Source: Thomasclavelia sp. | GTDB lineage: Bacteria; Bacillota_I; Bacilli_A; Erysipelotrichales; Coprobacillaceae | Direction: 5' to 3' | DNA length: 64,000 nucleotides | Assembly (NCBI GenBank): GCA_028749475.1 | Contig: JAQVWN010000006.1 | Location: forward strand, 1 to 64,000 | Part shown: piece by piece, positions 1 through 64,000 of the stretch | Layout of the letters: each line of letters opens with the position of its first letter | How positions within the stretch are numbered: the first letter of the stretch is position 1 | Notes under the pieces: model-generated | What the model saw: only the letters and a program-made list of their open reading frames with translations | Databases searched by the model: none | What the model was told of the DNA's origin: nothing | Translations under genes and position numbers: made by a program

Positions 1-24
1 TTGGGAACAGCGTAAGTTGGGAGA
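1..24 (+). repeat. Inverted repeat A, left copy (WEQRKLG border)
   Basis: Starts TTGGGAACAGCGTAAGTT and matches the reverse complement of 1939-1962 in 23 of 24 positions. It encodes the WEQRKLG entry to the recognition domain. The repeat may extend left of the window. Confidence 0.85.
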
Positions 25-544
25 TTTAATGAACATAACATCGGTTAAAAGAGTACATCAAAGTGATTGGAGGACGGAAGGAGTTAGGTTTTTGAGGGCT
101 AGAGATATAGTCTCAGAATGGAAAAATGAAAAGCCACAAGACTACTTATATATATCTAATGATATATACAATAAATATAGCGAGTTATCAGGTAAGGTTT
201 CTAAAGGAGATCTCTTGGTTACTGGTGTCGGGACTATAGGAATTCCTTATTTAATAAGGAATTTAACACCAATATATTTTAAAGATGGGAATATTATTTG
301 GCTAAAAAACAATAACAAACTTGATGGTGATTTTCTATATTATTCATTCTGTAACAGTACCATTCAAAAATATATACACACATCGGCCGGATCAGGAACA
401 GTAGGTACGTATACAATTGAAACTGCAAAAACGACACCACTTTATACACCTTCAAATCCAGAACAACAGTTGATAGGATCTTTCTTTAACCAAATTGATA
501 ACCTTGTCACCCTTCATCAGCGAAAGTGTATTTTGCTAATTTAA
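1..544 (+). CDS. hsdS: Type I restriction-modification specificity subunit HsdS, 3' part (runs off the left edge)
   Basis: DNA-recognition subunit of a type I restriction-modification enzyme. The frame is open to the window edge and reads WEQRKLGD from base 2, the usual start of an HsdS target-recognition domain, so the TTG at 17 is not a real start. The domain runs to QIDNLVTLHQRK, the usual start of the conserved helical spacer, but only five residues (CILLI) follow before the stop; family members normally continue with about 20 more helix residues. The last 9 bases overlap the convergent recombinase gene. Bases 1-24 and 507-527 recur inverted at 1939-1962 and 1486-1506, so this end of hsdS can be exchanged. 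hsdM and hsdR are not in the window. Confidence 0.9.
   Translation, partial: WEQRKLGDLMNITSVKRVHQSDWRTEGVRFLRARDIVSEWKNEKPQDYLYISNDIYNKYSELSGKVSKGDLLVTGVGTIGIPYLIRNLTPIYFKDGNIIWLKNNNKLDGDFLYYSFCNSTIQKYIHTSAGSGTVGTYTIETAKTTPLYTPSNPEQQLIGSFFNQIDNLVTLHQRKCILLI
507..527 (+). repeat. Inverted repeat B, left copy (LHQRK border)
   Basis: A 21-bp sequence encoding the TLHQRK border, exactly reverse-complementary to 1486-1506 across the recombinase gene. Weaker similarity continues into the upstream FFNQID codons. Confidence 0.85.
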
Positions 545-1462
545 GTTAGCTAATGATCTCATAACAAGATCAATATCCTTGTTTTCAAGTTCTTGTATAA
601 TATGTAAATATGTTTTTTGAGTGGTTGTCATGCTTGCGTGACCAAGACGTCTCGCTACACTTGCGATTGAAACTCCAGTGAATAGTAGTAATGAAGCATG
701 TGTGTGACGCAATCCATGAATGGAAATAATTGGGATGTTACATTTTTTACAGTGCCTTGCCAAAATATCATTAATAGTTGAGTTATAGACCCTTTGTTTA
801 ACAAATATGGGGTCTTTTTTTGGTAAATCTTTAACTAACTCTGAAAACTGACTCACTGTTTTCCAATCAATTTGGATTTTTCTGATTGATGACTTGTTTT
901 TAGTTTGAGCAAATCCAGTGTTATCTTTATAGTCCCATGTTTTATTGACTATTAGTAATTGTTGTGAGAAATCGAAATCTTCAGGTGTTATAGCTAATGC
1001 TTCAGAAAATCTGAGACCTGTTTTTGCTATTAGAAGAATTAGAAAGTCGTAATTAATTCCTTTATTTAGCGATAAAGATGATAGAAGAGTATGCAATTGA
1101 AATTGATTGAGGTATTTTACCTTTTTCACTCTCGGCTCCTTTCCTTTAATAATAGCTTTTCTAGTTGGATCGTGAGGTATTAGTCCATCATCTACAGCAT
1201 CAATAATTGCTCCTTTTAACTGGTGATGGAAATCCATCGTTGTTTGACGTTCGTGAGATATTGCATACTTATTAAGTAAGTCTTGGTATGTTGTTCTATT
1301 TAAATCACTCATCTTTATATCAGGGATAAGTTTTTGTACCCAACTTAAACTCATTTTATATTTATTCAATGTTACTTTTCTCACGGCACCTTCTTTATAT
1401 ACAGCAATCCATCTCTTGTAATAATCTGCGAATATTGTTTCATTTGATTCGTTAGTTATCAT
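536..1462 (-). CDS. Tyrosine site-specific recombinase (integrase), likely hsdS invertase
   Basis: Phage-integrase-type tyrosine recombinase, 308 residues from the ATG at 1460-1462, which has an AGGAGG ribosome binding site about 9 bases upstream. An N-terminal core-binding region (about residues 10-95) precedes the catalytic domain (about 115-300). The catalytic set is visible: R151 in TGLRFSEA, H249 and R252 in HGLRHTHAS, H275 in RRLGHAS, and Y285 in TQKTYLHI. It lies between the end of hsdS and an inverted hsdS cassette, the classic position of recombinases that shuffle HsdS domains. The same reading frame stays open upstream through the silent cassette to 2044. Prophage origin is less likely, since no other phage genes are present. 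Confidence 0.9.
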   Translation of the reverse strand: MITNESNETIFADYYKRWIAVYKEGAVRKVTLNKYKMSLSWVQKLIPDIKMSDLNRTTYQDLLNKYAISHERQTTMDFHHQLKGAIIDAVDDGLIPHDPTRKAIIKGKEPRVKKVKYLNQFQLHTLLSSLSLNKGINYDFLILLIAKTGLRFSEALAITPEDFDFSQQLLIVNKTWDYKDNTGFAQTKNKSSIRKIQIDWKTVSQFSELVKDLPKKDPIFVKQRVYNSTINDILARHCKKCNIPIISIHGLRHTHASLLLFTGVSIASVARRLGHASMTTTQKTYLHIIQELENKDIDLVMRSLANLN

Positions 1463-1485
1463 TCTGTTAATTCCTCCTATTTTTG

Positions 1486-1506
1486 ACTTTCGCTGATGAA
1501 GGGTGA
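1486..1506 (-). repeat. Inverted repeat B, right copy
   Basis: Exact reverse complement of 507-527, at the 3' border of the silent cassette. Recombination between the B copies would flip only the recombinase gene. Confidence 0.85.
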
Positions 1507-1938
1507 TAAGGTGGTCGATTTGGTTGAAGAATGATCCTATTTGTTGTTGTTCATCATTTCTTGGAATTATTATTTTTGCTGTTTTTATATTATCAGAACT
1601 TAAAGATGAGAATGTTGATCCGCAAGATAATACATCCCAGTACTTTGTTTGATCCATTTTAACCAATAGTTGGTATATAAATTCATTTCCTTTAATTGCA
1701 GCTACGCCTCGACCAATCACAGCATCATAAGCGGTTTTTCCCATGCTACCAGCAGGGGCACGAACACTCATTATCAAATCATTTGCATTGGCCATTTTAG
1801 TAACTTGTGTTGTCCAAATTCTAGGAACTACCCATCCATTATTAAGATCAGCATTTCCTTGAACCAAAACATGTTTCGTAGGTTTGTCTGAATAAGTATT
1901 ACCATTTGGTGATTGTCCCATGGTAATCGAGACTACTT

Positions 1939-1962
1939 CTCCTAACTTACGCTGTTCCCAAA
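1939..1962 (-). repeat. Inverted repeat A, right copy
   Basis: Reverse complement of 1-24 with one mismatch, at the 5' border of the silent cassette. Recombination between the A copies would put this cassette in the expressed hsdS position. Confidence 0.85.
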
Positions 1963-2387
1963 AGATAGTATAAATAATAGATCTATATGATATGCATATT
2001 TTTATAAAACTAATGAACTTAATGTTACTTGCGATAAGGTTCAATAAGAGAAATAAGGGGCTATAATGATATCCTTATTAAGTGTACTGTGTTTGATTTT
2101 AGAAGAGTTGATTATGCTGTATATAACAGGATTGCCTAAGTAACTTAAAGGCATAATTCTTCCTTTACTGGTATACATTATTTCAAATTTAAGAGTCACT
2201 TATTAAGTGATATATAAAATGAAATTTAATTAACAAACGAAATTTCAGCTACTAGTTGTTTCTTATCTAGTACCATATAATGTTTACTTTATTTGTATCT
2301 CTACCTACTTATATGATTTTGAGTGAATAAATAGAATTAATGTATATGTAATGAGTTTTAAAAATAATTCACCATTCATCTTCCTTA

Positions 2388-2396
2388 TGATATAAT
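2388..2396 (+). promoter_or_regulatory. Extended -10 promoter for the 2484 gene
   Basis: TGATATAAT, an extended -10 element, lies about 90 bases before the start codon. No good -35 is visible. The rest of the 2045-2483 gap shows only AT-rich sequence with a small dyad near 2197 (CACTTATTAAGTG) and no convincing gene. Confidence 0.5.
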
Positions 2397-2483
2397 GGTT
2401 TGATACCTAATAGAACGAGAGAATAACTTTCATCATTCTTTTAAAAGTGGCAATCAAATACAACTTATAAAGGGAGATCTAAA

Positions 2484-3083
2484 ATGAAAACTAAAATGTT
2501 AGATGTTTATGGTAAAGAAGGTAAAAATTATTATTATGATAATGAATATTACATGTTTGAACTTATTACCATCGATAGGACAATGGAAGAAGAATATGGT
2601 AATAAATTTAAATATTGGGAGAAACTTCCTAAACCTCTTAGAAACATTAGTGTCGAAGTATTTTGTTACTTAAGTGAAGATATTGTCGAAGCCTATTACA
2701 ATACTCTTATATTTGGTAAAGATTTTAAAATAAATAAACGGTTTAGGAAACTTAAACAGATACCTCATAAATATTATCATAAATTGCTTGATAAAGTTGA
2801 TGATGAATTACCTAAAGATAGAGATTTGGTTTGTGTATTTGAAGATGTTATGGAATTAGCTGAAACCTGGGCTATTGAAATTATTGGAAATGAATTTGGT
2901 GAAGAGTATTTAAGAGAAGTACCATATGGTACTTATTATCTATATGCAGGATTAGGATTACTTAAAATAAAAGATAAAGATATTGATCGAGTAAATAACA
3001 TACTTCGAAAAAGAAAATATAAAAATTTAGAAGAAATGTGGATAGATGCATATTGTATTTATTTAACTGAACTAGCACTTTAA
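2484..3083 (+). CDS. Hypothetical protein (199 aa), accessory region
   Basis: I do not recognise this family. The start is ATG at 2484 with AAAGGGAG about 9 bases upstream. The protein is soluble, rich in charged and aromatic residues (many K, E, Y), and has no signal peptide, membrane segment or obvious catalytic motif. Predicted structure by eye is mostly helical, with an acidic stretch around residues 105-125. The gene has its own promoter and a terminator at its stop codon, so it is probably monocistronic. Its place between a variable type I RM locus and other unknown genes suggests accessory or defence-related DNA, but this is inference only. Confidence 0.7.
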   Translation: MKTKMLDVYGKEGKNYYYDNEYYMFELITIDRTMEEEYGNKFKYWEKLPKPLRNISVEVFCYLSEDIVEAYYNTLIFGKDFKINKRFRKLKQIPHKYYHKLLDKVDDELPKDRDLVCVFEDVMELAETWAIEIIGNEFGEEYLREVPYGTYYLYAGLGLLKIKDKDIDRVNNILRKRKYKNLEEMWIDAYCIYLTELAL

Positions 3084-3098
3084 TAAGTGCTAGTTTTT
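3071..3098 (+). terminator. Rho-independent terminator overlapping the stop of the 2484 gene
   Basis: A perfect 10-bp stem (ACTAGCACTT), a 4-base loop and a T run. The stem covers the last codons of the gene. Confidence 0.85.
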
Positions 3099-3182
3099 AA
3101 TATGCTAATTATTAAAACAAGGACTTGGAAGAGAATTGAAACTTTTAACAGATAAATACGTCTAAAGATAAGGAGGTGCGTA

Positions 3183-4244
3183 ATGGTTACTGAAAATAAA
3201 CAAATAAAAGATGAGAATCCAGAGAAAGAAGATATTTTTAAGTTTTGCTTATACTTAAATGATTTGAATAGGCTGTATTTCAGATATAAAAACGATTATA
3301 AGAAATCTTATACTATATTTGATAGTATTCAAGATCTTATTATAGATTTCGCACAAATAAGTATAAATAAGGACTATTCACCTGAAATTATGAATGAAGT
3401 ATTTAAAATAAAACAGATGATTATTCCTAATCCAAGTATGAATTATAATGTTGGCGATATTGAATCATCTGACCTAAGGTATTGCGCACTTTCATTGTCA
3501 AGTGTCCAAGATGTGTCTACCAAATATATTACTTTAACAAATTGTTACAATTATGAAAATCAAGAAGTTATTGTTGATATAGATAAATTAAAGAGCAATA
3601 TTACTTATGCAAAAAAAATTTTTTCAGCTTTATTAAAAGGTGGAATGAACTTGGGCTATTTTAGAGGTGCTAACTGTATGGCCATGTTGGTAATGAAATA
3701 TTTGGCAACAAATAAAGAGGACAGACTGCTAGTAGCTATGAGTGGAACATCAGATAATCTAAAAAAAGGGGGAACAAATAAACATATTAAAGCGTTTAAA
3801 GACTTTTTGGAGGATTATTCTGCTTTGCCTAATTTTACTCTTTGTCCTAGGGATAAAGAAATGAAAAGTAATAATGTGAGATATAAGCATCGAGGTTCGA
3901 ATAGTATTAAATTGAAATTTTTTGATGATGAATATTATTTAGATGGAACTGGGAATACGCAATACAATGACAACAAAAAAACACAATGTACAAGATTACA
4001 CTACAGATGTTGTGAGAGAAAAATTGAATCATATTTCATGAATAAAATATTTGGTAAGCCAGAAATGGAATTAGTTGAGAGCATCAAATTGCTAATTACT
4101 TATGCGCCGTGCACTGATTGTGCTCTTACTATAAGTGAGTGGAAAAAAGCACTCTTTGGAAAGTATAATATTGAACTTGAGGTTGAAAATGCCAGAAAAT
4201 ACACTGAAAAATGTCCACATTGTGATAAATGTAGATTGCTATAA
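3183..4244 (+). CDS. Deaminase-like zinc protein with C-x-E / P-C-x-x-C signature (353 aa)
   Basis: Start ATG at 3183 behind a strong AAGGAGGTG site. The C-terminal third carries what looks like the zinc-dependent nucleoside/nucleic-acid deaminase signature: C276-C277-E278-R279-K280 (a C-x-E ligand plus catalytic glutamate), then 30 residues, then P309-C310-T311-D312-C313 in a strand-like ITYAPCTDC context followed by a helix. A further cysteine cluster, C344-x2-C347-x2-C350, sits at the extreme C terminus. The first 240 residues are unrecognised and have no P-loop, so this is not the AvcD-type dCTP deaminase with an N-terminal kinase domain. There is no signal peptide. It resembles toxin- and defence-associated deaminases, but the substrate is unknown and the call rests on motif spacing alone. 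Confidence 0.6.
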   Translation: MVTENKQIKDENPEKEDIFKFCLYLNDLNRLYFRYKNDYKKSYTIFDSIQDLIIDFAQISINKDYSPEIMNEVFKIKQMIIPNPSMNYNVGDIESSDLRYCALSLSSVQDVSTKYITLTNCYNYENQEVIVDIDKLKSNITYAKKIFSALLKGGMNLGYFRGANCMAMLVMKYLATNKEDRLLVAMSGTSDNLKKGGTNKHIKAFKDFLEDYSALPNFTLCPRDKEMKSNNVRYKHRGSNSIKLKFFDDEYYLDGTGNTQYNDNKKTQCTRLHYRCCERKIESYFMNKIFGKPEMELVESIKLLITYAPCTDCALTISEWKKALFGKYNIELEVENARKYTEKCPHCDKCRLL

Positions 4245-4307
4245 TAATGGTGTTTTATAAATAAACTAAAATAGTTAGAACTAAAACGAATAATAAGGGA
4301 GAAAAAA

Positions 4308-4564
4308 ATGGAAACCATTCAACAAACATTACAAAGAATAGATTATAATTCTATATTAGCACCAAAAAAATATTGGAAGATAATAAGCAAAAAGAATTTC
4401 TGAAAAGATTAGAACGATGTTCTACAGATATTGAAATGATAAATTTTGTAAGAAACTCTAAGGCATTTTTACTATGCAGAAACTTAGCTGATGATAATTT
4501 TAAATTGGAAATAGAAAAAGTCTTTGAAAACAAAGGGTTAAGAAAGCAGTTTAATAAGTTTTAA
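4308..4564 (+). pseudogene. Small gene split by a -1 frameshift at an A7 run
   Basis: ATG at 4308 with AAGGGAG upstream opens a frame (METIQQTLQRID...) that stops after 32 codons. A -1 shift at the seven-A run (4364-4370) joins it smoothly to the next frame (ILEDNKQKEFLKRLERC... to QFNKF at 4561), giving a product of about 86 residues rich in K, E and L. In the zero frame the run reads A-AAA-AAA, an ideal slippery heptamer, so programmed frameshifting or transcriptional slippage is possible; a mutation or a sequencing error in the homopolymer would look the same. Family unknown. Confidence 0.5.
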
Positions 4565-4884
4565 AAAATGTGAAATATTCAATAATTTATATTCAGAATA
4601 TAGTTCACTCATTAAGGATGAAATTAGAAAAAAAGGATTGGGGTTGGTGACATAGCAGAATATTAAGAAAAAAATAAAATATGCTTATAGTTGGTAAAAC
4701 TGTGATAGGCTTGTTGACGGAAGGTACTTATATATTTATCTTGAATTGGTTATTTACAAGGATGCTTTTTGTTTTGTATTCTATTCACAGTTGCGAAATT
4801 CGTCTATCAACATATGAGATTAGAATTGAACAAAAGTTATTGCTTAATTTATATGAATACATTAGGCTGATTGAAGAAGATTAG
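4565..4884 (+). other. Probable decayed coding remnant
   Basis: No intact gene is convincing here. Coding-like fragments appear in successive frames: KKCEIFNNLYSEYSSL at about 4563-4626, CDRLVDGRYLYIYLE at about 4700-4745, and RLSTYEIRIEQKLLLNLYEY towards 4880. They look like one gene broken by several frameshifts, perhaps the continuation of the gene at 4308. A 67-codon open frame at 4681-4884 lacks a ribosome binding site. Confidence 0.3.
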
Positions 4885-4903
4885 CAGAAAGAGAGATGGT
4901 TAT

Positions 4904-5515
4904 ATGTCAGAAAAAATTGTGGTAGCATTCATAGCAGCAGGAATTAGTTTATTTACAACAATATTAACATTGAACGGAAATGCATATATAAAATATTATG
5001 AAACAAAGAGAGCAAATTTAAACAACACTTATTTAAAATTACTTTCAATAGTTAATTCTTATCCTAATGTATCCCCTAATGATGTGTTAAAAGGTTTGGC
5101 ATCCCCTCTGAGATACTCAATGGAATCTTTTGACTCAATTATTACGAACTTAAGACGTCAAATAGAAGATTATTCAAACAAGTTGGAAAATGAAGGGATT
5201 AATCTGGAGCAAAAAAGGGAATATGAAGAGGAAATATCAAACATAGAATATGATATAAAACAAATAGAACAAATTAGAGATGATTACTTTGATGCACGTA
5301 ATAAATACAGAGAATTTTGCAAGAATGACAAAATGATATTTGATTTGTATGCAGGGCAAGAGGTGAAGAACACTCTTGTTGAGTTTGAGGTAAATATAAA
5401 TAATATTTTTAAATCTGGCAGAAGTGTTGGTGATGTTTATAATTCAAAAAAAAATATAATAGATAGAACCCGTGATAAAATGACTACAGCCATGAGAAAT
5501 GACATTGGTATATAA
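4904..5515 (+). CDS. Membrane-anchored coiled-coil protein of unknown function (203 aa)
   Basis: Start chosen at the ATG at 4904 (MSEKIVVAF) because a purine-rich GAAAGAGAGATGG precedes it; an in-frame ATG at 4871 lacks a site. Residues 4-26 form one N-terminal membrane segment. Then comes a long, highly charged helical region (about residues 85-150, rich in E, K, I and Q) typical of a coiled coil, and a soluble tail. No enzyme motif is seen. It belongs to the same unknown accessory block as the deaminase-like gene and may be a membrane partner or effector there, but sequence gives no direct evidence of that. Confidence 0.6.
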   Translation: MSEKIVVAFIAAGISLFTTILTLNGNAYIKYYETKRANLNNTYLKLLSIVNSYPNVSPNDVLKGLASPLRYSMESFDSIITNLRRQIEDYSNKLENEGINLEQKREYEEEISNIEYDIKQIEQIRDDYFDARNKYREFCKNDKMIFDLYAGQEVKNTLVEFEVNINNIFKSGRSVGDVYNSKKNIIDRTRDKMTTAMRNDIGI

Positions 5516-5609
5516 TAACAGATTAATTAATCTAAGTTTTTTCAGGTAAAACGCTTCTTTGCGGGGTGTATGAAAAGACTTTTTTATTGTAATGCTATTG
5601 AAAAAATCA

Positions 5610-5638
5610 AAATCATATTGAGAAAATCAATATGATTT
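5610..5638. terminator. Hairpin downstream of the 4904 gene
   Basis: A 12-bp perfect stem (AAATCATATTGA) with a 5-base loop. The T run is weak, so termination is likely but not certain. Confidence 0.45.
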
Positions 5639-5674
5639 GTTAAGTATTCTTCAATTCCTCATATATCGCTATCG

Positions 5675-5683
5675 TGATATAAT
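5675..5683 (+). promoter_or_regulatory. Extended -10 promoter for the DUF4230 gene
   Basis: TGATATAAT lies 35 bases before the start codon. An imperfect dyad (ATATCGC/GTGATAT) overlaps it. Confidence 0.5.
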
Positions 5684-5717
5684 ATGTCTATAAGAAATGA
5701 TAGGGAGATAGTATAGA

Positions 5718-6371
5718 ATGGAAGAAAATGAAAAAGAAACTAAAGTAGAAGGAAAAGAAGTAAAGAAAAAGAGTAAAAAAGAAAAGAAACCAAGAAAACA
5801 AATATTTAATTCTTTAAATATTACTTTACTAGCAGTTGCTTTAATAATTGCTGGTATATTTGGTATTAAAGTAGTAGATAATCAAAGTAAAGAAGAAGTA
5901 AGTACAAGAGTACTTAGAGAAAAAGTAGAAGCTTGTTCTGATTTAATAACTACTAAAGTCCATCTTTATGGATTAGTTGATTATGATAATAAGAAGATTC
6001 CTTTTCTAACTCAAGATTCTTATAGTATGGTTTATGAAGCTACTGTAAGTATTGGAATAAATATAAAAAAAGTTGATGTTAGTACTAGTGGTTCTAAAGT
6101 AATAGTAAAAGTACCAGAAATAAAAATAAAGAGTATTAATGTTGATCCTGATTCAATTGAATACTATGATACTAACTTTGCTTTATTTAAAGGTGATAAT
6201 AAAAAAGCAGCAGTAGCGGGTATTAAAAAAGCTAAAGCTGATGCTAAAAAGAAATTAAATATGAAAGATTTAAAATCACAATCTAAAAAACAAATCAAAG
6301 CTCTAATAGATAATTTGTTTAAAGATAATATTGGGGATAAAACACTTGATTATGATTTTTATGACAAATAA
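5718..6371 (+). CDS. DUF4230 family membrane-anchored protein
   Basis: 217 residues. A lysine-rich cytosolic tail (1-34) is followed by one membrane segment (about 36-55, ITLLAVALIIAGIFGI) and an extracytoplasmic domain. The segment YSMVYEATVSIGINIKKVDV followed by VIVKVPEIKIKSINVDPDSI is characteristic of DUF4230 as I recall the family, whose function is unknown. The start ATG has GATAGGGAG upstream. A 40-codon membrane peptide gene follows 15 bases later, probably in the same transcript, ending at the terminator at 6616. Confidence 0.75.
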   Translation: MEENEKETKVEGKEVKKKSKKEKKPRKQIFNSLNITLLAVALIIAGIFGIKVVDNQSKEEVSTRVLREKVEACSDLITTKVHLYGLVDYDNKKIPFLTQDSYSMVYEATVSIGINIKKVDVSTSGSKVIVKVPEIKIKSINVDPDSIEYYDTNFALFKGDNKKAAVAGIKKAKADAKKKLNMKDLKSQSKKQIKALIDNLFKDNIGDKTLDYDFYDK

Positions 6372-6386
6372 GATAGGGGTGTCAAT

Positions 6387-6509
6387 ATGATTACAGTATT
6401 TAAATTATTATGTAAAGGCTTTGTAGCCGTATTAAAAGGGTTGGTAATGTTACCATTTATAGGGATATATCTAGCTGTTATGGTCTTCATTGATTTAATG
6501 CATCAATAA
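6387..6509 (+). CDS. Small hydrophobic protein (40 aa)
   Basis: ATG at 6387 with AGGGGTG 6 bases upstream, stop at 6507-6509. The product starts MITVFKLLCKGF and is one membrane segment (GLVMLPFIGIYLAVMVFIDL) with little outside it. The good ribosome binding site and position directly behind the DUF4230 gene suggest a real co-transcribed small membrane protein. Family unknown. Confidence 0.55.
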   Translation: MITVFKLLCKGFVAVLKGLVMLPFIGIYLAVMVFIDLMHQ

Positions 6510-6615
6510 TTATTAGTTCATATTCAATTCATACTATTGACTTATTATATGAATGTATCAAGAGATACAAAGTATGAAAAATAATGATTTTTCCCTCCCT
6601 TAATATATTTCATAC

Positions 6616-6647
6616 AAAAAAGAACAATTGAAAAATTGTTCTTTTTT
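6616..6647 (+). terminator. Strong terminator after the DUF4230 operon
   Basis: A 14-bp stem (AAAAAAGAACAATT), a GAAA loop and a T run. Confidence 0.85.
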
Positions 6648-6649
6648 AG

Positions 6650-6728
6650 TTGCTAAAGATAATTAATCTTGCTAATATATAAAAGGGCAATTAATGTCTT
6701 CCGTCGGAAGACATTTTTATTTTTTTAT
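6650..6728 (+). promoter_or_regulatory. pyrG promoter and CTP-sensing attenuator leader
   Basis: TTGCTA (6650-6655), a 17-bp spacer and TAATAT (6673-6678) form a good promoter. Six bases later the transcript should begin GGGC (6685-6688). A perfect 10-bp hairpin with a 3-base loop (6693-6715) and a T-rich tail follows, 21 bases before the pyrG ribosome binding site. The 5' arm carries the pyrimidine tract TCTTCC. This is the layout of the Bacillus subtilis pyrG attenuator, where low CTP causes repeated G addition at the initial GGGC and the resulting poly-G pairs with the pyrimidine tract to block the terminator. Function here is inferred from that precedent. Confidence 0.8.
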
Positions 6729-6734
6729 AGATAG

Positions 6735-8354
<1,620 letters not shown>

Positions 8355-8363
8355 TCTAAATTT

Positions 8364-8390
8364 AGAAGACTGAAACAGTCTTCTTTTTTA
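8364..8390 (+). terminator. pyrG terminator
   Basis: Stem AGAAGACTG / CAGTCTTCT with an AAA loop, followed by a T run. Confidence 0.85.
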
Positions 8391-8427
8391 TATATGTTTG
8401 TGATATTATATGACAGGTGGTGAAAAC

Positions 8428-8907
8428 ATGGTAAAGATTGGACAATCAATAGACATTCATCAATTAGTAGAAGACCGAGATCTTATTATTGGCGGTGTAA
8501 AAATCGAAAGTGATAAAGGACTTTTAGGTCATAGTGACGCTGATGTTTTACTGCATGCAGTAATTGAAAGTATCATTGGAGCATTAGGACTAGGTGATAT
8601 TGGTCAACACTTTTCAGATAAAGATGAAAAGTACAAAGGAATATCATCAATGATTCTTTTAGATGAATGTTATAAAATGATGGATAGTCATGGTTATAAG
8701 ATTAGTAATCTAGATAGTACCATCTTATGCCAATCAACGATGATGGCACCATATATCAACCAGATGAAAGAAAACATCGCTTCTGGTTTACACTGTAAAC
8801 CTGAACAAATAAACGTTAAAGCTACTAGAGGAGAAAAACTAGGATTCGTTGGTCGCGACGAAGGAATAGAAGCTCACGCAGTAGTACTAATAGAAAAGAA
8901 AGGATAG
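8428..8907 (+). CDS. ispF: 2-C-methyl-D-erythritol 2,4-cyclodiphosphate synthase
   Basis: Cyclises CDP-methylerythritol 2-phosphate in the non-mevalonate isoprenoid (MEP) pathway. 159 residues from the ATG at 8428, matching the family; this start has AGGTGG 9 bases upstream, unlike the in-frame ATG at 8410. The metal-binding D-x-H (SIDIHQL) is near the N terminus, LGHSDADVLLHA carries the conserved His and Asp, and the C-terminal KATRGEKLGFVGRDEG binds the CDP moiety. gltX begins 3 bases after the stop, so the two are co-transcribed. Confidence 0.95.
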   Translation: MVKIGQSIDIHQLVEDRDLIIGGVKIESDKGLLGHSDADVLLHAVIESIIGALGLGDIGQHFSDKDEKYKGISSMILLDECYKMMDSHGYKISNLDSTILCQSTMMAPYINQMKENIASGLHCKPEQINVKATRGEKLGFVGRDEGIEAHAVVLIEKKG

Positions 8908-8910
8908 AAC

Positions 8911-10356
8911 ATGGATAAAGTAAGAGTAAGATATGCCCCATCTCCAACTGGGCATTTACATATTGGAGGAGCTAGAACAGCTTTATTTAATTATTTATTT
9001 GCTAAACATCATAATGGAGATTTTATCTTTAGATTAGAAGATACTGATATTGAAAGAAATATTGAAGGGGGAGAAAAATCACAATTAGATAACCTAGCAT
9101 GGCTAGGAATCATCCCTGATGAATCACCTTTAAACCCTAATCCTAAATATGCTCCATATCGTCAAATGGAAAGATTAGATATTTATAAAAAATGTACTGA
9201 AGAACTTCTAGAAAGAGGACTTGCTTATAAATGTTTTTGTACTCCAGAAGAATTAGATGCAGAACATGAAAGACAAGTTGCTGCTGGAATGGCACCAATG
9301 TATTCAGGTAAATGTCGTAATTTAACTCCTGAACAAGTAAAAGAAAAAGAAGATGCTGGTATTCCTTATACTATCAGAGTAAAAGTACCAGAAGGAAAAA
9401 CATATCGCTTTAAAGATATGATTAGAGGAGAAGTATCATTTGAATCTAAAGATATTGGTGATTGGGTTTTAGTAAAAGCTAATGGAATTCCTACATATAA
9501 CTATGCGGTAGTTATGGATGATCATTATATGGAAATCACTCATGTATTTAGAGGAGAAGAACATTTATCAAATACTCCTAAACAATTAATGATTTATGAT
9601 ATGTTTGGTTGGACACCACCAACATATGGTCATATGACATTAATTGTTAATGAAGAACATAAAAAGTTATCTAAAAGAGACGAATCAATTATGCAATTTG
9701 TCTCTCAATATAAAGAAGAAGGATATCTTCCAGATGCAATGTTTAACTTCATGGCTCTTCTAGGTTGGTCTCCAAAAGGAAACCAAGAAATCTTTACTAA
9801 AGAAGAACTAATTAAACAATTCGATGAACATCGTTTATCTAAATCACCAACAATGTTTGATAAAAGAAAACTAACTTGGGTAAATAATAGATATATTAAA
9901 GCTAGACCTTTAGAAGAAGTAGTAGCTTTAACTAAACCATTCTTAGAAGAAGCTTATGATTTATCTAATAAGAGTGAAGAATGGATTACTTTATTAATTA
10001 AAACTTATCAAGATCAATTATCTTATGGTAAAGAAATAGTAAGTCTAGTAGGTTTATTCTTTGAAGATGATATTCATTTAGATGATGAATGTAAAGAATT
10101 CATGCAAGATCCAACTGTAGAAAATACTTTAAAAGTATTTAAAGAAAAGATTGAAGCAGTAGATGATCTTACTTACGAAGCATCAAATAACTGTATTAAA
10201 GAAACCCAAGTAGAAGCAGGAGTAAAAGGTAAACTTTTATACATGCCTCTTAGAATAGCTATTACTGGTCATATGCATGGTCCAGATTTAAATAGTTCAA
10301 TTGTTTTACTTGGTAAAGATGTTGTTGTAAATAGATTAAATCAAAAGAATTATTAA
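8911..10356 (+). CDS. gltX: Glutamyl-tRNA synthetase
   Basis: Class I aminoacyl-tRNA synthetase charging tRNA-Glu (and possibly tRNA-Gln, with later amidation). 481 residues, normal length. The HIGH-type motif is [17 protein letters not shown] near the N terminus and the KMSKS-type loop is [10 protein letters not shown] at about residue 250. The zinc-region equivalent [11 protein letters not shown] is present. The C-terminal helical anticodon-binding part ends at the stop. It sits directly behind ispF with almost no gap. Confidence 0.97.
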
Positions 10357-10379
10357 GAAGACTACGGTCTTCTTTTTTT
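10355..10379 (+). terminator. gltX terminator
   Basis: Stem AAGAAGAC / GTCTTCTT with a 4-base loop and T run, overlapping the stop codon. Confidence 0.85.
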
Positions 10380-10392
10380 AAAAGGAGAAAAG

Positions 10393-10881
10393 ATGAAAAT
10401 AGTAAATGCCTCATTAAAAGACTTAGATAATGTTTCATCTCTAGAAATAGAATGCTTTAATAAAGAGATGGCAGCATCTAAAGAAACATTTAAAAAAAGA
10501 ATCGAAACATATGGTGATTATTTCTACTTATTATATGAAGGTGATATTTTAGTTAGTATGGTCGATAGTCTTAGTAGTAATGATCAACATTTAATCGATG
10601 AAATGTATCATGATGAATCATTTCATCAATTAAATGGAACCAGCCAAATGTTACTAGGTGTTTTAACTAAACCAAGCTATGAAGGAAAAGGATATGCTAG
10701 TAAATTATTAGAATATGTTATTAATGATTTAAAGAAAAGAAACAAAGAATTAATTGTTCTTACTTGTTTAAAAGATAAAATAAGTTTTTATGAAAGATTT
10801 GGTTTTATTAATCAAGGTTTATCTACTTCTAATCATGGAAGTGAAAAATGGTATGAAATGTCTTTAGACATTTCTAAGTAA
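10393..10881 (+). CDS. GNAT family N-acetyltransferase
   Basis: 162 residues with the GNAT fold. The acetyl-CoA loop is GVLTKPSYEGKGYASKLLEYV (about residues 95-115, with the G-x-G-Y-A pattern), and the C-terminal strand-helix contains KISFYERFGFINQG, typical of the family. The start has AAAGGAG 8 bases upstream. The overall pattern resembles small-amine (AANAT-like) acetyltransferases, but the substrate cannot be told. It lies alone between the gltX terminator and a new promoter. Confidence 0.85.
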   Translation: MKIVNASLKDLDNVSSLEIECFNKEMAASKETFKKRIETYGDYFYLLYEGDILVSMVDSLSSNDQHLIDEMYHDESFHQLNGTSQMLLGVLTKPSYEGKGYASKLLEYVINDLKKRNKELIVLTCLKDKISFYERFGFINQGLSTSNHGSEKWYEMSLDISK

Positions 10882-10993
10882 ACATAAATTATTCCCCATT
10901 ATACCCATATTATTTCCGATATTATTATTTAAAATTTATTAAATAAATCTATTGAACGGAATGATTGATTGTAGTATTGTTTAGGCATTAGTG

Positions 10994-11002
10994 TGCTATA
11001 AT
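10994..11002 (+). promoter_or_regulatory. Extended -10 promoter for the 11025 operon
   Basis: TGCTATAAT, an extended -10 element, 23 bases before the start codon at 11025. Confidence 0.6.
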
Positions 11003-11024
11003 TTAAGATAAGGAGGAATGGTGT

Positions 11025-11819
11025 GTGGTAAAAAGAAATATAACAATTGTAATAACTGCTTGTCTATTATTAATTGATACCCTAACCATCGCTCTATGTC
11101 TAAACATAGTCCCATTAGTCCTTAATAGACAAGTATTTGTCTATGAATATGGAACAGAAATATCTAATAATGTTAGTACTTATATAACAGCTAATACAAC
11201 TGTTATCAAAGATAGTGAACTAGATATTAGTAAAGTAAAAGATGAAGTTGGAATCTATAATGCTAAAGTAGTATATGGTAATAAAGATTATGATTTTAAA
11301 ATAAAAATCGTTGATACAACTAAACCAAAAGTAACCCTTAAAGCAACTACCTTTAATTATGTAGTTGGTGAAACCATTAAACCAACTGATTTAATTGAAT
11401 CTATTGATGATAAGTCTGAGGTAACTGCTTATTTTGTAAATAGTAAAGACGAAAAACTAGAATCATTAAAATATGATAAAGTCGGATCTCATATCGTTTT
11501 ACTAACCGCTGTAGATAACAGCGGTAATGAAACTGCTAAACTAAGAGCTAAGATAGTTGTTTCTAGTTATAAAATAATCAAACCAACAATTATTGGAATT
11601 GAAGATAAAGAAATAGTAAAAGGTGATAAGTTTGATCCTTTAGAAGGCGTTAAGGCTACAGATGGAAATGGTAATGATATTACTAGTAGTATCCAAGTCT
11701 TAAAGAATGATGTTGATATAAATAAAGAAGGTAAATATACAGTCATATATTATGTCAAGAATTCTTCAGGTCAATCGACCCAACAAACAAGAATCATCAA
11801 AGTAGTAAAGGAAGATTAA
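11025..11819 (+). CDS. Membrane-anchored protein with DUF5011-type Ig-like domains
   Basis: 264 residues from GTG at 11025, which follows AAGGAGG by 8 bases. An N-terminal hydrophobic segment (about 7-33) acts as signal or anchor. Outside are bacterial Ig-like repeats: one ending KIKIVDTTKPKV, a second with VGETIKPTDLIESIDDKSE and AVDNSGNETAKL, and a third with KGDKFDPLEGVKATDGNGND and KYTVIYYVKNSSGQS. These are hallmarks of DUF5011/HYR-like domains, which are structural surface modules. The rhomboid protease gene follows 1 base later, in one operon. No catalytic domain is present. Confidence 0.8.
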   Translation: MVKRNITIVITACLLLIDTLTIALCLNIVPLVLNRQVFVYEYGTEISNNVSTYITANTTVIKDSELDISKVKDEVGIYNAKVVYGNKDYDFKIKIVDTTKPKVTLKATTFNYVVGETIKPTDLIESIDDKSEVTAYFVNSKDEKLESLKYDKVGSHIVLLTAVDNSGNETAKLRAKIVVSSYKIIKPTIIGIEDKEIVKGDKFDPLEGVKATDGNGNDITSSIQVLKNDVDINKEGKYTVIYYVKNSSGQSTQQTRIIKVVKED

Positions 11820-11820
11820 T

Positions 11821-12387
11821 ATGATAACAATAGTATTTATTGGAATATGTATAGTTTTATTTCTAATCACATTTTTAGATAAACAAGAAGATAAAGTTCA
11901 AACTGCAATTAAGTATGGAGCATTATATCCTCCATACATAACTGAAAAGAAACAATATTGGCGTCTTATCGCAAGTAACTTTTTACATGTTGATATCATG
12001 CATTTGTTTATGAACTGTTACTCTATCTACTTTGTTGGAACATTCTTAGAAAGATTTTTAGGTTCAACTTTTTATATTTATTTAATTATTATGGCAGGAG
12101 CTGGAACATCACTTCTAACTTATTATATGGCGATGAGAAAGCCTGAAAAGATGTATACGGTAACGCTAGGAGCTAGTGGAATCTTCTTTGGATTCTTAGG
12201 AGCTATTATTATGATGGGGGTTATCTATCAAGGTCCATTTATGGAACTCTTAAAAGAGTTTGCTTATATTATCATTATCAATTTAGCATTTACATTCCTT
12301 GATAAAAGAATATCTAAAACTGGTCATATTGGAGGTCTAATAGGCGGTATGATTGGTATGGGTGTTATCATGTTTATATTTAGATGA
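11821..12387 (+). CDS. Rhomboid family intramembrane serine protease
   Basis: 188 residues with six hydrophobic segments. Catalytic Ser119 is in G117-A-S-G120 (TLGASGIFFGF) and His169 in KTGHIGGLIGG; the His-Asn region HVDIMHLFMNCYSIY (about 56-70) matches the conserved rhomboid motif. Rhomboids cut membrane proteins within or next to their transmembrane segment; the substrate is unknown, although the adjacent single-pass Ig-like protein is a candidate by position only. The stop overlaps the next start by 4 bases. Confidence 0.9.
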   Translation: MITIVFIGICIVLFLITFLDKQEDKVQTAIKYGALYPPYITEKKQYWRLIASNFLHVDIMHLFMNCYSIYFVGTFLERFLGSTFYIYLIIMAGAGTSLLTYYMAMRKPEKMYTVTLGASGIFFGFLGAIIMMGVIYQGPFMELLKEFAYIIIINLAFTFLDKRISKTGHIGGLIGGMIGMGVIMFIFR

Positions 12388-12824
12388 GGATAATAATTGA
12401 TGGTGACGCTACCCCTAATATCGATGAAATCGCGGATTTAGCTCAAACATATTTTATGGAGATGATTGTGTACTGTGACTATGCTCATGAAATAGAAGAT
12501 GAGCGTTTTAAAACAATCACTAACGATATTGGAAAAGATAGCGTTGATCGAGCAATCATTAATGGATTACAAGAAGGAGACCTACTTGTAACCCAAGATT
12601 ATGGTTTAGCTTCTTTAGCCTTAATGAAAAAAGCCATTGTTTTACATGTAACTGGTAAAAAGATATCTCAAGATAATATTGATAATTTATTAATGTCTAG
12701 ATATCTAGGACATGTTGCCCTTCAACAAGGAAGTAGACATAAAGGCCCACATAAAAGAACAAGAAAAGATAAAGATAATCTTTTAAAACAAATTGAATTA
12801 TTATTGATTGATTATCGTTTTTAG
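12384..12824 (+). CDS. YaiI/YqxD family protein (DUF188)
   Basis: 146 residues starting MRIIIDGDATPNIDEI, the typical N-terminal signature (I-D-x-D-A/G-x-P) of DUF188, a PIN-like nuclease-fold family of unknown activity. Conserved middle features (GDLLVTQDYGLASLAL) and the C-terminal GSRHKGPHKRTRKD are also characteristic. It is translationally coupled to the rhomboid gene by an ATGA overlap and is the last gene before a terminator. Confidence 0.9.
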   Translation: MRIIIDGDATPNIDEIADLAQTYFMEMIVYCDYAHEIEDERFKTITNDIGKDSVDRAIINGLQEGDLLVTQDYGLASLALMKKAIVLHVTGKKISQDNIDNLLMSRYLGHVALQQGSRHKGPHKRTRKDKDNLLKQIELLLIDYRF

Positions 12825-12847
12825 GAATACTTCGTATTCCTTTTTTT
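12823..12847 (+). terminator. Terminator of the 11025-12824 operon
   Basis: Stem GGAATAC / GTATTCC, TTC loop and T7 tract. Confidence 0.85.
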
Positions 12848-12850
12848 ACG

Positions 12851-12863
12851 CAAGTACAACTTG
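12851..12863. promoter_or_regulatory. Shared inverted repeat upstream of lipoprotein 1
   Basis: CAAGTACAACTTG, a 5-3-5 inverted repeat followed by ATAGACACT. It recurs with minor change before the second lipoprotein and before the XRE regulator gene, so it is a candidate operator. Confidence 0.5.
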
Positions 12864-12915
12864 ATAGACACTAGATATTCTTCCTTTTAAAATTATTATA
12901 TAAGGGGAATGTCAT

Positions 12916-13914
12916 ATGAAAAAAATAATAAGTGTTTTAATGTGTTTATTTATTGTGTTTGGTATTTCAGGATGTGGATCTAGCACTAAAGAAATTACGG
13001 GAAATAAAGAAATAATTTCGAAATTAGAAAAAGAGAAGTTTAAGTTTAAAATAGAATTAATGGATACGATTATACTAACTAAAGGTGATGTTCGCTTTGA
13101 GTGCGGGTATGAAGCTAGTAGTTCTAAATTAGGTAGTATTCAGTATTATCCAAATTATGGTGAAGATGACTTTGAAAGTGAAACAGAGTATGAGCCATAT
13201 AAATCTAAAAATAAAAAAATAGCAAAATACTTAAGTAAATATGGTATTAGTACTAAAAACTTTTCTAAAGCAATTGCTTCTTATTATAAGAGTCATTTCA
13301 AAGAAGCGACAAAAAATAAAAAATTTTCATGGCCAAGTAATGTTATAACTGCTACTCTACCAACACCAAGTTCAACTAATGGAATGATTACAGATGATTC
13401 ATCTGATTTTTTTACCTATGTCTTATTTGATGTTAGTGAATCTGAATATAATGATTATATCAATGAGGTAATTAGTAAAGGTTATAACGTTGATTATAAC
13501 AAAAGTGAAGATTATTTCAGTGCTTCAAATAATAGTAATTGTACTATTGATATTGAGTATTATAAAGATCTTAAATATGTTACTGGAACAGTAGATTATG
13601 AAAAGCCAAAAGATACTACAACATCAACTGATAATAATAGCAACACTGATACTTCAACAGTAACTCCATCATTTAAAGAATCAATGGATAGTTATGAAAC
13701 ATTCTTTAATAGTTATGCTGATTTTATGAAGAAATACAAGGATAATCCTAGTGATGCTGATCTAATTAGTGACTATACAGATATGTTGACTAAGTATTCT
13801 GATACTATGACTAAAATGTCAGCTATAGATACTAGTACTTTAAGTGCTGCTGATCTTGCTTACTACAATACTGTTAATGCTAGAATTACAACTAAATTAG
13901 CTAGCGTATCTTAA
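12916..13914 (+). CDS. Lipoprotein with C-terminal DUF6591-like domain (tandem paralogue 1)
   Basis: 332 residues. Signal peptide MKKIISVLMCLFIVFGISG with lipobox Cys20 (GISGC), so anchored to the outer face of the membrane. Residues about 30-235 are a domain shared with the next gene (VTGNK/EITGNK ... KYVTGTV). A T/S/N-rich linker (about 235-252) leads to a helical C-terminal domain (SFKESMDSYETFFNSYADFMKKY...), which resembles DUF6591 as I recall it. The ribosome site is AAGGGG. It is a tandem duplicate of 14009-14737, promoter region included, and its function is unknown. Confidence 0.8.
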   Translation: MKKIISVLMCLFIVFGISGCGSSTKEITGNKEIISKLEKEKFKFKIELMDTIILTKGDVRFECGYEASSSKLGSIQYYPNYGEDDFESETEYEPYKSKNKKIAKYLSKYGISTKNFSKAIASYYKSHFKEATKNKKFSWPSNVITATLPTPSSTNGMITDDSSDFFTYVLFDVSESEYNDYINEVISKGYNVDYNKSEDYFSASNNSNCTIDIEYYKDLKYVTGTVDYEKPKDTTTSTDNNSNTDTSTVTPSFKESMDSYETFFNSYADFMKKYKDNPSDADLISDYTDMLTKYSDTMTKMSAIDTSTLSAADLAYYNTVNARITTKLASVS

Positions 13915-13940
13915 AAGGAAACATTATGTTTCCTTTTTTT
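13913..13940 (+). terminator. Terminator after lipoprotein 1
   Basis: Stem AAAGGAAACA / TGTTTCCTTT with a TTA loop and T run, overlapping the stop codon. Confidence 0.85.
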
Positions 13941-13943
13941 ACG

Positions 13944-13956
13944 CAAGTATAACTTG
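13944..13956. promoter_or_regulatory. Shared inverted repeat upstream of lipoprotein 2
   Basis: CAAGTATAACTTG followed by ATAGACACT, almost identical to 12851-12863 and at the same distance from the start codon. The similarity continues to the ribosome binding site. Confidence 0.5.
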
Positions 13957-14008
13957 ATAGACACTTATTATTCTTCATTTTAAAATAATTATATAAGGGG
14001 AAAGTCAT

Positions 14009-14737
14009 ATGAAAAAATTAATAAGTGTTCTAATGTGTTTATTTATTGTATTTGGTATTACAGGATGTGGATCTAGAAGAAGTTCTAGCTCTAGTTCCAG
14101 TTCTAACTCTAGTTCTGAAAAAGTAACGGGAAATAAAGCAATAATCTCCAAATTAGAAAAAGAGAAATTTAAGTTTAAAATAGAATTAATGGATACGGTT
14201 ATACTTACTAAAGGGGATGTTCGCTTTAGATGTGAGTGTAGTGATCGAGTTGATAACTTATATGCTATATATTACTATCCAAATTATTCAGAAAGTGAGT
14301 ACGAATATAAGACGGCTTATCGTTCAGATAAATTTAAAAGCAAAAAAATCTCAGCATACTTAAGTAAATATGGTATGAGTACTAAAGACTTTGCAAAAGC
14401 AATTGCTTCTTATTATAAGAGTCATTTTAAAGAAATTACTAAAAGTAAAAAGCTTTCATGGCCAAGTAATGCTATAACTGCTACTCTACCAACGCCTACT
14501 GCAACTAATGGAATGGTTACAAGTGATTCATCTGATTCTTTTTGTTTTGTATTATTTGATGTTAGTGAATCTGAATACAATGATTATGTAAATCAAACAA
14601 TTAGTAAAGGTTATAACGTTGATTATAGTAAATATGATGGATATTTTTATTCTGATACTAGTACAGGTGGGTCTATTACTATTAAGTATGATGCAGACTT
14701 AAAATACGTTACTGGAACAGTATATACTGATATCTAA
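14009..14737 (+). CDS. Lipoprotein (tandem paralogue 2, without the DUF6591-like domain)
   Basis: 242 residues. Signal peptide and lipobox (GITGC) nearly identical to the preceding gene. A serine-rich linker (about 24-40, RRSSSSSSSSNSSSE) replaces the short spacer of paralogue 1. The shared domain follows, with identical blocks such as KLEKEKFKFKIELMDT and LFDVSESEYNDY. It ends where that domain ends, so the C-terminal helical domain of paralogue 1 is absent. A terminator follows. Function unknown. Confidence 0.8.
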   Translation: MKKLISVLMCLFIVFGITGCGSRRSSSSSSSSNSSSEKVTGNKAIISKLEKEKFKFKIELMDTVILTKGDVRFRCECSDRVDNLYAIYYYPNYSESEYEYKTAYRSDKFKSKKISAYLSKYGMSTKDFAKAIASYYKSHFKEITKSKKLSWPSNAITATLPTPTATNGMVTSDSSDSFCFVLFDVSESEYNDYVNQTISKGYNVDYSKYDGYFYSDTSTGGSITIKYDADLKYVTGTVYTDI

Positions 14738-14752
14738 AAGATAATCCATTTT

Positions 14753-14779
14753 AAAAGAACTCAATGAGTTCTTTTTTTT
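14753..14779 (+). terminator. Terminator after lipoprotein 2
   Basis: Stem AAAAGAACTC / GAGTTCTTTT with an AAT loop and T run. Confidence 0.85.
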
Positions 14780-14812
14780 CGCGTAAAAAACAAGTTCTCT
14801 AATGAAGGAGGT

Positions 14813-14850
14813 TAAGTACAACTTGCAAAAAAGCAAGTCTACCTTGATAG
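14813..14850. promoter_or_regulatory. Shared motif and hairpin upstream of the XRE regulator
   Basis: TAAGTACAACTTG (14813-14825) repeats the motif seen before both lipoproteins. It continues into a dyad ACTTGC / GCAAGT and then CTTGATAGA, also shared. This suggests the regulator controls itself and the lipoproteins. Confidence 0.45.
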
Positions 14851-14901
14851 AGGTTAAAAGTGTTGATTGATAATATTAAATTAGGGAAAGAGGTAAGTAT
14901 T

Positions 14902-15126
14902 TTGAGTTTTCATAATAATTTAAGTTATGCTAGAAGATGTCATTACTTAACTCAAGAAGATCTAGCAGAGTTATTAAATGTCTCTAGACAAACTGTGTCT
15001 CAATGGGAGAATGGAATTATGTATCCAAGAGTAGAAATGTTACTAAAAATATGTTTAAACTTAGATATTCCAATTGAATACTTGTTTGAAGAAGAACTTG
15101 GAAGTAAAGAAAATACCGAGAAATAA
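14902..15126 (+). CDS. XRE family helix-turn-helix transcriptional regulator
   Basis: Small DNA-binding protein, about 74 residues from TTG at 14902, which has AAAGAGGT 7 bases upstream and gives the usual family start (MSFHNNLSYARR...). An upstream GTG at 14860 would add 14 residues. The helix-turn-helix is clear: LTQEDLAELLNVSRQTVSQWENG, followed by PRVEMLLKICLNLDIPIEYLF. There is no further sensing domain. It follows the two lipoprotein genes and has the same inverted repeat upstream, so it is their probable regulator. It is convergent with asnB. Confidence 0.85.
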   Translation: MSFHNNLSYARRCHYLTQEDLAELLNVSRQTVSQWENGIMYPRVEMLLKICLNLDIPIEYLFEEELGSKENTEK

Positions 15127-15140
15127 TCTCGGTATTTTTT
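15108..15140. terminator. Bidirectional terminator between the XRE gene and asnB
   Basis: Stem AAATACCGAGA / TCTCGGTATTT with T-rich sequence on both sides, lying between convergent genes. Confidence 0.8.
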
Positions 15141-16725
15141 ATTTTCCACTATCACCATAGTTAACAAGTACTCTAGCACTAGGATCATTTACATCACAGT
15201 TTTTCCATTTCTTATTAGGCATCCAGAAGTCTTTAACCCATTTTGCTTGACCTGGATAAAAGCTTTCAAAGATATCACGATACATAAGAGATTCTTTAGT
15301 AAAAGGAGTAGCGTGTTGATATTTTTCATTAGCTCTTTTTACATCTTCATCACTATATTTATCTTCAGCCAAATCTTTTAAGTAATCAACCATTGAATGA
15401 CCAACAGCATCTGAAAAAGCTGCTTTTTCTCTAAATAAGATATCATCAGGTAAATAATCTAAACCTTCAAAGGCATGTCTTAATAGGTATTTACCTTTAT
15501 TATAAGTATTCATCTTTCTAGCAGGATCAATACTCATACAATAATCAACAAAGTCCTTATCTCCAAAAGGAACTCTTCCTTCTAAAGCATGAGCAGATAT
15601 ACAGCGATCAGCTCTTAAGACATCATACATATATAATTCTTTAATTCTTTTAGCTGCTTCTTCTTGGAATTCTTTAGGATTTGGTGCAAAGTCAGTATAT
15701 TTATAACCAAATATTTCATCAGATACTTCCCCAGTCATAATTACTTTTATATCGGTATTTTCATGAATATATTTACATAAGATATACATCGCCATTGAAG
15801 CTCTAATAGTAGTAATATCATATGTTTCTAAATGAAAGATAACATCTTTTAAGTTAGAATATAAATCATCTTTAGTCATAATAACTTCAGTATGATCACA
15901 TCCTAAATAATCAGCTACTTCTTTAGCATACTTTAAATCAATTGGATCAGTTTCCATTCCTATCGCAAATGTTCTAATTGGTTTATCAGTAATTCGACTA
16001 CCAATACTACATACTAAACTACTATCTAAACCACCACTAAGTAAATAACCAATAGGAGCATCTGATTGAAGTCTTTTTTCAACAGCATCAATTAGTTTTT
16101 CTCTAATGTTTTTAGAGATTACATCCATTACATCACTATTAATTTCTTGGGGTTGAGATAAATCTTCAAAACATACAAATTTACCATTTAAATAATAATG
16201 ACCTGGTGGAAAAGGCATTACTTTATCACAAATATCAACTAAAGCTTTAGCTTCGGATGCAAAAGCAATCGAACCATCTTTTTTATAATATCCATAAAAC
16301 ATTGGTCTAATTCCCATTGAATCTCTAGCCGCCATAATTTGATGAGTTTTATAATCATATAAAACCATCGCAAATTCAGCATCTAACATTCGACAAGTAA
16401 TAGCTAAACCATATTTACGATATAAAGGAAGCAAAACTTCACAATCACTACCTGACTTAAAAGTATATTCATCTTCTAAGTTAGCTTTTAACTCATGATA
16501 GTTATACATTTCACCATTACATACTAAAGTACAATCAGCTAGATTAAATGGTTGGTTTCCTTTATCAGATAAATCCATAATTGCTAGTCTATTGAATCCC
16601 CACATAATTCCATCTTTACAAGCAGTATGTTGATTATCAGGGCCACGATAAGCTGCCTTATCTAAACATTCATTGAATTTTTCTAATTTAATTTCATCAC
16701 TACTTAATACTAAAAAGCCACACAT
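15139..16725 (-). CDS. asnB: Asparagine synthase (glutamine-hydrolysing)
   Basis: Makes asparagine from aspartate, ATP and glutamine. Start chosen at 16725, giving MCGFLVLSS: Cys2 is the amidotransferase nucleophile after Met removal, and GGAGGT lies 8 bases upstream; an ATG five codons earlier would bury it. The class II glutaminase domain (to about residue 190) shows RGPDNQ and NGEMYNY. The synthetase domain has the PP-loop LLSGGLDSSLV. 528 residues, normal for the AsnB family. A T-box leader precedes it, so expression probably rises when tRNA-Asn is uncharged. Confidence 0.95.
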   Translation of the reverse strand: MCGFLVLSSDEIKLEKFNECLDKAAYRGPDNQHTACKDGIMWGFNRLAIMDLSDKGNQPFNLADCTLVCNGEMYNYHELKANLEDEYTFKSGSDCEVLLPLYRKYGLAITCRMLDAEFAMVLYDYKTHQIMAARDSMGIRPMFYGYYKKDGSIAFASEAKALVDICDKVMPFPPGHYYLNGKFVCFEDLSQPQEINSDVMDVISKNIREKLIDAVEKRLQSDAPIGYLLSGGLDSSLVCSIGSRITDKPIRTFAIGMETDPIDLKYAKEVADYLGCDHTEVIMTKDDLYSNLKDVIFHLETYDITTIRASMAMYILCKYIHENTDIKVIMTGEVSDEIFGYKYTDFAPNPKEFQEEAAKRIKELYMYDVLRADRCISAHALEGRVPFGDKDFVDYCMSIDPARKMNTYNKGKYLLRHAFEGLDYLPDDILFREKAAFSDAVGHSMVDYLKDLAEDKYSDEDVKRANEKYQHATPFTKESLMYRDIFESFYPGQAKWVKDFWMPNKKWKNCDVNDPSARVLVNYGDSGK

Positions 16726-16756
16726 TTTCTTTACCTCCAATTTTTAGTTTGGGTAT

Positions 16757-17013
16757 TAAAAAACTCGCTAAAGTGCGAGTACCAAGTTTAACTATATTAA
16801 AAATAATTAATCATGGTACGGAAAATACTTCTAAGAGTACTCGATACCCGCTAGCGTTAACACTGCTAGATGTGTCCTAGTCTACTAATACTGATGTACT
16901 TTCGGTAGGCAGTTATTCAAAGGTGTTCTTCACTACTTAGTTCTTTATCAGGCTCTCACCAATTCCTGACTCGCTTGAAAGTTCTTTAGTAGATACTCTC
17001 CTTCTCAAAACTT
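16757..17013 (-). ncRNA. T-box riboswitch leader of asnB
   Basis: On the minus strand the leader carries T-box landmarks in order: GAGAAGGAGAGTA, then AGCGAGTCAGGAATTGG with GGTGAGAGCCTGA (stem I), a degenerate T-box CTTGGTACTCGC, and a terminator stem ACTCGC / GCGAGT with T6 ending at 16757. The T-box overlaps the terminator 5' arm, as in tRNA-sensing antitermination. AAC triplets lie in the expected specifier region (GAATAACTGCC), consistent with tRNA-Asn, but the specifier loop was not folded. Confidence 0.85.
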
Positions 17014-17029
17014 TTATTTGTATAACTGG

Positions 17030-17058
17030 ATTGTATACTATTTATTTTATGAATGCAA
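17030..17058 (-). promoter_or_regulatory. asnB promoter
   Basis: On the minus strand TTGCAT (17058-17053), a 17-bp spacer and TACAAT (17035-17030), just upstream of the T-box leader. Confidence 0.65.
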
Positions 17059-17215
17059 TACTTATTTATCAATTTAATAATTTATTCTTATAAGACAAAT
17101 TTGAAACAAACTTGAAACCAAAACCATAAATAATCTAGATATAATAGTAATGTGTTATTCTATCAATTGACAATCCTTTATATTTCTTTAAACTAGTCAT
17201 TACGAGGTAAATAAA

Positions 17216-18031
17216 ATGAAATATAAAGCAATCGCCCTTGATTTAGATGGCACATTGAAGACTTCAGATAAGAAGATTTCATCAAAAACTAAATCCAAAT
17301 TAATAGAACTTAGTAAAAGAGGTATTAAGATTATTTTAGCTTCTGGAAGACCAACAGCTGGAATAATTAAAGAAGCCAATGAACTAGAACTAGATAAGAC
17401 TAGTGGTTATATTTTATCTTTTAATGGAGCTAGGATTACAGAATATCCTAGTTATAATATTATGTATGATAAAACTTATGGTAAAGATTATATTACTAAA
17501 ATATATAATCGAGCTAAAGAATATAACCTAGGTGTTCTAACATATGAAAAAGATGATATTATCACTAGCGATGATGATCAGTGGATTCAAGAAGAATCAG
17601 ATATTAATCATATGCATTTAAAAAGAGTTGATAACTTTTTAGAATATGTTAATCATGACGTTAATAAATTACTTCTTACTGGTAAACCTGAATATGTGGC
17701 TAGTATCGTTGATGAGTTTAAAAAACCTTATGAAGGTAAACTATCTATTTATCGTTCAGCCCCATTCTTTATTGAAGTAATGGCTAATAACATTGATAAA
17801 GGACAAAGTCTAGATGCTTTAATGAAAGAGTTAGAGTTAACTAGTGAAAATCTTATAGCTTTTGGGGATGGCTATAATGATTTACCAATGATTGAATATG
17901 CTGGACTAGGCGTAGCTATGAAAAATGGTTGTGAAGAAGTACTAAATGGTGCTAATGAAGTTACTTTAAGTAATGATGAAGATGGTATCTATGTCACTCT
18001 CTCAAGACTAGAAAAAGAAGGTTTATTATAA
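17216..18031 (+). CDS. Cof-type HAD-superfamily phosphatase
   Basis: 271 residues. HAD motif I is DLDGTLKTSD near the N terminus, motif II is ILASGRPT, and motifs III/IV are ...KGQSLDALMKE and FGDGYNDLPMIEYAG, the Cof/YidA pattern with the C2B cap. These enzymes dephosphorylate sugar phosphates, pyridoxal phosphate or flavin mononucleotide; the substrate here cannot be assigned. The start has ACGAGGT upstream. The stop overlaps the ATG of the DUF4250 gene (TAATG). Confidence 0.92.
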   Translation: MKYKAIALDLDGTLKTSDKKISSKTKSKLIELSKRGIKIILASGRPTAGIIKEANELELDKTSGYILSFNGARITEYPSYNIMYDKTYGKDYITKIYNRAKEYNLGVLTYEKDDIITSDDDQWIQEESDINHMHLKRVDNFLEYVNHDVNKLLLTGKPEYVASIVDEFKKPYEGKLSIYRSAPFFIEVMANNIDKGQSLDALMKELELTSENLIAFGDGYNDLPMIEYAGLGVAMKNGCEEVLNGANEVTLSNDEDGIYVTLSRLEKEGLL

Positions 18032-18210
18032 TGGAAACTAAGGATATTAATATTTTAATTTCAATGATTAATATGAAATTAAGAGATGATGATATGTCAC
18101 TATCATCTTTAGCTACGATGTTAGAGATGGATGAAGATTCTTTACAAAAGGATCTTGATAAGGCTGGTTACTTTTACGATAGTAAAACTAATCAATTGAA
18201 ACAAAAATAA
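18031..18210 (+). CDS. DUF4250 domain protein (59 aa)
   Basis: Starts METKDINILISMINMKLRD and ends with AGYFYDSKTNQLKQK. The pattern L-x-S-x-x-N-x-K-L-R-D ... SLSSLATML ... GYxYDxxxNQ matches DUF4250 as I recall it, a short helical family of unknown function common in Firmicutes. It starts on the last base of the HAD phosphatase stop codon (TAATG coupling) and ends in a terminator. Confidence 0.75.
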   Translation: METKDINILISMINMKLRDDDMSLSSLATMLEMDEDSLQKDLDKAGYFYDSKTNQLKQK

Positions 18211-18229
18211 GGGTATACCCTTATTTTTT
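18203..18229 (+). terminator. Terminator after the DUF4250 gene
   Basis: Stem AAATAAGGG / CCCTTATTT with a TATA loop and T run. Confidence 0.85.
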
Positions 18230-18271
18230 GTTTAGTGATATAATTATTGAAATTAAGGAGAGGTATATAAG

Positions 18272-19474
18272 ATGAAAACATTAGATGATTTTAAAGCCGC
18301 AAAGAAAAGAGTAGATGAAGTAATATTAGATACTCGCTTAATTCATTCTGAACCATTCAGTGAAGAATGTGGAAATGATGTCTATATAAAACCTGAAAAT
18401 CTTCAAAGAACAGGCGCATTTAAAATACGTGGTGCGTATAATAAAATAGTTAAATTAGATGATGAAGCAAAGAAAAAAGGATTAATTGCATCTAGTGCTG
18501 GTAACCATGCCCAAGGTGTAGCATATGCAGCTAAAAAACTAGGAGTAAAGGCAACTATCGTTATGCCTGAACATACACCATTAATCAAAGTTGAAGCTAC
18601 TAAAGCTCATGGAGCTAATGTTGTTTTATCAGGAGAAGTTTATGATGAAGCCTACGCTAAAGCTGTAGAACTTCAAAAGAGTGAAGGATATACTTTTGTT
18701 CATCCTTTCGATGATGAAGATGTAATTGAAGGACAAGGAACAATTGCTCTAGAAATTCTTGATGAATTACCTGACGCTGATGCTATTTTAGTACCAATTG
18801 GTGGAGGTGGACTAATCGCTGGTATTGCCGCAGCTGCCAAACAAATTAATCCTAGTATTAAAATTATTGGAGTTGAACCAGAAGGTGCTGCTTCAGCGAT
18901 GGCGGCTATTAAAGAAGACCAATTAGTTCTATTAAATGAAGTAAACACTATTGCTGATGGAACAGCTGTTAAACAAATCGGAGCTAAAACTTTTGAATAC
19001 ATTAAAAAATATGTTGATGATATTGTTTTAGTAAGTGATTATGAACTGATGGAAGCATTCTTACTATTAGTTGAAAAACATAAACTAGTCGCTGAAGGAT
19101 CTGGAATCCTTTCACTTGCTGGTTTAAAGAAACTAGATATGAAAGGGAAAAAAGTTGTATCTCTTATCTCTGGTGGAAACATTGATGTGTTAACTATTTC
19201 ATCAATGATTAATAAAGGACTTATTTCTAGAGGAAGAATCTTCTCATTCTCAATTCAACTTCCAGATATTCCAGGACAATTAGAATTAGTATCACATGTC
19301 TTAAGTGAACTAAACGCTAACGTTATTGGAGTAGATCATAACCAATTTAAAAACTTCGCTCGTTTCAGTGAAGTAGAACTTCGAGTAACTTGTGAAACAA
19401 ACGGTGAAAATCATATTAAGAGTATTATTAAGAAATTTACCGACATGGGTTATAAGATTGAACGTATAAATTAA
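18272..19474 (+). CDS. ilvA: Threonine dehydratase (threonine ammonia-lyase) with ACT domain
   Basis: PLP enzyme converting threonine to 2-oxobutanoate and ammonia. 400 residues. The PLP lysine is K51 in RTGAFKIRGAYNK, ASSAGNHAQGVAYAA is the substrate loop, and PIGGGGLIAGIAAA is the phosphate-binding glycine loop. A C-terminal ACT-like domain (about 325-400, FSFSIQLPDIPGQLELVSHVL...) makes it the single-ACT type, close to catabolic tdcB-like or clostridial ilvA enzymes. No other ilv or tdc gene is nearby, so anabolic or catabolic use is open. Confidence 0.93.
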   Translation: MKTLDDFKAAKKRVDEVILDTRLIHSEPFSEECGNDVYIKPENLQRTGAFKIRGAYNKIVKLDDEAKKKGLIASSAGNHAQGVAYAAKKLGVKATIVMPEHTPLIKVEATKAHGANVVLSGEVYDEAYAKAVELQKSEGYTFVHPFDDEDVIEGQGTIALEILDELPDADAILVPIGGGGLIAGIAAAAKQINPSIKIIGVEPEGAASAMAAIKEDQLVLLNEVNTIADGTAVKQIGAKTFEYIKKYVDDIVLVSDYELMEAFLLLVEKHKLVAEGSGILSLAGLKKLDMKGKKVVSLISGGNIDVLTISSMINKGLISRGRIFSFSIQLPDIPGQLELVSHVLSELNANVIGVDHNQFKNFARFSEVELRVTCETNGENHIKSIIKKFTDMGYKIERIN

Positions 19475-19479
19475 ATAGT

Positions 19480-19508
19480 AAAAGGTAATCTTACGATTAC
19501 CTTTTTTT
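19480..19508 (+). terminator. ilvA terminator
   Basis: Stem AAAGGTAATC / GATTACCTTT, TTAC loop and T run. Confidence 0.85.
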
Positions 19509-19520
19509 ATGGAGGAAAAA

Positions 19521-21446
19521 ATGAAAAGAATTACAAAAATATTTACAAGCCTAGTCATGATATTTACATGTCTAGGTTTTTATATTCAACAAGTTGGTGC
19601 TGTTACCCAAAACACTATCTCTCCCGATACTGTTTTAGCAAAGAATAAGATGGTTATTTATAAAGGAGATGAAGGAGATGATATTGCTAAAGCAATCAAC
19701 TTACAAAAAGTAAAAGTAACGACTAATGCTAAAGTAACTGAGGCTTTAACTAAAGATAAAGTAAAAGCTGGTTCTGGCTTTTTAAAAAGTTATTCGATTG
19801 AAAAACTAAGAGAAGGAATAGATTTTTCTTTTATTAATGCGACAAGTTATTCTTTAGTTGAATTTAACTCAACTACAGAAGCAACAGTAAACTATCCTTT
19901 GGTAGGAACATATAATGGTAAAAAAATAGGATGTAATATTAAAGTTGATAATATTGTTAATAAAGTAACTACTCCTAAAACAGGAATTAACTATGATTAT
20001 TCAGCTTTTATTTTTACTAATAATTTATATAATGGATTCATTAATACTAATACTTCCAAAGTTGATTTAGAATATAATTTTTATTATGTTGATAATAATG
20101 AATCAATTAAAACAGATGGTTATTTTTTAAATATCAATTCCATTAATGGAATTGATGAAACGGTAGTAGAAGGAACTGGAGAATGGGTTAGATGTGATAA
20201 CGCCAGTGAAATTTATCTAACAAAAGATACTAATTTAACTTCAACTAAAGTAGGAGATGGATATGAAGTTAAAGGAGTATCTAATGTTTTTAATGATTAT
20301 TTAGGTGGTAAAACATTTAATAAGAATTCAGTTACATTTAAGATAGAAAAACCAACTTTTAAAATATCTATTGGTAATGATATTACTAGTAAAAATGGTA
20401 ATCAAATGAATGCAATATGGGCCACAGTAGTTTCTGGGGTTCTTACTTTTAATAAACCAGAAGATCCAATTAAAAGCGTAGATACTACTGAAGTTTATCA
20501 GGGAGATAAGTTTAATTACACAATTGATCAAACAATTAATAAACTAGGAGTTAATGCTTCAACTTCTCATTATTCATCTTTTATTTTTAAAGATACATTA
20601 CCTGATAAAGTATTATTCAATTCCTTGAAAGTAATTGATAAATCAAGTAATACTGATTTAACTTCTAAAGGTACATTAGAGTTAAACAATAATGAACTTA
20701 TCTTTAGTTTTAATAAAGAATATTTAGAAGAAATGGAATTAAATGGTCAAACATTATCTTTTATTATTAATGTCACAGCCAAAGATAATTTAACTAATGG
20801 TCATCAGTTTAATAACCAAGCCTTAATTAATATCAATGATGTTGAATTAAAAAGTAATAACGCTAGTGTAGATGAAAAAGAAGTAAAACTAAATATTGTT
20901 AAAACATCTGATAAGAAAACATATCAACAAGGAGAAACAGCTTATTATACTCTAAAGATATCACAAGATGATTATAAGGATGCTGTGGCTAAAGATGTTA
21001 AGATTACTGATTCAATTGAAAGTGACAAACTATCGTTAGTAAAAGATTCAATTGTAATTAAAGATCAAAATGGTAAAGATTTAAGTGAAGCCGATGTTGA
21101 AGTAAATAATAATAGTTTTAGTATTGATACTCATCATTCATTAAAATATAAAGAATATTTTAATGTTTATTATGAAGCTTTAATTAATGATGAAATTACT
21201 GAAGAAAGTGATGTATTGAATATTGCAGGTGTATCTATCAGTAATGGTGAAAACTCATCAACAAAGAATAGTATTAATATAGTTTTAACACCAGCAATCA
21301 CTAAAGAAGAAAAAGAAGAACCTCAAGAAGAAATGGTGCTTACAGGAGATAATACTAGTATCCCAATTTACTTATTATATGGAGGATTAAGTATGATTGG
21401 TATTTTACTAGTGGGAGTTAAGATTTATCGAAAAAGAAATAATTAA
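19521..21446 (+). CDS. Surface protein with isopeptide/DUF11-type domains and C-terminal anchor
   Basis: 641 residues from the ATG at 19521 (GGAGG 7 bases upstream). Signal peptide MKRITKIFTSLVMIFTCLGF. The N-terminal region (about 40-310) is unassigned. Two domains follow that resemble fimbrial isopeptide/DUF11 modules: about 315-455 (VDTTEVYQGDKFNYTIDQT ... IFKDTLPDKVLFNS) and 457-590 (NIVKTSDKKTYQQGETAYYT ... KITDSIESDKL). The C terminus has VLTGDNTSIP, a membrane segment and the charged tail KIYRKRNN, a sorting-signal-like end without canonical LPXTG. It is probably a wall or adhesin protein. Confidence 0.8.
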   Translation: MKRITKIFTSLVMIFTCLGFYIQQVGAVTQNTISPDTVLAKNKMVIYKGDEGDDIAKAINLQKVKVTTNAKVTEALTKDKVKAGSGFLKSYSIEKLREGIDFSFINATSYSLVEFNSTTEATVNYPLVGTYNGKKIGCNIKVDNIVNKVTTPKTGINYDYSAFIFTNNLYNGFINTNTSKVDLEYNFYYVDNNESIKTDGYFLNINSINGIDETVVEGTGEWVRCDNASEIYLTKDTNLTSTKVGDGYEVKGVSNVFNDYLGGKTFNKNSVTFKIEKPTFKISIGNDITSKNGNQMNAIWATVVSGVLTFNKPEDPIKSVDTTEVYQGDKFNYTIDQTINKLGVNASTSHYSSFIFKDTLPDKVLFNSLKVIDKSSNTDLTSKGTLELNNNELIFSFNKEYLEEMELNGQTLSFIINVTAKDNLTNGHQFNNQALININDVELKSNNASVDEKEVKLNIVKTSDKKTYQQGETAYYTLKISQDDYKDAVAKDVKITDSIESDKLSLVKDSIVIKDQNGKDLSEADVEVNNNSFSIDTHHSLKYKEYFNVYYEALINDEITEESDVLNIAGVSISNGENSSTKNSINIVLTPAITKEEKEEPQEEMVLTGDNTSIPIYLLYGGLSMIGILLVGVKIYRKRNN

Positions 21447-21449
21447 TTG

Positions 21450-21478
21450 ATAGGGGAATTTTATTCCCCTATTTTTTA
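21450..21478 (+). terminator. Terminator after the surface protein gene
   Basis: Stem ATAGGGGAA / TTCCCCTAT with a T run. Confidence 0.85.
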
Positions 21479-21522
21479 GTAGGAATCATTAAGGTATAAT
21501 GTATTTAGACAGGAGTGATTCC

Positions 21523-21919
21523 ATGAAAATAATAGTGTGTTTTTGATAAAGGTGGAATGATCTTTAATCAACGAAGAGTTTCTAGAGATAAGAAAATAAT
21601 TGAAGATATAATAGATTCTTATGAAGAAGATAATATTGTGGCTGATAGTAGATCGAAAATATTATTTGAAGATTATGATATTGAATATCAAAATCTTCCT
21701 ACTGAAACTAATAAATATCAATTCATTGAATTCGATGATTTAAGTTCAATTAAAAATAAAATAGAAGAATTAATTATATATCGATTTAATCGAGTCTATC
21801 CTAAAGATATGAGTTTAAGTATCGATGTAAATAAAAACTATGAATTAGAAGATGAAGAAGAGTTCGTTGGTAATTCTCATGATAAGATCACAAAAGATAC
21901 TTATAGGAGGGTTGATTAA
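21523..21919 (+). pseudogene. Conserved small protein gene, apparently frameshifted near its start
   Basis: ATG at 21523 with AGGAGTGAT upstream encodes MKIIVCF and then stops. Removing one T from the T5 run (21540-21544) gives MKIIVCFDKGGMIFNQRRVSRDKK, which fits a Firmicutes family that typically begins MKxIVCxDDxxGMxFNxRR (from memory; often poorly annotated). The open part runs from 21557 to 21919 (120 codons). Either the gene is broken, the assembly has a homopolymer error, or translation begins at the ATG at 21557. The stop overlaps the next ATG by one base, so it was coupled to the nuclease gene. Confidence 0.6.
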
Positions 21920-22914
21920 TGAAAAGAACATTTAGTATTCTAATATCTTTCCTTCTTTGTATCAGTTTAGTTGGATGTACATCCACTACTAAAGATTCAA
22001 CTTCTAAAAAAGAAGATTCATCTAACAATCAAACAACTAAGATTATTCAAAATGAAAATGCTGATAATAGTACTCCAAGTAGTAGTTCAACCACGACTTT
22101 TGATGTTTCATCAGTCCCTGCGTTTTCAGGAAAAGCATATGTTGCCATAAACAACAATAATCCCTATTTTACTAAGTCGGATTATACAACCACTTCTTTT
22201 GAAAAATATTCAAGTCTTGATTCCTTAGGTCGTTGCTCATTTGCCTATGCTTGTGTAGGTAAAGATATAATGCCAACAACTAAAAGAGGTTCGATTGGTT
22301 CAGTAAAACCAACAGGCTGGCAAACTATAAAATATGATAGCGTAGATGGAAAATATTTATATAATCGCTGTCACTTATTAGCTTATGAACTTACTGGTGA
22401 AAATGCTAATAATCAAAATCTAATTACTGGAACTAGATATTTAAATATAAACGGCATGTTGCCATTTGAAAATATGATTGCTGACCATATTAAAGAAGTA
22501 AATGATCATGTTATGTATCGAGTAACCCCAATATTTGAAGGTAATAATTTAGTGGCTAGTGGGGTCTTAATGGAAGGATATTCCGTGGAAGATAATGGCG
22601 CTGCAATTAAATTTTGTGTTTATGTTTATAATGTTCAACCAGGTATTACTATCGATTATAGTAATGGTAATAGTTCTAGTGATTCTACTTCAACTAACTA
22701 TACGCCGGTTACTCCAACACCTGAAGTTAGCCCAACTCCTGCAACCGATAATACAACAGCCACTTATGTTTTAAACACTAATACTAAAGTATTTCATAAG
22801 GATAGTTGCTGGTGTATTAAAAGAATGGCTGATAAAAACAAACAAATAATTACTACTAGTCCATCTTCATTAGAAGCTCAGGGGTATTCTCGTTGTAAAG
22901 TATGTAATCCATAA
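21919..22914 (+). CDS. Lipoprotein DNA/RNA non-specific endonuclease (EndA-like) with C-terminal Cys domain
   Basis: 331 residues. Signal peptide with lipobox LVGC (Cys about 19), so surface-anchored. The nuclease domain (about 70-245) shows YNRCHLLAYELTGE, which holds the catalytic His in the position of the DRGH motif, followed by NQNLITGTRYLNINGM, the metal-binding Asn region of EndA/streptococcal DNases. A Thr/Pro-rich linker (about 248-280) leads to a small C-terminal module, VFHKDSCWCIKRM ... GYSRCKVCNP, with paired Cys-x-Cys and Cys-x-x-Cys, probably metal or DNA binding. Roles may include DNA uptake, nutrient scavenging or degradation of extracellular DNA. Confidence 0.85.
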   Translation: MKRTFSILISFLLCISLVGCTSTTKDSTSKKEDSSNNQTTKIIQNENADNSTPSSSSTTTFDVSSVPAFSGKAYVAINNNNPYFTKSDYTTTSFEKYSSLDSLGRCSFAYACVGKDIMPTTKRGSIGSVKPTGWQTIKYDSVDGKYLYNRCHLLAYELTGENANNQNLITGTRYLNINGMLPFENMIADHIKEVNDHVMYRVTPIFEGNNLVASGVLMEGYSVEDNGAAIKFCVYVYNVQPGITIDYSNGNSSSDSTSTNYTPVTPTPEVSPTPATDNTTATYVLNTNTKVFHKDSCWCIKRMADKNKQIITTSPSSLEAQGYSRCKVCNP

Positions 22915-22940
22915 TTATTGAATAAAAATAAATTTCTTTA

Positions 22941-22971
22941 TTGACTTAAAGTAAACTTTAAGTTGTAGAAT
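22941..22971 (+). promoter_or_regulatory. MerR-family-type promoter of the aldo/keto reductase gene
   Basis: TTGACT (-35) and TAGAAT (-10) are separated by an over-long 19-bp spacer that contains a perfect 9-2-9 dyad, ACTTAAAGT-AA-ACTTTAAGT (22944-22963). An over-long spacer with a centred dyad is the signature of promoters activated by MerR-family regulators. No merR gene is in the window. Confidence 0.75.
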
Positions 22972-23000
22972 AATGTTAAACATAGGAGGAATAATAAACA

Positions 23001-24140
23001 ATGTTACAAATGACAAAAAAGAAACTAGGTTTTGGTCTAATGAGACTACCATCTACTGATCCTGATGATGCTGGAAAAATAGATGAAAAACAAACAAGCG
23101 AAATGATAGATAAGTTTATGGAAAGAGGATTTACTTACTTTGATACTGCTTGGATGTACAACAATTTTAGAAGTGAAAATGCAGTTAAAACTTGTTTAGT
23201 AGAAAGACATCCTCGTGATACATTTACTCTTACTACTAAATTACATGCCGGATTTATTGAAGGACCAGAAGATCCTGATAAAATATTTAATGAACAATTA
23301 GCTAAAACAGGAGCAGAGTATTTTGATATGTATTTCTTACATGACATTAACGCTCATTCTTTAGAAACATATAATAAATATGATTGCTTTAATTGGTTAA
23401 AAGATAAAAAAGAAAAAGGTTTAGTTAAACATATTGGATTTAGTTTTCATGATGGTCCAGAACTTCTTGATGAAGTACTTACTGCTCATCCTGAATTTGA
23501 ACTTGTTCAACTTCAAATCAATTATTTAGATTGGGACTCTGCTGGAGTTCAATCTAGAAAATGTTATGAAGTAGCTAAAAAACATAATAAACAAATTTCT
23601 GTAATGGAACCAGTTAAAGGAGGAACTTTAGCTAAAGTTCCTGCTGAAGTAGAAAAGATGTTTAAAGAATATAATCCAGATGCTTCAATTGCTTCATGGG
23701 CAATTAGATTTGTTGCTGGACTTGAAAATGTTCAAGTAGTACTTAGTGGTATGTCAAACATGGAACAAGTATTAGATAATACTAGTTACATGCAAGATTT
23801 CAAACCATTAAATGATGAAGAACAAGAATTAATTAAAAAGGCTGTAAAGATTATTAATTCTTCAATCGCAATTCCATGTACTGGATGTTCATATTGTGTT
23901 GAAGGTTGTCCAATGCATATCGCTATTCCTAAATATTTCTCTTTATATAATACAGATAAAAATGAAACTAGTGGAAATGCTTGGCGTCCTCAACAAGAGT
24001 ACTATAACAATCTTACTAAAACTAATGGTAAAGCTAGTGATTGTATTAAATGTGGTCAATGTGAAGGAGTATGTCCTCAACACTTACACATTATCGATTA
24101 TTTAGAAGAAGTAGCAAAATATTTTGAAACAGAAGACTAG
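23001..24140 (+). CDS. Aldo/keto reductase with C-terminal 4Fe-4S ferredoxin domain
   Basis: 379 residues. The aldo/keto reductase barrel (about 1-285) has the catalytic Tyr in [20 protein letters not shown] in LTTKLHAG, and the HDINAHS region. The C-terminal part has two iron-sulfur motifs: [15 protein letters not shown] (about 295) and [15 protein letters not shown] (about 355). Such fusions are common in anaerobes; NAD(P)H or ferredoxin is the likely electron partner, and the substrate is unknown. The AGGAGG site is 11 bases upstream of the ATG. A MerR-type promoter suggests induction by aldehydes, quinones or a similar stress. Confidence 0.88.
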
Positions 24141-24170
24141 TAAAAGGGAATTTTATTCCCTTTTATTTTG
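24141..24170 (+). terminator. Terminator between the two aldo/keto reductase genes
   Basis: Stem TAAAAGGGA / TCCCTTTTA followed by a short T stretch; may be partial, as the next gene starts 10 bases later. Confidence 0.7.
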
Positions 24171-24179
24171 GAGGTAAAT

Positions 24180-25328
24180 ATGAAATATAATAGACTAGGT
24201 CGTACTAACATTAAGGTTAGTGAAATAGCGATAGGCTGTGAAGGTTTAAATGGTAAATCGCAAGAAGAATGTAATGAATTAATTAAAGAAGCTAGTAATC
24301 AAGGAATTAACTTTATAGATTTTTATGCTTCTAATCCTGATATGCGTTCACATTTTGGTGAAGCTATTAAAGGTAATAGAGATAAGTGGGTTATTGAAGG
24401 ACATATATGTTCAGTTTGGAAAAATGGTCAATATCTTCGTACTCGTAAAATAGATGAAGTAAAAGAAGGTTTTAAAGATCTTTTAGATAGAATGCAAACA
24501 GATTATATTGATGTTGGAATGATTCATTATGTCGATGCTCAAGATGACTATGATGAAGTATTTAATGGCAATGTAATTAAATATGCAAAAGAGTTAAAAG
24601 ATGAAGGTAAAATAAAGGCAATAGGGATATCTTCTCATAATCCAACTGTGGCATTGCAAGCTGCTAAAACAGGACTGATTGATGTTATTCTATTTTCTAT
24701 TAATCCTTGTTATGATATGCAACCACCAACTGAAGTAGTAGATGATTTATGGGATGATGAAAACTACAAAAAACCACTTACTAACATGGATCCAGTTAGA
24801 AAAGAGTTTTATGAATATGCCCAAGCTCATGATATCGCTCTTACTGTCATGAAAGCATTTGGGGGAGGAGATTTACTAGATGCTAAAATGTCTCCTTTTG
24901 GAATTGAACTTACAGCTAATCAATGTATTCATTATTGTCTTACTAGACCAGGTGTTGAAGCAGTTATGGCCGGATGCCATAGTGTTGAAGAAATTCAAGA
25001 TACATGTAAATATGAAACTGCATCAATGGAAGAAAAGGATTTTGCTTTAGCCCTTTCCCATGTTAAAAAACATACTTTTAAAGGAAACTGTGTTTATTGT
25101 GGACACTGCGCACCTTGTCCTAAAGGAATTGATGTCGCTAGTGTCAACAAGTTCTTAGATTTAGCTATTGCTGAAGGCAAAGTAGTTGAAACAGTTAGAG
25201 AACATTATAATGATTTAAAACATCACGCAAGTGAATGTGTTAAATGTGGTTCTTGTGAAAAGAATTGTCCTTTTGGAGTAAGCGTAATTAAAAAGATGGA
25301 AAAGGCCGTTGAAGTCTTTGGTAAATAA
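24180..25328 (+). CDS. Aldo/keto reductase with C-terminal 4Fe-4S ferredoxin domain (second copy)
   Basis: 382 residues from ATG at 24180, which has GGAGGT 6 bases upstream (an in-frame ATG at 24168 lies before that site). The N terminus MKYNRLGRTNIKVSEIAIG is the usual aldo/keto reductase start; INFIDFYASNPDMRSHFGEAI carries the active-site Asp region, although the usual catalytic Tyr position reads S/N here (FYASNPD). The C terminus has CVYCGHCAPCPKGIDV and CVKCGSCEKNCPFGVSV. It is divergent from the preceding gene, so a tandem functional pair rather than a recent duplicate. Confidence 0.85.
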   Translation: MKYNRLGRTNIKVSEIAIGCEGLNGKSQEECNELIKEASNQGINFIDFYASNPDMRSHFGEAIKGNRDKWVIEGHICSVWKNGQYLRTRKIDEVKEGFKDLLDRMQTDYIDVGMIHYVDAQDDYDEVFNGNVIKYAKELKDEGKIKAIGISSHNPTVALQAAKTGLIDVILFSINPCYDMQPPTEVVDDLWDDENYKKPLTNMDPVRKEFYEYAQAHDIALTVMKAFGGGDLLDAKMSPFGIELTANQCIHYCLTRPGVEAVMAGCHSVEEIQDTCKYETASMEEKDFALALSHVKKHTFKGNCVYCGHCAPCPKGIDVASVNKFLDLAIAEGKVVETVREHYNDLKHHASECVKCGSCEKNCPFGVSVIKKMEKAVEVFGK

Positions 25329-25336
25329 TTAGAATT

Positions 25337-25366
25337 AAACTCATATATATAATATGAGTTTTTTTG
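25337..25366 (+). terminator. Terminator after the second aldo/keto reductase gene
   Basis: Stem AAACTCATAT / ATATGAGTTT with a T run. Confidence 0.8.
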
Positions 25367-25375
25367 TACATTACT

Positions 25376-25415
25376 ATTTCATTATAAAATTGTCTAGACA
25401 ATTTTATAATGAAAT
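25376..25415. promoter_or_regulatory. 40-bp perfect palindrome, probable GntR operator of the corrinoid operon
   Basis: Each half is 20 bases; the centre is AATTGTCTAGACAATT. The core resembles operators of HutC-type GntR regulators (T-N-G-T-C/A-T-A-G-A-C-N-A). It overlaps the -35 TAGACA (25395-25400), which with a 17-bp spacer and TATACT (25418-25423) makes the promoter of the operon ending in a GntR/UTRA gene. Confidence 0.7.
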
Positions 25416-25423
25416 GCTATACT
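25395..25423 (+). promoter_or_regulatory. Promoter of the corrinoid methyltransferase operon
   Basis: TAGACA, 17 bp, TATACT, with the start codon 25 bases further. Its -35 lies in the right half of the palindrome, so a bound protein would block RNA polymerase. Confidence 0.6.
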
Positions 25424-25447
25424 TCAGGTGTATAAGGAGGAAGCATA

Positions 25448-26086
25448 ATGAGTAAGATGCAAGAAATTAGTGAACTAGTTCAAAAAGGGAGAAGTAAAGA
25501 AATTGTTGGGGTTGTTCAAAGTGCAATTGATAATGGAGAAAAACCTAATGAAATTATTAATGATGGTCTATTAGCTGGAATGGCAATTGTCGGACAGAAA
25601 TTCAAAAATGAAGAAATATTCGTGCCTGAAGTTTTAATTGCTGCAAGAGCAATGAACAAAGGAATAGAAGTATTAAAACCATACCTACAAGATAATGGAA
25701 ATGTTAGTAAAGGGAAAATAGTCTTAGGAACAGTAAAAGGTGACTTACATGATATTGGTAAGAATCTTGTTCGAATTATGATGGAGGGAAAAGGTATTGA
25801 GGTTATCGATTTAGGAACTGATGTATCTGCCGAGACTTTTATTGAAGAAGCTAAAAATAACAATGTGGACATTATATGTTGTAGTGCATTATTAACTACA
25901 ACCATGCCAGAAATGGAAAAAGTAGTTCAATTAGTTAAAAATAATCATTTAGATTTTAAGATAATGATTGGTGGAGCACCAGTTAATCAAGAATTTTGTG
26001 ATCAAATAGGAGCAGACTATTATACAGCTGATGCCGCAACAGCAGCTGATGTGGCTTCTCAAATAATTGGAGGTAAATCATGTTAA
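25448..26086 (+). CDS. Corrinoid (B12-binding) methyl carrier protein
   Basis: 212 residues, MtaC/MtbC/MttC-like. The N-terminal helical cap (about 1-85) contains GLLAGMAIVGQKF. The B12-binding Rossmann domain has D99-L-H101-D-I-G104 (GTVKGDLHDIGKNL), where His101 is the lower axial cobalt ligand, followed by CCSALLTTTMPEM and MIGGAPVN. It shuttles a methyl group between a substrate methyltransferase and an acceptor. Start with AAGGAGG upstream. The stop overlaps the next start by 7 bases; it is the first gene of a six-gene operon. Confidence 0.95.
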   Translation: MSKMQEISELVQKGRSKEIVGVVQSAIDNGEKPNEIINDGLLAGMAIVGQKFKNEEIFVPEVLIAARAMNKGIEVLKPYLQDNGNVSKGKIVLGTVKGDLHDIGKNLVRIMMEGKGIEVIDLGTDVSAETFIEEAKNNNVDIICCSALLTTTMPEMEKVVQLVKNNHLDFKIMIGGAPVNQEFCDQIGADYYTADAATAADVASQIIGGKSC

Positions 26087-27162
26087 CAAAAGAGAAAAAA
26101 GAACAATTAATTTGTGATAGTGAAGCTTGGTGGAATCATCAATTAGATCGTTCTTTAATTCAAGTTACACTTACTCCAAGCAACCTTCCTTTTTCTAGAG
26201 GAGAATTGTTAGATTTATGCTATGACTATAGTATTCCAGCTAGCCAAGTAGCTAAAGATTATAAAGAGAATATAGAAAGGACTATTTATCTAGGTGATGC
26301 TTTTCCTCAATTCTATATGAGATCAACTGGTATTTTAGGTGCAATGCTTGGTCAAGGATGGAAAATAAGTAAGGAACACGGAACTATTTGGTATCAAGAG
26401 TTAAATAAAGAATTAGAAGATATTCATTTTGATTCTAATTTAGATAATAATGAATTATTTGATAGAGGGATGGATTTAATAAAAGCTTTCCAAGATGAAT
26501 TTGGAGATGATATTGCTTATGGCATTCCCAATCTAGGAGGAATGATGGATATTGTTGAATCAATGCGTGGGGCCAACAATTGTTTATTAGATTTATATGA
26601 TGAACCTGAAGAAGTATTAAGGTTAAATAATGATATTTATCAAGCTTATGAAAAAGCATATAAGGAATATATTCAACAAATTAGTACTAATAATGGATTG
26701 GGTTATACAGGATGGATAACTCTTTTGTCTCAAAAACCATACTTTATTTCTCAATGTGATTTTTGTTGTATGGTTGGTCACGAACAATTTGATGAATTTG
26801 TGTTTGATACTTTAAACAAAGAATCCCATTTAATAGATCGAGCATTTTATCATTTGGATGGTCCAGGGGCTGTAAAGCATTTAGATGATATTTTAAAATG
26901 TGATTTTGATGGAATTCAATGGATTAATGGAGCCGGTTCCGAACCACTGGATAGTCCTAAATGGAATGAAATATATGATAAAGTGCATGCTGCTGGTAAA
27001 TTATTACAAGTATATATATATGGAAAAGAAGAACTTAAATTTATTGATTATATTGTTAACTATTTAGGCACTACGAAAGATTTAGCCTTTATTTGTACAG
27101 GTAATGAGGAAGACAAGGAAGAGTTTATAAAATATCTTGATAAGTATCATATACCTCATTAA
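26080..27162 (+). CDS. Uroporphyrinogen decarboxylase-like (UroD/MtaA superfamily) protein, putative methyltransferase
   Basis: 360 residues. The C-terminal half has the UroD-like barrel pattern: FYHLDGPGAVKHLDDIL, DGIQWINGAGSEPLDSPKW, and DKVHAAGKLLQVYI. It is divergent from the second UroD-like gene of the operon (29170) and lacks that gene's clear H-x-C / C zinc set. Placed directly behind the corrinoid protein, it is a candidate for the substrate-side methyltransferase, but the methyl donor cannot be predicted. It is not heme-pathway HemE, which has a different N terminus and context. Confidence 0.7.
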   Translation: MLTKEKKEQLICDSEAWWNHQLDRSLIQVTLTPSNLPFSRGELLDLCYDYSIPASQVAKDYKENIERTIYLGDAFPQFYMRSTGILGAMLGQGWKISKEHGTIWYQELNKELEDIHFDSNLDNNELFDRGMDLIKAFQDEFGDDIAYGIPNLGGMMDIVESMRGANNCLLDLYDEPEEVLRLNNDIYQAYEKAYKEYIQQISTNNGLGYTGWITLLSQKPYFISQCDFCCMVGHEQFDEFVFDTLNKESHLIDRAFYHLDGPGAVKHLDDILKCDFDGIQWINGAGSEPLDSPKWNEIYDKVHAAGKLLQVYIYGKEELKFIDYIVNYLGTTKDLAFICTGNEEDKEEFIKYLDKYHIPH

Positions 27163-28550
27163 TGAGTACGATTCTAGAGTATTTAAGAGAGCATGGCACA
27201 TTTATAAATGCTCCTTGTAACGGTGAGGGGTGTTGTGGAAAATGCCTCGTTAAAATAAAAGAATGTCCTCCCCTTACCAAAAAAGAAAAACAATTGTTAA
27301 CTCCAACTCAGATATCTAAAGGATATGTCCTTGCATGCCAACATGAGATGAAAGATATTACAATTATTTATGAAAACCATGTTGGTGATATCTTGAGTGA
27401 CGTTGATACTATTAAAGGTAATAACCAAGAAGGTTATGGAGCTATAATTGATCTTGGTACAACAACAATAGTCTTTAAATTAATTAGGTTAAAAGATGGA
27501 CAAATAATTAAAACTATTAGTGAATATAATCATCAAGTTAGTTATGGAAGTGATGTAATTAGCAGAATAAAATACGATACTAATCATCCTAAAGAATTAC
27601 ACAAGATTATTATTTCTCAAATCGATAATATCATTCAACTAGTTGATGAAGAAATTCAATATTTATATGTTTGTGGAAATACAACTATGATTCATCTATT
27701 TAATGGAATGAATACAAGTAGTTTAGGTGTTTATCCTTTTAATGTACCTTGCCTTGGTATATATGAATCTAATAATCTCTTTTCTAAAGAAATCCGAACT
27801 ATTACTCTACCACATATTTCAGCTTATGTTGGAAGTGATATTGTAATGGGAATTTACTCATTAGATATTGATGAAAAAGAAAAATATAATGCTTTAATAG
27901 ATTTGGGGACAAATGGAGAAATAGTGGTTGGCAATAAAGAAGAAATTATCACAACTTCTTCACCCGCTGGACCAGCGTTTGAAGGACAAAATATGGAATG
28001 TGGTGGACCTAGTTTAAAAGGAGCTATCAGTGAAGTGTGTCTTAATGAAAAGATTAGTTTTAAAACTATTCAAAATGGTAAACCTATTTGTATTTGTGGA
28101 AGTGGAATAATCTCTTGTATTGCTGAGCTTAGAAGAAAAAATATTATTAATGAAATGGGTATGTTTTATGATGGGCGAAAACAATTCAATCTTATAGATG
28201 ATATTTATATATCTCAAAAAGATATTCAAAGTTTCTTACTAGCTAAATCTGCAGTTAAAACAGGTTTAAAGATTTTGTTAAATAAAATAAATGAAGTAGA
28301 TAAAATATATATTTCTGGAGGTTTAGGTAATCATTTAAAAATAGCTGATTTAATTACTTTAAAAATGATTGATGACAAATATCAAGATAAGATTGTTATC
28401 GTTGACAATACAGCTCTTCAAGGGGTGTATCGCTATTGTTTAAGTAATGATCAAAAGAGAGTAGAAAGAATAATTAAAAAAAGTGTAAATATTGATTTAT
28501 CACAAGATGAAAACTTTCAAGATGAATTAATAGATGGTTTATATATATGA
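27162..28550 (+). CDS. Reductive activator of corrinoid proteins (RACo/RamA-like, DUF4445, 2Fe-2S)
   Basis: 462 residues. The N-terminal ferredoxin-type 2Fe-2S domain has C19, C25 and C28 (APCNGEGCCGKC) and C59 (LACQ). The rest is the ASKHA/DUF4445 domain with AIIDLGTTTIVFKLI, VCGNTTMIHL, NALIDLGTNGEIV, CGSGIISCIAELR and ISGGLGNHL. Such proteins use ATP to reduce accidentally oxidised Co(II) corrinoid to the active Co(I) state. It starts on the last base of the preceding stop codon. It strongly supports a working corrinoid methyl-transfer system. Confidence 0.92.
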   Translation: MSTILEYLREHGTFINAPCNGEGCCGKCLVKIKECPPLTKKEKQLLTPTQISKGYVLACQHEMKDITIIYENHVGDILSDVDTIKGNNQEGYGAIIDLGTTTIVFKLIRLKDGQIIKTISEYNHQVSYGSDVISRIKYDTNHPKELHKIIISQIDNIIQLVDEEIQYLYVCGNTTMIHLFNGMNTSSLGVYPFNVPCLGIYESNNLFSKEIRTITLPHISAYVGSDIVMGIYSLDIDEKEKYNALIDLGTNGEIVVGNKEEIITTSSPAGPAFEGQNMECGGPSLKGAISEVCLNEKISFKTIQNGKPICICGSGIISCIAELRRKNIINEMGMFYDGRKQFNLIDDIYISQKDIQSFLLAKSAVKTGLKILLNKINEVDKIYISGGLGNHLKIADLITLKMIDDKYQDKIVIVDNTALQGVYRYCLSNDQKRVERIIKKSVNIDLSQDENFQDELIDGLYI

Positions 28551-29173
28551 TAAAAATAATTAGCTGCCAAATATTTGAAGAATATCTTAATTTACTTTCA
28601 CTTGATCAAACACGGTATGATATAGAATATCTGGAAATCAAACAGCATCTCCAACCTGGACATTTATCGAATGAAATTCAAAAGTGCATTCATAATTCTT
28701 CGAAGTATGAATTAATAATACTTTTATATGGTTTATGTGGAAATATGCTACTAAATATTCATAGCGAAGGTGTGCCTCTACTAATAATGAAAGTTCATGA
28801 TTGTTTATCAATACTGATAGGTAAAGATAAATATCAGGAACTTATAAAAGATGATGCTTCCATTACTTGGACATGTTCTTCACTGGAACATCATGGAGGT
28901 CCCCAAATTACAGAAGATAATTATCGACAATGGGTTGAGGAGTATGGTGAAGATAATGCCTTATATTTAAAGGATATACTAATTATCAAACCTAAATACT
29001 ATGTTGATTTTGAGCACTCAAATATTAAAAATATAAATATTTTAAAAGGTGATTTAAACATTTTAAAAAACATAATTAAGGGAGATAAAAGGTATTGTTT
29101 ATTTCTAAATGAAAATGAAGAAATACGGCTTACTAATGATACTGAGGTAATAGAAAAGAGGAATAAAGAATGA
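28547..29173 (+). CDS. DUF1638 family protein
   Basis: 208 residues. Matches DUF1638 as I recall it: MIKIISCQIFEEYL..., YELIILLYGLCGNMLLNI, VPLLIMKVHDCLSILIGKDKY, and an YRQWVEEYGEDNA segment. The family is usually found beside corrinoid methyltransferases and activators, and its function is unknown; the conserved Cys, His and Asp (C-G-N, VHDC) hint at metal or substrate binding. Four-base overlap with the activator gene and a 4-base overlap with the next. Confidence 0.8.
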   Translation: MIKIISCQIFEEYLNLLSLDQTRYDIEYLEIKQHLQPGHLSNEIQKCIHNSSKYELIILLYGLCGNMLLNIHSEGVPLLIMKVHDCLSILIGKDKYQELIKDDASITWTCSSLEHHGGPQITEDNYRQWVEEYGEDNALYLKDILIIKPKYYVDFEHSNIKNINILKGDLNILKNIIKGDKRYCLFLNENEEIRLTNDTEVIEKRNKE

Positions 29174-30174
29174 ATTTAAATCAATGGTTAAAAGAAGTAA
29201 GAAAAAAAGAAAACAAAAAGGCTATGCCCATCTTATCATTTCCGATAATTCAAAAAATGGATATAACTGTTAAGGACTTGGTAACTAGTGATAAACTTCA
29301 AACAAGTAGTATGGAATTATTAAATAAAGAATGTGATTTACTAGCAGTTCTTGGATTAATGGATTTATCAGTTGAAGCAGAATGTTTTGGAGCAAATGTT
29401 AGATTTGAGGATGATGAAGTTCCCAATATTATCGGACATATTATTGAAGACAATGAACAAGCTAATAATCTTAAAATACCACAAGTTGGAACTAAAAGAA
29501 GTGGTTTATATATTAAAGCATTAAAGAATGCCAAGAAGGTTATAACAGATAAACCAGTATTTGCAGGATGTATAGGACCATTTTCATTAGCCGGAAGGTT
29601 ATTAGATGTATCTGAAGCTATGATTCTTTGCTATGAAGAACCAGAAATGGTTCATATTGTTTTGGATAAGGTTACCAAGTTTATCATTGAATATTTAAAA
29701 GCTTATAAAGAAGCTGGGTTAGATGGTGTAGTTCTTGCAGAACCATTAGCCGGAATATTATCTCCTGATTTAGCTAAAGAATTCTCTCATAATTATGTCA
29801 AAGAGATTGTTGATGAGTTACAAGATGAAAACTTCATTATTATTTATCATAATTGTGGAAATAATGTTATAAAGATGACAGATGATTTATGGGAATTGGG
29901 ATGTCCTATTTATCATTTTGGTAATTCTATTAATATTGGAGAAATACTTTGTAAAGCACCTGATGATGTAATTGTAATGGGAAACATTGATCCAGTATTG
30001 ATAAAAAATGGAACAAAAGATAATGTTATTAAGGAAACAAAGAATTTATTAAATCAATTTGGTGATAAAGAAAACTATATAATATCTTCTGGATGTGATA
30101 TTCCTCCAACATCATCATGGGATAATATTAATTCTTTTATAAATGAAGCTAATAAGTATTATCAAAACAAATAG
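29170..30174 (+). CDS. MtaA/CmuA-type methyltransferase (UroD superfamily)
   Basis: 334 residues. Shows the zinc site typical of MtaA/CmuA enzymes, which activates a thiol or substrate: H227-N-C229 (IIYHNCGN) and C309 (SSGCDIPP). The barrel motif GNIDPVLI and the glycine-rich FAGCIGPFSLAGRLL are also typical. In methanogens MtaA moves the methyl group from the corrinoid protein to coenzyme M. In this bacterium the acceptor is unknown, and no tetrahydrofolate methyltransferase is in the cluster. The last enzyme gene before the regulator. Confidence 0.88.
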   Translation: MNLNQWLKEVRKKENKKAMPILSFPIIQKMDITVKDLVTSDKLQTSSMELLNKECDLLAVLGLMDLSVEAECFGANVRFEDDEVPNIIGHIIEDNEQANNLKIPQVGTKRSGLYIKALKNAKKVITDKPVFAGCIGPFSLAGRLLDVSEAMILCYEEPEMVHIVLDKVTKFIIEYLKAYKEAGLDGVVLAEPLAGILSPDLAKEFSHNYVKEIVDELQDENFIIIYHNCGNNVIKMTDDLWELGCPIYHFGNSINIGEILCKAPDDVIVMGNIDPVLIKNGTKDNVIKETKNLLNQFGDKENYIISSGCDIPPTSSWDNINSFINEANKYYQNK

Positions 30175-30222
30175 TTTGTAATCTGTCTTACTTTATTTAA
30201 TAATATGGTAAGAGGAAATAAA

Positions 30223-30933
30223 ATGACGAAGAAATACGAAATTATAAAAGAAGATCTTATTAATAAAATTTCAAATGGATTATATGTTCCAAATAAAATG
30301 TTACCCTCAGAAAGAGAACTAACTGATTATTATAATGTTTCAAGAATGACAATTCGTAGAGCGTTAGATGAATTAATACAAGATGGTTTATTAATTAGGA
30401 AGAGTGGAAGTGGAGTTTTTATTTCTGAGGAGAAAAAAACTCGTAGTTTTGATAAAATATCATTTCAACATGATAGTCATCTTCATCAAATATATGGTGA
30501 TATCAAAATTAAACTATTAGAATTTAAAGAAGTTACTAATCATCCTATTGCAATTAAATTATTACGAATTCAAAAAGATGATGTTGTTTATCAATTAAAA
30601 AGAATTCAATATTCAAAAGATCAGATAATAGTATATGAAAACATATTTCTACCAAAAAAATATTTTGGAAATCTTACTAAAGAACAATGTAACCAATCCA
30701 TGGAAGATATTGTTTCTAAGTATTGCAAAATTGAATGCAATAATAATGATGTTGAAGTAGAAGTCTTAAAGGCTTCTAAGAAAATAAGTACTTACCTCCA
30801 AGTTCCTTTTGATTCAGCAATCTTACGATTAAATATTATTCAAAAGAAAGATGACCAACCTATTTATTGTGGAGTGGATATGTTAGATGGTAATGAATAT
30901 AAATATGTTCAATCAAGTAGATATAAAATATAG
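30223..30933 (+). CDS. GntR family (HutC/UTRA) transcriptional regulator
   Basis: 236 residues from the ATG at 30223, which has AAGAGG 6 bases upstream; a possible ATG at 30205 precedes that site. The N-terminal winged helix reads MLPSERELTDYYNVSRMTIRR and GLLIRKSGSGVFI. The C-terminal UTRA ligand-binding domain (about 75-236) includes YQLKRIQYSKDQIIVYENIF and LRLNIIQKKDDQPIYCGVD. It closes the corrinoid operon and probably represses it at the 25376-25415 palindrome until an effector, perhaps the methylated substrate, binds. Confidence 0.92.
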   Translation: MTKKYEIIKEDLINKISNGLYVPNKMLPSERELTDYYNVSRMTIRRALDELIQDGLLIRKSGSGVFISEEKKTRSFDKISFQHDSHLHQIYGDIKIKLLEFKEVTNHPIAIKLLRIQKDDVVYQLKRIQYSKDQIIVYENIFLPKKYFGNLTKEQCNQSMEDIVSKYCKIECNNNDVEVEVLKASKKISTYLQVPFDSAILRLNIIQKKDDQPIYCGVDMLDGNEYKYVQSSRYKI

Positions 30934-30983
30934 TAATAACTAGATAAAAATAATCAGTATTTTACTGTAGCTATATTAATTTG

Positions 30984-30989
30984 TATAAT
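30984..30989 (+). promoter_or_regulatory. -10 element before the cobalamin riboswitch
   Basis: TATAAT about 20 bases upstream of the riboswitch start. No strong -35 is evident. Confidence 0.45.
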
Positions 30990-31009
30990 GACAAAGAAGT
31001 AAAGAAAAT

Positions 31010-31150
31010 TAAATACACTTGTGAATTATGGAATCAGGTATAAGCCTGAGCGGTCCCGCCGCCGTAATGAGGAGTTTAGCAAATGTCACTGGGAAACTGG
31101 GAAGACGCGAAAACGATGAATCAAAGCCGGAATACTTGTTCACATTTTAA
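31010..31150 (+). ncRNA. Cobalamin (B12) riboswitch
   Basis: Conserved blocks in order: GGAATCAGGTATAAGCCTGA, then GCGGTCCCGCCGCCGTAA, then GTCACTGGGAAACTGGGAAG, GCGAAAACGATGAATC, and the B12-box-like AAAGCCGGAATACTTG. Flanking CTTGTGAA and TTGTTCAC can pair as P1. A terminator stands 45 bases downstream, so bound B12 should switch off the following operon. Confidence 0.95.
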
Positions 31151-31193
31151 GATGAATACACTTTACGGAGTATAAAGTAGTTCTTTAAAAAAG

Positions 31194-31223
31194 AATGGGT
31201 GTATTATACCCATTTTTATTTTT
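31194..31223 (+). terminator. Riboswitch-controlled terminator
   Basis: Stem AATGGGT / ACCCATT with a T-rich tail, between the riboswitch aptamer and the first gene of the B12 operon. Confidence 0.8.
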
Positions 31224-31248
31224 CAGTCCTACATTAAAGGAGAAGAAA

Positions 31249-32337
31249 ATGAAAAAAATAATTATTTGTTTAAGTATTTGTTTAACTATTATTACTGGCT
31301 CATTAACTAATATTAGTGCCAGTACAACTATTGATAACTCATATAATAAATTAGTAGCTTACTATGAGTCAAAGACTAGTGCTAGTCGCGATGATATTAT
31401 CGCTATGGAAGCGATAGGTGTCCAAGCGGATAGTAAAGCTAATCTTGATTTCTTGGAAAATGATTTTAGTACAGCGGGAATTAATGATTTATCAAAAGCT
31501 ATTTTAGCTTCAATCTTTGTTGGAAAAGATCCAACAAATATTAATAATCAAAATTTAGTAACACTACTTGAAAACTATATTAGTGATGATGGAAAACTAA
31601 TGGATGGAGAATATGAATGTTATGAATCATATTATCCATGGACTATCTATGCTTTATATGCTGTCAATTCTTCAAAAGTAGAACTACTTGCTAGTAGACT
31701 GGCTAGTCTTCAAAAAGAAGATGGAAGTTTTGGTGGATTTTCTGGCAGTTTAGATTTAGATACAACGACTTGGTGTTTAGAGGCTTTAAGTCTAGTCGAT
31801 AAAACTAAATATAGTAGTAATATTAATAAAACAAAAGATTTATTAGCTACTCATTTAGACACTACAACTAATACCTATACTTCTAGTTGGGGTGCTAACT
31901 CCAATACTCATGCTGCTTGCTTAGAAGCTTTAGTAGTAAATGATCGTAATTTAGTAAACGATGAATCATATAATAAAACTGTGGAAGCTTTAACGGCCTA
32001 TCAAACTACTACGGGTTCATTTAAGTGGAAAGTAGATAGTGCTAATGATTCTTCGTTTTCTACACAAGACGCGGCTAGATGTCTAGGAGCGTATAAAAAT
32101 GGCTGCTTTGCAACGATTGCTAAAGAAGCTTATCAAAAACTTACTAATAAAGAAACACCAGTAACTAACCCTAGTGTCAATGTGCCAACTAATCAAAATA
32201 GTAATTCAAGTCCTAAAGAAGCTGTTCTTTCAGCAAAAACTTCTGATAATCAAGAATATGATATTTATTTATTATCACTTATCATAATGGGAGCAGTTAT
32301 TATAAGGTTGGTCAGTAAACATGAAAAAACTAATTAG
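31249..32337 (+). CDS. Surface alpha-toroid (prenyltransferase/terpene-cyclase-like) protein, putative B12-capture subunit
   Basis: 362 residues from the ATG at 31249 (AAAGGAG upstream; the frame open from 31195 is leader). Signal peptide MKKIIICLSICLTIITGSL. Residues about 30-310 are helical repeats of the alpha6/alpha6 toroid class, with QW-like blocks SLQKEDGSFGGFSGSLDLDTTTWCLEAL and LTAYQTTTGSFKW. A Pro/Asn/Ser linker leads to SAKTSDNQEYD, a membrane segment and the tail RLVSKHEKTN. The N-terminal domain of intrinsic factor and transcobalamin has this fold. Under a B12 riboswitch and beside a DUF4430 gene, a B12-binding role is the best inference. Confidence 0.75.
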   Translation: MKKIIICLSICLTIITGSLTNISASTTIDNSYNKLVAYYESKTSASRDDIIAMEAIGVQADSKANLDFLENDFSTAGINDLSKAILASIFVGKDPTNINNQNLVTLLENYISDDGKLMDGEYECYESYYPWTIYALYAVNSSKVELLASRLASLQKEDGSFGGFSGSLDLDTTTWCLEALSLVDKTKYSSNINKTKDLLATHLDTTTNTYTSSWGANSNTHAACLEALVVNDRNLVNDESYNKTVEALTAYQTTTGSFKWKVDSANDSSFSTQDAARCLGAYKNGCFATIAKEAYQKLTNKETPVTNPSVNVPTNQNSNSSPKEAVLSAKTSDNQEYDIYLLSLIIMGAVIIRLVSKHEKTN

Positions 32338-32989
32338 TAAATTTAAACAACTAGACATAACTAAAAAAGTAGTAATTATTTTTATTGCTGGTTCTTTATT
32401 ATTTACTGTTGGCATTGCTTCTATCAATGCTTTAAATGTAAGTTCTAATAATGTTGCTGCTGGGCAATTTCCTAACATCAAGATAAAAGAAGAAACAACT
32501 AATCAAAGCACTAATAAAGATGCTATAGATAATTCCACTAGTAATGATTCCAATAATTCTAGTGAAAAAGAAAATAATAATTCAACTAGTAACTCCAATG
32601 ATTCAACTACTAAAAGCAGTAATAGTAATTCTAACTCTCAAACTAGTAGTAGTGAAACTACTACTAATCCTAAAGAAACGATTACAATCAGGGTAAAGAT
32701 TACGGGTGTCAATAATACTATTGCTTCTGGAAGTGTTAGCGTAGAAAAAGATGCTTCAGCCTATAGTACTTTAAAAGAGTTTTGCACTTCAAAAGGAATT
32801 AGTGTTTCAAGTAGTGGCTCAAATTCTTTTGTGTATGTCAAAGGAATTAATGGTCTAATGGAAAAACAACATGGACCTCTTTCTGGATGGATGTATAAAG
32901 TAAATGGGAGTTCTCCAAATGTTTCAGCTGGTAGTTATTCACTATCTAATAATGATCAACTAGAATGGTACTATACAAATTATGAGTAG
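32321..32989 (+). CDS. DUF4430 (transcobalamin C-terminal-like) membrane-anchored protein
   Basis: 222 residues. A membrane anchor (about 16-38, VVIIFIAGSLLFTVGIAS) is followed by a long Ser/Asn/Thr linker (about 55-115) and then the DUF4430 domain (about 118-222): ITIRVKITGVNNTIASG, SAYSTLKEFCTSKGI, GINGLMEKQHGPLSGWMYKVNG and NDQLEWYYTNYE. DUF4430 corresponds to the beta domain of intrinsic factor/transcobalamin. It overlaps the toroid gene by 17 bases and the transporter gene by 8, so the three are tightly coupled. It probably forms a two-part cobalamin receptor with the toroid protein. Confidence 0.85.
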   Translation: MKKLISKFKQLDITKKVVIIFIAGSLLFTVGIASINALNVSSNNVAAGQFPNIKIKEETTNQSTNKDAIDNSTSNDSNNSSEKENNNSTSNSNDSTTKSSNSNSNSQTSSSETTTNPKETITIRVKITGVNNTIASGSVSVEKDASAYSTLKEFCTSKGISVSSSGSNSFVYVKGINGLMEKQHGPLSGWMYKVNGSSPNVSAGSYSLSNNDQLEWYYTNYE

Positions 32990-33524
32990 AGTTAAAGAAA
33001 TAAGTCTAATTGGAATCCTTGCCGCTGTAAATGTATCATCCAGAGTATTTTTACAATCACTACCTAACATTAAACCAGTTACTTCAATCATTATTATTTC
33101 CGTTATGATTTTTGGGCTAGCTTTTGGAGTCAAACTAGCCGTTGTTACAACCGTTGTATCTAATTTATTTCTTGGAATGGGAACTTGGACTTTCTTTCAA
33201 ATATTAGCTTGGGTAGTTATCTGTTTATTAACTCAAATAGTGGTTGATTTATATCATAAATTTGATAAAGAACCAGGGTTAATTTTCATGAGTATCTTTG
33301 CCTTTTTGATGGGGTATGTCTTTGGTTTCTTTGTTTCTTTAGATGCCTTAGTAATAGGTGGTTTAGGTTATTTTCTAGCCTATATAACTTCGGGATTTTT
33401 ATTTGATACTTTGCATGCTTGTGGTAATTTTGGCTTTTATCTATTATGTGCACCAATTATGATTAAATTATTTAAAACTAAAATAACTACTTCTAATGAA
33501 TATATTAGTCAAAAGGAATCTTAG
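32982..33524 (+). CDS. ECF transporter S component, probably for cobalamin
   Basis: 180 residues with about five to six membrane segments, beginning MSRVKEISLIGILAAVNVSSRV, typical of ECF substrate-binding (S) components. SGFLFDTLHACGNFGFYLL near the C terminus matches the conserved end of the group to which the CbrT-type B12 transporter belongs, as I recall. The energising EcfA/EcfA'/EcfT module is not here, as expected for shared-module (group II) systems. The B12 riboswitch upstream gives the likely substrate. A terminator follows. Confidence 0.85.
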   Translation: MSRVKEISLIGILAAVNVSSRVFLQSLPNIKPVTSIIIISVMIFGLAFGVKLAVVTTVVSNLFLGMGTWTFFQILAWVVICLLTQIVVDLYHKFDKEPGLIFMSIFAFLMGYVFGFFVSLDALVIGGLGYFLAYITSGFLFDTLHACGNFGFYLLCAPIMIKLFKTKITTSNEYISQKES

Positions 33525-33534
33525 ATTCCTTTTT
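33511..33534 (+). terminator. Terminator of the B12 uptake operon
   Basis: Stem AAAAGGAATC / GATTCCTTTT, TTA loop and short T run. Confidence 0.8.
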
Positions 33535-33603
33535 AATTTGCATATCGTTTTGTTTCACTTATGAATTAGAAATGCTTATAATGATAAAAGTGGAGGTAAA
33601 GAT

Positions 33604-34971
33604 ATGTACGCAAAAAATGCATGGAAAGATTATACAACTAAACAATTAAAGGAAGTAAATGCTTTTAATGAAGATTATAAAGATTTTATTACTAAAGGTA
33701 AGACTGAAAGATTATGTGTTAAAGAAGCTTTAAGACTTGCTAAAGAAAAAGGATTTAAAGAACTTAGTAAATATAAGAAACTTAAAGCTGGTGATAAAAT
33801 ATACGCTATTAATAAAGATAAAAACATTGTCTTATTAGTAGTTGGTAAACAAGATACTAAAGAAGGATTTAGAATCTTAGGAGCGCATATTGACTCACCT
33901 AGATTAGATCTTAAACAAAATCCATTATATGAATCAGAAGGATTTGCTTTACTTGATACTCATTATTATGGAGGAGTAAAGAAATATCAATGGGTTACTA
34001 TTCCTCTTAGTTTAATCGGAGTAGTAATTAAAAAAGATGGGACATCTATTGATGTCAACATCGGTGAAGATGATAATGATCCAGTAGTCGGAATAAGTGA
34101 TTTATTAATTCACTTAGCAGCTGATCAAATGGATAAAAAAGCTAGTAAAGTAATTGAAGGCGAAGACTTAGACGTTACTGTTGGAAGTATTCCTTTAGAT
34201 AAGGAAGAAAAAGAAGCTGTTAAAGCTAACATCTTAAAACTATTAAAAGAAAAATATAACTTTGAAGAAGAAGATTTCTTATCTGCCGAAATAGAAGTAG
34301 TACCTTCTGGAAAAGCTCGAGACTATGGTTTAGATCGTAGTATGGTTTCTGGATATGGTCATGATGATCGAGTATGTGCTTATACATCACTTAGAGCTAT
34401 TCTAGAAATGGAAACACCTAAATATACTTCTTGTTGTATCTTAGTGGATAAAGAAGAAATTGGTTCAGTTGGAGCTACTGGAGCTCATTCATTATTCTTT
34501 GAAAATACTTTAGCTAAAGTATTAGCTAAACAAGGATATGATTCTTTCTTAGATATTAGAGAAGCGATTGAAAATAGTTCAATGCTTTCTAGTGATGTCT
34601 CAGCTGGTATTGATCCTTTATACCTTAGCGTAAGTGATAAAAAGAATGGGGCTTACCTTGGTAATGGAATTGTGTTTAATAAATATACCGGAGCTCGTGG
34701 TAAATCAGGAAGTAATGATGCTAGTCCTGAATACATGGCTAATCTTCGAAATATCTTAGATAAAAATAAAGTTCATTTTCAAACTGCTGAACTTGGTAGA
34801 GTAGACCAAGGTGGTGGAGGTACTATTGCATATATTTTAGGTAACTATAATATGAATGTTATTGATGCGGGAGTTGCAGTTTTAAACATGCATGCTCCAA
34901 TGGAAGTAGTATCTAAAGCAGATGTTTATGAAGCATATAAGGCTTATAAAGTATTCTTACTTGAAGCATAA
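33604..34971 (+). CDS. M18 family aminopeptidase
   Basis: 455 residues, a dinuclear zinc aminopeptidase acting in the cytosol on peptide N termini, with a preference for acidic or neutral residues in the family. Metal and active-site motifs: ILGAHIDSPRLDLKQ (His and Asp), GYGHDDRVCAY (Asp), LVDKEEIGSVGATGAHS (catalytic Glu pair), and the C-terminal AVLNMHAPMEV (His). Length and order match bacterial M18 enzymes of Firmicutes. The ATG has GGAGGT 7 bases upstream. Monocistronic between terminators. Confidence 0.93.
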   Translation: MYAKNAWKDYTTKQLKEVNAFNEDYKDFITKGKTERLCVKEALRLAKEKGFKELSKYKKLKAGDKIYAINKDKNIVLLVVGKQDTKEGFRILGAHIDSPRLDLKQNPLYESEGFALLDTHYYGGVKKYQWVTIPLSLIGVVIKKDGTSIDVNIGEDDNDPVVGISDLLIHLAADQMDKKASKVIEGEDLDVTVGSIPLDKEEKEAVKANILKLLKEKYNFEEEDFLSAEIEVVPSGKARDYGLDRSMVSGYGHDDRVCAYTSLRAILEMETPKYTSCCILVDKEEIGSVGATGAHSLFFENTLAKVLAKQGYDSFLDIREAIENSSMLSSDVSAGIDPLYLSVSDKKNGAYLGNGIVFNKYTGARGKSGSNDASPEYMANLRNILDKNKVHFQTAELGRVDQGGGGTIAYILGNYNMNVIDAGVAVLNMHAPMEVVSKADVYEAYKAYKVFLLEA

Positions 34972-34973
34972 AT

Positions 34974-35003
34974 AAAAAGATGTAGAAATCTACATCTTTT
35001 TTT
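34974..35003. terminator. Bidirectional terminator between convergent genes
   Basis: Stem AAAAAGATGTAGA / TCTACATCTTTTT with A and T runs on both sides. Confidence 0.85.
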
Positions 35004-35643
35004 CGTCTTCAAGATATTTAATTACATCTTTTAATGATGGTAAAATCTTTGTAATCATTTCTTTATTAGAAGGTTCTTTCATATCGGGAATACAGATTAC
35101 TTTTAGCCCAGCATCATAGGCCGCTCTACTTCCATTTTCACTATCTTCTAAGACTAAACATTCATCTTTAGAATTTTTAGATTTACTAGCTGCCTTAATA
35201 AAGATATCGGGGCTAGGTTTACCATGTTTTACTTCTGTTCCGTAAGTAAAAAAGTCAAAATAACTAACGACATTATTATTGGTTAAAATAGTTAAAGCTC
35301 TTTCTTTATTAGAAGAAGAAGCCAACATTATTTCATAATTATTTTTCTTTAAATAATCTAATAATTCATTAGCTCCGGGTTTTAAATCAATTCCTTTACT
35401 TATATACTCTTTTGATTTTCCTTTTTGGAAAGTTAAACCTTCTTCCATCGTAATTGGTAAATCAAATTCTTTTATTAATTGAGTCATATTACCAGTAGCT
35501 GTTTGACCACTATAGTGCATGGCATAGTCTTTTAAATCCATAACCTTATCATATTTAGCTAGTAAATCGACATAGACTTGATAACACATTTCTTCACTAT
35601 CAATTAATAATCCATCTAAATCAAAAATAATTGTTTTAATCAT
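34990..35643 (-). CDS. HAD-superfamily phosphatase, beta-phosphoglucomutase-like
   Basis: 217 residues starting MIKTIIFDLDGLLIDSEE: motif I D-x-D followed by the L-L-I-D-S-E typical of beta-phosphoglucomutase-like HAD enzymes with a C1 helical cap. Motif II is IMLASSSNKERA, and motifs III/IV are GKPSPDIF and CLVLEDSENGSRAAYDAGL. The substrate is not predictable (sugar phosphates are usual). It converges on the M18 gene and is transcribed away from the S41 protease gene. Confidence 0.92.
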   Translation of the reverse strand: MIKTIIFDLDGLLIDSEEMCYQVYVDLLAKYDKVMDLKDYAMHYSGQTATGNMTQLIKEFDLPITMEEGLTFQKGKSKEYISKGIDLKPGANELLDYLKKNNYEIMLASSSNKERALTILTNNNVVSYFDFFTYGTEVKHGKPSPDIFIKAASKSKNSKDECLVLEDSENGSRAAYDAGLKVICIPDMKEPSNKEMITKILPSLKDVIKYLEDEKKM

Positions 35644-35748
35644 ATTATTACCTCATAAATTAGTATATCACAACAATCCCTACTTGTAGGTTATGATAGA
35701 TGAATTTAGAGTATATTTATGATAGAATAATGTACACGAGGTAAATGC

Positions 35749-37188
35749 ATGGATGATTTTATAAGACCAAATAGAGAACCAGAAAAACCTAAGAAGAAAT
35801 TAAATAAAAACATTCTAATTATAATTGGAATGGTAATATGTATTATCATTGGATACTTACTAGGAACTTTCGTTACCAATAACGCTAGTACGGTAACTAA
35901 TAATAATAGTAACGTCACTCAAGAAGTGTATGAAATACTTAAAAATAATTGGGTTAATACAACTGGTGAAAAAGTAGATCTAACTAAATCATCATCTAAA
36001 GGAATGGTTAATTCTTTAGGTGATTCCCATTCTGAATATTTAACTAGTGAAGAAGCTAGTGAATTTAATGAAAGCGTGGATGGAAATTATAAAGGGATTG
36101 GAGTTACTTTCGGTACAATTAGTGCTGGGGCAATAGTAACTAAAGTAGCTGATAATTCTCCAGCTAGTAAAGCGGGAATTGAAATCGGGGATATCATTAC
36201 TAAAGCTGATGATAATTCTTTAGCTGGATTAACTAGTGAAAAGATTAAAGAAAAAATTAGAGGCGATGAAGGAACTACTATTAAGTTAACTCTTAGTAGA
36301 GAAGGAAAAAATATTGAAGTTAATTGTAGTAGAGCTTCTGTTTCTACTGCTGTTAAATATGAAATAAGAGAAAGTAATAAAATTAAATTTGGTTATATTG
36401 AAATAACTACTTTTGGTTCAACTACCGGTACGGAAGTTAAGGCAGCTCTTAAGAAGTTTAAAGAAAATAATGTTGATAACTTAGTTATTGATTTAAGAGA
36501 TAATGGAGGAGGGTATGTTAGTGCGGCTTCCGACTTATTGAATCTATTTTTAACTAGTGATCAAATTGAATATCGTTATCAAGAAAAAAGTGGACCAGAA
36601 AAAGTTATTAAAGCGGATAGCGATGATAACTATGAATTCTCTAATGGTTATATCTTAGTTAATGAAAATACAGCTAGTGCTAGTGAAATGACTGCTGGAA
36701 CTCTCCAACAAACATTAAAATATAAATTAATAGGAACCCAAACCTATGGTAAAGGTTCAATGCAAACTCAAAAGACTTTATCTGATGGTTCAGTCCTTAA
36801 ATATACTTTTGCAAAATGGTCATTACCGGACGGTACTTCAATTAATAGTAAGGGACTTACTCCTGATGTTAAAATTGAAAATACTTCTTTAGATGGAATA
36901 AGTGGTAAAGAAGTTAAAAAGACTTACTCAATTGATCAAGTTAGTAATCGAATAAAAGATATGCAAAAGATGTTAAATATTTTAGGTTATAATTGTGGTA
37001 GAGAAGATGGTTATTTTTCAGAAGGTACGGCTAATGCTTTAAAACAATTTGAAACTGCTAAAGGATTAACAGTTGATGGTCAGTATACTGAAAGTGATCG
37101 TGTAGTTATTTTAAGTAGTATTTATAAATATATAGCTAATTCAGATAATGATAATCAATATAAGAAGTTATTAGAATTAATTAAATAA
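35749..37188 (+). CDS. S41 family carboxy-terminal processing protease with PDZ and peptidoglycan-binding domains
   Basis: 479 residues. One N-terminal membrane anchor (about 24-44), then a PDZ domain (about 95-180, YKGIGVTFG ... ASKAGIEIGDIITKAD). The S41 domain follows, with the catalytic Ser in NENTASASEMTAGTLQQ and Lys in IGTQTYGKGSMQT. The C-terminal about 80 residues form a peptidoglycan-binding-1 domain (DMQKMLNILGYNCGREDGYF ... GLTVDGQYTES). This is the CtpA/CtpB type, which trims extracytoplasmic proteins near the cell wall. The start has ACGAGGT upstream. Confidence 0.94.
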   Translation: MDDFIRPNREPEKPKKKLNKNILIIIGMVICIIIGYLLGTFVTNNASTVTNNNSNVTQEVYEILKNNWVNTTGEKVDLTKSSSKGMVNSLGDSHSEYLTSEEASEFNESVDGNYKGIGVTFGTISAGAIVTKVADNSPASKAGIEIGDIITKADDNSLAGLTSEKIKEKIRGDEGTTIKLTLSREGKNIEVNCSRASVSTAVKYEIRESNKIKFGYIEITTFGSTTGTEVKAALKKFKENNVDNLVIDLRDNGGGYVSAASDLLNLFLTSDQIEYRYQEKSGPEKVIKADSDDNYEFSNGYILVNENTASASEMTAGTLQQTLKYKLIGTQTYGKGSMQTQKTLSDGSVLKYTFAKWSLPDGTSINSKGLTPDVKIENTSLDGISGKEVKKTYSIDQVSNRIKDMQKMLNILGYNCGREDGYFSEGTANALKQFETAKGLTVDGQYTESDRVVILSSIYKYIANSDNDNQYKKLLELIK

Positions 37189-37214
37189 AAAAGGTAATTC
37201 TATTACCTTTTTTA
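37186..37214 (+). terminator. Terminator after the S41 protease gene
   Basis: Stem AAAAAAGGTAAT / ATTACCTTTTTT, 2-base to 4-base loop, T run. Confidence 0.85.
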
Positions 37215-37237
37215 GTCTATGAAGGGAGGAATAAAAG

Positions 37238-39202
37238 ATGTTTGAACTACATTCAGAGTATAAACCAGCTGGTGATCAAATCGAAGCTATAGATGAGTTA
37301 GTAGATGGTATTAATGAAGGAAAGAAGTATCAAGTATTACTAGGGGTTACCGGTTCTGGTAAGACTTTTACAATGGCTAATGTCATTGAAAGAACTAATA
37401 AACCAACTTTAGTATTAGCTCATAATAAAACTTTAGCTGGACAATTATATAGTGAATTAAAAGAATTCTTTCCTAATAATCGAGTAGAATATTTTGTCTC
37501 TAACTTCGATTTTTATCAACCAGAAGCCTATATTCCCGGAAGAGACTTATATATTGATAAAAACACTAAAACTAATTATGAAATTGAAATGCTTAGAAGT
37601 GCAGCAATGAATTCTTTAATTGAAAGAGATGATGTCATCGTAGTAGCTTCAGTTGCATCTATTTATGGATTAGGTAATCCTGAGCAATATAAAGAGATGG
37701 TTTTTTCAATTCGTTTAGATCAAGAAATAAATCGAAGAGAATTACTAACTTATTTAGTTGATCGTCAATATCAACGTAATGATATTGAACAATCAAAAGG
37801 AACTTTTAGAGTAAGAGGCGATGTTATTGAAATCGTTCCTGGCCACACTGAAAGTTGGTTAATTAGAATTGAATTATTTGGTGACACCGTTGAAAGAATC
37901 AGCGAAGTTGATCCTTTAACTGGCGCTTTACTCGGTAGTTATTCAACTTATACAATTTATCCAGCTTATGGCTATGTCACAAAGAAGGAACAGATGCTTC
38001 ACGCCTGTGACACTATCGATGAAGAATTAAAAGATAGATTAGAATACTTTAAAGAAGAATCTAAACCTTTAGAATATGAAAGACTAGATCAAAGAACTAG
38101 ACATGATGTTGAGATGTTAAGAGAAGTTGGAATGTGCCCAGGAATCGAAAACTATTCAAGACATATTGATGGAAGAAAACCTGGTCAAAGACCATATACA
38201 TTAATGGATTACTTTCCTAAAGATTTTCTATTGATTGTTGATGAATCACATGTCATGTTGCCCCAAGTTAGAGGAATGTTTAATGGTGATCGGGGAAGAA
38301 AACAAACTCTTGTTGAATATGGTTTTAGACTTCCTAGTGCAATGGACAATCGACCATTAAACTTTGATGAATTTACAGATATTATTAATCAATGTATTTG
38401 TGTATCCGCTACTCCTGGTGATTGGGAACTAGAACAAGTAAACAATCATGTAGTTGAACAAATTATTCGTCCAACTGGATTGTTGGATCCAGAAGTAGAA
38501 GTAAGACCGATTAAAGGTCAAATAGATGATATCGTGGATGAAATTCATGAAAGAGAAAAGAAAAATGAAAGAGTTCTTATTACAACCCTTACTAAAAGAA
38601 TGGCTGAAGAACTTAGTGCTTTTCTTAAAGAAATGGGAATTAAAGTTCAATACTTACACTCTGATACTAAGACTTTAGAAAGAACAGAAATCTTAAGAGA
38701 TTTAAGACTTGGTAAGTATGATGTCTTAGTAGGGATTAATCTATTAAAAGAAGGATTAGATTTACCAGAAGTATCTTTGGTATGTATTTTAGATGCTGAT
38801 AAAGAAGGATTCTTACGTTCAAGAAGAGCTTTAATTCAAACTATTGGACGAGCTGCTCGTAATAGTAATGGTAAAGTTATCATGTATGGTGATAATATGA
38901 CTGACTCGATGAAAGAAGCTATCGATGAAACTAGAAGAAGAAGAACTCTTCAACAAGAATATAATAAAGAACATAATATAACTCCTAAAACTATCATTAA
39001 AGAAGTTCGTGAAGCAATCCATGGCCAAGAAAACATGGAAGAAGCGATTAAACTTACGAAGAAGGGTAAAGTCACTAAGAAAAATAAAGAACAAGTTCTT
39101 AAGGATTTAGAAGCTCAAATGAAAGAAGCTGCTAAAGTATTAGACTTTGAAAGAGCGATGGAACTACGTGACATTATTATGGAAATAAAGAATGAAAATT
39201 AA
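37238..39202 (+). CDS. uvrB: Excinuclease ABC subunit B
   Basis: Damage-verification helicase of nucleotide excision repair; 654 residues, full length. Walker A is G36-VTGSGKT43, the beta-hairpin region is [19 protein letters not shown], the DEAD-like box is LLIVDESHV, and the helicase motif VI is QTIGRAARN. The C-terminal UVR domain ([21 protein letters not shown]), which contacts UvrC, is present. GGGAGG precedes the start. It overlaps the next gene by 11 bases and heads a uvrB-cca-uvrA-hprK-lgt operon. Confidence 0.98.
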
Positions 39203-40551
39203 GGTTGAATTAGATAGTTTAGGAAAGAAAATCTTAGATGATATTGAAAGTAATGGAGGGAAAGTATATTTAGTTGGTGGTTTAATTCGAGATTTAGTTA
39301 TAAATGGTAAAAGTGATTATCATGATATTGATGTGGAAATTTTTAACATGGAATTAAATACTTTAGAAGCTATCCTTTCTAAGTATGGGGATGTTAAAAC
39401 GGTTGGTAAATCATTTGGTATTTTAAAAGTATCAACTCTTAAAAACTATGATTTTGCACTTCCAAGAATAGAAGCTAAAACTGGGAAAACCCATAAAGAT
39501 TTTGATGTAACAGTTGATAAAGATTTATCTTTACAAAAAGCTAGTATTCGAAGAGATATAACTATTAATGCTTTAATGTATGAATATTCTACAAGAGAAG
39601 TATTAGACTTTTATCATGGCTTAGAAGATGTAAAGCATCATACTATTAGATTAGTAAACAAAGATACTTTTAAAGAAGATCCTTTAAGAGTTCTTCGCGT
39701 AGCCCAGTTTGCATCTCGCCTAGAATTCACTGTTGAACCGATAACACTAAAGGAATGTAGGACGATGGTTCAACAAGGAATGTTAAAAGATTTATCAAAT
39801 GAAAGAATCTTTGAAGAATATAATAAACTATTAACTTCTTCTAGACCTTCCATTGGATTAAAGTTTTTAAATGAAATTAATGCTCTACCTAGATGTTTAC
39901 AAGCCTTGCAACATACTCGTCAAAGATTAGATTTTCATCCAGAAGGTAATGTTTTAAATCATACAATCTTAGTCGTTGATCTAGCAGCTTTATGTAAAAA
40001 CAAAACTAGTAATCCTTTAGGATTTATGTGGGGTGCCTTGTTACATGATATTGGTAAACCCGTAGTAACTTCTATCGAAGGGCATGCCCCAAGGCATGCA
40101 GAAGTAGGACTAGATGTTTTTAATGAGGAAATGAATAGGATTATTCAAGGTGATGATTTAAAAAAATATATTAAAACTATGATAAAATATCATATGCGCT
40201 TATCTACAATGTCTAGAAGAAACTCATCAGACTATAAATATCTAGTCTTACTTAGTAAGATTAAAGGTGTTATGCCTTTAAATGATTTAGTCTTAATGAC
40301 TAAATGTGATAAACTAGGAAGGCTAAGAGATGGTCATAAAGATATAGAGGTTTTAAACTCATATCTTGATGATAAGATTAATAGATTAGGAGACACGGCT
40401 TTAGATCCTTATATTTCCGGTGAAGACCTATTTGAACTAGGAGTTAAACAAGGACCTAAATTTAAAGAATTAATTGATTGGAGTTATGACTTACAAATGA
40501 GAAAACACTCCAAAGAAGATATAATAAGGATGTTAAAAGAGGAGGTAGAAA

Positions 40552-40562
<11 letters not shown>
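39192..40562 (+). CDS. cca: CCA-adding tRNA nucleotidyltransferase with HD domain
   Basis: 456 residues. The class II nucleotidyltransferase head has GGLIRDLVI and the metal-binding D-x-D in YHDIDVEIF; then [12 protein letters not shown], the nucleotide-recognition motif [15 protein letters not shown] and [13 protein letters not shown]. An HD phosphohydrolase domain follows (HTILVVDL ... [15 protein letters not shown]). It completes or repairs tRNA 3' ends; poly(A) polymerase activity is a less likely alternative. It overlaps uvrB and uvrA by 11 bases each, an unusual insertion in the uvrBA pair. Confidence 0.92.
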
Positions 40563-43374
<2,812 letters not shown>

Positions 43375-43383
43375 GAGGAATTT

Positions 43384-44337
43384 ATGGAAAAATCAATTAC
43401 TGTTAGAGAGTTATTTGATGATTTATTTGAAACAAAAAGAATTACCGGTAATGATGATTCTGAAAACAGAAGAGTTTATGTTTCAGAAATAAACAGACCA
43501 GGTTTTGAACTTGCTGGTTTCTTTAAACATACAGAATTTAAAAGAATTATCATTTTAGGAGATAAAGAATTTGCATTTATTGAAGAAATGAGCAGTACTG
43601 CTCAAAAAGAAATCTTTTCAGTTCTTATTAATGATGATCTTCCTTGTATTGTCATCTGTAAAGGACATACTTGTCCTAAAATACTAGAAGAAACAGCTAA
43701 TAAAAAGAACTTTCCTATTTATGTTACCGACAGTGCTACTGGAAGAGTATCAATTGAACTTACCAATCGTTTAGATGAAGTACTTGCTCCAGAAACATTA
43801 ATTCATGGGGTGTTCTTAAACATCTATGGTAAAGGAGTAATTATTAAAGGAGAATCTGGAATTGGTAAATCTGAGATAGCCTTAGAACTTGTAAAAAGAG
43901 GACATCTATTAGTTGCTGATGATGCTGTAGAAATATATCATATTGGGCGTAGTATTATTGGTAAAGCTCCAAAAGTATTAACTAACTTATTAGAAATTAG
44001 AGGAGTAGGAGTTATTGATGTCTCTAAGATGTTTGGGATTGCTTCTATAATTGATCGGGATAAAGTTGATTTAATTATTCAATTAGATAGATGGGTACCA
44101 TCTAGAGAATATACTAGAGTAACTGTTGAAGAAGATGATTCTTCAGAAATGCTTCTAGGAGCTAGTATTCCTAAGGTAGTTGTACCAGTATCATCAGGAC
44201 GTAATATGTCAGTTATTATTGAAACTGCTGTTATGAATATTCGACTTAGAGAAAGTGGAGTAGATTCTTCTAAAGAATTCGTTGATCGAATTATTCAAAA
44301 TATTGATGATAATAAGAAAAAAGAAGGAAACATGTAA
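43384..44337 (+). CDS. hprK: HPr kinase/phosphorylase
   Basis: Phosphorylates Ser46 of HPr to drive carbon catabolite repression, and reverses it. 317 residues. The N-terminal domain runs to about 130; catalytic His141 precedes the P-loop G156-ESGIGKS163, and the signature EIRGVGVIDVSKMFG follows at about 207. The stop is directly followed by lgt (0-base gap), as in many Firmicutes. This implies a working PTS with HPr in the organism. Confidence 0.97.
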   Translation: MEKSITVRELFDDLFETKRITGNDDSENRRVYVSEINRPGFELAGFFKHTEFKRIIILGDKEFAFIEEMSSTAQKEIFSVLINDDLPCIVICKGHTCPKILEETANKKNFPIYVTDSATGRVSIELTNRLDEVLAPETLIHGVFLNIYGKGVIIKGESGIGKSEIALELVKRGHLLVADDAVEIYHIGRSIIGKAPKVLTNLLEIRGVGVIDVSKMFGIASIIDRDKVDLIIQLDRWVPSREYTRVTVEEDDSSEMLLGASIPKVVVPVSSGRNMSVIIETAVMNIRLRESGVDSSKEFVDRIIQNIDDNKKKEGNM

Positions 44338-45150
44338 ATGCAATTATTTCCAGATAGTAAAACATTTATTGAATTAGGTCCTTTATCTATTCAATGGTAT
44401 GCATTATTGATCCTAACAGGAGCGATAATAGCTTATCTATTAGGTCAATATAATTTTAAAAAGTTAGGTTATAATAAAGAAATTCTTTCTGACTATTTCT
44501 TTGGTTTAATGGCTGTAGGAATTATTGGAGCTAGAATTTGGTATGTCATCTTTATGTGGCAAGAATTATATGCTGCTCATCCTGAAGAAATAATAATGAT
44601 TAATCATGGTGGTTTAGCTATTCAAGGTGGAATTGTCTTTGGTTTAATCTTTAGTTATTGGTATTTTAAAAAGAAAAATATTTCTTTTTTAGAAGCTGGT
44701 GACGCTATTATGCCAGGAGTCTTAATTGCTCAAGCTTTTGGGCGTTGGGGAAACTTCTTTAATCAAGAAGCTCATGGTGGAGAAGTATCATTAAAGTTCT
44801 TAAAATCTCTTCATTTACCTAATTTTATTATTGAGGGTATGCATATTGATGGAGTTTATTATCATCCAACATTTTTATATGAGTCAGTTGGATGTGTAAT
44901 TGGTTTTTTATTAATTATTTTGGTAGTTAGAAAACTAGCTAATAAAACTGGATATGAGTTCTTTAGTTATTTTATTTGGTATGGAATCATTAGATTTTTT
45001 ATTGAAGGACTTAGAACTGATAGTTTATATTTCTTAGGGCTTAGAATGGCTCAACTAACTTCCATTGCATTTATAATACTAGGAATAATTGGTTTCATTT
45101 ATGTATATAAATGGGAACCTCCTAAAAAAAGATCTTATAAACCCGATTAA
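44338..45150 (+). CDS. lgt: Prolipoprotein diacylglyceryl transferase
   Basis: Integral membrane enzyme adding diacylglycerol to the lipobox cysteine of prolipoproteins. 270 residues, about seven membrane segments. The signature FGRWGNFFNQEAHGG is present, with GARIWYVIF and the C-terminal LRTDSLYFLG. It would modify the lipoproteins in this window (12916, 14009, 21919). Last gene of the uvrB operon, with a terminator right after. Confidence 0.96.
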   Translation: MQLFPDSKTFIELGPLSIQWYALLILTGAIIAYLLGQYNFKKLGYNKEILSDYFFGLMAVGIIGARIWYVIFMWQELYAAHPEEIIMINHGGLAIQGGIVFGLIFSYWYFKKKNISFLEAGDAIMPGVLIAQAFGRWGNFFNQEAHGGEVSLKFLKSLHLPNFIIEGMHIDGVYYHPTFLYESVGCVIGFLLIILVVRKLANKTGYEFFSYFIWYGIIRFFIEGLRTDSLYFLGLRMAQLTSIAFIILGIIGFIYVYKWEPPKKRSYKPD

Positions 45151-45168
45151 AATCGGGTTTTTATTTTT
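45139..45168 (+). terminator. Terminator of the uvrB-lgt operon
   Basis: Stem AAACCCGAT / ATCGGGTTT with a TAAA loop and T run. Confidence 0.85.
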
Positions 45169-45195
45169 GACAAACTATAAGCAAAAAGATAACTA

Positions 45196-45204
45196 TGTTA
45201 TAAT
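45196..45204 (+). promoter_or_regulatory. Extended -10 promoter of the amidase gene
   Basis: TGTTATAAT, 31 bases before the start codon. A TTGACA at 45167 is too far (26-bp gap) to be its normal -35. Confidence 0.5.
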
Positions 45205-45235
45205 GAAAGTAGTCTTTTGAAGGGAAGTGTTTTTA

Positions 45236-48200
45236 ATGAGAAAATTTTTAAGTGTTTTAATTGTTTTTATGATGGTCTTTTCTATGCATGTAAACGTAAG
45301 CGCTAACAGCGATTATGATGTCATAGTCAATGATCCTAATGCGGACGCTAATCAAGATTTAGCGGAAGATTTAGTTACTCAACAAGATCAGTCAACTCTT
45401 GATGAATCTAAAGTTCCTTCAGCAAGGGAAGTTTATAGTGGATATAATCGTAGTGGAAATTATATCTTAAGAGTAAATAATAATCAAATTAGGAATGCTT
45501 ATACTAGAGATGGACCAATATACGTAACTTCTAATGAAAGAATAAATCCTACTTGGTCTAATGTAAATGAAAGAGTGGAAGTAGTTAATATTGGTAATGA
45601 ACTATTTTCAACTAAGAGTGTTCAAACCATCTACTCTCAACCTTTCACTGCTGGTGGATACTTTAGCACTGGTAAAAAGTTACCGGTAGGTAGTTATAAA
45701 GCAACTAAACAAGTAAAAAATATGGTTTATATTACTAGCGATTATGGTAATGGTTGGATTAGTATCTCTAACGGAAACTTTGCTTGGGGTACTACTTCTA
45801 TTGGCGGAGTAAATGGTGTAGCCACATACGTAAAGATGATACCAGCTAGTAACACTTACACTAGACCAGGAAATAAAATGAATCCAACATTTGTGACAAT
45901 TCATAATACTGGTTCTACTGGTAGTGGAGCTAATGCTAGAGCTCACGCTAATCTTCAATATGCTGGTAATAGTCGTCAAGCATCTTGGCACTTTACCGTT
46001 GATAATACTCAAATATGGCAATCTATTCCGATGAATGAAGTGGCTTATCATGCTGGTGATGGTTCAATGCAAGGTAACATGAATACTATCGCCATTGAAA
46101 TTTGTGAAAATAGTGATGGTAATTATCGTCAAGCGGAAGTAAATGCTGCAAAGTTAACGGCGAAGATTTTATGGATGAATAACTTACCATCCAACGCTGT
46201 TAGAATGCATCGTGATTGGTCAGGTAAAACTTGTCCAGCCAATATGATTAAGGGTACTAAAAATTCTATGGGATGGACTAACTTCTGTAATTTAGTAGCC
46301 AGTGAATATCGTAAATTAGGAGCAACTCCTAATCATACTAGTGCAACTCAAAATCATACCGGTGATTCAACTGGTAAAGCATCTAATGCACCAACCTTAA
46401 AATATAGTGCAAATAATTGTATTACTGGTTGGGGTGGTACTGTTACTGAACCTAATACTGCCGGATCTACTGGTAGATCACTTGATTTATATCAATTAAA
46501 ACTTAATTTATCTAATGTTAATAAATCAGCTTATATCAGTGGAAAAGTATATGAAAGAGATAAAGGTTGGGTTGAATATGAAAACACTAATGGAGTAACT
46601 GTTGGTACTGATGGTCGCCCAATGACTAAGATTAATTTTGCCGCCTATAATATTAATGGCTACAAACTTCAATATCGTGTTCACTCAGCTAATGTTGGTT
46701 GGATGAATTGGGTTGATGCTGGAAATGATGCTGGTTCTGGCAATAACACTATTCAAGCTGTTGATTTTAGATTAGTAGCAGATAGTAGTGTGGAAGACAA
46801 TACACCACATATTTATTACACTTCCCATACTGCTAATGTTGGTTGGAGCGGAAATAGAACTGCGGGACAAACTGCTGGAAGTACTAGTGGAAGTAACGAT
46901 CTACAAGCTTTCACTATTGGATTTGATAATTTAACAGGAGTTAATCTAAATGCTAAAGTTTATGATAAAACTAATGGATGGACTACTTACAATAATGTCA
47001 CAGGATCAACAACAATTGGTACTACTGGTAAATCATTATCATTAAAGGCATTTAAATTAAGTGCGACAGGTAATGTTGGGGAAAACGTTTATCAATATCG
47101 AGCATATATCCAAGGTTCAGGTTGGACCGAGTGGCAAAATATGTTAGATGCTAGTAGTCAAGTTGGTAGTGAGTCTGGTAATAATATTTTAGCCATTCAA
47201 GCTAATATCATTCCTATTATTCATATGACAGGTGTAGCTTTTGAAAAGAGTAGTTATGATGTTGAACATACTTCATCAGTAGCAACGAAATTAATATATC
47301 AACCTACTAATACAACTGATAGCCGTGCTGCTTCATACACTAGTAGTAATACTGCTATTGCGACAGTCAGTGATAAGGGAATAGTTACAGGAATAAAAGA
47401 AGGACAAACAACTATTACTGCGAAGGTAGGAAGTTTTACAACTTCAACTACTATTAACGTCATTAAACAAACTCCAGTCGTAAACTATACTGCCCATGTA
47501 TCAAGTGTTGGATGGCAAGGTTATAAAACTTCTGGTTATGCTGGAACAACAGGACAATCAAAAAGTGTTGAAGCAATCAAAATGAAACTTTCTAACACTG
47601 CTGATTATAGTGGCTCAATAAGTTATCAAGCTTATTGCCAAAATAAAGGATGGGTAACTGTTGGAGGCGATGATGGGGTTTCAGGAACTACTGGTCAGTC
47701 TCTAAGAATGGAAGCAATGCGAGTTCAACTTTCAGGTGATATTGCAAGTGCATATGATGTTTATTATCGAACTCATATTCAAAGCTTTGGATGGACTGAT
47801 TGGGCTAAAGACAATGAAATATCAGGTTCAATGGGTTATGGTTATCGTCTTGAAGCTTATGAAGTAAAACTGGTTAAGAAAGCTGGTAGTCTTCCAGGAG
47901 CGACTACAACTAAATATCATGAAACTTTAGTAGCGTATTCAGGACACCAACAAAATGTTGGAAACCTTGCAAAAGTTTATGATGGTTCTTCTTTAGGACA
48001 AACAGGTAAGTCTCAAAGACTTGAAGCTATTCGTTTAACTCTTCCAAAAGTATATGCTGATAAAAATTTAAGTGGATCAATTAGATATCGAGTTCATGTT
48101 CAAAATACTGGCTGGCAATCATATAAAACAGATGGTGCTTTAGCTGGTACTACTGGTAAAGGACTTCGTCTAGAAGCAATTCAAATTGAGCTTACAGGTG

Positions 48201-48349
48201 AGATGGCTCAAAAATATGATGTCGAATATCGAACTCATATCCAAAATAAAGGATGGGAAAACACTTGGCACAAAAATGGTGATGTTTCAGGAACAACAGG
48301 TAAAGGACTACGTTTAGAAGCAATTCAAGTTAGATTAGTAAAGAAATAA
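45236..48349 (+). CDS. Secreted N-acetylmuramoyl-L-alanine amidase with Big2 domain and ChW repeats
   Basis: 1037 residues from ATG at 45236 (GAAGGGAAG upstream; a GTG at 45227 is in frame). Signal peptide MRKFLSVLIVFMMVFSMHVNV. The amidase-2/PGRP domain (about 200-350) shows zinc ligands in VTIHNTGSTG and VRMHRDWSGKTCP and a middle His in VAYHAGDG. Two divergent ChW-like blocks follow, then a Big2 Ig-like domain (about 664-743, AIATVSDKGIVTGIKEGQ). From about 748 to the end come tandem ChW repeats (HVQNTGWQSYK ... GTTGKGLRLEAIQIEL). It cleaves the peptide from glycan strands; ChW repeats probably bind the cell surface or host ligands. Confidence 0.92.
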   Translation: MRKFLSVLIVFMMVFSMHVNVSANSDYDVIVNDPNADANQDLAEDLVTQQDQSTLDESKVPSAREVYSGYNRSGNYILRVNNNQIRNAYTRDGPIYVTSNERINPTWSNVNERVEVVNIGNELFSTKSVQTIYSQPFTAGGYFSTGKKLPVGSYKATKQVKNMVYITSDYGNGWISISNGNFAWGTTSIGGVNGVATYVKMIPASNTYTRPGNKMNPTFVTIHNTGSTGSGANARAHANLQYAGNSRQASWHFTVDNTQIWQSIPMNEVAYHAGDGSMQGNMNTIAIEICENSDGNYRQAEVNAAKLTAKILWMNNLPSNAVRMHRDWSGKTCPANMIKGTKNSMGWTNFCNLVASEYRKLGATPNHTSATQNHTGDSTGKASNAPTLKYSANNCITGWGGTVTEPNTAGSTGRSLDLYQLKLNLSNVNKSAYISGKVYERDKGWVEYENTNGVTVGTDGRPMTKINFAAYNINGYKLQYRVHSANVGWMNWVDAGNDAGSGNNTIQAVDFRLVADSSVEDNTPHIYYTSHTANVGWSGNRTAGQTAGSTSGSNDLQAFTIGFDNLTGVNLNAKVYDKTNGWTTYNNVTGSTTIGTTGKSLSLKAFKLSATGNVGENVYQYRAYIQGSGWTEWQNMLDASSQVGSESGNNILAIQANIIPIIHMTGVAFEKSSYDVEHTSSVATKLIYQPTNTTDSRAASYTSSNTAIATVSDKGIVTGIKEGQTTITAKVGSFTTSTTINVIKQTPVVNYTAHVSSVGWQGYKTSGYAGTTGQSKSVEAIKMKLSNTADYSGSISYQAYCQNKGWVTVGGDDGVSGTTGQSLRMEAMRVQLSGDIASAYDVYYRTHIQSFGWTDWAKDNEISGSMGYGYRLEAYEVKLVKKAGSLPGATTTKYHETLVAYSGHQQNVGNLAKVYDGSSLGQTGKSQRLEAIRLTLPKVYADKNLSGSIRYRVHVQNTGWQSYKTDGALAGTTGKGLRLEAIQIELTGEMAQKYDVEYRTHIQNKGWENTWHKNGDVSGTTGKGLRLEAIQVRLVKK

Positions 48350-48367
48350 TAAAGAAGGAGGGATTTG

Positions 48368-50395
48368 ATGAAAAAGATAATTTCATTAATAATTACATTA
48401 GTAATGTGTTGCAGTTTCATTAACCCTACCTATGCATCAACAAGTATTACATATTCAGGTCACCAACAAAATGTTGGTAACCTAAATGCAGTATCTGATG
48501 GCACTACTTTAGGTAAGACAGGGAAATCACTTCGTTTGGAAGCGATAAAGATTAATAATACTACTGGTATCTCAGGTAAAATTAGATATCGAGTTCATAT
48601 TCAAAATAAAGGAACTCAAGAGTATAAAGAAAACGGAGAGTTAGCTGGAACAACAGGTAAAGGACTTCGTTTAGAAGCACTTCAAATCTATTTAACAGGT
48701 AACTTAGGTTCTACATATGATGTTTATTATCGAACTCATATTCAAAATTATGGTTGGTTAAACTGGACAAGAGGAAAAGATGATAATTTATCTTGGTCTG
48801 GAAGTATTGGTCAATCATTACGAGTAGAAGCAGTTCAAATTACCCTTGTTAAAAGAGGTACTAAACCTGTTTCATCTTCACCAATATCCTCTACAAATCA
48901 AACACTAGTTGCAAAGCAAGTAGTATATTCAGGTCACCAACAAAATGTTGGTAATGTTTCTAATGTCTATGATGGTTCGGCTTGCGGGACAACAGGTAAA
49001 TCTTTAAGATTAGAAGGTATTAGAGTTAATAAATCAACAAAATTAACTGGCGTTGATGGAAACATCAATTACCGGGGACATGTTCAAAGTGTTGGTAATC
49101 AAGCTTATGTTAAAAATGGCGAATTAGCTGGTACAACCGGTAAGGGGCTTCGTCTAGAAGCCATTCAAATGTATTTATCAGGTGAATTAGCTAATGAATT
49201 TGATATATATTACCGAACGCATGTTTCAGGATATGGTTGGTTAGCATGGGTAAAAGGTAGTAATGATGATTCTTCATGGTCAGGTTCTAAAGGTTTATCT
49301 CAACAAATCGAATCTTACGAAGTTGAAGTTGTTACAAAAGGAAGTACCCCTTTAAGTACAATACCAACTAATAACAGTAATTATGGATTTATTGATAAAA
49401 ACAATATAGGTTCAATTTCATTTAGTGGTCGCCAAACTAATATTATAGGAGCTGATAGTAGTGGTATTATTGGTGACAAAACTAGTAATATGCAAGGATT
49501 AATCGCCTATAAAACTCAAGGTGCTATAAATGGAACTGTTCAAACTGAGGCTCATGTAAGTAGTAAAGGTTGGCTAGGTTATAAGAATGCTGGAACTTTT
49601 TCAGGTGATACAAGTAACACTTTACAAGCATTTAGAATTCAACTAACTGGTGATCTTGCCAAGGTCAAAGATGTCTATTATCGAGCTTATAACTCTAAAT
49701 ATGGTTGGATGCAATGGACTAAAAATGGAGAAGCTGCTGGTAGTACTGGATATTCTGAAAACCTTAAAGCAATTCAAGTAGTAATGGTAAATAAAGGAGT
49801 TAGTCAGCCAACTAATGATTCTAATACTTCAATAGCTTTTGAAGCAGCACCTTCATATGTTGGTAAAGTAATGATTATGCATTCTCCAACTACCACTGTT
49901 GAAAAAATGGTTAAACAATTTAATTCCAAAGGAAAACAATATCCAAGTGCCCTTGCTAGTAAAGGGGCTAGTAATATCCAAACATTTGCTCAAATCTGCT
50001 ATGATGAAGCAAGCAAAGAAGGAGTAGATCCAGCTGTTCTATTTGCCCAAATAATGGAAGAAACTGGATATCTTCAATATGGTGGTGATGTAAAAGTTAC
50101 TCAATGTAATTTTGGTGGCTTGGGAGCTACTGGTGGTGGAAATCCCGGGCTTACATTCTCTAATGTTAGAACTGGCATCAGAGCTCAAGTTCAACATCTG
50201 CAAGCTTACGCTACAGTTAATACTAAATTAAAACAAACTTGTGTTGATCCTCGTTATAATTATGTAAAAAGAGGATCTGCTCCATGTGTTGAATGGTTAG
50301 GTATCCCTGATAATCCTTATGGTGGCGGATGGGCTGCTGGCAAAAACTATGGTGCCAAAATTATAAATATTATGAATGAAATGAGTACAAGATAA
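48368..50395 (+). CDS. Secreted endo-beta-N-acetylglucosaminidase with ChW repeats
   Basis: 675 residues from ATG at 48368 (AAGGAGGG upstream). Signal peptide MKKIISLIITLVMCCSFINP. ChW repeats fill about 25-485 (HIQNKGTQEYKENGELAGTTG and similar). The C-terminal glucosaminidase (lysozyme-like) domain, about 505-675, has NIQTFAQICYDEASKEGVDP, LFAQIMEETGYLQYGGDV with the probable catalytic Glu, and NFGGLGATGGG. The product is a peptidoglycan hydrolase. It starts 18 bases after the amidase stop, so the two wall hydrolases form one operon with complementary bond specificity. Confidence 0.9.
   Translation: MKKIISLIITLVMCCSFINPTYASTSITYSGHQQNVGNLNAVSDGTTLGKTGKSLRLEAIKINNTTGISGKIRYRVHIQNKGTQEYKENGELAGTTGKGLRLEALQIYLTGNLGSTYDVYYRTHIQNYGWLNWTRGKDDNLSWSGSIGQSLRVEAVQITLVKRGTKPVSSSPISSTNQTLVAKQVVYSGHQQNVGNVSNVYDGSACGTTGKSLRLEGIRVNKSTKLTGVDGNINYRGHVQSVGNQAYVKNGELAGTTGKGLRLEAIQMYLSGELANEFDIYYRTHVSGYGWLAWVKGSNDDSSWSGSKGLSQQIESYEVEVVTKGSTPLSTIPTNNSNYGFIDKNNIGSISFSGRQTNIIGADSSGIIGDKTSNMQGLIAYKTQGAINGTVQTEAHVSSKGWLGYKNAGTFSGDTSNTLQAFRIQLTGDLAKVKDVYYRAYNSKYGWMQWTKNGEAAGSTGYSENLKAIQVVMVNKGVSQPTNDSNTSIAFEAAPSYVGKVMIMHSPTTTVEKMVKQFNSKGKQYPSALASKGASNIQTFAQICYDEASKEGVDPAVLFAQIMEETGYLQYGGDVKVTQCNFGGLGATGGGNPGLTFSNVRTGIRAQVQHLQAYATVNTKLKQTCVDPRYNYVKRGSAPCVEWLGIPDNPYGGGWAAGKNYGAKIINIMNEMSTR
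48451..48480 (+). repeat. Exact 30-bp repeat within ChW coding sequence (copy 1)
   Basis: Identical to 48925-48954; both encode YSGHQQNVGN. A close variant lies near 47937 in the upstream amidase gene. Such near-identical ChW codons could support recombination within and between these genes. Confidence 0.8.
48925..48954 (+). repeat. Exact 30-bp repeat within ChW coding sequence (copy 2)
   Basis: Direct repeat of 48451-48480, 474 bases downstream in the same gene (a multiple of three, so deletion between copies keeps the frame). Confidence 0.8.
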
Positions 50396-50400
50396 AAATC

Positions 50401-50439
50401 AAGAATTATCATTTTAAATGAATGATAATTCTTTTTTAT
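50401..50439 (+). terminator. Terminator of the amidase-glucosaminidase operon
   Basis: A 13-bp stem AAGAATTATCATT / AATGATAATTCTT with a 7-base loop and T run. Confidence 0.85.
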
Positions 50440-50559
50440 TTATTATTTGTACATTTATACTTATCGGGGTTAAGATAATAGTAACTAGTTTGGTTTGTTT
50501 GGTTTAACCTAATAGTGAAAAATAAAAAGGATGAACAAAAAATACTGTGAGAAAGGAAG

Positions 50560-50622
50560 ATAATCTAGTGGGCGGACTAGATTATTAAAATAATTACTTC
50601 ACTACACTACAAAAGTAATTAA
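50560..50622. other. Two consecutive inverted repeats in the leader of the AraC gene
   Basis: First, a perfect 10-bp stem ATAATCTAGT / ACTAGATTAT with loop GGGCGG (50560-50585). Second, TAATTACTT / AAGTAATTA with a 13-base loop (50590-50622 approximately). Neither has a T run. They may be an RNA structure or operator of the AraC regulator gene. Confidence 0.4.
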
Positions 50623-50702
50623 CCATTTTTACGTCCAGTTTTTTAGCTACAAAATTGTCCAATACACAGTCTTTTGTGAATGTTCATGAAAGGAAAAGTA
50701 TA

Positions 50703-51563
50703 GTGGGAAAGTATAAGTATGAAAGAATTATTGATGATGATAATTTACCAACTAAATTACATTACTTTAATTATAAAAATAATAATACAATACATCGAGT
50801 AGAGTTACACTGGCATCGCAGTGTTGAAATTATAGTTCCAATTAAAGGTACTAGTATTTTATGGTTAAGTGGAGAAGAAATAGAACTCAATAGTGAAAGA
50901 GTCTACATAGTTAATTCATGTGAATTCCATAGCGTTACACTGCGGGATACAGATGTTGTATATGAAGGATACGCTATTCAAATAAATTATGAGTATTTAA
51001 AAAGTTGTTTTAGTGATATTGATAATATTTCATTTAATCAACCAAGTAAAAATGTATCTAAATTATTAAAAGAAAAAGTCCTGTCAATAGCTAGTATGTA
51101 TAAAAAAGGAAACACTTTTGATCATATTAAACTATTAAGTTATATTCAAATGTTGGTATTTTTGTTGTTTGATAACTTAAGTACTACTAGAATAAAAGAA
51201 TTGAAGGATTATACTAAGGTTCAAGGAACAATAATTGATGTAGTTAGATATCTCGAAAACAATTATCAGGATGATATAGTGATATCTAGACTCGCTTTAA
51301 AGTTCAACATATCTGAAGGATACCTAGCAAGACAATTTAAATACTATCTAGGATTAACGATTAAAGAATATTTAATCAATGTTCGTTTATCAGCAGCAAC
51401 AAAACAAGTATTGAATACTAATGATAAACTATTTGATATCGCTATTAATAATGGATTTCCTAATATTCAATCTTTTAATATTCACTTTAAAAGGAAATAT
51501 AATGTAACCCCTACAAAGTATCGAGAAATGTCAAAAAATCACAAATGTTTAGTTAAAAAGTAA
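50703..51563 (+). CDS. AraC family transcriptional regulator
   Basis: 286 residues from GTG at 50703 (AAAGGA about 8 bases upstream); a TTG at 50655 would add 16 residues. The N-terminal cupin-like sensing region (about 20-130) begins HRVELHWHRSVEIIVPIKG, with metal- or sugar-pocket-like His pairs. The C-terminal double helix-turn-helix (about 185-280) reads DDIVISRLALKFNISEGYLARQFKYYLG and FDIAINNGFPNIQSFNIHFKRKYNVTPTKYR. It precedes the secreted double-esterase gene in the same direction and is its likely activator, perhaps responding to a released sugar. Confidence 0.92.
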   Translation: MGKYKYERIIDDDNLPTKLHYFNYKNNNTIHRVELHWHRSVEIIVPIKGTSILWLSGEEIELNSERVYIVNSCEFHSVTLRDTDVVYEGYAIQINYEYLKSCFSDIDNISFNQPSKNVSKLLKEKVLSIASMYKKGNTFDHIKLLSYIQMLVFLLFDNLSTTRIKELKDYTKVQGTIIDVVRYLENNYQDDIVISRLALKFNISEGYLARQFKYYLGLTIKEYLINVRLSAATKQVLNTNDKLFDIAINNGFPNIQSFNIHFKRKYNVTPTKYREMSKNHKCLVKK

Positions 51564-51587
51564 CCATTGTTTATCTTAGGGATGTTC

Positions 51588-51593
51588 TATAAT
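51588..51593 (+). promoter_or_regulatory. -10 element of the double-esterase gene
   Basis: TATAAT, 46 bases before the start codon and inside a small AT dyad. The -35 is weak, which would fit activator dependence. Confidence 0.45.
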
Positions 51594-51639
51594 TTATTAT
51601 AGATACAAGGAGACATCCTTGAGAAAGTGAGAAAGGAAA

Positions 51640-54633
51640 ATGCGAAAATTTAAAAGGTTTTTTGGTGCTTTTTTGACTGTTGCTATGATCTTGGGTATCA
51701 CTACTGCTCGAGTAACTAATGTTAGTGCAGACGTTAGTGCAACTGGAACTCAAAAAGCGTATGTCGTAGGTGATGACTGGGGTTGTGGAGTCACTAAGAC
51801 AGTAATCACCCTTGATAAAACTATTGATACTAGTTCTATTACGGGTAGTGATTTTTCGGTAGTTGAAACAAAAGAGGGAACAGACACAACTCGTGATGTT
51901 TTAGCTGCTTATACTTCCGATGCAAGCGGAAATAAGGTAGCTAAAGATTCCAACATAATTACTATTGAAATGAGTATTGATCCTTCAACAGGATCACCAA
52001 TTGTTTGGAATCAAATAGTTTTTAGAAATAACTGGGCAACTAGTTATAAATTAGATGTTCAATTAAATTCAGGAGAAACTCTAATTTCTGGAACTGAATC
52101 AATTACTTCATTATCAATTAAACAAGATATTGATGTTGCAGGTAATGATTTAATTTGTCCACAATTAGATAAGTTCAAAAGATTTTCTCCAACAGGAACA
52201 GTCTTTACTGGATCTGATGGAACAACTGTAACTTATGCTTTATATTCTCCAACAACTGATAATCATTCAAACTCTTTAGTTGTTTGGAATCATGGTGCAG
52301 GAGAATATGGAAATGATGTTCGAATTGATCTATTAGCTAATCAAGTAACTGCTTTAGCTGATGATGAATTCCAAAATACAATGGATGGGGCCTATATATT
52401 AGTGCCTCAAAGAAATTATCAAACTACTACTCAAACAGTTACTGAATGTATTCAAGCAGTGGCTAATGGAAATACTGATATCGATAATAATCGAGTAATT
52501 GTTGGTGGATGTTCGGCTGGTGGTAGAGCTACAATGGATTTGATTCTAGCTCATCCAGAATTATATGCTGCAGCTTATCCTATTTGTCCAGCTACTCAAA
52601 GTGCTAATGTAACTGATGCTCAAATTGAATCATTAAAGGATTTACCAATTTGGTTTATTCATGCATCAAATGATCCAACAGTAGCTTACTCAACTACTAC
52701 TCAAGCTTTAGTTACAAGATTAGAAGCAGCTGGTAATACAAATGTTCATACATCAATTTTTGCCGATGTTCATGATACTACAGGAAGATTTGATGATAGT
52801 AATGGTGATCCATATCAATATAATGGACACTGGTCATGGACATACTTTGATAACAATGAATGTAATGACCCTAATGGTGTAAATTGTTGGGAATGGATGG
52901 CTAATCAAACTAGAGTTAATCAAATTAATGCAACTGGAACTCAAAAAGCTTATGTTGTAGGTGATGACTGGGGACCTGCAGTTACTAAAACAGTTTTAAC
53001 TCTTGATAAAGTTATTGATGCTGATACTGTAGATGCTTCAAACTTCAAAGTTACTGAAGAAAAACAAGCTACAACTAACTGGTCAACAGGAGAAATCGGT
53101 ATTGTGAATAATGCCAGAAAAGTAACAAAAGCTTATACTTCTGATGCTTCTGGAAATAAAACAACTGATAATTCAAGATACGTTACAATTGAAATGTATG
53201 TATCTCCTAGTGATGGTTCACCATTTATTTATAACTTAAATACTGGTAAAAATAGTTGGTGTAATCCTTATAAACTACATGTATCTTTAGCTAAAGGTGC
53301 CAACATGAAAGCCAGTGATCAAACTATTAGTAATTTAAATGTCACTGCAGAAATTGATGTAGCTGGTGATGGCAAGATTTGCCCACAAGCTCAAAAATTT
53401 ACTAATCAATCATATAAAGCATCTGATGGTACAAACTATTCTTATGCAGAATACACTCCTGCAACAGATAGTAAAAAGAATGCTTTAGTTATTTGGTTAC
53501 ATGGAGCTGGTGAAGGTGGTAGTGATCCTTCGATTGATTACCTAGGAAATGAAGTAACAGCTTTGACTGAAAAACAATTCCAAAGTCAATTTGGTGGAGC
53601 TTACGTTATTACTCCTCAATCTCCAACAATGTGGATGGATGATGGTACAGGTGCTTATCAAAATGGTGATAAAGGTTCTTGTTATGCTGATAGTTTATAT
53701 GAAATGATTCAAGCATATGTTTCATCTAACCCTGATGTTGATCCAAATCGTATAATCATTGGAGGATGCTCTAATGGTGGTTATATGACAATGGAAATGA
53801 TAATAAAACATCCTGATTACTTTGCAGCTGCATTCCCTATTTGTGAAGCATATCAAGATCAATATATTACAAATGATCAAATTAAATCATTAAAGAAAAT
53901 GCCAATTTGGTTTACTTATGCTAAAAATGATCCAACAGTAGATCCAACTAAAACTGCTATCCCAACAATTAAGAGATTAAAAGCAGCTGGAAATACAAAA
54001 GTTCATGTTTCAGAATTTGCTGATGTACATGATACTACTGGAAGATTCTTCTTAGATTCAAATGGTAGCTTAACGGCAACTGATACAGGAAATCCTTATC
54101 AATATAGTGGTCATTGGTCATGGACATACTTTGACAACAATCAATGTTATGACACAAATGGTACTAACGAATGGGCATGGTTAGCTAAACAATATAACAA
54201 CCGTAATAACCCTGATGTTACATATTCAACACATGTTCAAAACATTGGTTGGACAAATGATGCAAGTGATGGAACTGTTTCAGGAACTGTTGGGCAATCT
54301 AAACGTTTAGAAGCAATTCAAATTAATTGTCCAAAGAGTGGAGAAGATTCTGATCTAAGTGGCAAGATTACTTACCGTGTTCACGTTCAAAATATTGGAT
54401 GGCAAGGTTGGAAAGAAAACGGAGAAACAGCTGGAACAACAGGACGTTCACTTCGTTTAGAAGCTATAGAGATCAAACTTACTGGCGATATGGCTCAAAA
54501 GTATAATGTTAGATATCGTGTTCATGTTCAAAATATTGGATGGCAAGATTGGAAGACTAATGGTTCCCTTGCTGGAACAACAGGACGTTCACTTCGTGTA
54601 GAAGCTATTCAAATTGAATTAGTGGAAAAATAA
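51640..54633 (+). CDS. Secreted tandem-duplicated esterase (EstA-like) with three ChW repeats
   Basis: 997 residues. Signal peptide to about 32. Two homologous units of about 420 residues each: an Ig-like N-terminal part (GTQKAYVVGDDWG near 38 and again near 433) and an alpha/beta-hydrolase part. The nucleophile elbows are GGCSAGG (Ser about 292) and GGCSNGG (Ser about 711), Asp is in NDPTVAYS / NDPTVDPT, and His is in FADVHDTTGRF (about 378 and 797); the spacing is about 419 in each case. The C-terminal about 125 residues hold three ChW repeats (HVQNIGWQGWKENG...). It resembles carbohydrate or phenolic-acid esterases; the substrate is unknown. The first unit may hold its own specificity. Confidence 0.88.
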   Translation: MRKFKRFFGAFLTVAMILGITTARVTNVSADVSATGTQKAYVVGDDWGCGVTKTVITLDKTIDTSSITGSDFSVVETKEGTDTTRDVLAAYTSDASGNKVAKDSNIITIEMSIDPSTGSPIVWNQIVFRNNWATSYKLDVQLNSGETLISGTESITSLSIKQDIDVAGNDLICPQLDKFKRFSPTGTVFTGSDGTTVTYALYSPTTDNHSNSLVVWNHGAGEYGNDVRIDLLANQVTALADDEFQNTMDGAYILVPQRNYQTTTQTVTECIQAVANGNTDIDNNRVIVGGCSAGGRATMDLILAHPELYAAAYPICPATQSANVTDAQIESLKDLPIWFIHASNDPTVAYSTTTQALVTRLEAAGNTNVHTSIFADVHDTTGRFDDSNGDPYQYNGHWSWTYFDNNECNDPNGVNCWEWMANQTRVNQINATGTQKAYVVGDDWGPAVTKTVLTLDKVIDADTVDASNFKVTEEKQATTNWSTGEIGIVNNARKVTKAYTSDASGNKTTDNSRYVTIEMYVSPSDGSPFIYNLNTGKNSWCNPYKLHVSLAKGANMKASDQTISNLNVTAEIDVAGDGKICPQAQKFTNQSYKASDGTNYSYAEYTPATDSKKNALVIWLHGAGEGGSDPSIDYLGNEVTALTEKQFQSQFGGAYVITPQSPTMWMDDGTGAYQNGDKGSCYADSLYEMIQAYVSSNPDVDPNRIIIGGCSNGGYMTMEMIIKHPDYFAAAFPICEAYQDQYITNDQIKSLKKMPIWFTYAKNDPTVDPTKTAIPTIKRLKAAGNTKVHVSEFADVHDTTGRFFLDSNGSLTATDTGNPYQYSGHWSWTYFDNNQCYDTNGTNEWAWLAKQYNNRNNPDVTYSTHVQNIGWTNDASDGTVSGTVGQSKRLEAIQINCPKSGEDSDLSGKITYRVHVQNIGWQGWKENGETAGTTGRSLRLEAIEIKLTGDMAQKYNVRYRVHVQNIGWQDWKTNGSLAGTTGRSLRVEAIQIELVEK

Positions 54634-54668
54634 ACTAATTTATAGTGTTTTAATCACAATTAAATAAT

Positions 54669-54702
54669 AAAATTATCACTTCAAATGAAGTGATAATTTT
54701 TT
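54669..54702 (+). terminator. Terminator of the double-esterase gene
   Basis: A 13-bp stem AAAATTATCACTT / AAGTGATAATTTT, loop CAAATG and T run. Confidence 0.85.
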
Positions 54703-54778
54703 GTATAGATAATTATACATTTATCTTTAATTTTAAAATAATCCTCTTATAATGTTGAATATAGGGATGAGGGAATTT

Positions 54779-56209
54779 ATGAAAAGAAGATTAACAAAAC
54801 AAGGTAAGATTTTAATTGTCGTAGTAGTTGCAGCTTTAATAATTGGTGTAGGGGCATATTTTATGTTCTTTAGAGATACTTGCCCAATCAATTATAAGAA
54901 CGATAATCCAACTATTGAAATAAATAGTAAGTTCAATTATAAAAAGAATATTGAATCAGTTGATAATGGCTCAATCAAAGATGTAACTTGTAATGCGTCT
55001 AAACTTAAAACAAACAAACTAGGGAAATATGATATTGAATATAAATATGATGGTAGTACCTATAAACAAACTATTGAAGTAGTAGATACTAAAAAGCCAA
55101 CATTTAAAGTCTCAAATAAAGATGTTGATTTAGGAATGAAAATAACTCCTAAATACTTTGTAAGTGATGTTAAAGACGCTACTAAAGTAAGTTTCTCTTT
55201 TAAAGAAGATTATTCTTTTAAGAAAAAAGGAAAAGTAAAGGTAACTATTGTTGGAACTGATGAAGGTGGTAATAAAACATCAAAGAATTGTGTAGTTACA
55301 GTTCTATCTAAAGATACTACTAAACCAGTAATATCTAATTTAGCAGACAAACAAGTATTATTAAATTCTAAATCAGATTTAACTACTGGCGTTACAGTCA
55401 CAGATAATCGTGATCCAAATCCAACTTTAACTTATAATAAAAAACAAATTAACTTAAAGAAACTTGGAACATATAAAGTTACTTACAAAGCAACTGATCG
55501 TTCTGGTAACCAAACAACAGCTACTAGGAAGATAGAAGTAGTTGAAAAACTTAAAGAAATTGGAACTGATAAACAATCAAATGAAAAAATAGTATATCTA
55601 ACATTTGATGATGGACCTTCTCAAAACACTAAAGCTATTTTAGATATCTTAGCTAAATATAATTGTAAAGCAACATTCTTCGTAACTGGAACTAATCAAA
55701 AATGTAATGGTTATATCAAAGAAGCTTATGATGCTGGTCATACAATTGGTCTTCATACATATACTCATGATTATGCAAAAGTATATGCTTCTAGTGAAGC
55801 GTATTTCCAAGATCTTCAACAAGTGTCTGATATGGTTAAATCAATAACTGGTCATACTTCTCATTATGTTAGATTCCCTGGTGGAGCCAGTAATACTGTT
55901 TCAAGACATTATTGTGCAGGAATTATGAAAACCACATCTACTCAATTAATAGAGCGTGGATATCAATATTATGATTGGAACGTCAGCAGTGAAGATGCTA
56001 GTGGAAATAATGTAGCGACAAGTAGACTTATTGCCGCTAGTACATCATCTACTCAAAATAATATCGTTATTTTATGTCATGACTCTCAAGCTAAAAAAAC
56101 AACAGTCGAAGCTTTACCAACAATCATTGAACATTACCAAAAACTTGGTTATAAATTTAAAGGAATTGATGATGATAGTTTCTATGTTCATCAACATATA
56201 AATAACTAA
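54779..56209 (+). CDS. Membrane-anchored polysaccharide deacetylase with Ig-like (DUF5011) domains
   Basis: 476 residues from ATG at 54779 (GAGGG 6 bases upstream; in-frame ATGs at 54752 and 54767 lie before it). An N-terminal membrane anchor (about 10-32) is followed by Ig-like repeats (about 40-260; KPTFKVSNKDVDLGMKITPK, TDRSGNQTTATRKIEV). The NodB domain (about 269-470) has LTFDDGPS (motif 1), TIGLHTYTHDYA (zinc His-x3-His, motif 2), RFPGGASN (motif 3), DWNVSSEDA (motif 4) and ILCHDS (motif 5). It probably deacetylates peptidoglycan or another surface glycan, which can confer lysozyme resistance. Confidence 0.93.
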   Translation: MKRRLTKQGKILIVVVVAALIIGVGAYFMFFRDTCPINYKNDNPTIEINSKFNYKKNIESVDNGSIKDVTCNASKLKTNKLGKYDIEYKYDGSTYKQTIEVVDTKKPTFKVSNKDVDLGMKITPKYFVSDVKDATKVSFSFKEDYSFKKKGKVKVTIVGTDEGGNKTSKNCVVTVLSKDTTKPVISNLADKQVLLNSKSDLTTGVTVTDNRDPNPTLTYNKKQINLKKLGTYKVTYKATDRSGNQTTATRKIEVVEKLKEIGTDKQSNEKIVYLTFDDGPSQNTKAILDILAKYNCKATFFVTGTNQKCNGYIKEAYDAGHTIGLHTYTHDYAKVYASSEAYFQDLQQVSDMVKSITGHTSHYVRFPGGASNTVSRHYCAGIMKTTSTQLIERGYQYYDWNVSSEDASGNNVATSRLIAASTSSTQNNIVILCHDSQAKKTTVEALPTIIEHYQKLGYKFKGIDDDSFYVHQHINN

Positions 56210-56242
56210 ATTAATCCTCATTTTAAATCATTATGATGATTA

Positions 56243-56275
56243 GTAAAAACGATACTAATTGGTATCGTTTTTACT
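56243..56275 (+). terminator. Terminator of the deacetylase gene
   Basis: A 13-bp stem GTAAAAACGATAC / GTATCGTTTTTAC with a 6-base loop. Confidence 0.8.
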
Positions 56276-56370
56276 TGGAAAAATGTCATAAAATTAATAA
56301 AAAAAATTATCTTATTTTATCTAGGATTTTGGATATCTTTAGTATATAATGGTGCAAATGAGGTGATTTC

Positions 56371-56973
56371 ATGAAAACAGTTTTAGTAGATGAAAGTGAA
56401 CTAGATTTAGTAGCTAACAAATTAGCGACTGAAGAATGTGTCGCTTTTCCTACTGAAACTGTTTTTGGTTTAGGGGTGAAATACGGTAGTAAAAAAGCTT
56501 TAGATAAACTTTATAAAGTTAAAAATAGAGATTTGTCTAAAGCCATTACTTTAATGCTTGCAAGTAAAAAAGATATAAGTAAATATGCTTATGTAAATAA
56601 TCAAGCTTTGAAGATAATTGATGCCTTTATGCCTGGAGAGATAACCCTTATTTTGAAAAAGAAAGATGTTGAGGACTATGTAACCTCGGGACTGCCAACA
56701 ATAGGAATAAGAATTCCTAATTATGAATTCTTATTAAAACTTATTAATAAGACAGGACCATTAATGGTTACTTCAGCCAATTTTTCTGGAGAGACTAGTT
56801 TAGATGATTATCATGATGTTTATAAAACCTTTAATACATTAATACCAATGATAGTAAAAGGTAAAGTGGTAAGTCATCAACCAAGTACTGTTGTGGATGT
56901 CACTAAAGAAAAAATCGAAATACTTCGTGAGGGTAGTATTTCCAAAGAAAAAATAATGGAGGTAATAGGATGA
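56371..56973 (+). CDS. L-threonylcarbamoyladenylate synthase (Sua5/YciO/YrdC family)
   Basis: 200 residues. Makes threonylcarbamoyl-AMP for the t6A modification of ANN-decoding tRNAs. The YrdC core shows CVAFPTETVFGLGVKYGS, YKVKNRDLSKAITLML, LPTIGIRIPNYEF, and PLMVTSANFSGE (S-A-N-x-S-G motif). The short C-terminal extension means it lacks the extra Sua5 domain. The AGGTGAT site precedes the ATG. It overlaps rpiB by 4 bases and starts a housekeeping operon that may extend through atp genes. Confidence 0.93.
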   Translation: MKTVLVDESELDLVANKLATEECVAFPTETVFGLGVKYGSKKALDKLYKVKNRDLSKAITLMLASKKDISKYAYVNNQALKIIDAFMPGEITLILKKKDVEDYVTSGLPTIGIRIPNYEFLLKLINKTGPLMVTSANFSGETSLDDYHDVYKTFNTLIPMIVKGKVVSHQPSTVVDVTKEKIEILREGSISKEKIMEVIG

Positions 56974-57413
56974 AAATAGCTGTTGCTTGTGATCATGGTG
57001 GATTTAGACTTAAAAATGTTATTATTGAAGATCTAAAAAAGAATGGTTACGAAGTTGAAGACTTTGGAACATATAGTGAAGATAGTTGTGACTATCCTGA
57101 CTATGCAGGCAAAGCCGCTAAAGCAGTTGCTAGCGGAGAATGTGAAAAAGGTGTAGTTGTATGTGGTACTGGAATTGGGGTTAGTATTACAGCCAATAAA
57201 GTTAAAGGCATTAGATGTGCTTTAACTCATGATGTATTTTCAGCTAAGGCTACTAAAGCTCATAATGATGCTAATATGATAGCTATGGGACAAAGAGTTA
57301 TTGGAGAAGGTTTAGCTTTAGAAATACTTCATGCCTATTTAGAAACAGAATATGAAGGGGGACGTCATGAGCAAAGAATCAAAAAGATGATGGCTTATGA
57401 GGATGAAAGATAA
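56970..57413 (+). CDS. rpiB: Ribose-5-phosphate isomerase B
   Basis: 147 residues, RpiB/LacA family. [16 protein letters not shown] has the Asp-His substrate site, [24 protein letters not shown] has the catalytic Cys-Gly-Thr-Gly-x-G loop, and [15 protein letters not shown] matches the conserved region. Interconverts ribose 5-phosphate and ribulose 5-phosphate in the pentose phosphate pathway. LacA/LacB (galactose 6-phosphate isomerase) is related, but the housekeeping context and single subunit favour RpiB. Confidence 0.93.
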
Positions 57414-57414
57414 A

Positions 57415-58653
57415 ATGAAAGATAAACAATTATTTGAAAGCGTTCAAAAAGAACTTGATAGACAAAGAAATAATATTGAATTAATTGCTTCTGAAAACTT
57501 TGTATCTAAAGAAGTAATGGAATTAGCTGGAAGTGTTCTTACTAATAAATATGCAGAAGGTTATCCAGGTAAAAGATATTATGGTGGTTGCCAATTTATT
57601 GATGAAGTAGAAGAACTTGCTCGTCAAAGAATATGTAAAATTTATGGAGCTGAACATGCAAATGTTCAACCTCATAGTGGAGCTCAAGCTAATACAGCTG
57701 TTTATTTAGCTTTACTAAATCATGGAGATAAAGTAGTTGGAATGTCTCTTGCTGATGGTGGACATTTAACTCATGGTCATCCTCTTAACTATTCAGGAAT
57801 CAATTATGAATTCCATAGTTATGGAGTAAATAAAGAAACTGAAAGAATTGACTATGATGAATATAAAAAAGTAGTTGAAGAAGTAAAACCTAAATTAGTA
57901 GTTGCTGGAGCAAGTGCTTATTCAAGAGTAATTGATTTTGAATTTATGGCTAAAGTTGCTCATGATAATGGAGCTTTATTCATGGTAGATATGGCTCATA
58001 TCGCAGGACTTGTTGCTGTTGGTGAACATCCTTCACCATTCCCATACGCTGATATCGTTACGACAACTACTCATAAAACACTAAGAGGTCCTCGTGGAGG
58101 AGTAATTATGTGTAAAGAAAAGTTTGCGGCTGATATTGATCGTGCTGTATTCCCTGGAATGCAAGGTGGACCATTAGAACATATTATTGCTGCTAAGGCT
58201 CAATGTTTCTATGAAGTTATGCAACCAGAATTTAAAGAATATGCTATTCAAATTAAAAAGAATGCAAAAGCTTTAGAAAAAGCTTTAAAAGAAGAAAACT
58301 GTCGTTTAGTTACTGATGGTACAGATAATCATTTAATCCTAATTGATGTCAAAGCTAGCTTTGGTATTTCAGGAAAGAAAGCTCAAAGATTATTAGATGA
58401 AATAAATATTACAGCTAATAAAAACGCTATTCCTTTCGACACTGAAAAACCATTTAAAGCTTCAGGAATCAGAGTTGGAACACCAGCTATGACAACTAAA
58501 GGATTTAAAGAAGAAGACTTTGAAGAAGTAGGTCATATCATTGCATATCGTTTATCAAATGAAGAAACTGATGAAGTTAAAAGTGAATGTTTAAAAAGAG
58601 TGAAAACTTTAACTGATAAGGTTACAATGTATAGTGATATAAAATATATTTAA
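57415..58653 (+). CDS. glyA: Serine hydroxymethyltransferase
   Basis: PLP enzyme interconverting serine and glycine with tetrahydrofolate; 412 residues from ATG at 57415, the length and start typical of GlyA ([20 protein letters not shown]). In-frame ATGs at 57397 and 57403 overlap rpiB. PLP lysine is in [15 protein letters not shown]; other signatures are [20 protein letters not shown] and [11 protein letters not shown]. The rpiB-glyA-upp-atp order is common in Firmicutes. Confidence 0.97.
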
Positions 58654-58666
58654 TAGGAGGAATTTT

Positions 58667-59290
58667 ATGGCAGTAACAGTATTAGATCATGCATTAATTA
58701 AACATAAGTTAACAATCATGCGTGATAAAAACACATCAACTTATATCTTTAAACAAAATCTAGATGAAATAGCTAAATTAATGGCTTATGAAGTAACTAG
58801 AAACGTTCCACTTAGAGATGTTGAAATTGAAACACCAATCACTAAAACAGTTGGTAAAGAAATGGATAAACATATTATCCTAGTACCGATTCTAAGAGCA
58901 GGGATTGGATTAGTTGATGGTTTTAGAGATATTATTCCAACTGCAAAAATTGGACATATTGGGATGTATCGTGATGAGGAAACACTTATTCCTCATGAAT
59001 ATTATGCTCGTTTTCCAAAAGGAATTGAGGATTCATTAGTAATTGTTGTTGATCCAATGCTTGCAACAGGTGGTTCAGCAGCTATGGCAATTCAAAATAT
59101 TAAAAATAGAGGAGCTAAAGATATTATGTTAGTATGTTTAGTTGGGGCTCCTGAAGGTGTTAAGTATCTTCAAGAAGCTCATCCTGATGTTGATATTACT
59201 CTTGCTGCACTAGATGATAAATTAAACGAAAAAGGATACATTGTACCAGGTCTTGGAGATGCTGGTGACCGTTTATTTGGAACTGACTAA
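58667..59290 (+). CDS. upp: Uracil phosphoribosyltransferase
   Basis: Salvages uracil to UMP with PRPP; 207 residues. The PRPP loop is [14 protein letters not shown], and the uracil-binding end is [24 protein letters not shown] precedes the ATG, 13 bases after glyA. The stop overlaps the first atp-associated gene by one base. Confidence 0.97.
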
Positions 59291-59496
59291 TGAATGATGA
59301 TAGAAAAAAGCTTCTAAGAGATTTAGCCTTTGGACTTTCTCTTGGGATTCAAGTGATTGGATCTTTTCTAGTAGCGGTAGTATTAGGTTTAAGGTTAGAT
59401 GAAGTGTTTAATTCTAAACCTATATGTATATTAGTCTTACTAGTTTTAGCTTTTATCTATGTTATTAAATTGTTACTAGGAGTAGGAAAAAGATGA
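59290..59496 (+). CDS. AtpZ/AtpI-like small membrane protein
   Basis: 68 residues with two membrane segments: LAFGLSLGIQVIGSFLVAVVLG (about 12-35) and PICILVLLVLAFIYVIKLLLG (about 43-64), separated by RLDEVFNSK. This G-x-x-L-D-x-x-F pattern matches the AtpZ/AtpI-like family (putative Mg2+ or Ca2+ carriers or assembly helpers linked to F1Fo operons). It overlaps both upp and the next gene by a few bases. Confidence 0.8.
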   Translation: MNDDRKKLLRDLAFGLSLGIQVIGSFLVAVVLGLRLDEVFNSKPICILVLLVLAFIYVIKLLLGVGKR

Positions 59497-59867
59497 ACGA
59501 ACACACGGTTCAAAAAAGATCTAAATATGTAATTCTTGCAGGATTAATTATATTTTGTATAGTTGGTTTTATAACTAAAGACATAACTTATCCTTTAGGA
59601 TTTATATTAGGTGCTTTAGGTGGAGAAATTGTTTTCTTTCTTATTATTAAGATGTCAGAAACAATTTTAAAACTCCAACAATCAACCATGATTGTGGTTG
59701 TTATGTTTATATTAAAGATGTTAGTATATTGTGTGTGCTTTCTGTTAGCTATTTTCTTTAAAGATATCTTTAGTCTAATTGGTGTCTTTGCAGGATTAAT
59801 GGTTACTAGAATCACTATTTATATAGAAACTTACTTAAATAAAGGAGGTGAGAGTAATAATGAATGA
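59493..59867 (+). CDS. atpI: ATP synthase subunit I-like membrane protein
   Basis: 124 residues with four predicted membrane segments: about 13-32, 37-56, 66-86 and 90-110. The position between the AtpZ-like gene and atpB, the length and the topology fit ATP synthase protein I, which helps assemble the c-ring. Sequence similarity to AtpI is weak by eye, so the name rests partly on context. The 3' end overlaps the start region of atpB. Confidence 0.7.
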   Translation: MNEHTVQKRSKYVILAGLIIFCIVGFITKDITYPLGFILGALGGEIVFFLIIKMSETILKLQQSTMIVVVMFILKMLVYCVCFLLAIFFKDIFSLIGVFAGLMVTRITIYIETYLNKGGESNNE

Positions 59868-60543
59868 TATACTCAATGCAATATTTCCTTTACAATCAGA
59901 ACTAATATTCTCGTTAGTTATTATGCTTGTAATTGGTATCTTTTGTGTCGTTGCCGGTAAAAAAGTGCAAGCAGCTGATCCAACTGTTAGACCTACAGGA
60001 GTAGTGCTAGTAGTTGAAACAGGTGTTAAAGCAGTATATGACTATATGGCTTCAATTATGCCTAAAAAATTCGAAAAGAATTATTATCCATACTTTGCAA
60101 TGCTATTTGTCTATTTAGTAATGGCAAACTTGTCAGGGCTAATATGTTTTGAACCGCCAACATCAAGTTATTCAATTACACTTGCTCTTACTATAATTAC
60201 TTTTGTACTAATTCAGTACAATGCTATTAAGAAAAAAGGAATTCTTAAATATATTTGGAATACTATTTGGCCACCAACTAATATTCTAAGTATGATATCT
60301 CCACTAATTTCTATTTCAATGCGTTTATTCGGAAATATTGTTGGTGGTTCATGTTTGATGGCACTTGTCTATCAATTCACAGGATGGTTATCTTATCATG
60401 TAATTAACTTTAATTTCTTAGGGCCAATTATTGCCCCAGCATTACATGCATATTTTGATATCTTTGCAGGATGCATTCAAACGTTAGTATTTGTTACATT
60501 ATCGTCAATTCTAATTATGATGGAAAATCAGGATGATGAGTAA
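59860..60543 (+). CDS. atpB: F1Fo ATP synthase subunit a
   Basis: Fo stator subunit forming the ion half-channels; 227 residues from ATG at 59860, which has AAAGGAGGTG about 10 bases upstream (the GTG at 59848 lies inside that site). Multiple membrane segments. The essential Arg is in SPLISISMRLFGNIVGGSCL, and the C-terminal HAYFDIFAGCIQTLVFVTLSSI helix is conserved. Confidence 0.95.
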   Translation: MNDILNAIFPLQSELIFSLVIMLVIGIFCVVAGKKVQAADPTVRPTGVVLVVETGVKAVYDYMASIMPKKFEKNYYPYFAMLFVYLVMANLSGLICFEPPTSSYSITLALTIITFVLIQYNAIKKKGILKYIWNTIWPPTNILSMISPLISISMRLFGNIVGGSCLMALVYQFTGWLSYHVINFNFLGPIIAPALHAYFDIFAGCIQTLVFVTLSSILIMMENQDDE

Positions 60544-60607
60544 ATTTGTTTTAAACTATTTAATAGTTTAAATATATAAAGAAAGAAAATATGGAGGAAT
60601 TTATATT

Positions 60608-60835
60608 ATGACAAACGTAGGTTTAATCGCAATTGGTGCCGGTATTGCAGTATGTGCTGGACTTGGTACAGGTATCGGAGAAGGTATTTGTGCATCTAGA
60701 GCCGTTGAAGCTTTAGGACGTAACCCAGAAATGGAAGGTAAAATCAGAACATTAATGATCTTAGGTATCGCACTTACTGAAACTGCTGCCATCTATGGTT
60801 TACTTATTTCATTAATCTTATTATTCGTTTATTAA
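60608..60835 (+). CDS. atpE: F1Fo ATP synthase subunit c
   Basis: Rotor subunit, 75 residues forming a helical hairpin. Helix 1 contains GLGTGIGEGICASRAVEALGRNP with Glu25; helix 2 contains IALTETAAIYGLL with the essential Glu58, then Thr59 and Tyr63. By alignment to the Ilyobacter/Fusobacterium c subunits from memory, Glu25, Glu58, Thr59 and Tyr63 fall at the Na+ ligand positions 32, 65, 66 and 70. This two-carboxylate arrangement is known in Na+-coupled rotors. AGGAGG-like GGAGG precedes the start. Confidence 0.95.
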   Translation: MTNVGLIAIGAGIAVCAGLGTGIGEGICASRAVEALGRNPEMEGKIRTLMILGIALTETAAIYGLLISLILLFVY

Positions 60836-60866
60836 TAATTGATAAATATAGAAGGGAGGAATAAAT

Positions 60867-61367
60867 ATGCCAGATATAGCAGGCAAATTATTTCCAAATA
60901 TAACTACTATCATTGTTCAATTATTATCTACTGGAGTATTGTTATTTGTATTTAAAAAATATCTATGGAAACCAGTTCAAAATTATTTTGCTAAAAGAGC
61001 TGATTATATTGAATCAACTATTAATGAAGCAAAAGATATGAACGATAAAGCTAGTGTTCATCTTGACGAAGCTGAAAAACAAGCTCGTGAAGCTGCTCAA
61101 GAGTATCGTAAAATCTTAGATACTGCTAAAGAAGATGCAAATAAACAAAAACAACAAATCTTAGAAGAAGCTAGTAAAGATGCTAATAATAAGATTGAAT
61201 CAGCTAGAAGAGAAATCGAAACTGAAAAACTACAAGCTAAAGAAGATATGAAAGAAGAAATGGTCAATGTGGCAATTGACGTTGCTTCTAAAGTAATTGA
61301 TAAGAATATGGATTCTAAGACTAATGAAGAATTAGTTAAAGGATTCGTGGATGATGTGGTCAATTAA
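60867..61367 (+). CDS. atpF: F1Fo ATP synthase subunit b
   Basis: Peripheral stalk subunit, 166 residues. One N-terminal membrane segment (about 10-30, TTIIVQLLSTGVLLFVFKKYLW) is followed by a long charged coiled coil (AKRADYIESTINEAKDMNDKA ... KLQAKEDMKEEM). GGAGG precedes the start. The stop shares a base with atpH. Confidence 0.95.
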   Translation: MPDIAGKLFPNITTIIVQLLSTGVLLFVFKKYLWKPVQNYFAKRADYIESTINEAKDMNDKASVHLDEAEKQAREAAQEYRKILDTAKEDANKQKQQILEEASKDANNKIESARREIETEKLQAKEDMKEEMVNVAIDVASKVIDKNMDSKTNEELVKGFVDDVVN

Positions 61368-61900
61368 TGGAAGCTGTTGCTCAAAGATACGCTGAATCTT
61401 TATTCGCGTTAGCTAAAGAAGATAATCAAGTAGAAGCATATTATAATGATATGGTTTTAATTGAAAAAGTCTTTAATAGTGATAAAAGCTTTGTTAGTTT
61501 CTTTAGCCATGTATTAATTGAAAATGATGTAAAGATTAAGTTATTAGATGATTCATTTAAAGGCCAAATAAGTCCTTATACTCTTAACTTTCTAAAACTA
61601 TTAGTAAAGAAAAAGAGGATGAATTATATTAATAGTATTATTAAAGCATTCTTTGATTTAACTAATGAATATAAAGGTATTGAAGAAGGAGTCTTATATA
61701 CTGCTTATGATATACCTGATAATGAAATTAAAAAGATTGAAGAAGCTATCAGTAAAAAAGAAAATAAAACAGTTAAACTTAGAGTGTTAAAAGATTCTTC
61801 TTTAGTTGGAGGAATTAAAGTTCAAATAGATAATAGAGTATATGATGACTCTATCGCTAATAGACTTTCAACTCTTAAAAAAGAACTGTTAAGAAAGTAG
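61367..61900 (+). CDS. atpH: F1Fo ATP synthase subunit delta
   Basis: Stalk subunit linking F1 to subunit b; 177 residues. Starts MEAVAQRYAESLFALAKEDN, the typical A-x-x-Y-A-x-A/S-L-F motif. The C-terminal KLRVLKDSSLVGGIKVQIDNRVYDDSIANRL is the conserved delta signature (G-G-x-x-I/V). Confidence 0.95.
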   Translation: MEAVAQRYAESLFALAKEDNQVEAYYNDMVLIEKVFNSDKSFVSFFSHVLIENDVKIKLLDDSFKGQISPYTLNFLKLLVKKKRMNYINSIIKAFFDLTNEYKGIEEGVLYTAYDIPDNEIKKIEEAISKKENKTVKLRVLKDSSLVGGIKVQIDNRVYDDSIANRLSTLKKELLRK

Positions 61901-61909
61901 GTGACAATA

Positions 61910-64000
<2,091 letters not shown>

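Follow-up and report, generated by a model that had tools for sequence, protein, structure and literature searches.

A tyrosine recombinase between two opposed HsdS recognition cassettes in a Thomasclavelia genome: a probable module of inverting type I restriction-modification loci

Introduction

What is the role of a complete tyrosine recombinase that lies between two different HsdS TRDs at the very edge of a contig, and is the strain that carries it still able to switch its methylation? Inverting hsdS loci change the methylation pattern of the cell and can alter the expression of many genes. The DNA analysed here, referred to as the window, covers positions 1 to 64,000 of contig C27 from a Thomasclavelia sp. 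assembly (1.84 Mb in 43 contigs), and its base 1 is the contig edge.

According to the parts of the reports cited here, inverting type I loci, some of them with a recombinase, make up 3.9% of type I systems in a REBASE survey (PMC7394358), and a survey of invertons in gut bacteria lists HsdS genes that overlap invertons (PMC11892184). The best-studied recombinase, as these accounts describe it, is PsrA, which is required for recombination at a short IR1 and less so at longer repeats; pneumococci that lack psrA still show some hsdS inversions (PMC7096588, PMC4948785), and recombination independent of all known site-specific recombinases is reported in a further account (PMC6620402).

Results

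Two different single HsdS TRDs in opposite orientation flank a complete tyrosine recombinase in the first 1961 bases of the window (Table 1). Both TRD ends are bordered by inverted repeats, as the initial annotation had proposed: the copies of IR1 are complementary at 23 of 24 bases and those of IR2 at 21 of 21, the latter within a pair of 74-nt arms that are 82% complementary. The left copy of IR1 stands where that annotation had put it, and the right copy, which it had given as 1939-1962, lies one base further left. The 21 nt of IR2 are the longest exact inverted repeat in 1-1963, a length that none of 2000 first-order Markov versions of this segment attained (maximum 18). Pfam Methylase_S matches the plus strand at 2-541 (E 2.9e-11) and a minus-strand segment within 539-2044 (E 3.2e-15). 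The two TRD proteins are the same at WEQRKLG and at IGSFFNQID.L.TLHQRK and differ between these motifs, which agrees with the differing recognition cores that had been claimed, and the recombinase between them is indeed complete; neither it nor either TRD contains a stop. TRD B resembles the second TRD of the solved HsdS subunits 5ybb and 3okg, the recombinase has relatives among solved structures, and none was found for TRD A.

Table 1. Features of the recombinase-TRD segment (positions in the window)
Feature	Position	Strand	Remarks
IR1 left copy	1..24	+	border TTGGGAACAGCGTAAG..., codes (D/A)WEQRKLG at TRD A start; exactly at contig edge
TRD A	2..544	+	single HsdS TRD; ends LHQRKCILLI-stop; Methylase_S E 2.9e-11, PADLOC Specificity_I E 1.9e-32
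IR2 left copy	507..527	+	border ...ACCCTTCATCAGCGAAAGT, codes TLHQRK at TRD A end; imperfect arm 454-527
Tyrosine recombinase	536..1462	-	308 aa, own start codon; Pfam Phage_integrase E 2.7e-20
RBS-like AGGAGG	1473..1478	-	ten bases before recombinase ATG, read directly
IR2 right copy	1486..1506	-	TRD B end; imperfect arm 1486-1559
TRD B	1484..1960	-	single TRD, WEQRKLG without HsdS N-terminus ahead; in frame with recombinase
IR1 right copy	1938..1961	-	TRD B start

TRD B and the recombinase share one open frame of 502 aa. A fusion protein of HsdS and recombinase was considered and rejected as a chance of the reading frame, since the recombinase has its own start codon and AGGAGG and, of 34 recombinases next to a same-strand TRD (the window and duplicate loci counted), only 3 share a frame with it.

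A scan of GTDB contigs yielded 404 relatives of the recombinase, from which the best 80 loci (68-75% identity) were kept, and HsdS, HsdM and HsdR domains were counted in them with our own HMMs. Among these best 80 of 404 loci, HsdS domains were present in 65, HsdM in 33, HsdR in 57 and any of the three in 72; the eight loci with no such match are only 3.0 to 9.0 kb long, and where at least 4 kb were available on both sides HsdS domains were found in 37 of 38. The recombinase is conserved together with its cassette, a point on which the initial annotation had staked its reading. A TRD convergent on the recombinase and within 150 bp downstream of it was found for 25 of 86 recombinases and a same-strand upstream TRD for 34 of 86 (the window and duplicate loci included). 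High similarity over the full length and the flanking TRD cassettes place the recombinase of the window in this hsdS-associated family of tyrosine recombinases. The titles of the records name Roseburia and Weissella, which we take to be Bacillota, Rodentibacter, Histophilus and Moraxella, presumably Pseudomonadota, and Collinsella and Slackia, which we assign to Actinomycetota; further relatives, from records of a plasmid collection, are the hsdS-associated recombinases of Enterococcus, Lactobacillus delbrueckii and Mycoplasmopsis.

The border sites are conserved as DNA. In the HsdS ORFs of the relative loci, TGGGAACAG is exact in 159 of 162 WE[QLKM]R motifs and TGGGAACAGCGTAAG in 129 of 162, while ACCCTTCATCAGCG is exact in 105 of 157 LHQR-type motifs; in GC-rich loci TGGGAACAGCGTAAG is exact in 27 of 32, and its expectation by a rough product of codon frequencies is 0.014. 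The window itself holds two copies of TGGGAACAGCGTAAG and two of ACCCTTCATCAGCGAAAG. With one motif per locus, we calculated the fraction of identical codons among pairs that share the same residue (the duplicate loci L126, L128 and L129, of L019, L044 and L063, as well as L130 and L131, were left out of the motif, tail and neighbour counts). At the W border this fraction is 0.94 for the codon before W, 1.0 for E, 0.93 for Q, 0.66 for R and 0.92 for K, and outside it is 0.35-0.38 for the next two codons and 0.53 one codon upstream; at the TLHQRK border it is 0.60-0.97 across about nine codons ending with (T)LHQRK, and then 0.30. As a yardstick, the corresponding fraction over shared degenerate residues in the 80 recombinase genes from these loci is 0.41, against 0.91-1.0 at the best border positions (E, Q and K of WEQRK; L and H of TLHQR); about one codon beyond the W border on its outer side, and also past the H border, codon identity has dropped. 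Scattered positions away from the borders also reach 0.76-0.77, so that single codons are no proof and it is the run of conserved codons that counts. The recombinase genes were preferred as yardstick to a control set of 38 HsdS ORFs in further genomes of this order, which is too small for the purpose: WE[QLKM]R occurs in it only 8 times, across 5 loci, and TLHQR-type motifs 4 times, mostly with the same codons, its flanks are only 1.5 kb, and one control locus carries the recombinase. Conservation at the borders extends to synonymous positions and goes far beyond what the encoded protein demands.

The same cores stand at the same TRD borders in the invertible hsd locus of Listeria monocytogenes, whose inverted repeats, as given in the part of the paper cited here, are agcttgggaacagcgt on the IR1 side and ctatcgctcttcatcagcgtaagttagat on the IR2 side (PMC4783014). 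A text search of a library of open-access papers for the border sequences returned no match beyond that paper, and the conservation of the sites across phyla may be described elsewhere. Conservation at the codon level reveals putative recombination sites of about 16 and 27 nt, which may prove useful for detecting and testing modules of this type directly in draft genomes, since assemblies tend to break there.

For the genome of the window itself the signs of inversion are indirect. Contig ends at most 200 bp from the recombinase were found in 18 of 79 relative contigs against 2.98 expected (L084, in which the recombinase is split, is left out), many of them reading ...ATCACCCTTCATCAGCG, and in the window the 16-nt site starts exactly where the contig does. 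Both the excess of contig ends and the edge of the window can arise from repeats common to several cassettes or from mixed orientations. Orientation could not be compared within the genus, as the 60 genomes considered include none of the same genus.

Exchange between strains is seen in more distant relatives. In the megaplasmids of Enterococcus raffinosus Er676 and F162_2, whose recombinase is 61% identical to that of the window, the first TRDs of the two flanking hsdS genes are swapped and the DNA is otherwise collinear. Two plasmids of Ligilactobacillus salivarius (L139 and L140) differ over 18.9 kb by one inversion of 2115 bp (6781-8895), which is bounded by 29-bp repeats, adjoins a recombinase of 57% identity and swaps parts between two genes of opposite orientation, one of which is annotated as a GbpC/Spa surface protein. 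This pair was rejected as an hsdS strain pair on the grounds that the client is the surface gene, and its 29-bp repeats are unlike the hsdS border sites; it follows that the recombinase family is not limited to hsdS and that homology alone does not fix the choice of site. Taken together, the linkage in relatives, the match of the borders to published hsdS repeats and the inversion or TRD exchange between paired strains support the view that this segment is a recombinase-plus-TRD-cassette module of inverting type I restriction-modification loci.

Discussion

How would such a module work? We consider it quite probable that the segment is the TRD-shuffling part of an inverting type I restriction-modification locus and that A and B are silent half-cassettes exchanged with an hsdS gene beyond the contig edge. 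The recombinase would recognise two short sites at the TRD borders, both of them coding DNA at the same time: a start site of about 16 nt, TTGGGAACAGCGTAAG, which codes WEQRK, and an end site of about 27 nt ending with ACCCTTCATCAGCGTAAG, which codes TLHQRK, and it would invert the DNA between oppositely oriented copies of a site. An inversion at the start site combined with one at the end site would move a TRD to a new position and keep the reading frame. TRDs A and B would then be two silent half-cassettes convergent on the recombinase, and their exchange partner a complete hsdS in the unassembled DNA to the left of base 1. When IR1 is inverted in silico, TRD B comes into frame with the recombinase over 474 codons; an IR2 inversion added to it should give a clean exchange of TRDs. 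That this recombinase acts on these very sites seems likely.

The partner genes are where the module appears impaired. No complete two-TRD hsdS was found in the assembly, which is rated 97.9% complete, and the only HsdS domains in it are the two TRDs of the window. A search of the assembly for hsdR returned neither a PF04313 match nor a match to the HsdR of a relative, a weak miss given that the protein query is divergent and that a gap could hide the gene. In view of this, the window is filed as a recombinase-TRD module and not as a complete, working inverting type I locus. The only HsdM-like gene (PF02384 and HsdM_N) stands outside the window at the end of contig C22 (L131, 16444-18337), and two further, weak PF02384 matches lie on other contigs; C22 and C27 may be parts of one locus. 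On C22 an ORF for an HTH regulator overlaps the start of hsdM. The HsdM-like ORF has 599 aa, against 866 and 887 aa in the closest relatives L058 and L036, and the similarity stops near its end. Its last residues and the remaining 94 bp of C22 are the end of a sequence that is present at six places of the same assembly, mostly at contig ends, and that always starts with TGTACATTTGTAAATGATGTG; one copy runs on into a reading frame that weakly matches an integrase core (rve_3, E 0.001, below the cut-off). An insertion sequence, presumably of an IS481-like family, thus interrupts hsdM. A search of the assembly for the missing C-terminal part with the corresponding L058 segment found none, again a weak miss with a divergent query. 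The shortened HsdM keeps its N6_Mtase domain and the HsdM ORFs of other relatives are 531-557 aa long, for which reason loss of its function is, from sequence, likely only.

It is worth asking whether the whole module is a degenerate relic, deprived of its methyltransferase partner and without further effect on methylation, whose recombinase may still act. This is quite conceivable, although we stop short of calling it probable. The HsdM-like gene that ends within a multi-copy insertion sequence and the absence of hsdR and of a two-TRD hsdS from the assembly point in that direction; against it, the recombinase and both TRDs are intact, the missing genes may sit in unassembled repeats, the shortened HsdM retains the N6_Mtase domain, other relatives have still shorter ORFs, and C22 need not adjoin C27. 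The initial annotation had gone further in the other direction and concluded that the strain is able to alter both its methylome and its restriction specificity, which finds no support in an assembly with a truncated gene as its only HsdM-like one and no match for hsdR or a two-TRD hsdS. Methylation switching in this strain is doubtful, given the insertion sequence in that gene and the failure to find hsdR.

Is TRD A expressed or silent? The same annotation took 1-544 for the end of an expressed hsdS, that is, 2-544 would be the 3' half of a gene with its 5' half immediately beyond the contig edge, and one inversion would switch its second TRD. The frame is indeed open from the contig edge, in more distant relatives (E. 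raffinosus and L. delbrueckii) the recombinase is flanked by two-TRD hsdS genes, and of 24 equivalent neighbours in close relatives 3 have an HsdS N-terminus and 5 have hsdM just upstream. All 24 of these TRDs convergent on the 3' end of the recombinase are, however, single-TRD ORFs, and the HsdS N-terminus is missing in 20 of them and cut off in 1. The number of residues after LHQRK tells the same way: a median of 17 in two-TRD ORFs (n=36, with wide outliers) and of 3 in convergent cassettes (n=18), against 5 in the segment 1-544. Moreover, the single inversion at IR1 that an expressed end would call for leaves TRD B in the 474-aa frame with the recombinase, open from base 2. The short tail and the predominance of equivalents without an HsdS N-terminus make a silent half-cassette the most likely reading of TRD A; the claim of an expressed end is not borne out, and we regard the 3' half of an hsdS as possible, yet unlikely. 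In a Veillonella relative (L036) the sole HsdS domain found in a locus of 16.9 kb is a one-TRD ORF with an HsdS N-terminus (9013-9609, minus strand), placed immediately after hsdM and in convergent orientation to the recombinase, an arrangement which suggests that a half-length HsdS may itself be expressed there.

Tyrosine recombinases are common, and 1796 phage records hold relatives of this one, but nearly all of these are below 60% identity, and with HsdS domains in 37 of the 38 well-covered loci and an HsdS, HsdM or HsdR match in 72 of the best 80 it is very improbable that an ordinary integrase of a mobile element landed beside hsdS by chance.

Retaining the reading of a TRD-shuffling module with two silent half-cassettes, we find that the segment belongs to an already known kind, the inverting type I loci, its activity in this strain being unproven. 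One of the closest known systems is the hsd locus of L. monocytogenes ST8/CC8 (LMR479A_0528-0532), where, in the part of the report cited, opposed hsdS TRDs surround an integrase and repeats with the cores TGGGAACAGCGT and CTTCATCAGCGTAAG stand at the same TRD borders; that locus has two hsdS genes of two TRDs each together with hsdR and hsdM, and occurs in four configurations among strains (PMC4783014). In contrast, the window has two single TRDs, its hsdM is elsewhere and interrupted, hsdR was not found in the assembly, and one configuration was seen. The pneumococcal locus (cod, Spn556II or SpnD39III, with PsrA) is similar by its published description in having a tyrosine recombinase next to hsdSB, an hsdS with one TRD, a short IR1 of 15 bp that needs the recombinase, and silent hsdS copies as donors; it differs, by the same accounts, in that hsdS is present in three copies and that long repeats of 298 and 85 bp occur in addition, and there inversion was proven genetically and in vitro (PMC4948785, PMC7096588). 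The hsd loci of the E. raffinosus megaplasmids (NZ_CP104765.1, NZ_CP072889.1) share the recombinase and the exchange of TRDs between strains described above and differ in carrying two-TRD hsdS genes on both sides of it. In Mycoplasmopsis cynos (NZ_LR214986.1) the recombinase, 62% identical, is annotated as overlapping the end of an hsdS-like gene; unlike in the window, hsdR and hsdM are adjacent and annotated.

It is tempting to hypothesize, tentatively and with considerable doubt, that one recombinase family and one site grammar form a portable cassette system, somewhat akin to integron cassettes, in which TRD half-cassettes can change position and perhaps even pass from one species to another. 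The shared pair of short sites that bounds them, conserved synonymously in Bacillota, Pseudomonadota and Actinomycetota, would be the grammar of such a system, and some genomes would keep the module after the methyltransferase is lost.

Two further observations concern other parts of the window. The plus strand at 3183-4241 encodes a protein of 353 aa with weak, below-cut-off matches to AID/APOBEC-like deaminases (SNAD4, E 0.0019; NAD2, E 0.0071), the best deaminase-like stretch being residues 270-343, and the protein contains CCE...PCTDC. A cobalamin riboswitch is found at 31006-31157 on the plus strand (60.1 bits).

Follow-up and report, generated by a model that had tools for sequence, protein, structure and literature searches.

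How Gram-positive gut bacteria without BtuFCD capture vitamin B12 is, to our knowledge, poorly known, and no ECF S component is known to us for which use of an extracellular receptor has been shown. A locus in the genome of a Thomasclavelia sp. raises the question of whether two membrane-anchored proteins might serve as such a receptor for the B12 transporter subunit encoded beside them. The locus lies in a 64,000-nucleotide stretch of DNA (contig JAQVWN010000006.1, positions 1 to 64,000; hereafter, the window). A preliminary description, made from the sequence alone, had proposed that an alpha-toroid protein and a DUF4430 protein, counterparts of the two domains of mammalian B12 carriers, hand cobalamin to an ECF transporter.

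The general idea of toroid/DUF4430 B12 scavengers is not new. Burroughs et al. in 2007 predicted a B12-scavenging role for the transcobalamin-like SLBB domains of bacteria, many of which are fused to alpha/alpha toroids, noted that such proteins are encoded with CbiO/CbiQ-type genes, and proposed that animals gained the module from Gram-positive bacteria (PMC1796856). Our search, which was thin on subscription journals and preprints, found no experimental work on bacterial DUF4430 and B12. In this study, we used sequence, fold-model and genome-context comparisons to examine the locus.

A cobalamin riboswitch precedes three overlapping genes

The operon and its leader contain the following features:

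30961..30989, + strand: promoter-like site (TTTACT-17-TATAAT) just 5' of the riboswitch; weak, by consensus only
31006..31157, + strand: cobalamin riboswitch aptamer (RF00174), from a covariance-model match and alignment with 12 relatives
31160..31178, + strand: putative regulatory hairpin, ACTTTACGGAGTATAAAGT, from reading of the sequence and comparison of 13 leaders
31191..31217, + strand: intrinsic-terminator-like hairpin and U tract between the aptamer and the toroid gene; likely expression platform
31249..32337, + strand: alpha-toroid gene; signal peptide and C-terminal transmembrane (TM) anchor
32321..32989, + strand: DUF4430 gene; N-terminal TM anchor, Ser/Asn-rich linker and C-terminal transcobalamin-like beta domain (~123-222)
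32982..33524, + strand: ECF S component gene of the CbrT family (B12), by sequence homology to CbrT

The riboswitch scored 60.1 bits, relative to a gathering score of 31.5 (E 2.1e-12), and was the sole RF00174 match in the 1.84-Mb genome, which is 98% complete. The promoter-like site is one of 24 such sites found in the region, where 15 were expected by chance. The loop of the regulatory hairpin, TTACGG (31163-31168), is complementary to CCGTAA of the aptamer (31062-31067), making a kissing pair possible, and the alignment was read as containing this pair in all 13 leaders, in some of them via G-U. Terminator hairpins were also visible in the leaders of relatives. Because a terminator-like hairpin and a U tract follow the kissing-capable hairpin, transcription termination upon B12 binding is the likely mode of this expression platform, with the bound state being off.

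A ribosome binding site, AAAGGAG (31236-31242), precedes the toroid start at 31249, and the alternative start at 31195 suggested by the ORF caller is less likely. The toroid and DUF4430 genes overlap by 17 bp, and the DUF4430 and S component genes by 8 bp. The riboswitch score and the two overlaps confirm the original reading of a cobalamin riboswitch ahead of three overlapping genes. The TM regions and family matches likewise bore out the assignment of these genes to a C-terminally anchored toroid, an N-terminally anchored DUF4430 protein and an ECF S component. According to hydropathy, the toroid protein has a signal peptide and a C-terminal TM region at residues 338-356, while the TM region of the DUF4430 protein is at residues 17-35 and is followed by the long Ser/Asn linker.

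Directly 5' of the trio is a corrinoid-dependent methyltransferase operon (window 25448-30933), which places a B12 consumer beside the putative B12 importer. It encodes an MtgC-like corrinoid protein, a UROD/MtaA-type methyltransferase, a RACo-type activator, a DUF1638 protein and a GntR regulator. Another of its genes (window 26080-27162) encodes a 360-aa protein with no match in Pfam or NCBIfam, whose position in the operon suggests that it is a methyltransferase.

The S component is related to the cobalamin transporter subunit CbrT

When the S component was compared to the PDB as a single sequence, its sole significant relative was 6fnp_A, which is CbrT (phmmer E 1.4e-24), and the profile search gave the same sole significant match (E 1.8e-28). 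The match to PF12822 fell under the Pfam cut-off for the single sequence and was secure for the profile. CbrT binds cobalamin with a Kd of ~9 nM and imports cobalamin and cobinamide with an ECF motor (PMC5997447). Kinship to CbrT, together with the location of the gene under a B12 riboswitch, therefore argues strongly that cobalamin is the substrate of the S component, as had been predicted.

The ECF-CbrT system of Lactobacillus delbrueckii has in common with the present one a homologous S component and a group II shared ECF motor; it differs in that no extracellular receptor has been described for it and in its operon structure, nrdJ-cbrS-cbrT-pduO (PMC5997447). The Thomasclavelia genome contains one EcfT gene and two EcfA genes, which are adjoining. 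A search of this genome for a FecCD-type (BtuC-like) permease, the component taken to mark a BtuFCD importer, gave no match, while the control of this search was found in 13 of 14 genomes. CobS was also not found in the genome. B12-dependent proteins are present: besides the corrinoid protein encoded in the window, there are a MetH-like protein and a radical-SAM-like protein with a B12 domain. Because of the CbrT kinship, the single ECF motor, the absence of FecCD and CobS and the presence of B12-dependent proteins, this operon is the best candidate for the B12 importer of the cell.

The trio is conserved among Coprobacillaceae

With the S component as query, a genome-wide search yielded 39 loci. 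All of the 17 closest, which by name or placement go with Stoquefichus, Massilimicrobiota, Longibaculum, Faecalibacillus, Kandleria and Sharpea (Coprobacillaceae), carry toroid, DUF4430 and S component genes in this order, overlapping or nearly so. Because the same trio was found in the same order in 17 of 17 close named loci, its arrangement is not due to chance. RF00174 was directly 5' of the trio in 12 of these loci; one locus ends before that point, and the Sharpea/Kandleria-type trio is found behind a metH-like gene instead of a riboswitch. The survey thus recovered the conserved trio under B12 riboswitches that the preliminary description had suggested looking for. Among the 17 same-family genomes covered by both searches, the close-type S component and the toroid were both present in 12 and both missing from 5, a count that was taken over related genomes and is supportive rather than a p-value.

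Both binder genes diverge fast, with mean identities among the loci of 0.35 for the toroid, 0.41 for DUF4430 and 0.69 for the S component. The pairwise divergences of toroid and DUF4430 were correlated (r 0.70-0.80), above the correlation of either with the S component. The partial correlation given the S component was 0.59-0.75 (permutation p 0.0002), from which shared phylogeny is incompletely removed.

The DUF4430 domain has the fold of a transcobalamin beta domain

The DUF4430 profile matched with an E-value of 6e-19 and 68.7 bits, relative to a cut-off of 23.8, which places the domain in the transcobalamin-like clade of the SLBB superfamily. An AlphaFold2 model of the domain, built from an alignment of its own and related loci (pLDDT 95.1), has the beta-grasp fold of the transcobalamin beta domain. 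The top-ranked PDB match of this model was 5no0, the isolated human transcobalamin beta domain, and 17 of the 19 top matches were transcobalamin, intrinsic factor or haptocorrin, with TM-scores of 0.77-0.81 across the entire domain. The remaining two were chains of a Ruminococcus gnavus protein, and E-values rose more than tenfold past rank 19. In addition, a comparison by hhalign between the DUF4430 family and fragments of mammalian beta domains gave an E-value of 1e-5 and a probability of 82. Only the fold search and hhalign revealed this likeness: sequence profiles of the toroid or DUF4430 did not find transcobalamin in the PDB, and a first alignment-wide DUF4430 search returned nothing but noise from the low-complexity linker.

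The toroid gave a less specific result. Pfam identified it weakly as Prenyltrans (PF00432), under the cut-off as a single sequence and securely as a profile, and did not identify Cobalamin_bind, the mark of the transcobalamin alpha domain. Profile matches in the PDB were cyclases, the best being squalene-hopene cyclase. The AlphaFold2 model, also built from its own and related loci (pLDDT 94.9), again ranked squalene-hopene cyclase first, with transcobalamin (2v3n) fifth and intrinsic factor (3kq4) sixth at a TMq of ~0.6; it superposed equally well on cyclases and prenyltransferases as on the alpha domains of transcobalamin and intrinsic factor. Thus, of the expected superposition on the transcobalamin domains, the DUF4430 half stood, while the toroid half was only unspecific, cyclases fitting equally well. 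The toroid model is consistent with kinship to the transcobalamin alpha domain at the level of fold, although no relationship to the alpha domain of the mammalian carriers was detectable in its sequence. A toroid family motif, D-x-T-[AG]-[WM], recalls VDTAAM of transcobalamin as a resemblance only. None of the aligned relatives has a complete cyclase DXDD motif, the position of the last Asp being T, V, I, N or M and never D. Identification of the toroid as a terpene cyclase was rejected because of its secretion, this missing Asp and the operon context.

Distant relatives carry the same domains in other arrangements

In distant Clostridia (L058, L060), a single protein contains a signal peptide, the toroid, two TM helices and DUF4430, and its gene is followed by genes for EcfT, EcfAA' and S; four other loci contain related forms (L050, L062, L063, L068). 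The two helices of this fusion are the counterparts of the two anchors in the split system, namely the C-terminal one of the toroid and the N-terminal one of the DUF4430 protein. Among other Bacilli, L133 has a riboswitch, a lipoprotein with the domains in reverse order (DUF4430-toroid), an N-anchored small protein and S, and L136 and L138 are similar. Judging from these sequences, the split layout is one of several arrangements, with relatives fused both ways. Minimal operons (L129, L131) consist of a riboswitch, a small DUF4430 lipoprotein and S, without the toroid. Three loci (L049, L053, L056) have only a riboswitch, EcfT, EcfAA' and S, and neither toroid nor DUF4430 was detected in them; ECF transport as such therefore does not require the receptor. 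A hand count gave a cobalamin-type riboswitch in 19 of the 24 distant Bacilli loci scanned.

Several loci were unusual in other respects. In Christensenella (L048:1265-5938), an AdoCbl riboswitch (RF01482) is followed by a gene for a 1557-aa DUF4430 protein and then by a CbrT-like S component gene. A 633-aa lipoprotein with seemingly several DUF4430-like repeats (L128:3616-5514) has a cobalamin riboswitch 5' of its gene and a small DUF4430 gene and S downstream. Another locus (L118:1972-2351 and 5805-5939) contains three cobalamin-type riboswitches, two RF00174 and one RF01482, with a 1077-aa DUF4430 protein encoded near S. In one genus (L024-L028), the toroid gene lies 3' of S, with no DUF4430 within 1.5 kb, and in two of these loci (L026, L027), it precedes a gene that, as read from the sequence, resembles cob(I)alamin adenosyltransferase.

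Discussion

Taken together, these results make it quite probable that this is a riboswitch-controlled operon for B12 import, whose extracellular receptor has two parts. In the mechanism that we propose, the terminator would remain unformed and the operon would be transcribed when cellular B12 is low. The two anchored proteins would then close around cobalamin in the manner of transcobalamin, and the closed pair would release it to the adjacent CbrT-type S component, which would topple and be emptied by the single shared ECF motor. We infer cobalamin binding by each protein, the sandwich geometry and the hand-over to the S component. A split clamp is plausible because the alpha and beta domains of human transcobalamin, when expressed apart, assemble only with cobalamin, and those of intrinsic factor behave alike (PMC5599065). 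We give about an even chance to the specific version in which B12 glues the anchored toroid to its anchored transcobalamin-type partner, forming a closed clamp that docks on the S component and loads it.

Other roles for the two proteins must be weighed against this clamp. The DUF4430 protein might be the only one that binds B12 and feeds CbrT, with the toroid being a scaffold, wall anchor or docking partner without ligand contact. The minimal operons that lack a toroid would fit this arrangement, as would the unspecific toroid fold and the binding of CNCbl by the isolated transcobalamin beta domain (PDB 5np4; PMC5599065). We consider it unlikely, however, since the toroid is retained in every close locus, is fused to DUF4430 in other lineages and co-varies with it. 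Still less probable is that the pair is not a general receptor and binds another corrinoid or B12-related ligand, such as cobinamide or pseudo-B12, or strips cobalamin from carriers. The fast divergence of the binder proteins relative to the conserved S component could reflect differing ligands or competitors, and CbrT also imports cobinamide (PMC5997447), but the riboswitch reports only the cell's own corrinoid. We regard as very improbable an active terpenoid-type enzyme or prenyltransferase that is merely co-regulated with B12 uptake; squalene-hopene cyclase and MstE are the best sequence and fold matches of the toroid, but the protein is secreted and anchored, its relatives never have the last Asp of DXDD, and some of them are joined to DUF4430.

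Comparison with known systems indicates what is new. With the systems of Burroughs et al., this one has in common the two domains, their secretion or surface anchoring, an operon setting that involves CbiO/CbiQ-type (ECF) genes and a proposed role in scavenging B12. Unlike them, it consists of two separate, oppositely anchored proteins, and the CbrT-type S component beside them relies on a distant, shared ECF motor. The 2007 study did not include CbrT, riboswitch or fold-model evidence, whereas riboswitch control is shown here by sequence. The CbrT link, the riboswitch evidence, the split architecture and the membrane-hairpin fusions are new, and the system is a split, S-component-linked variant of the 2007 prediction, for which the evidence from context is much stronger. 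Mammalian transcobalamin, intrinsic factor and haptocorrin also combine an alpha-toroid with a beta domain, but they are single soluble chains recognized by CD320 or cubilin, whereas the bacterial pair is membrane-anchored beside a transporter and encoded by two genes, with fusion via a TM hairpin only in distant relatives. Because the single chain and the sequence features of the alpha domain are missing, the pair should not be classified as an intrinsic factor, although it may well act in the same way. The Bacteroides lipoproteins BtuG and BtuH have an analogous role in surface B12 capture that feeds a transporter, but BtuG is a beta-propeller with an outer-membrane partner, BtuB, and its fold is unrelated to the toroid/DUF4430 pair. 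Competition of the pair with host or Bacteroidetes binders is a matter of speculation.

This compact, riboswitch-marked operon with a CbrT relative makes the 2007 prediction testable on three small proteins. If the proposal is true, animal B12 carriers and bacterial receptors would share the beta domain and perhaps the mechanism, with implications for how organisms in the gut compete for B12 and for the proposal that intrinsic factor is of bacterial origin. If the two proteins do close on cobalamin as a clamp, Gram-positive gut bacteria would possess a functional equivalent of intrinsic factor together with its receptor, and the module that animals may have acquired would have a living relative in them.
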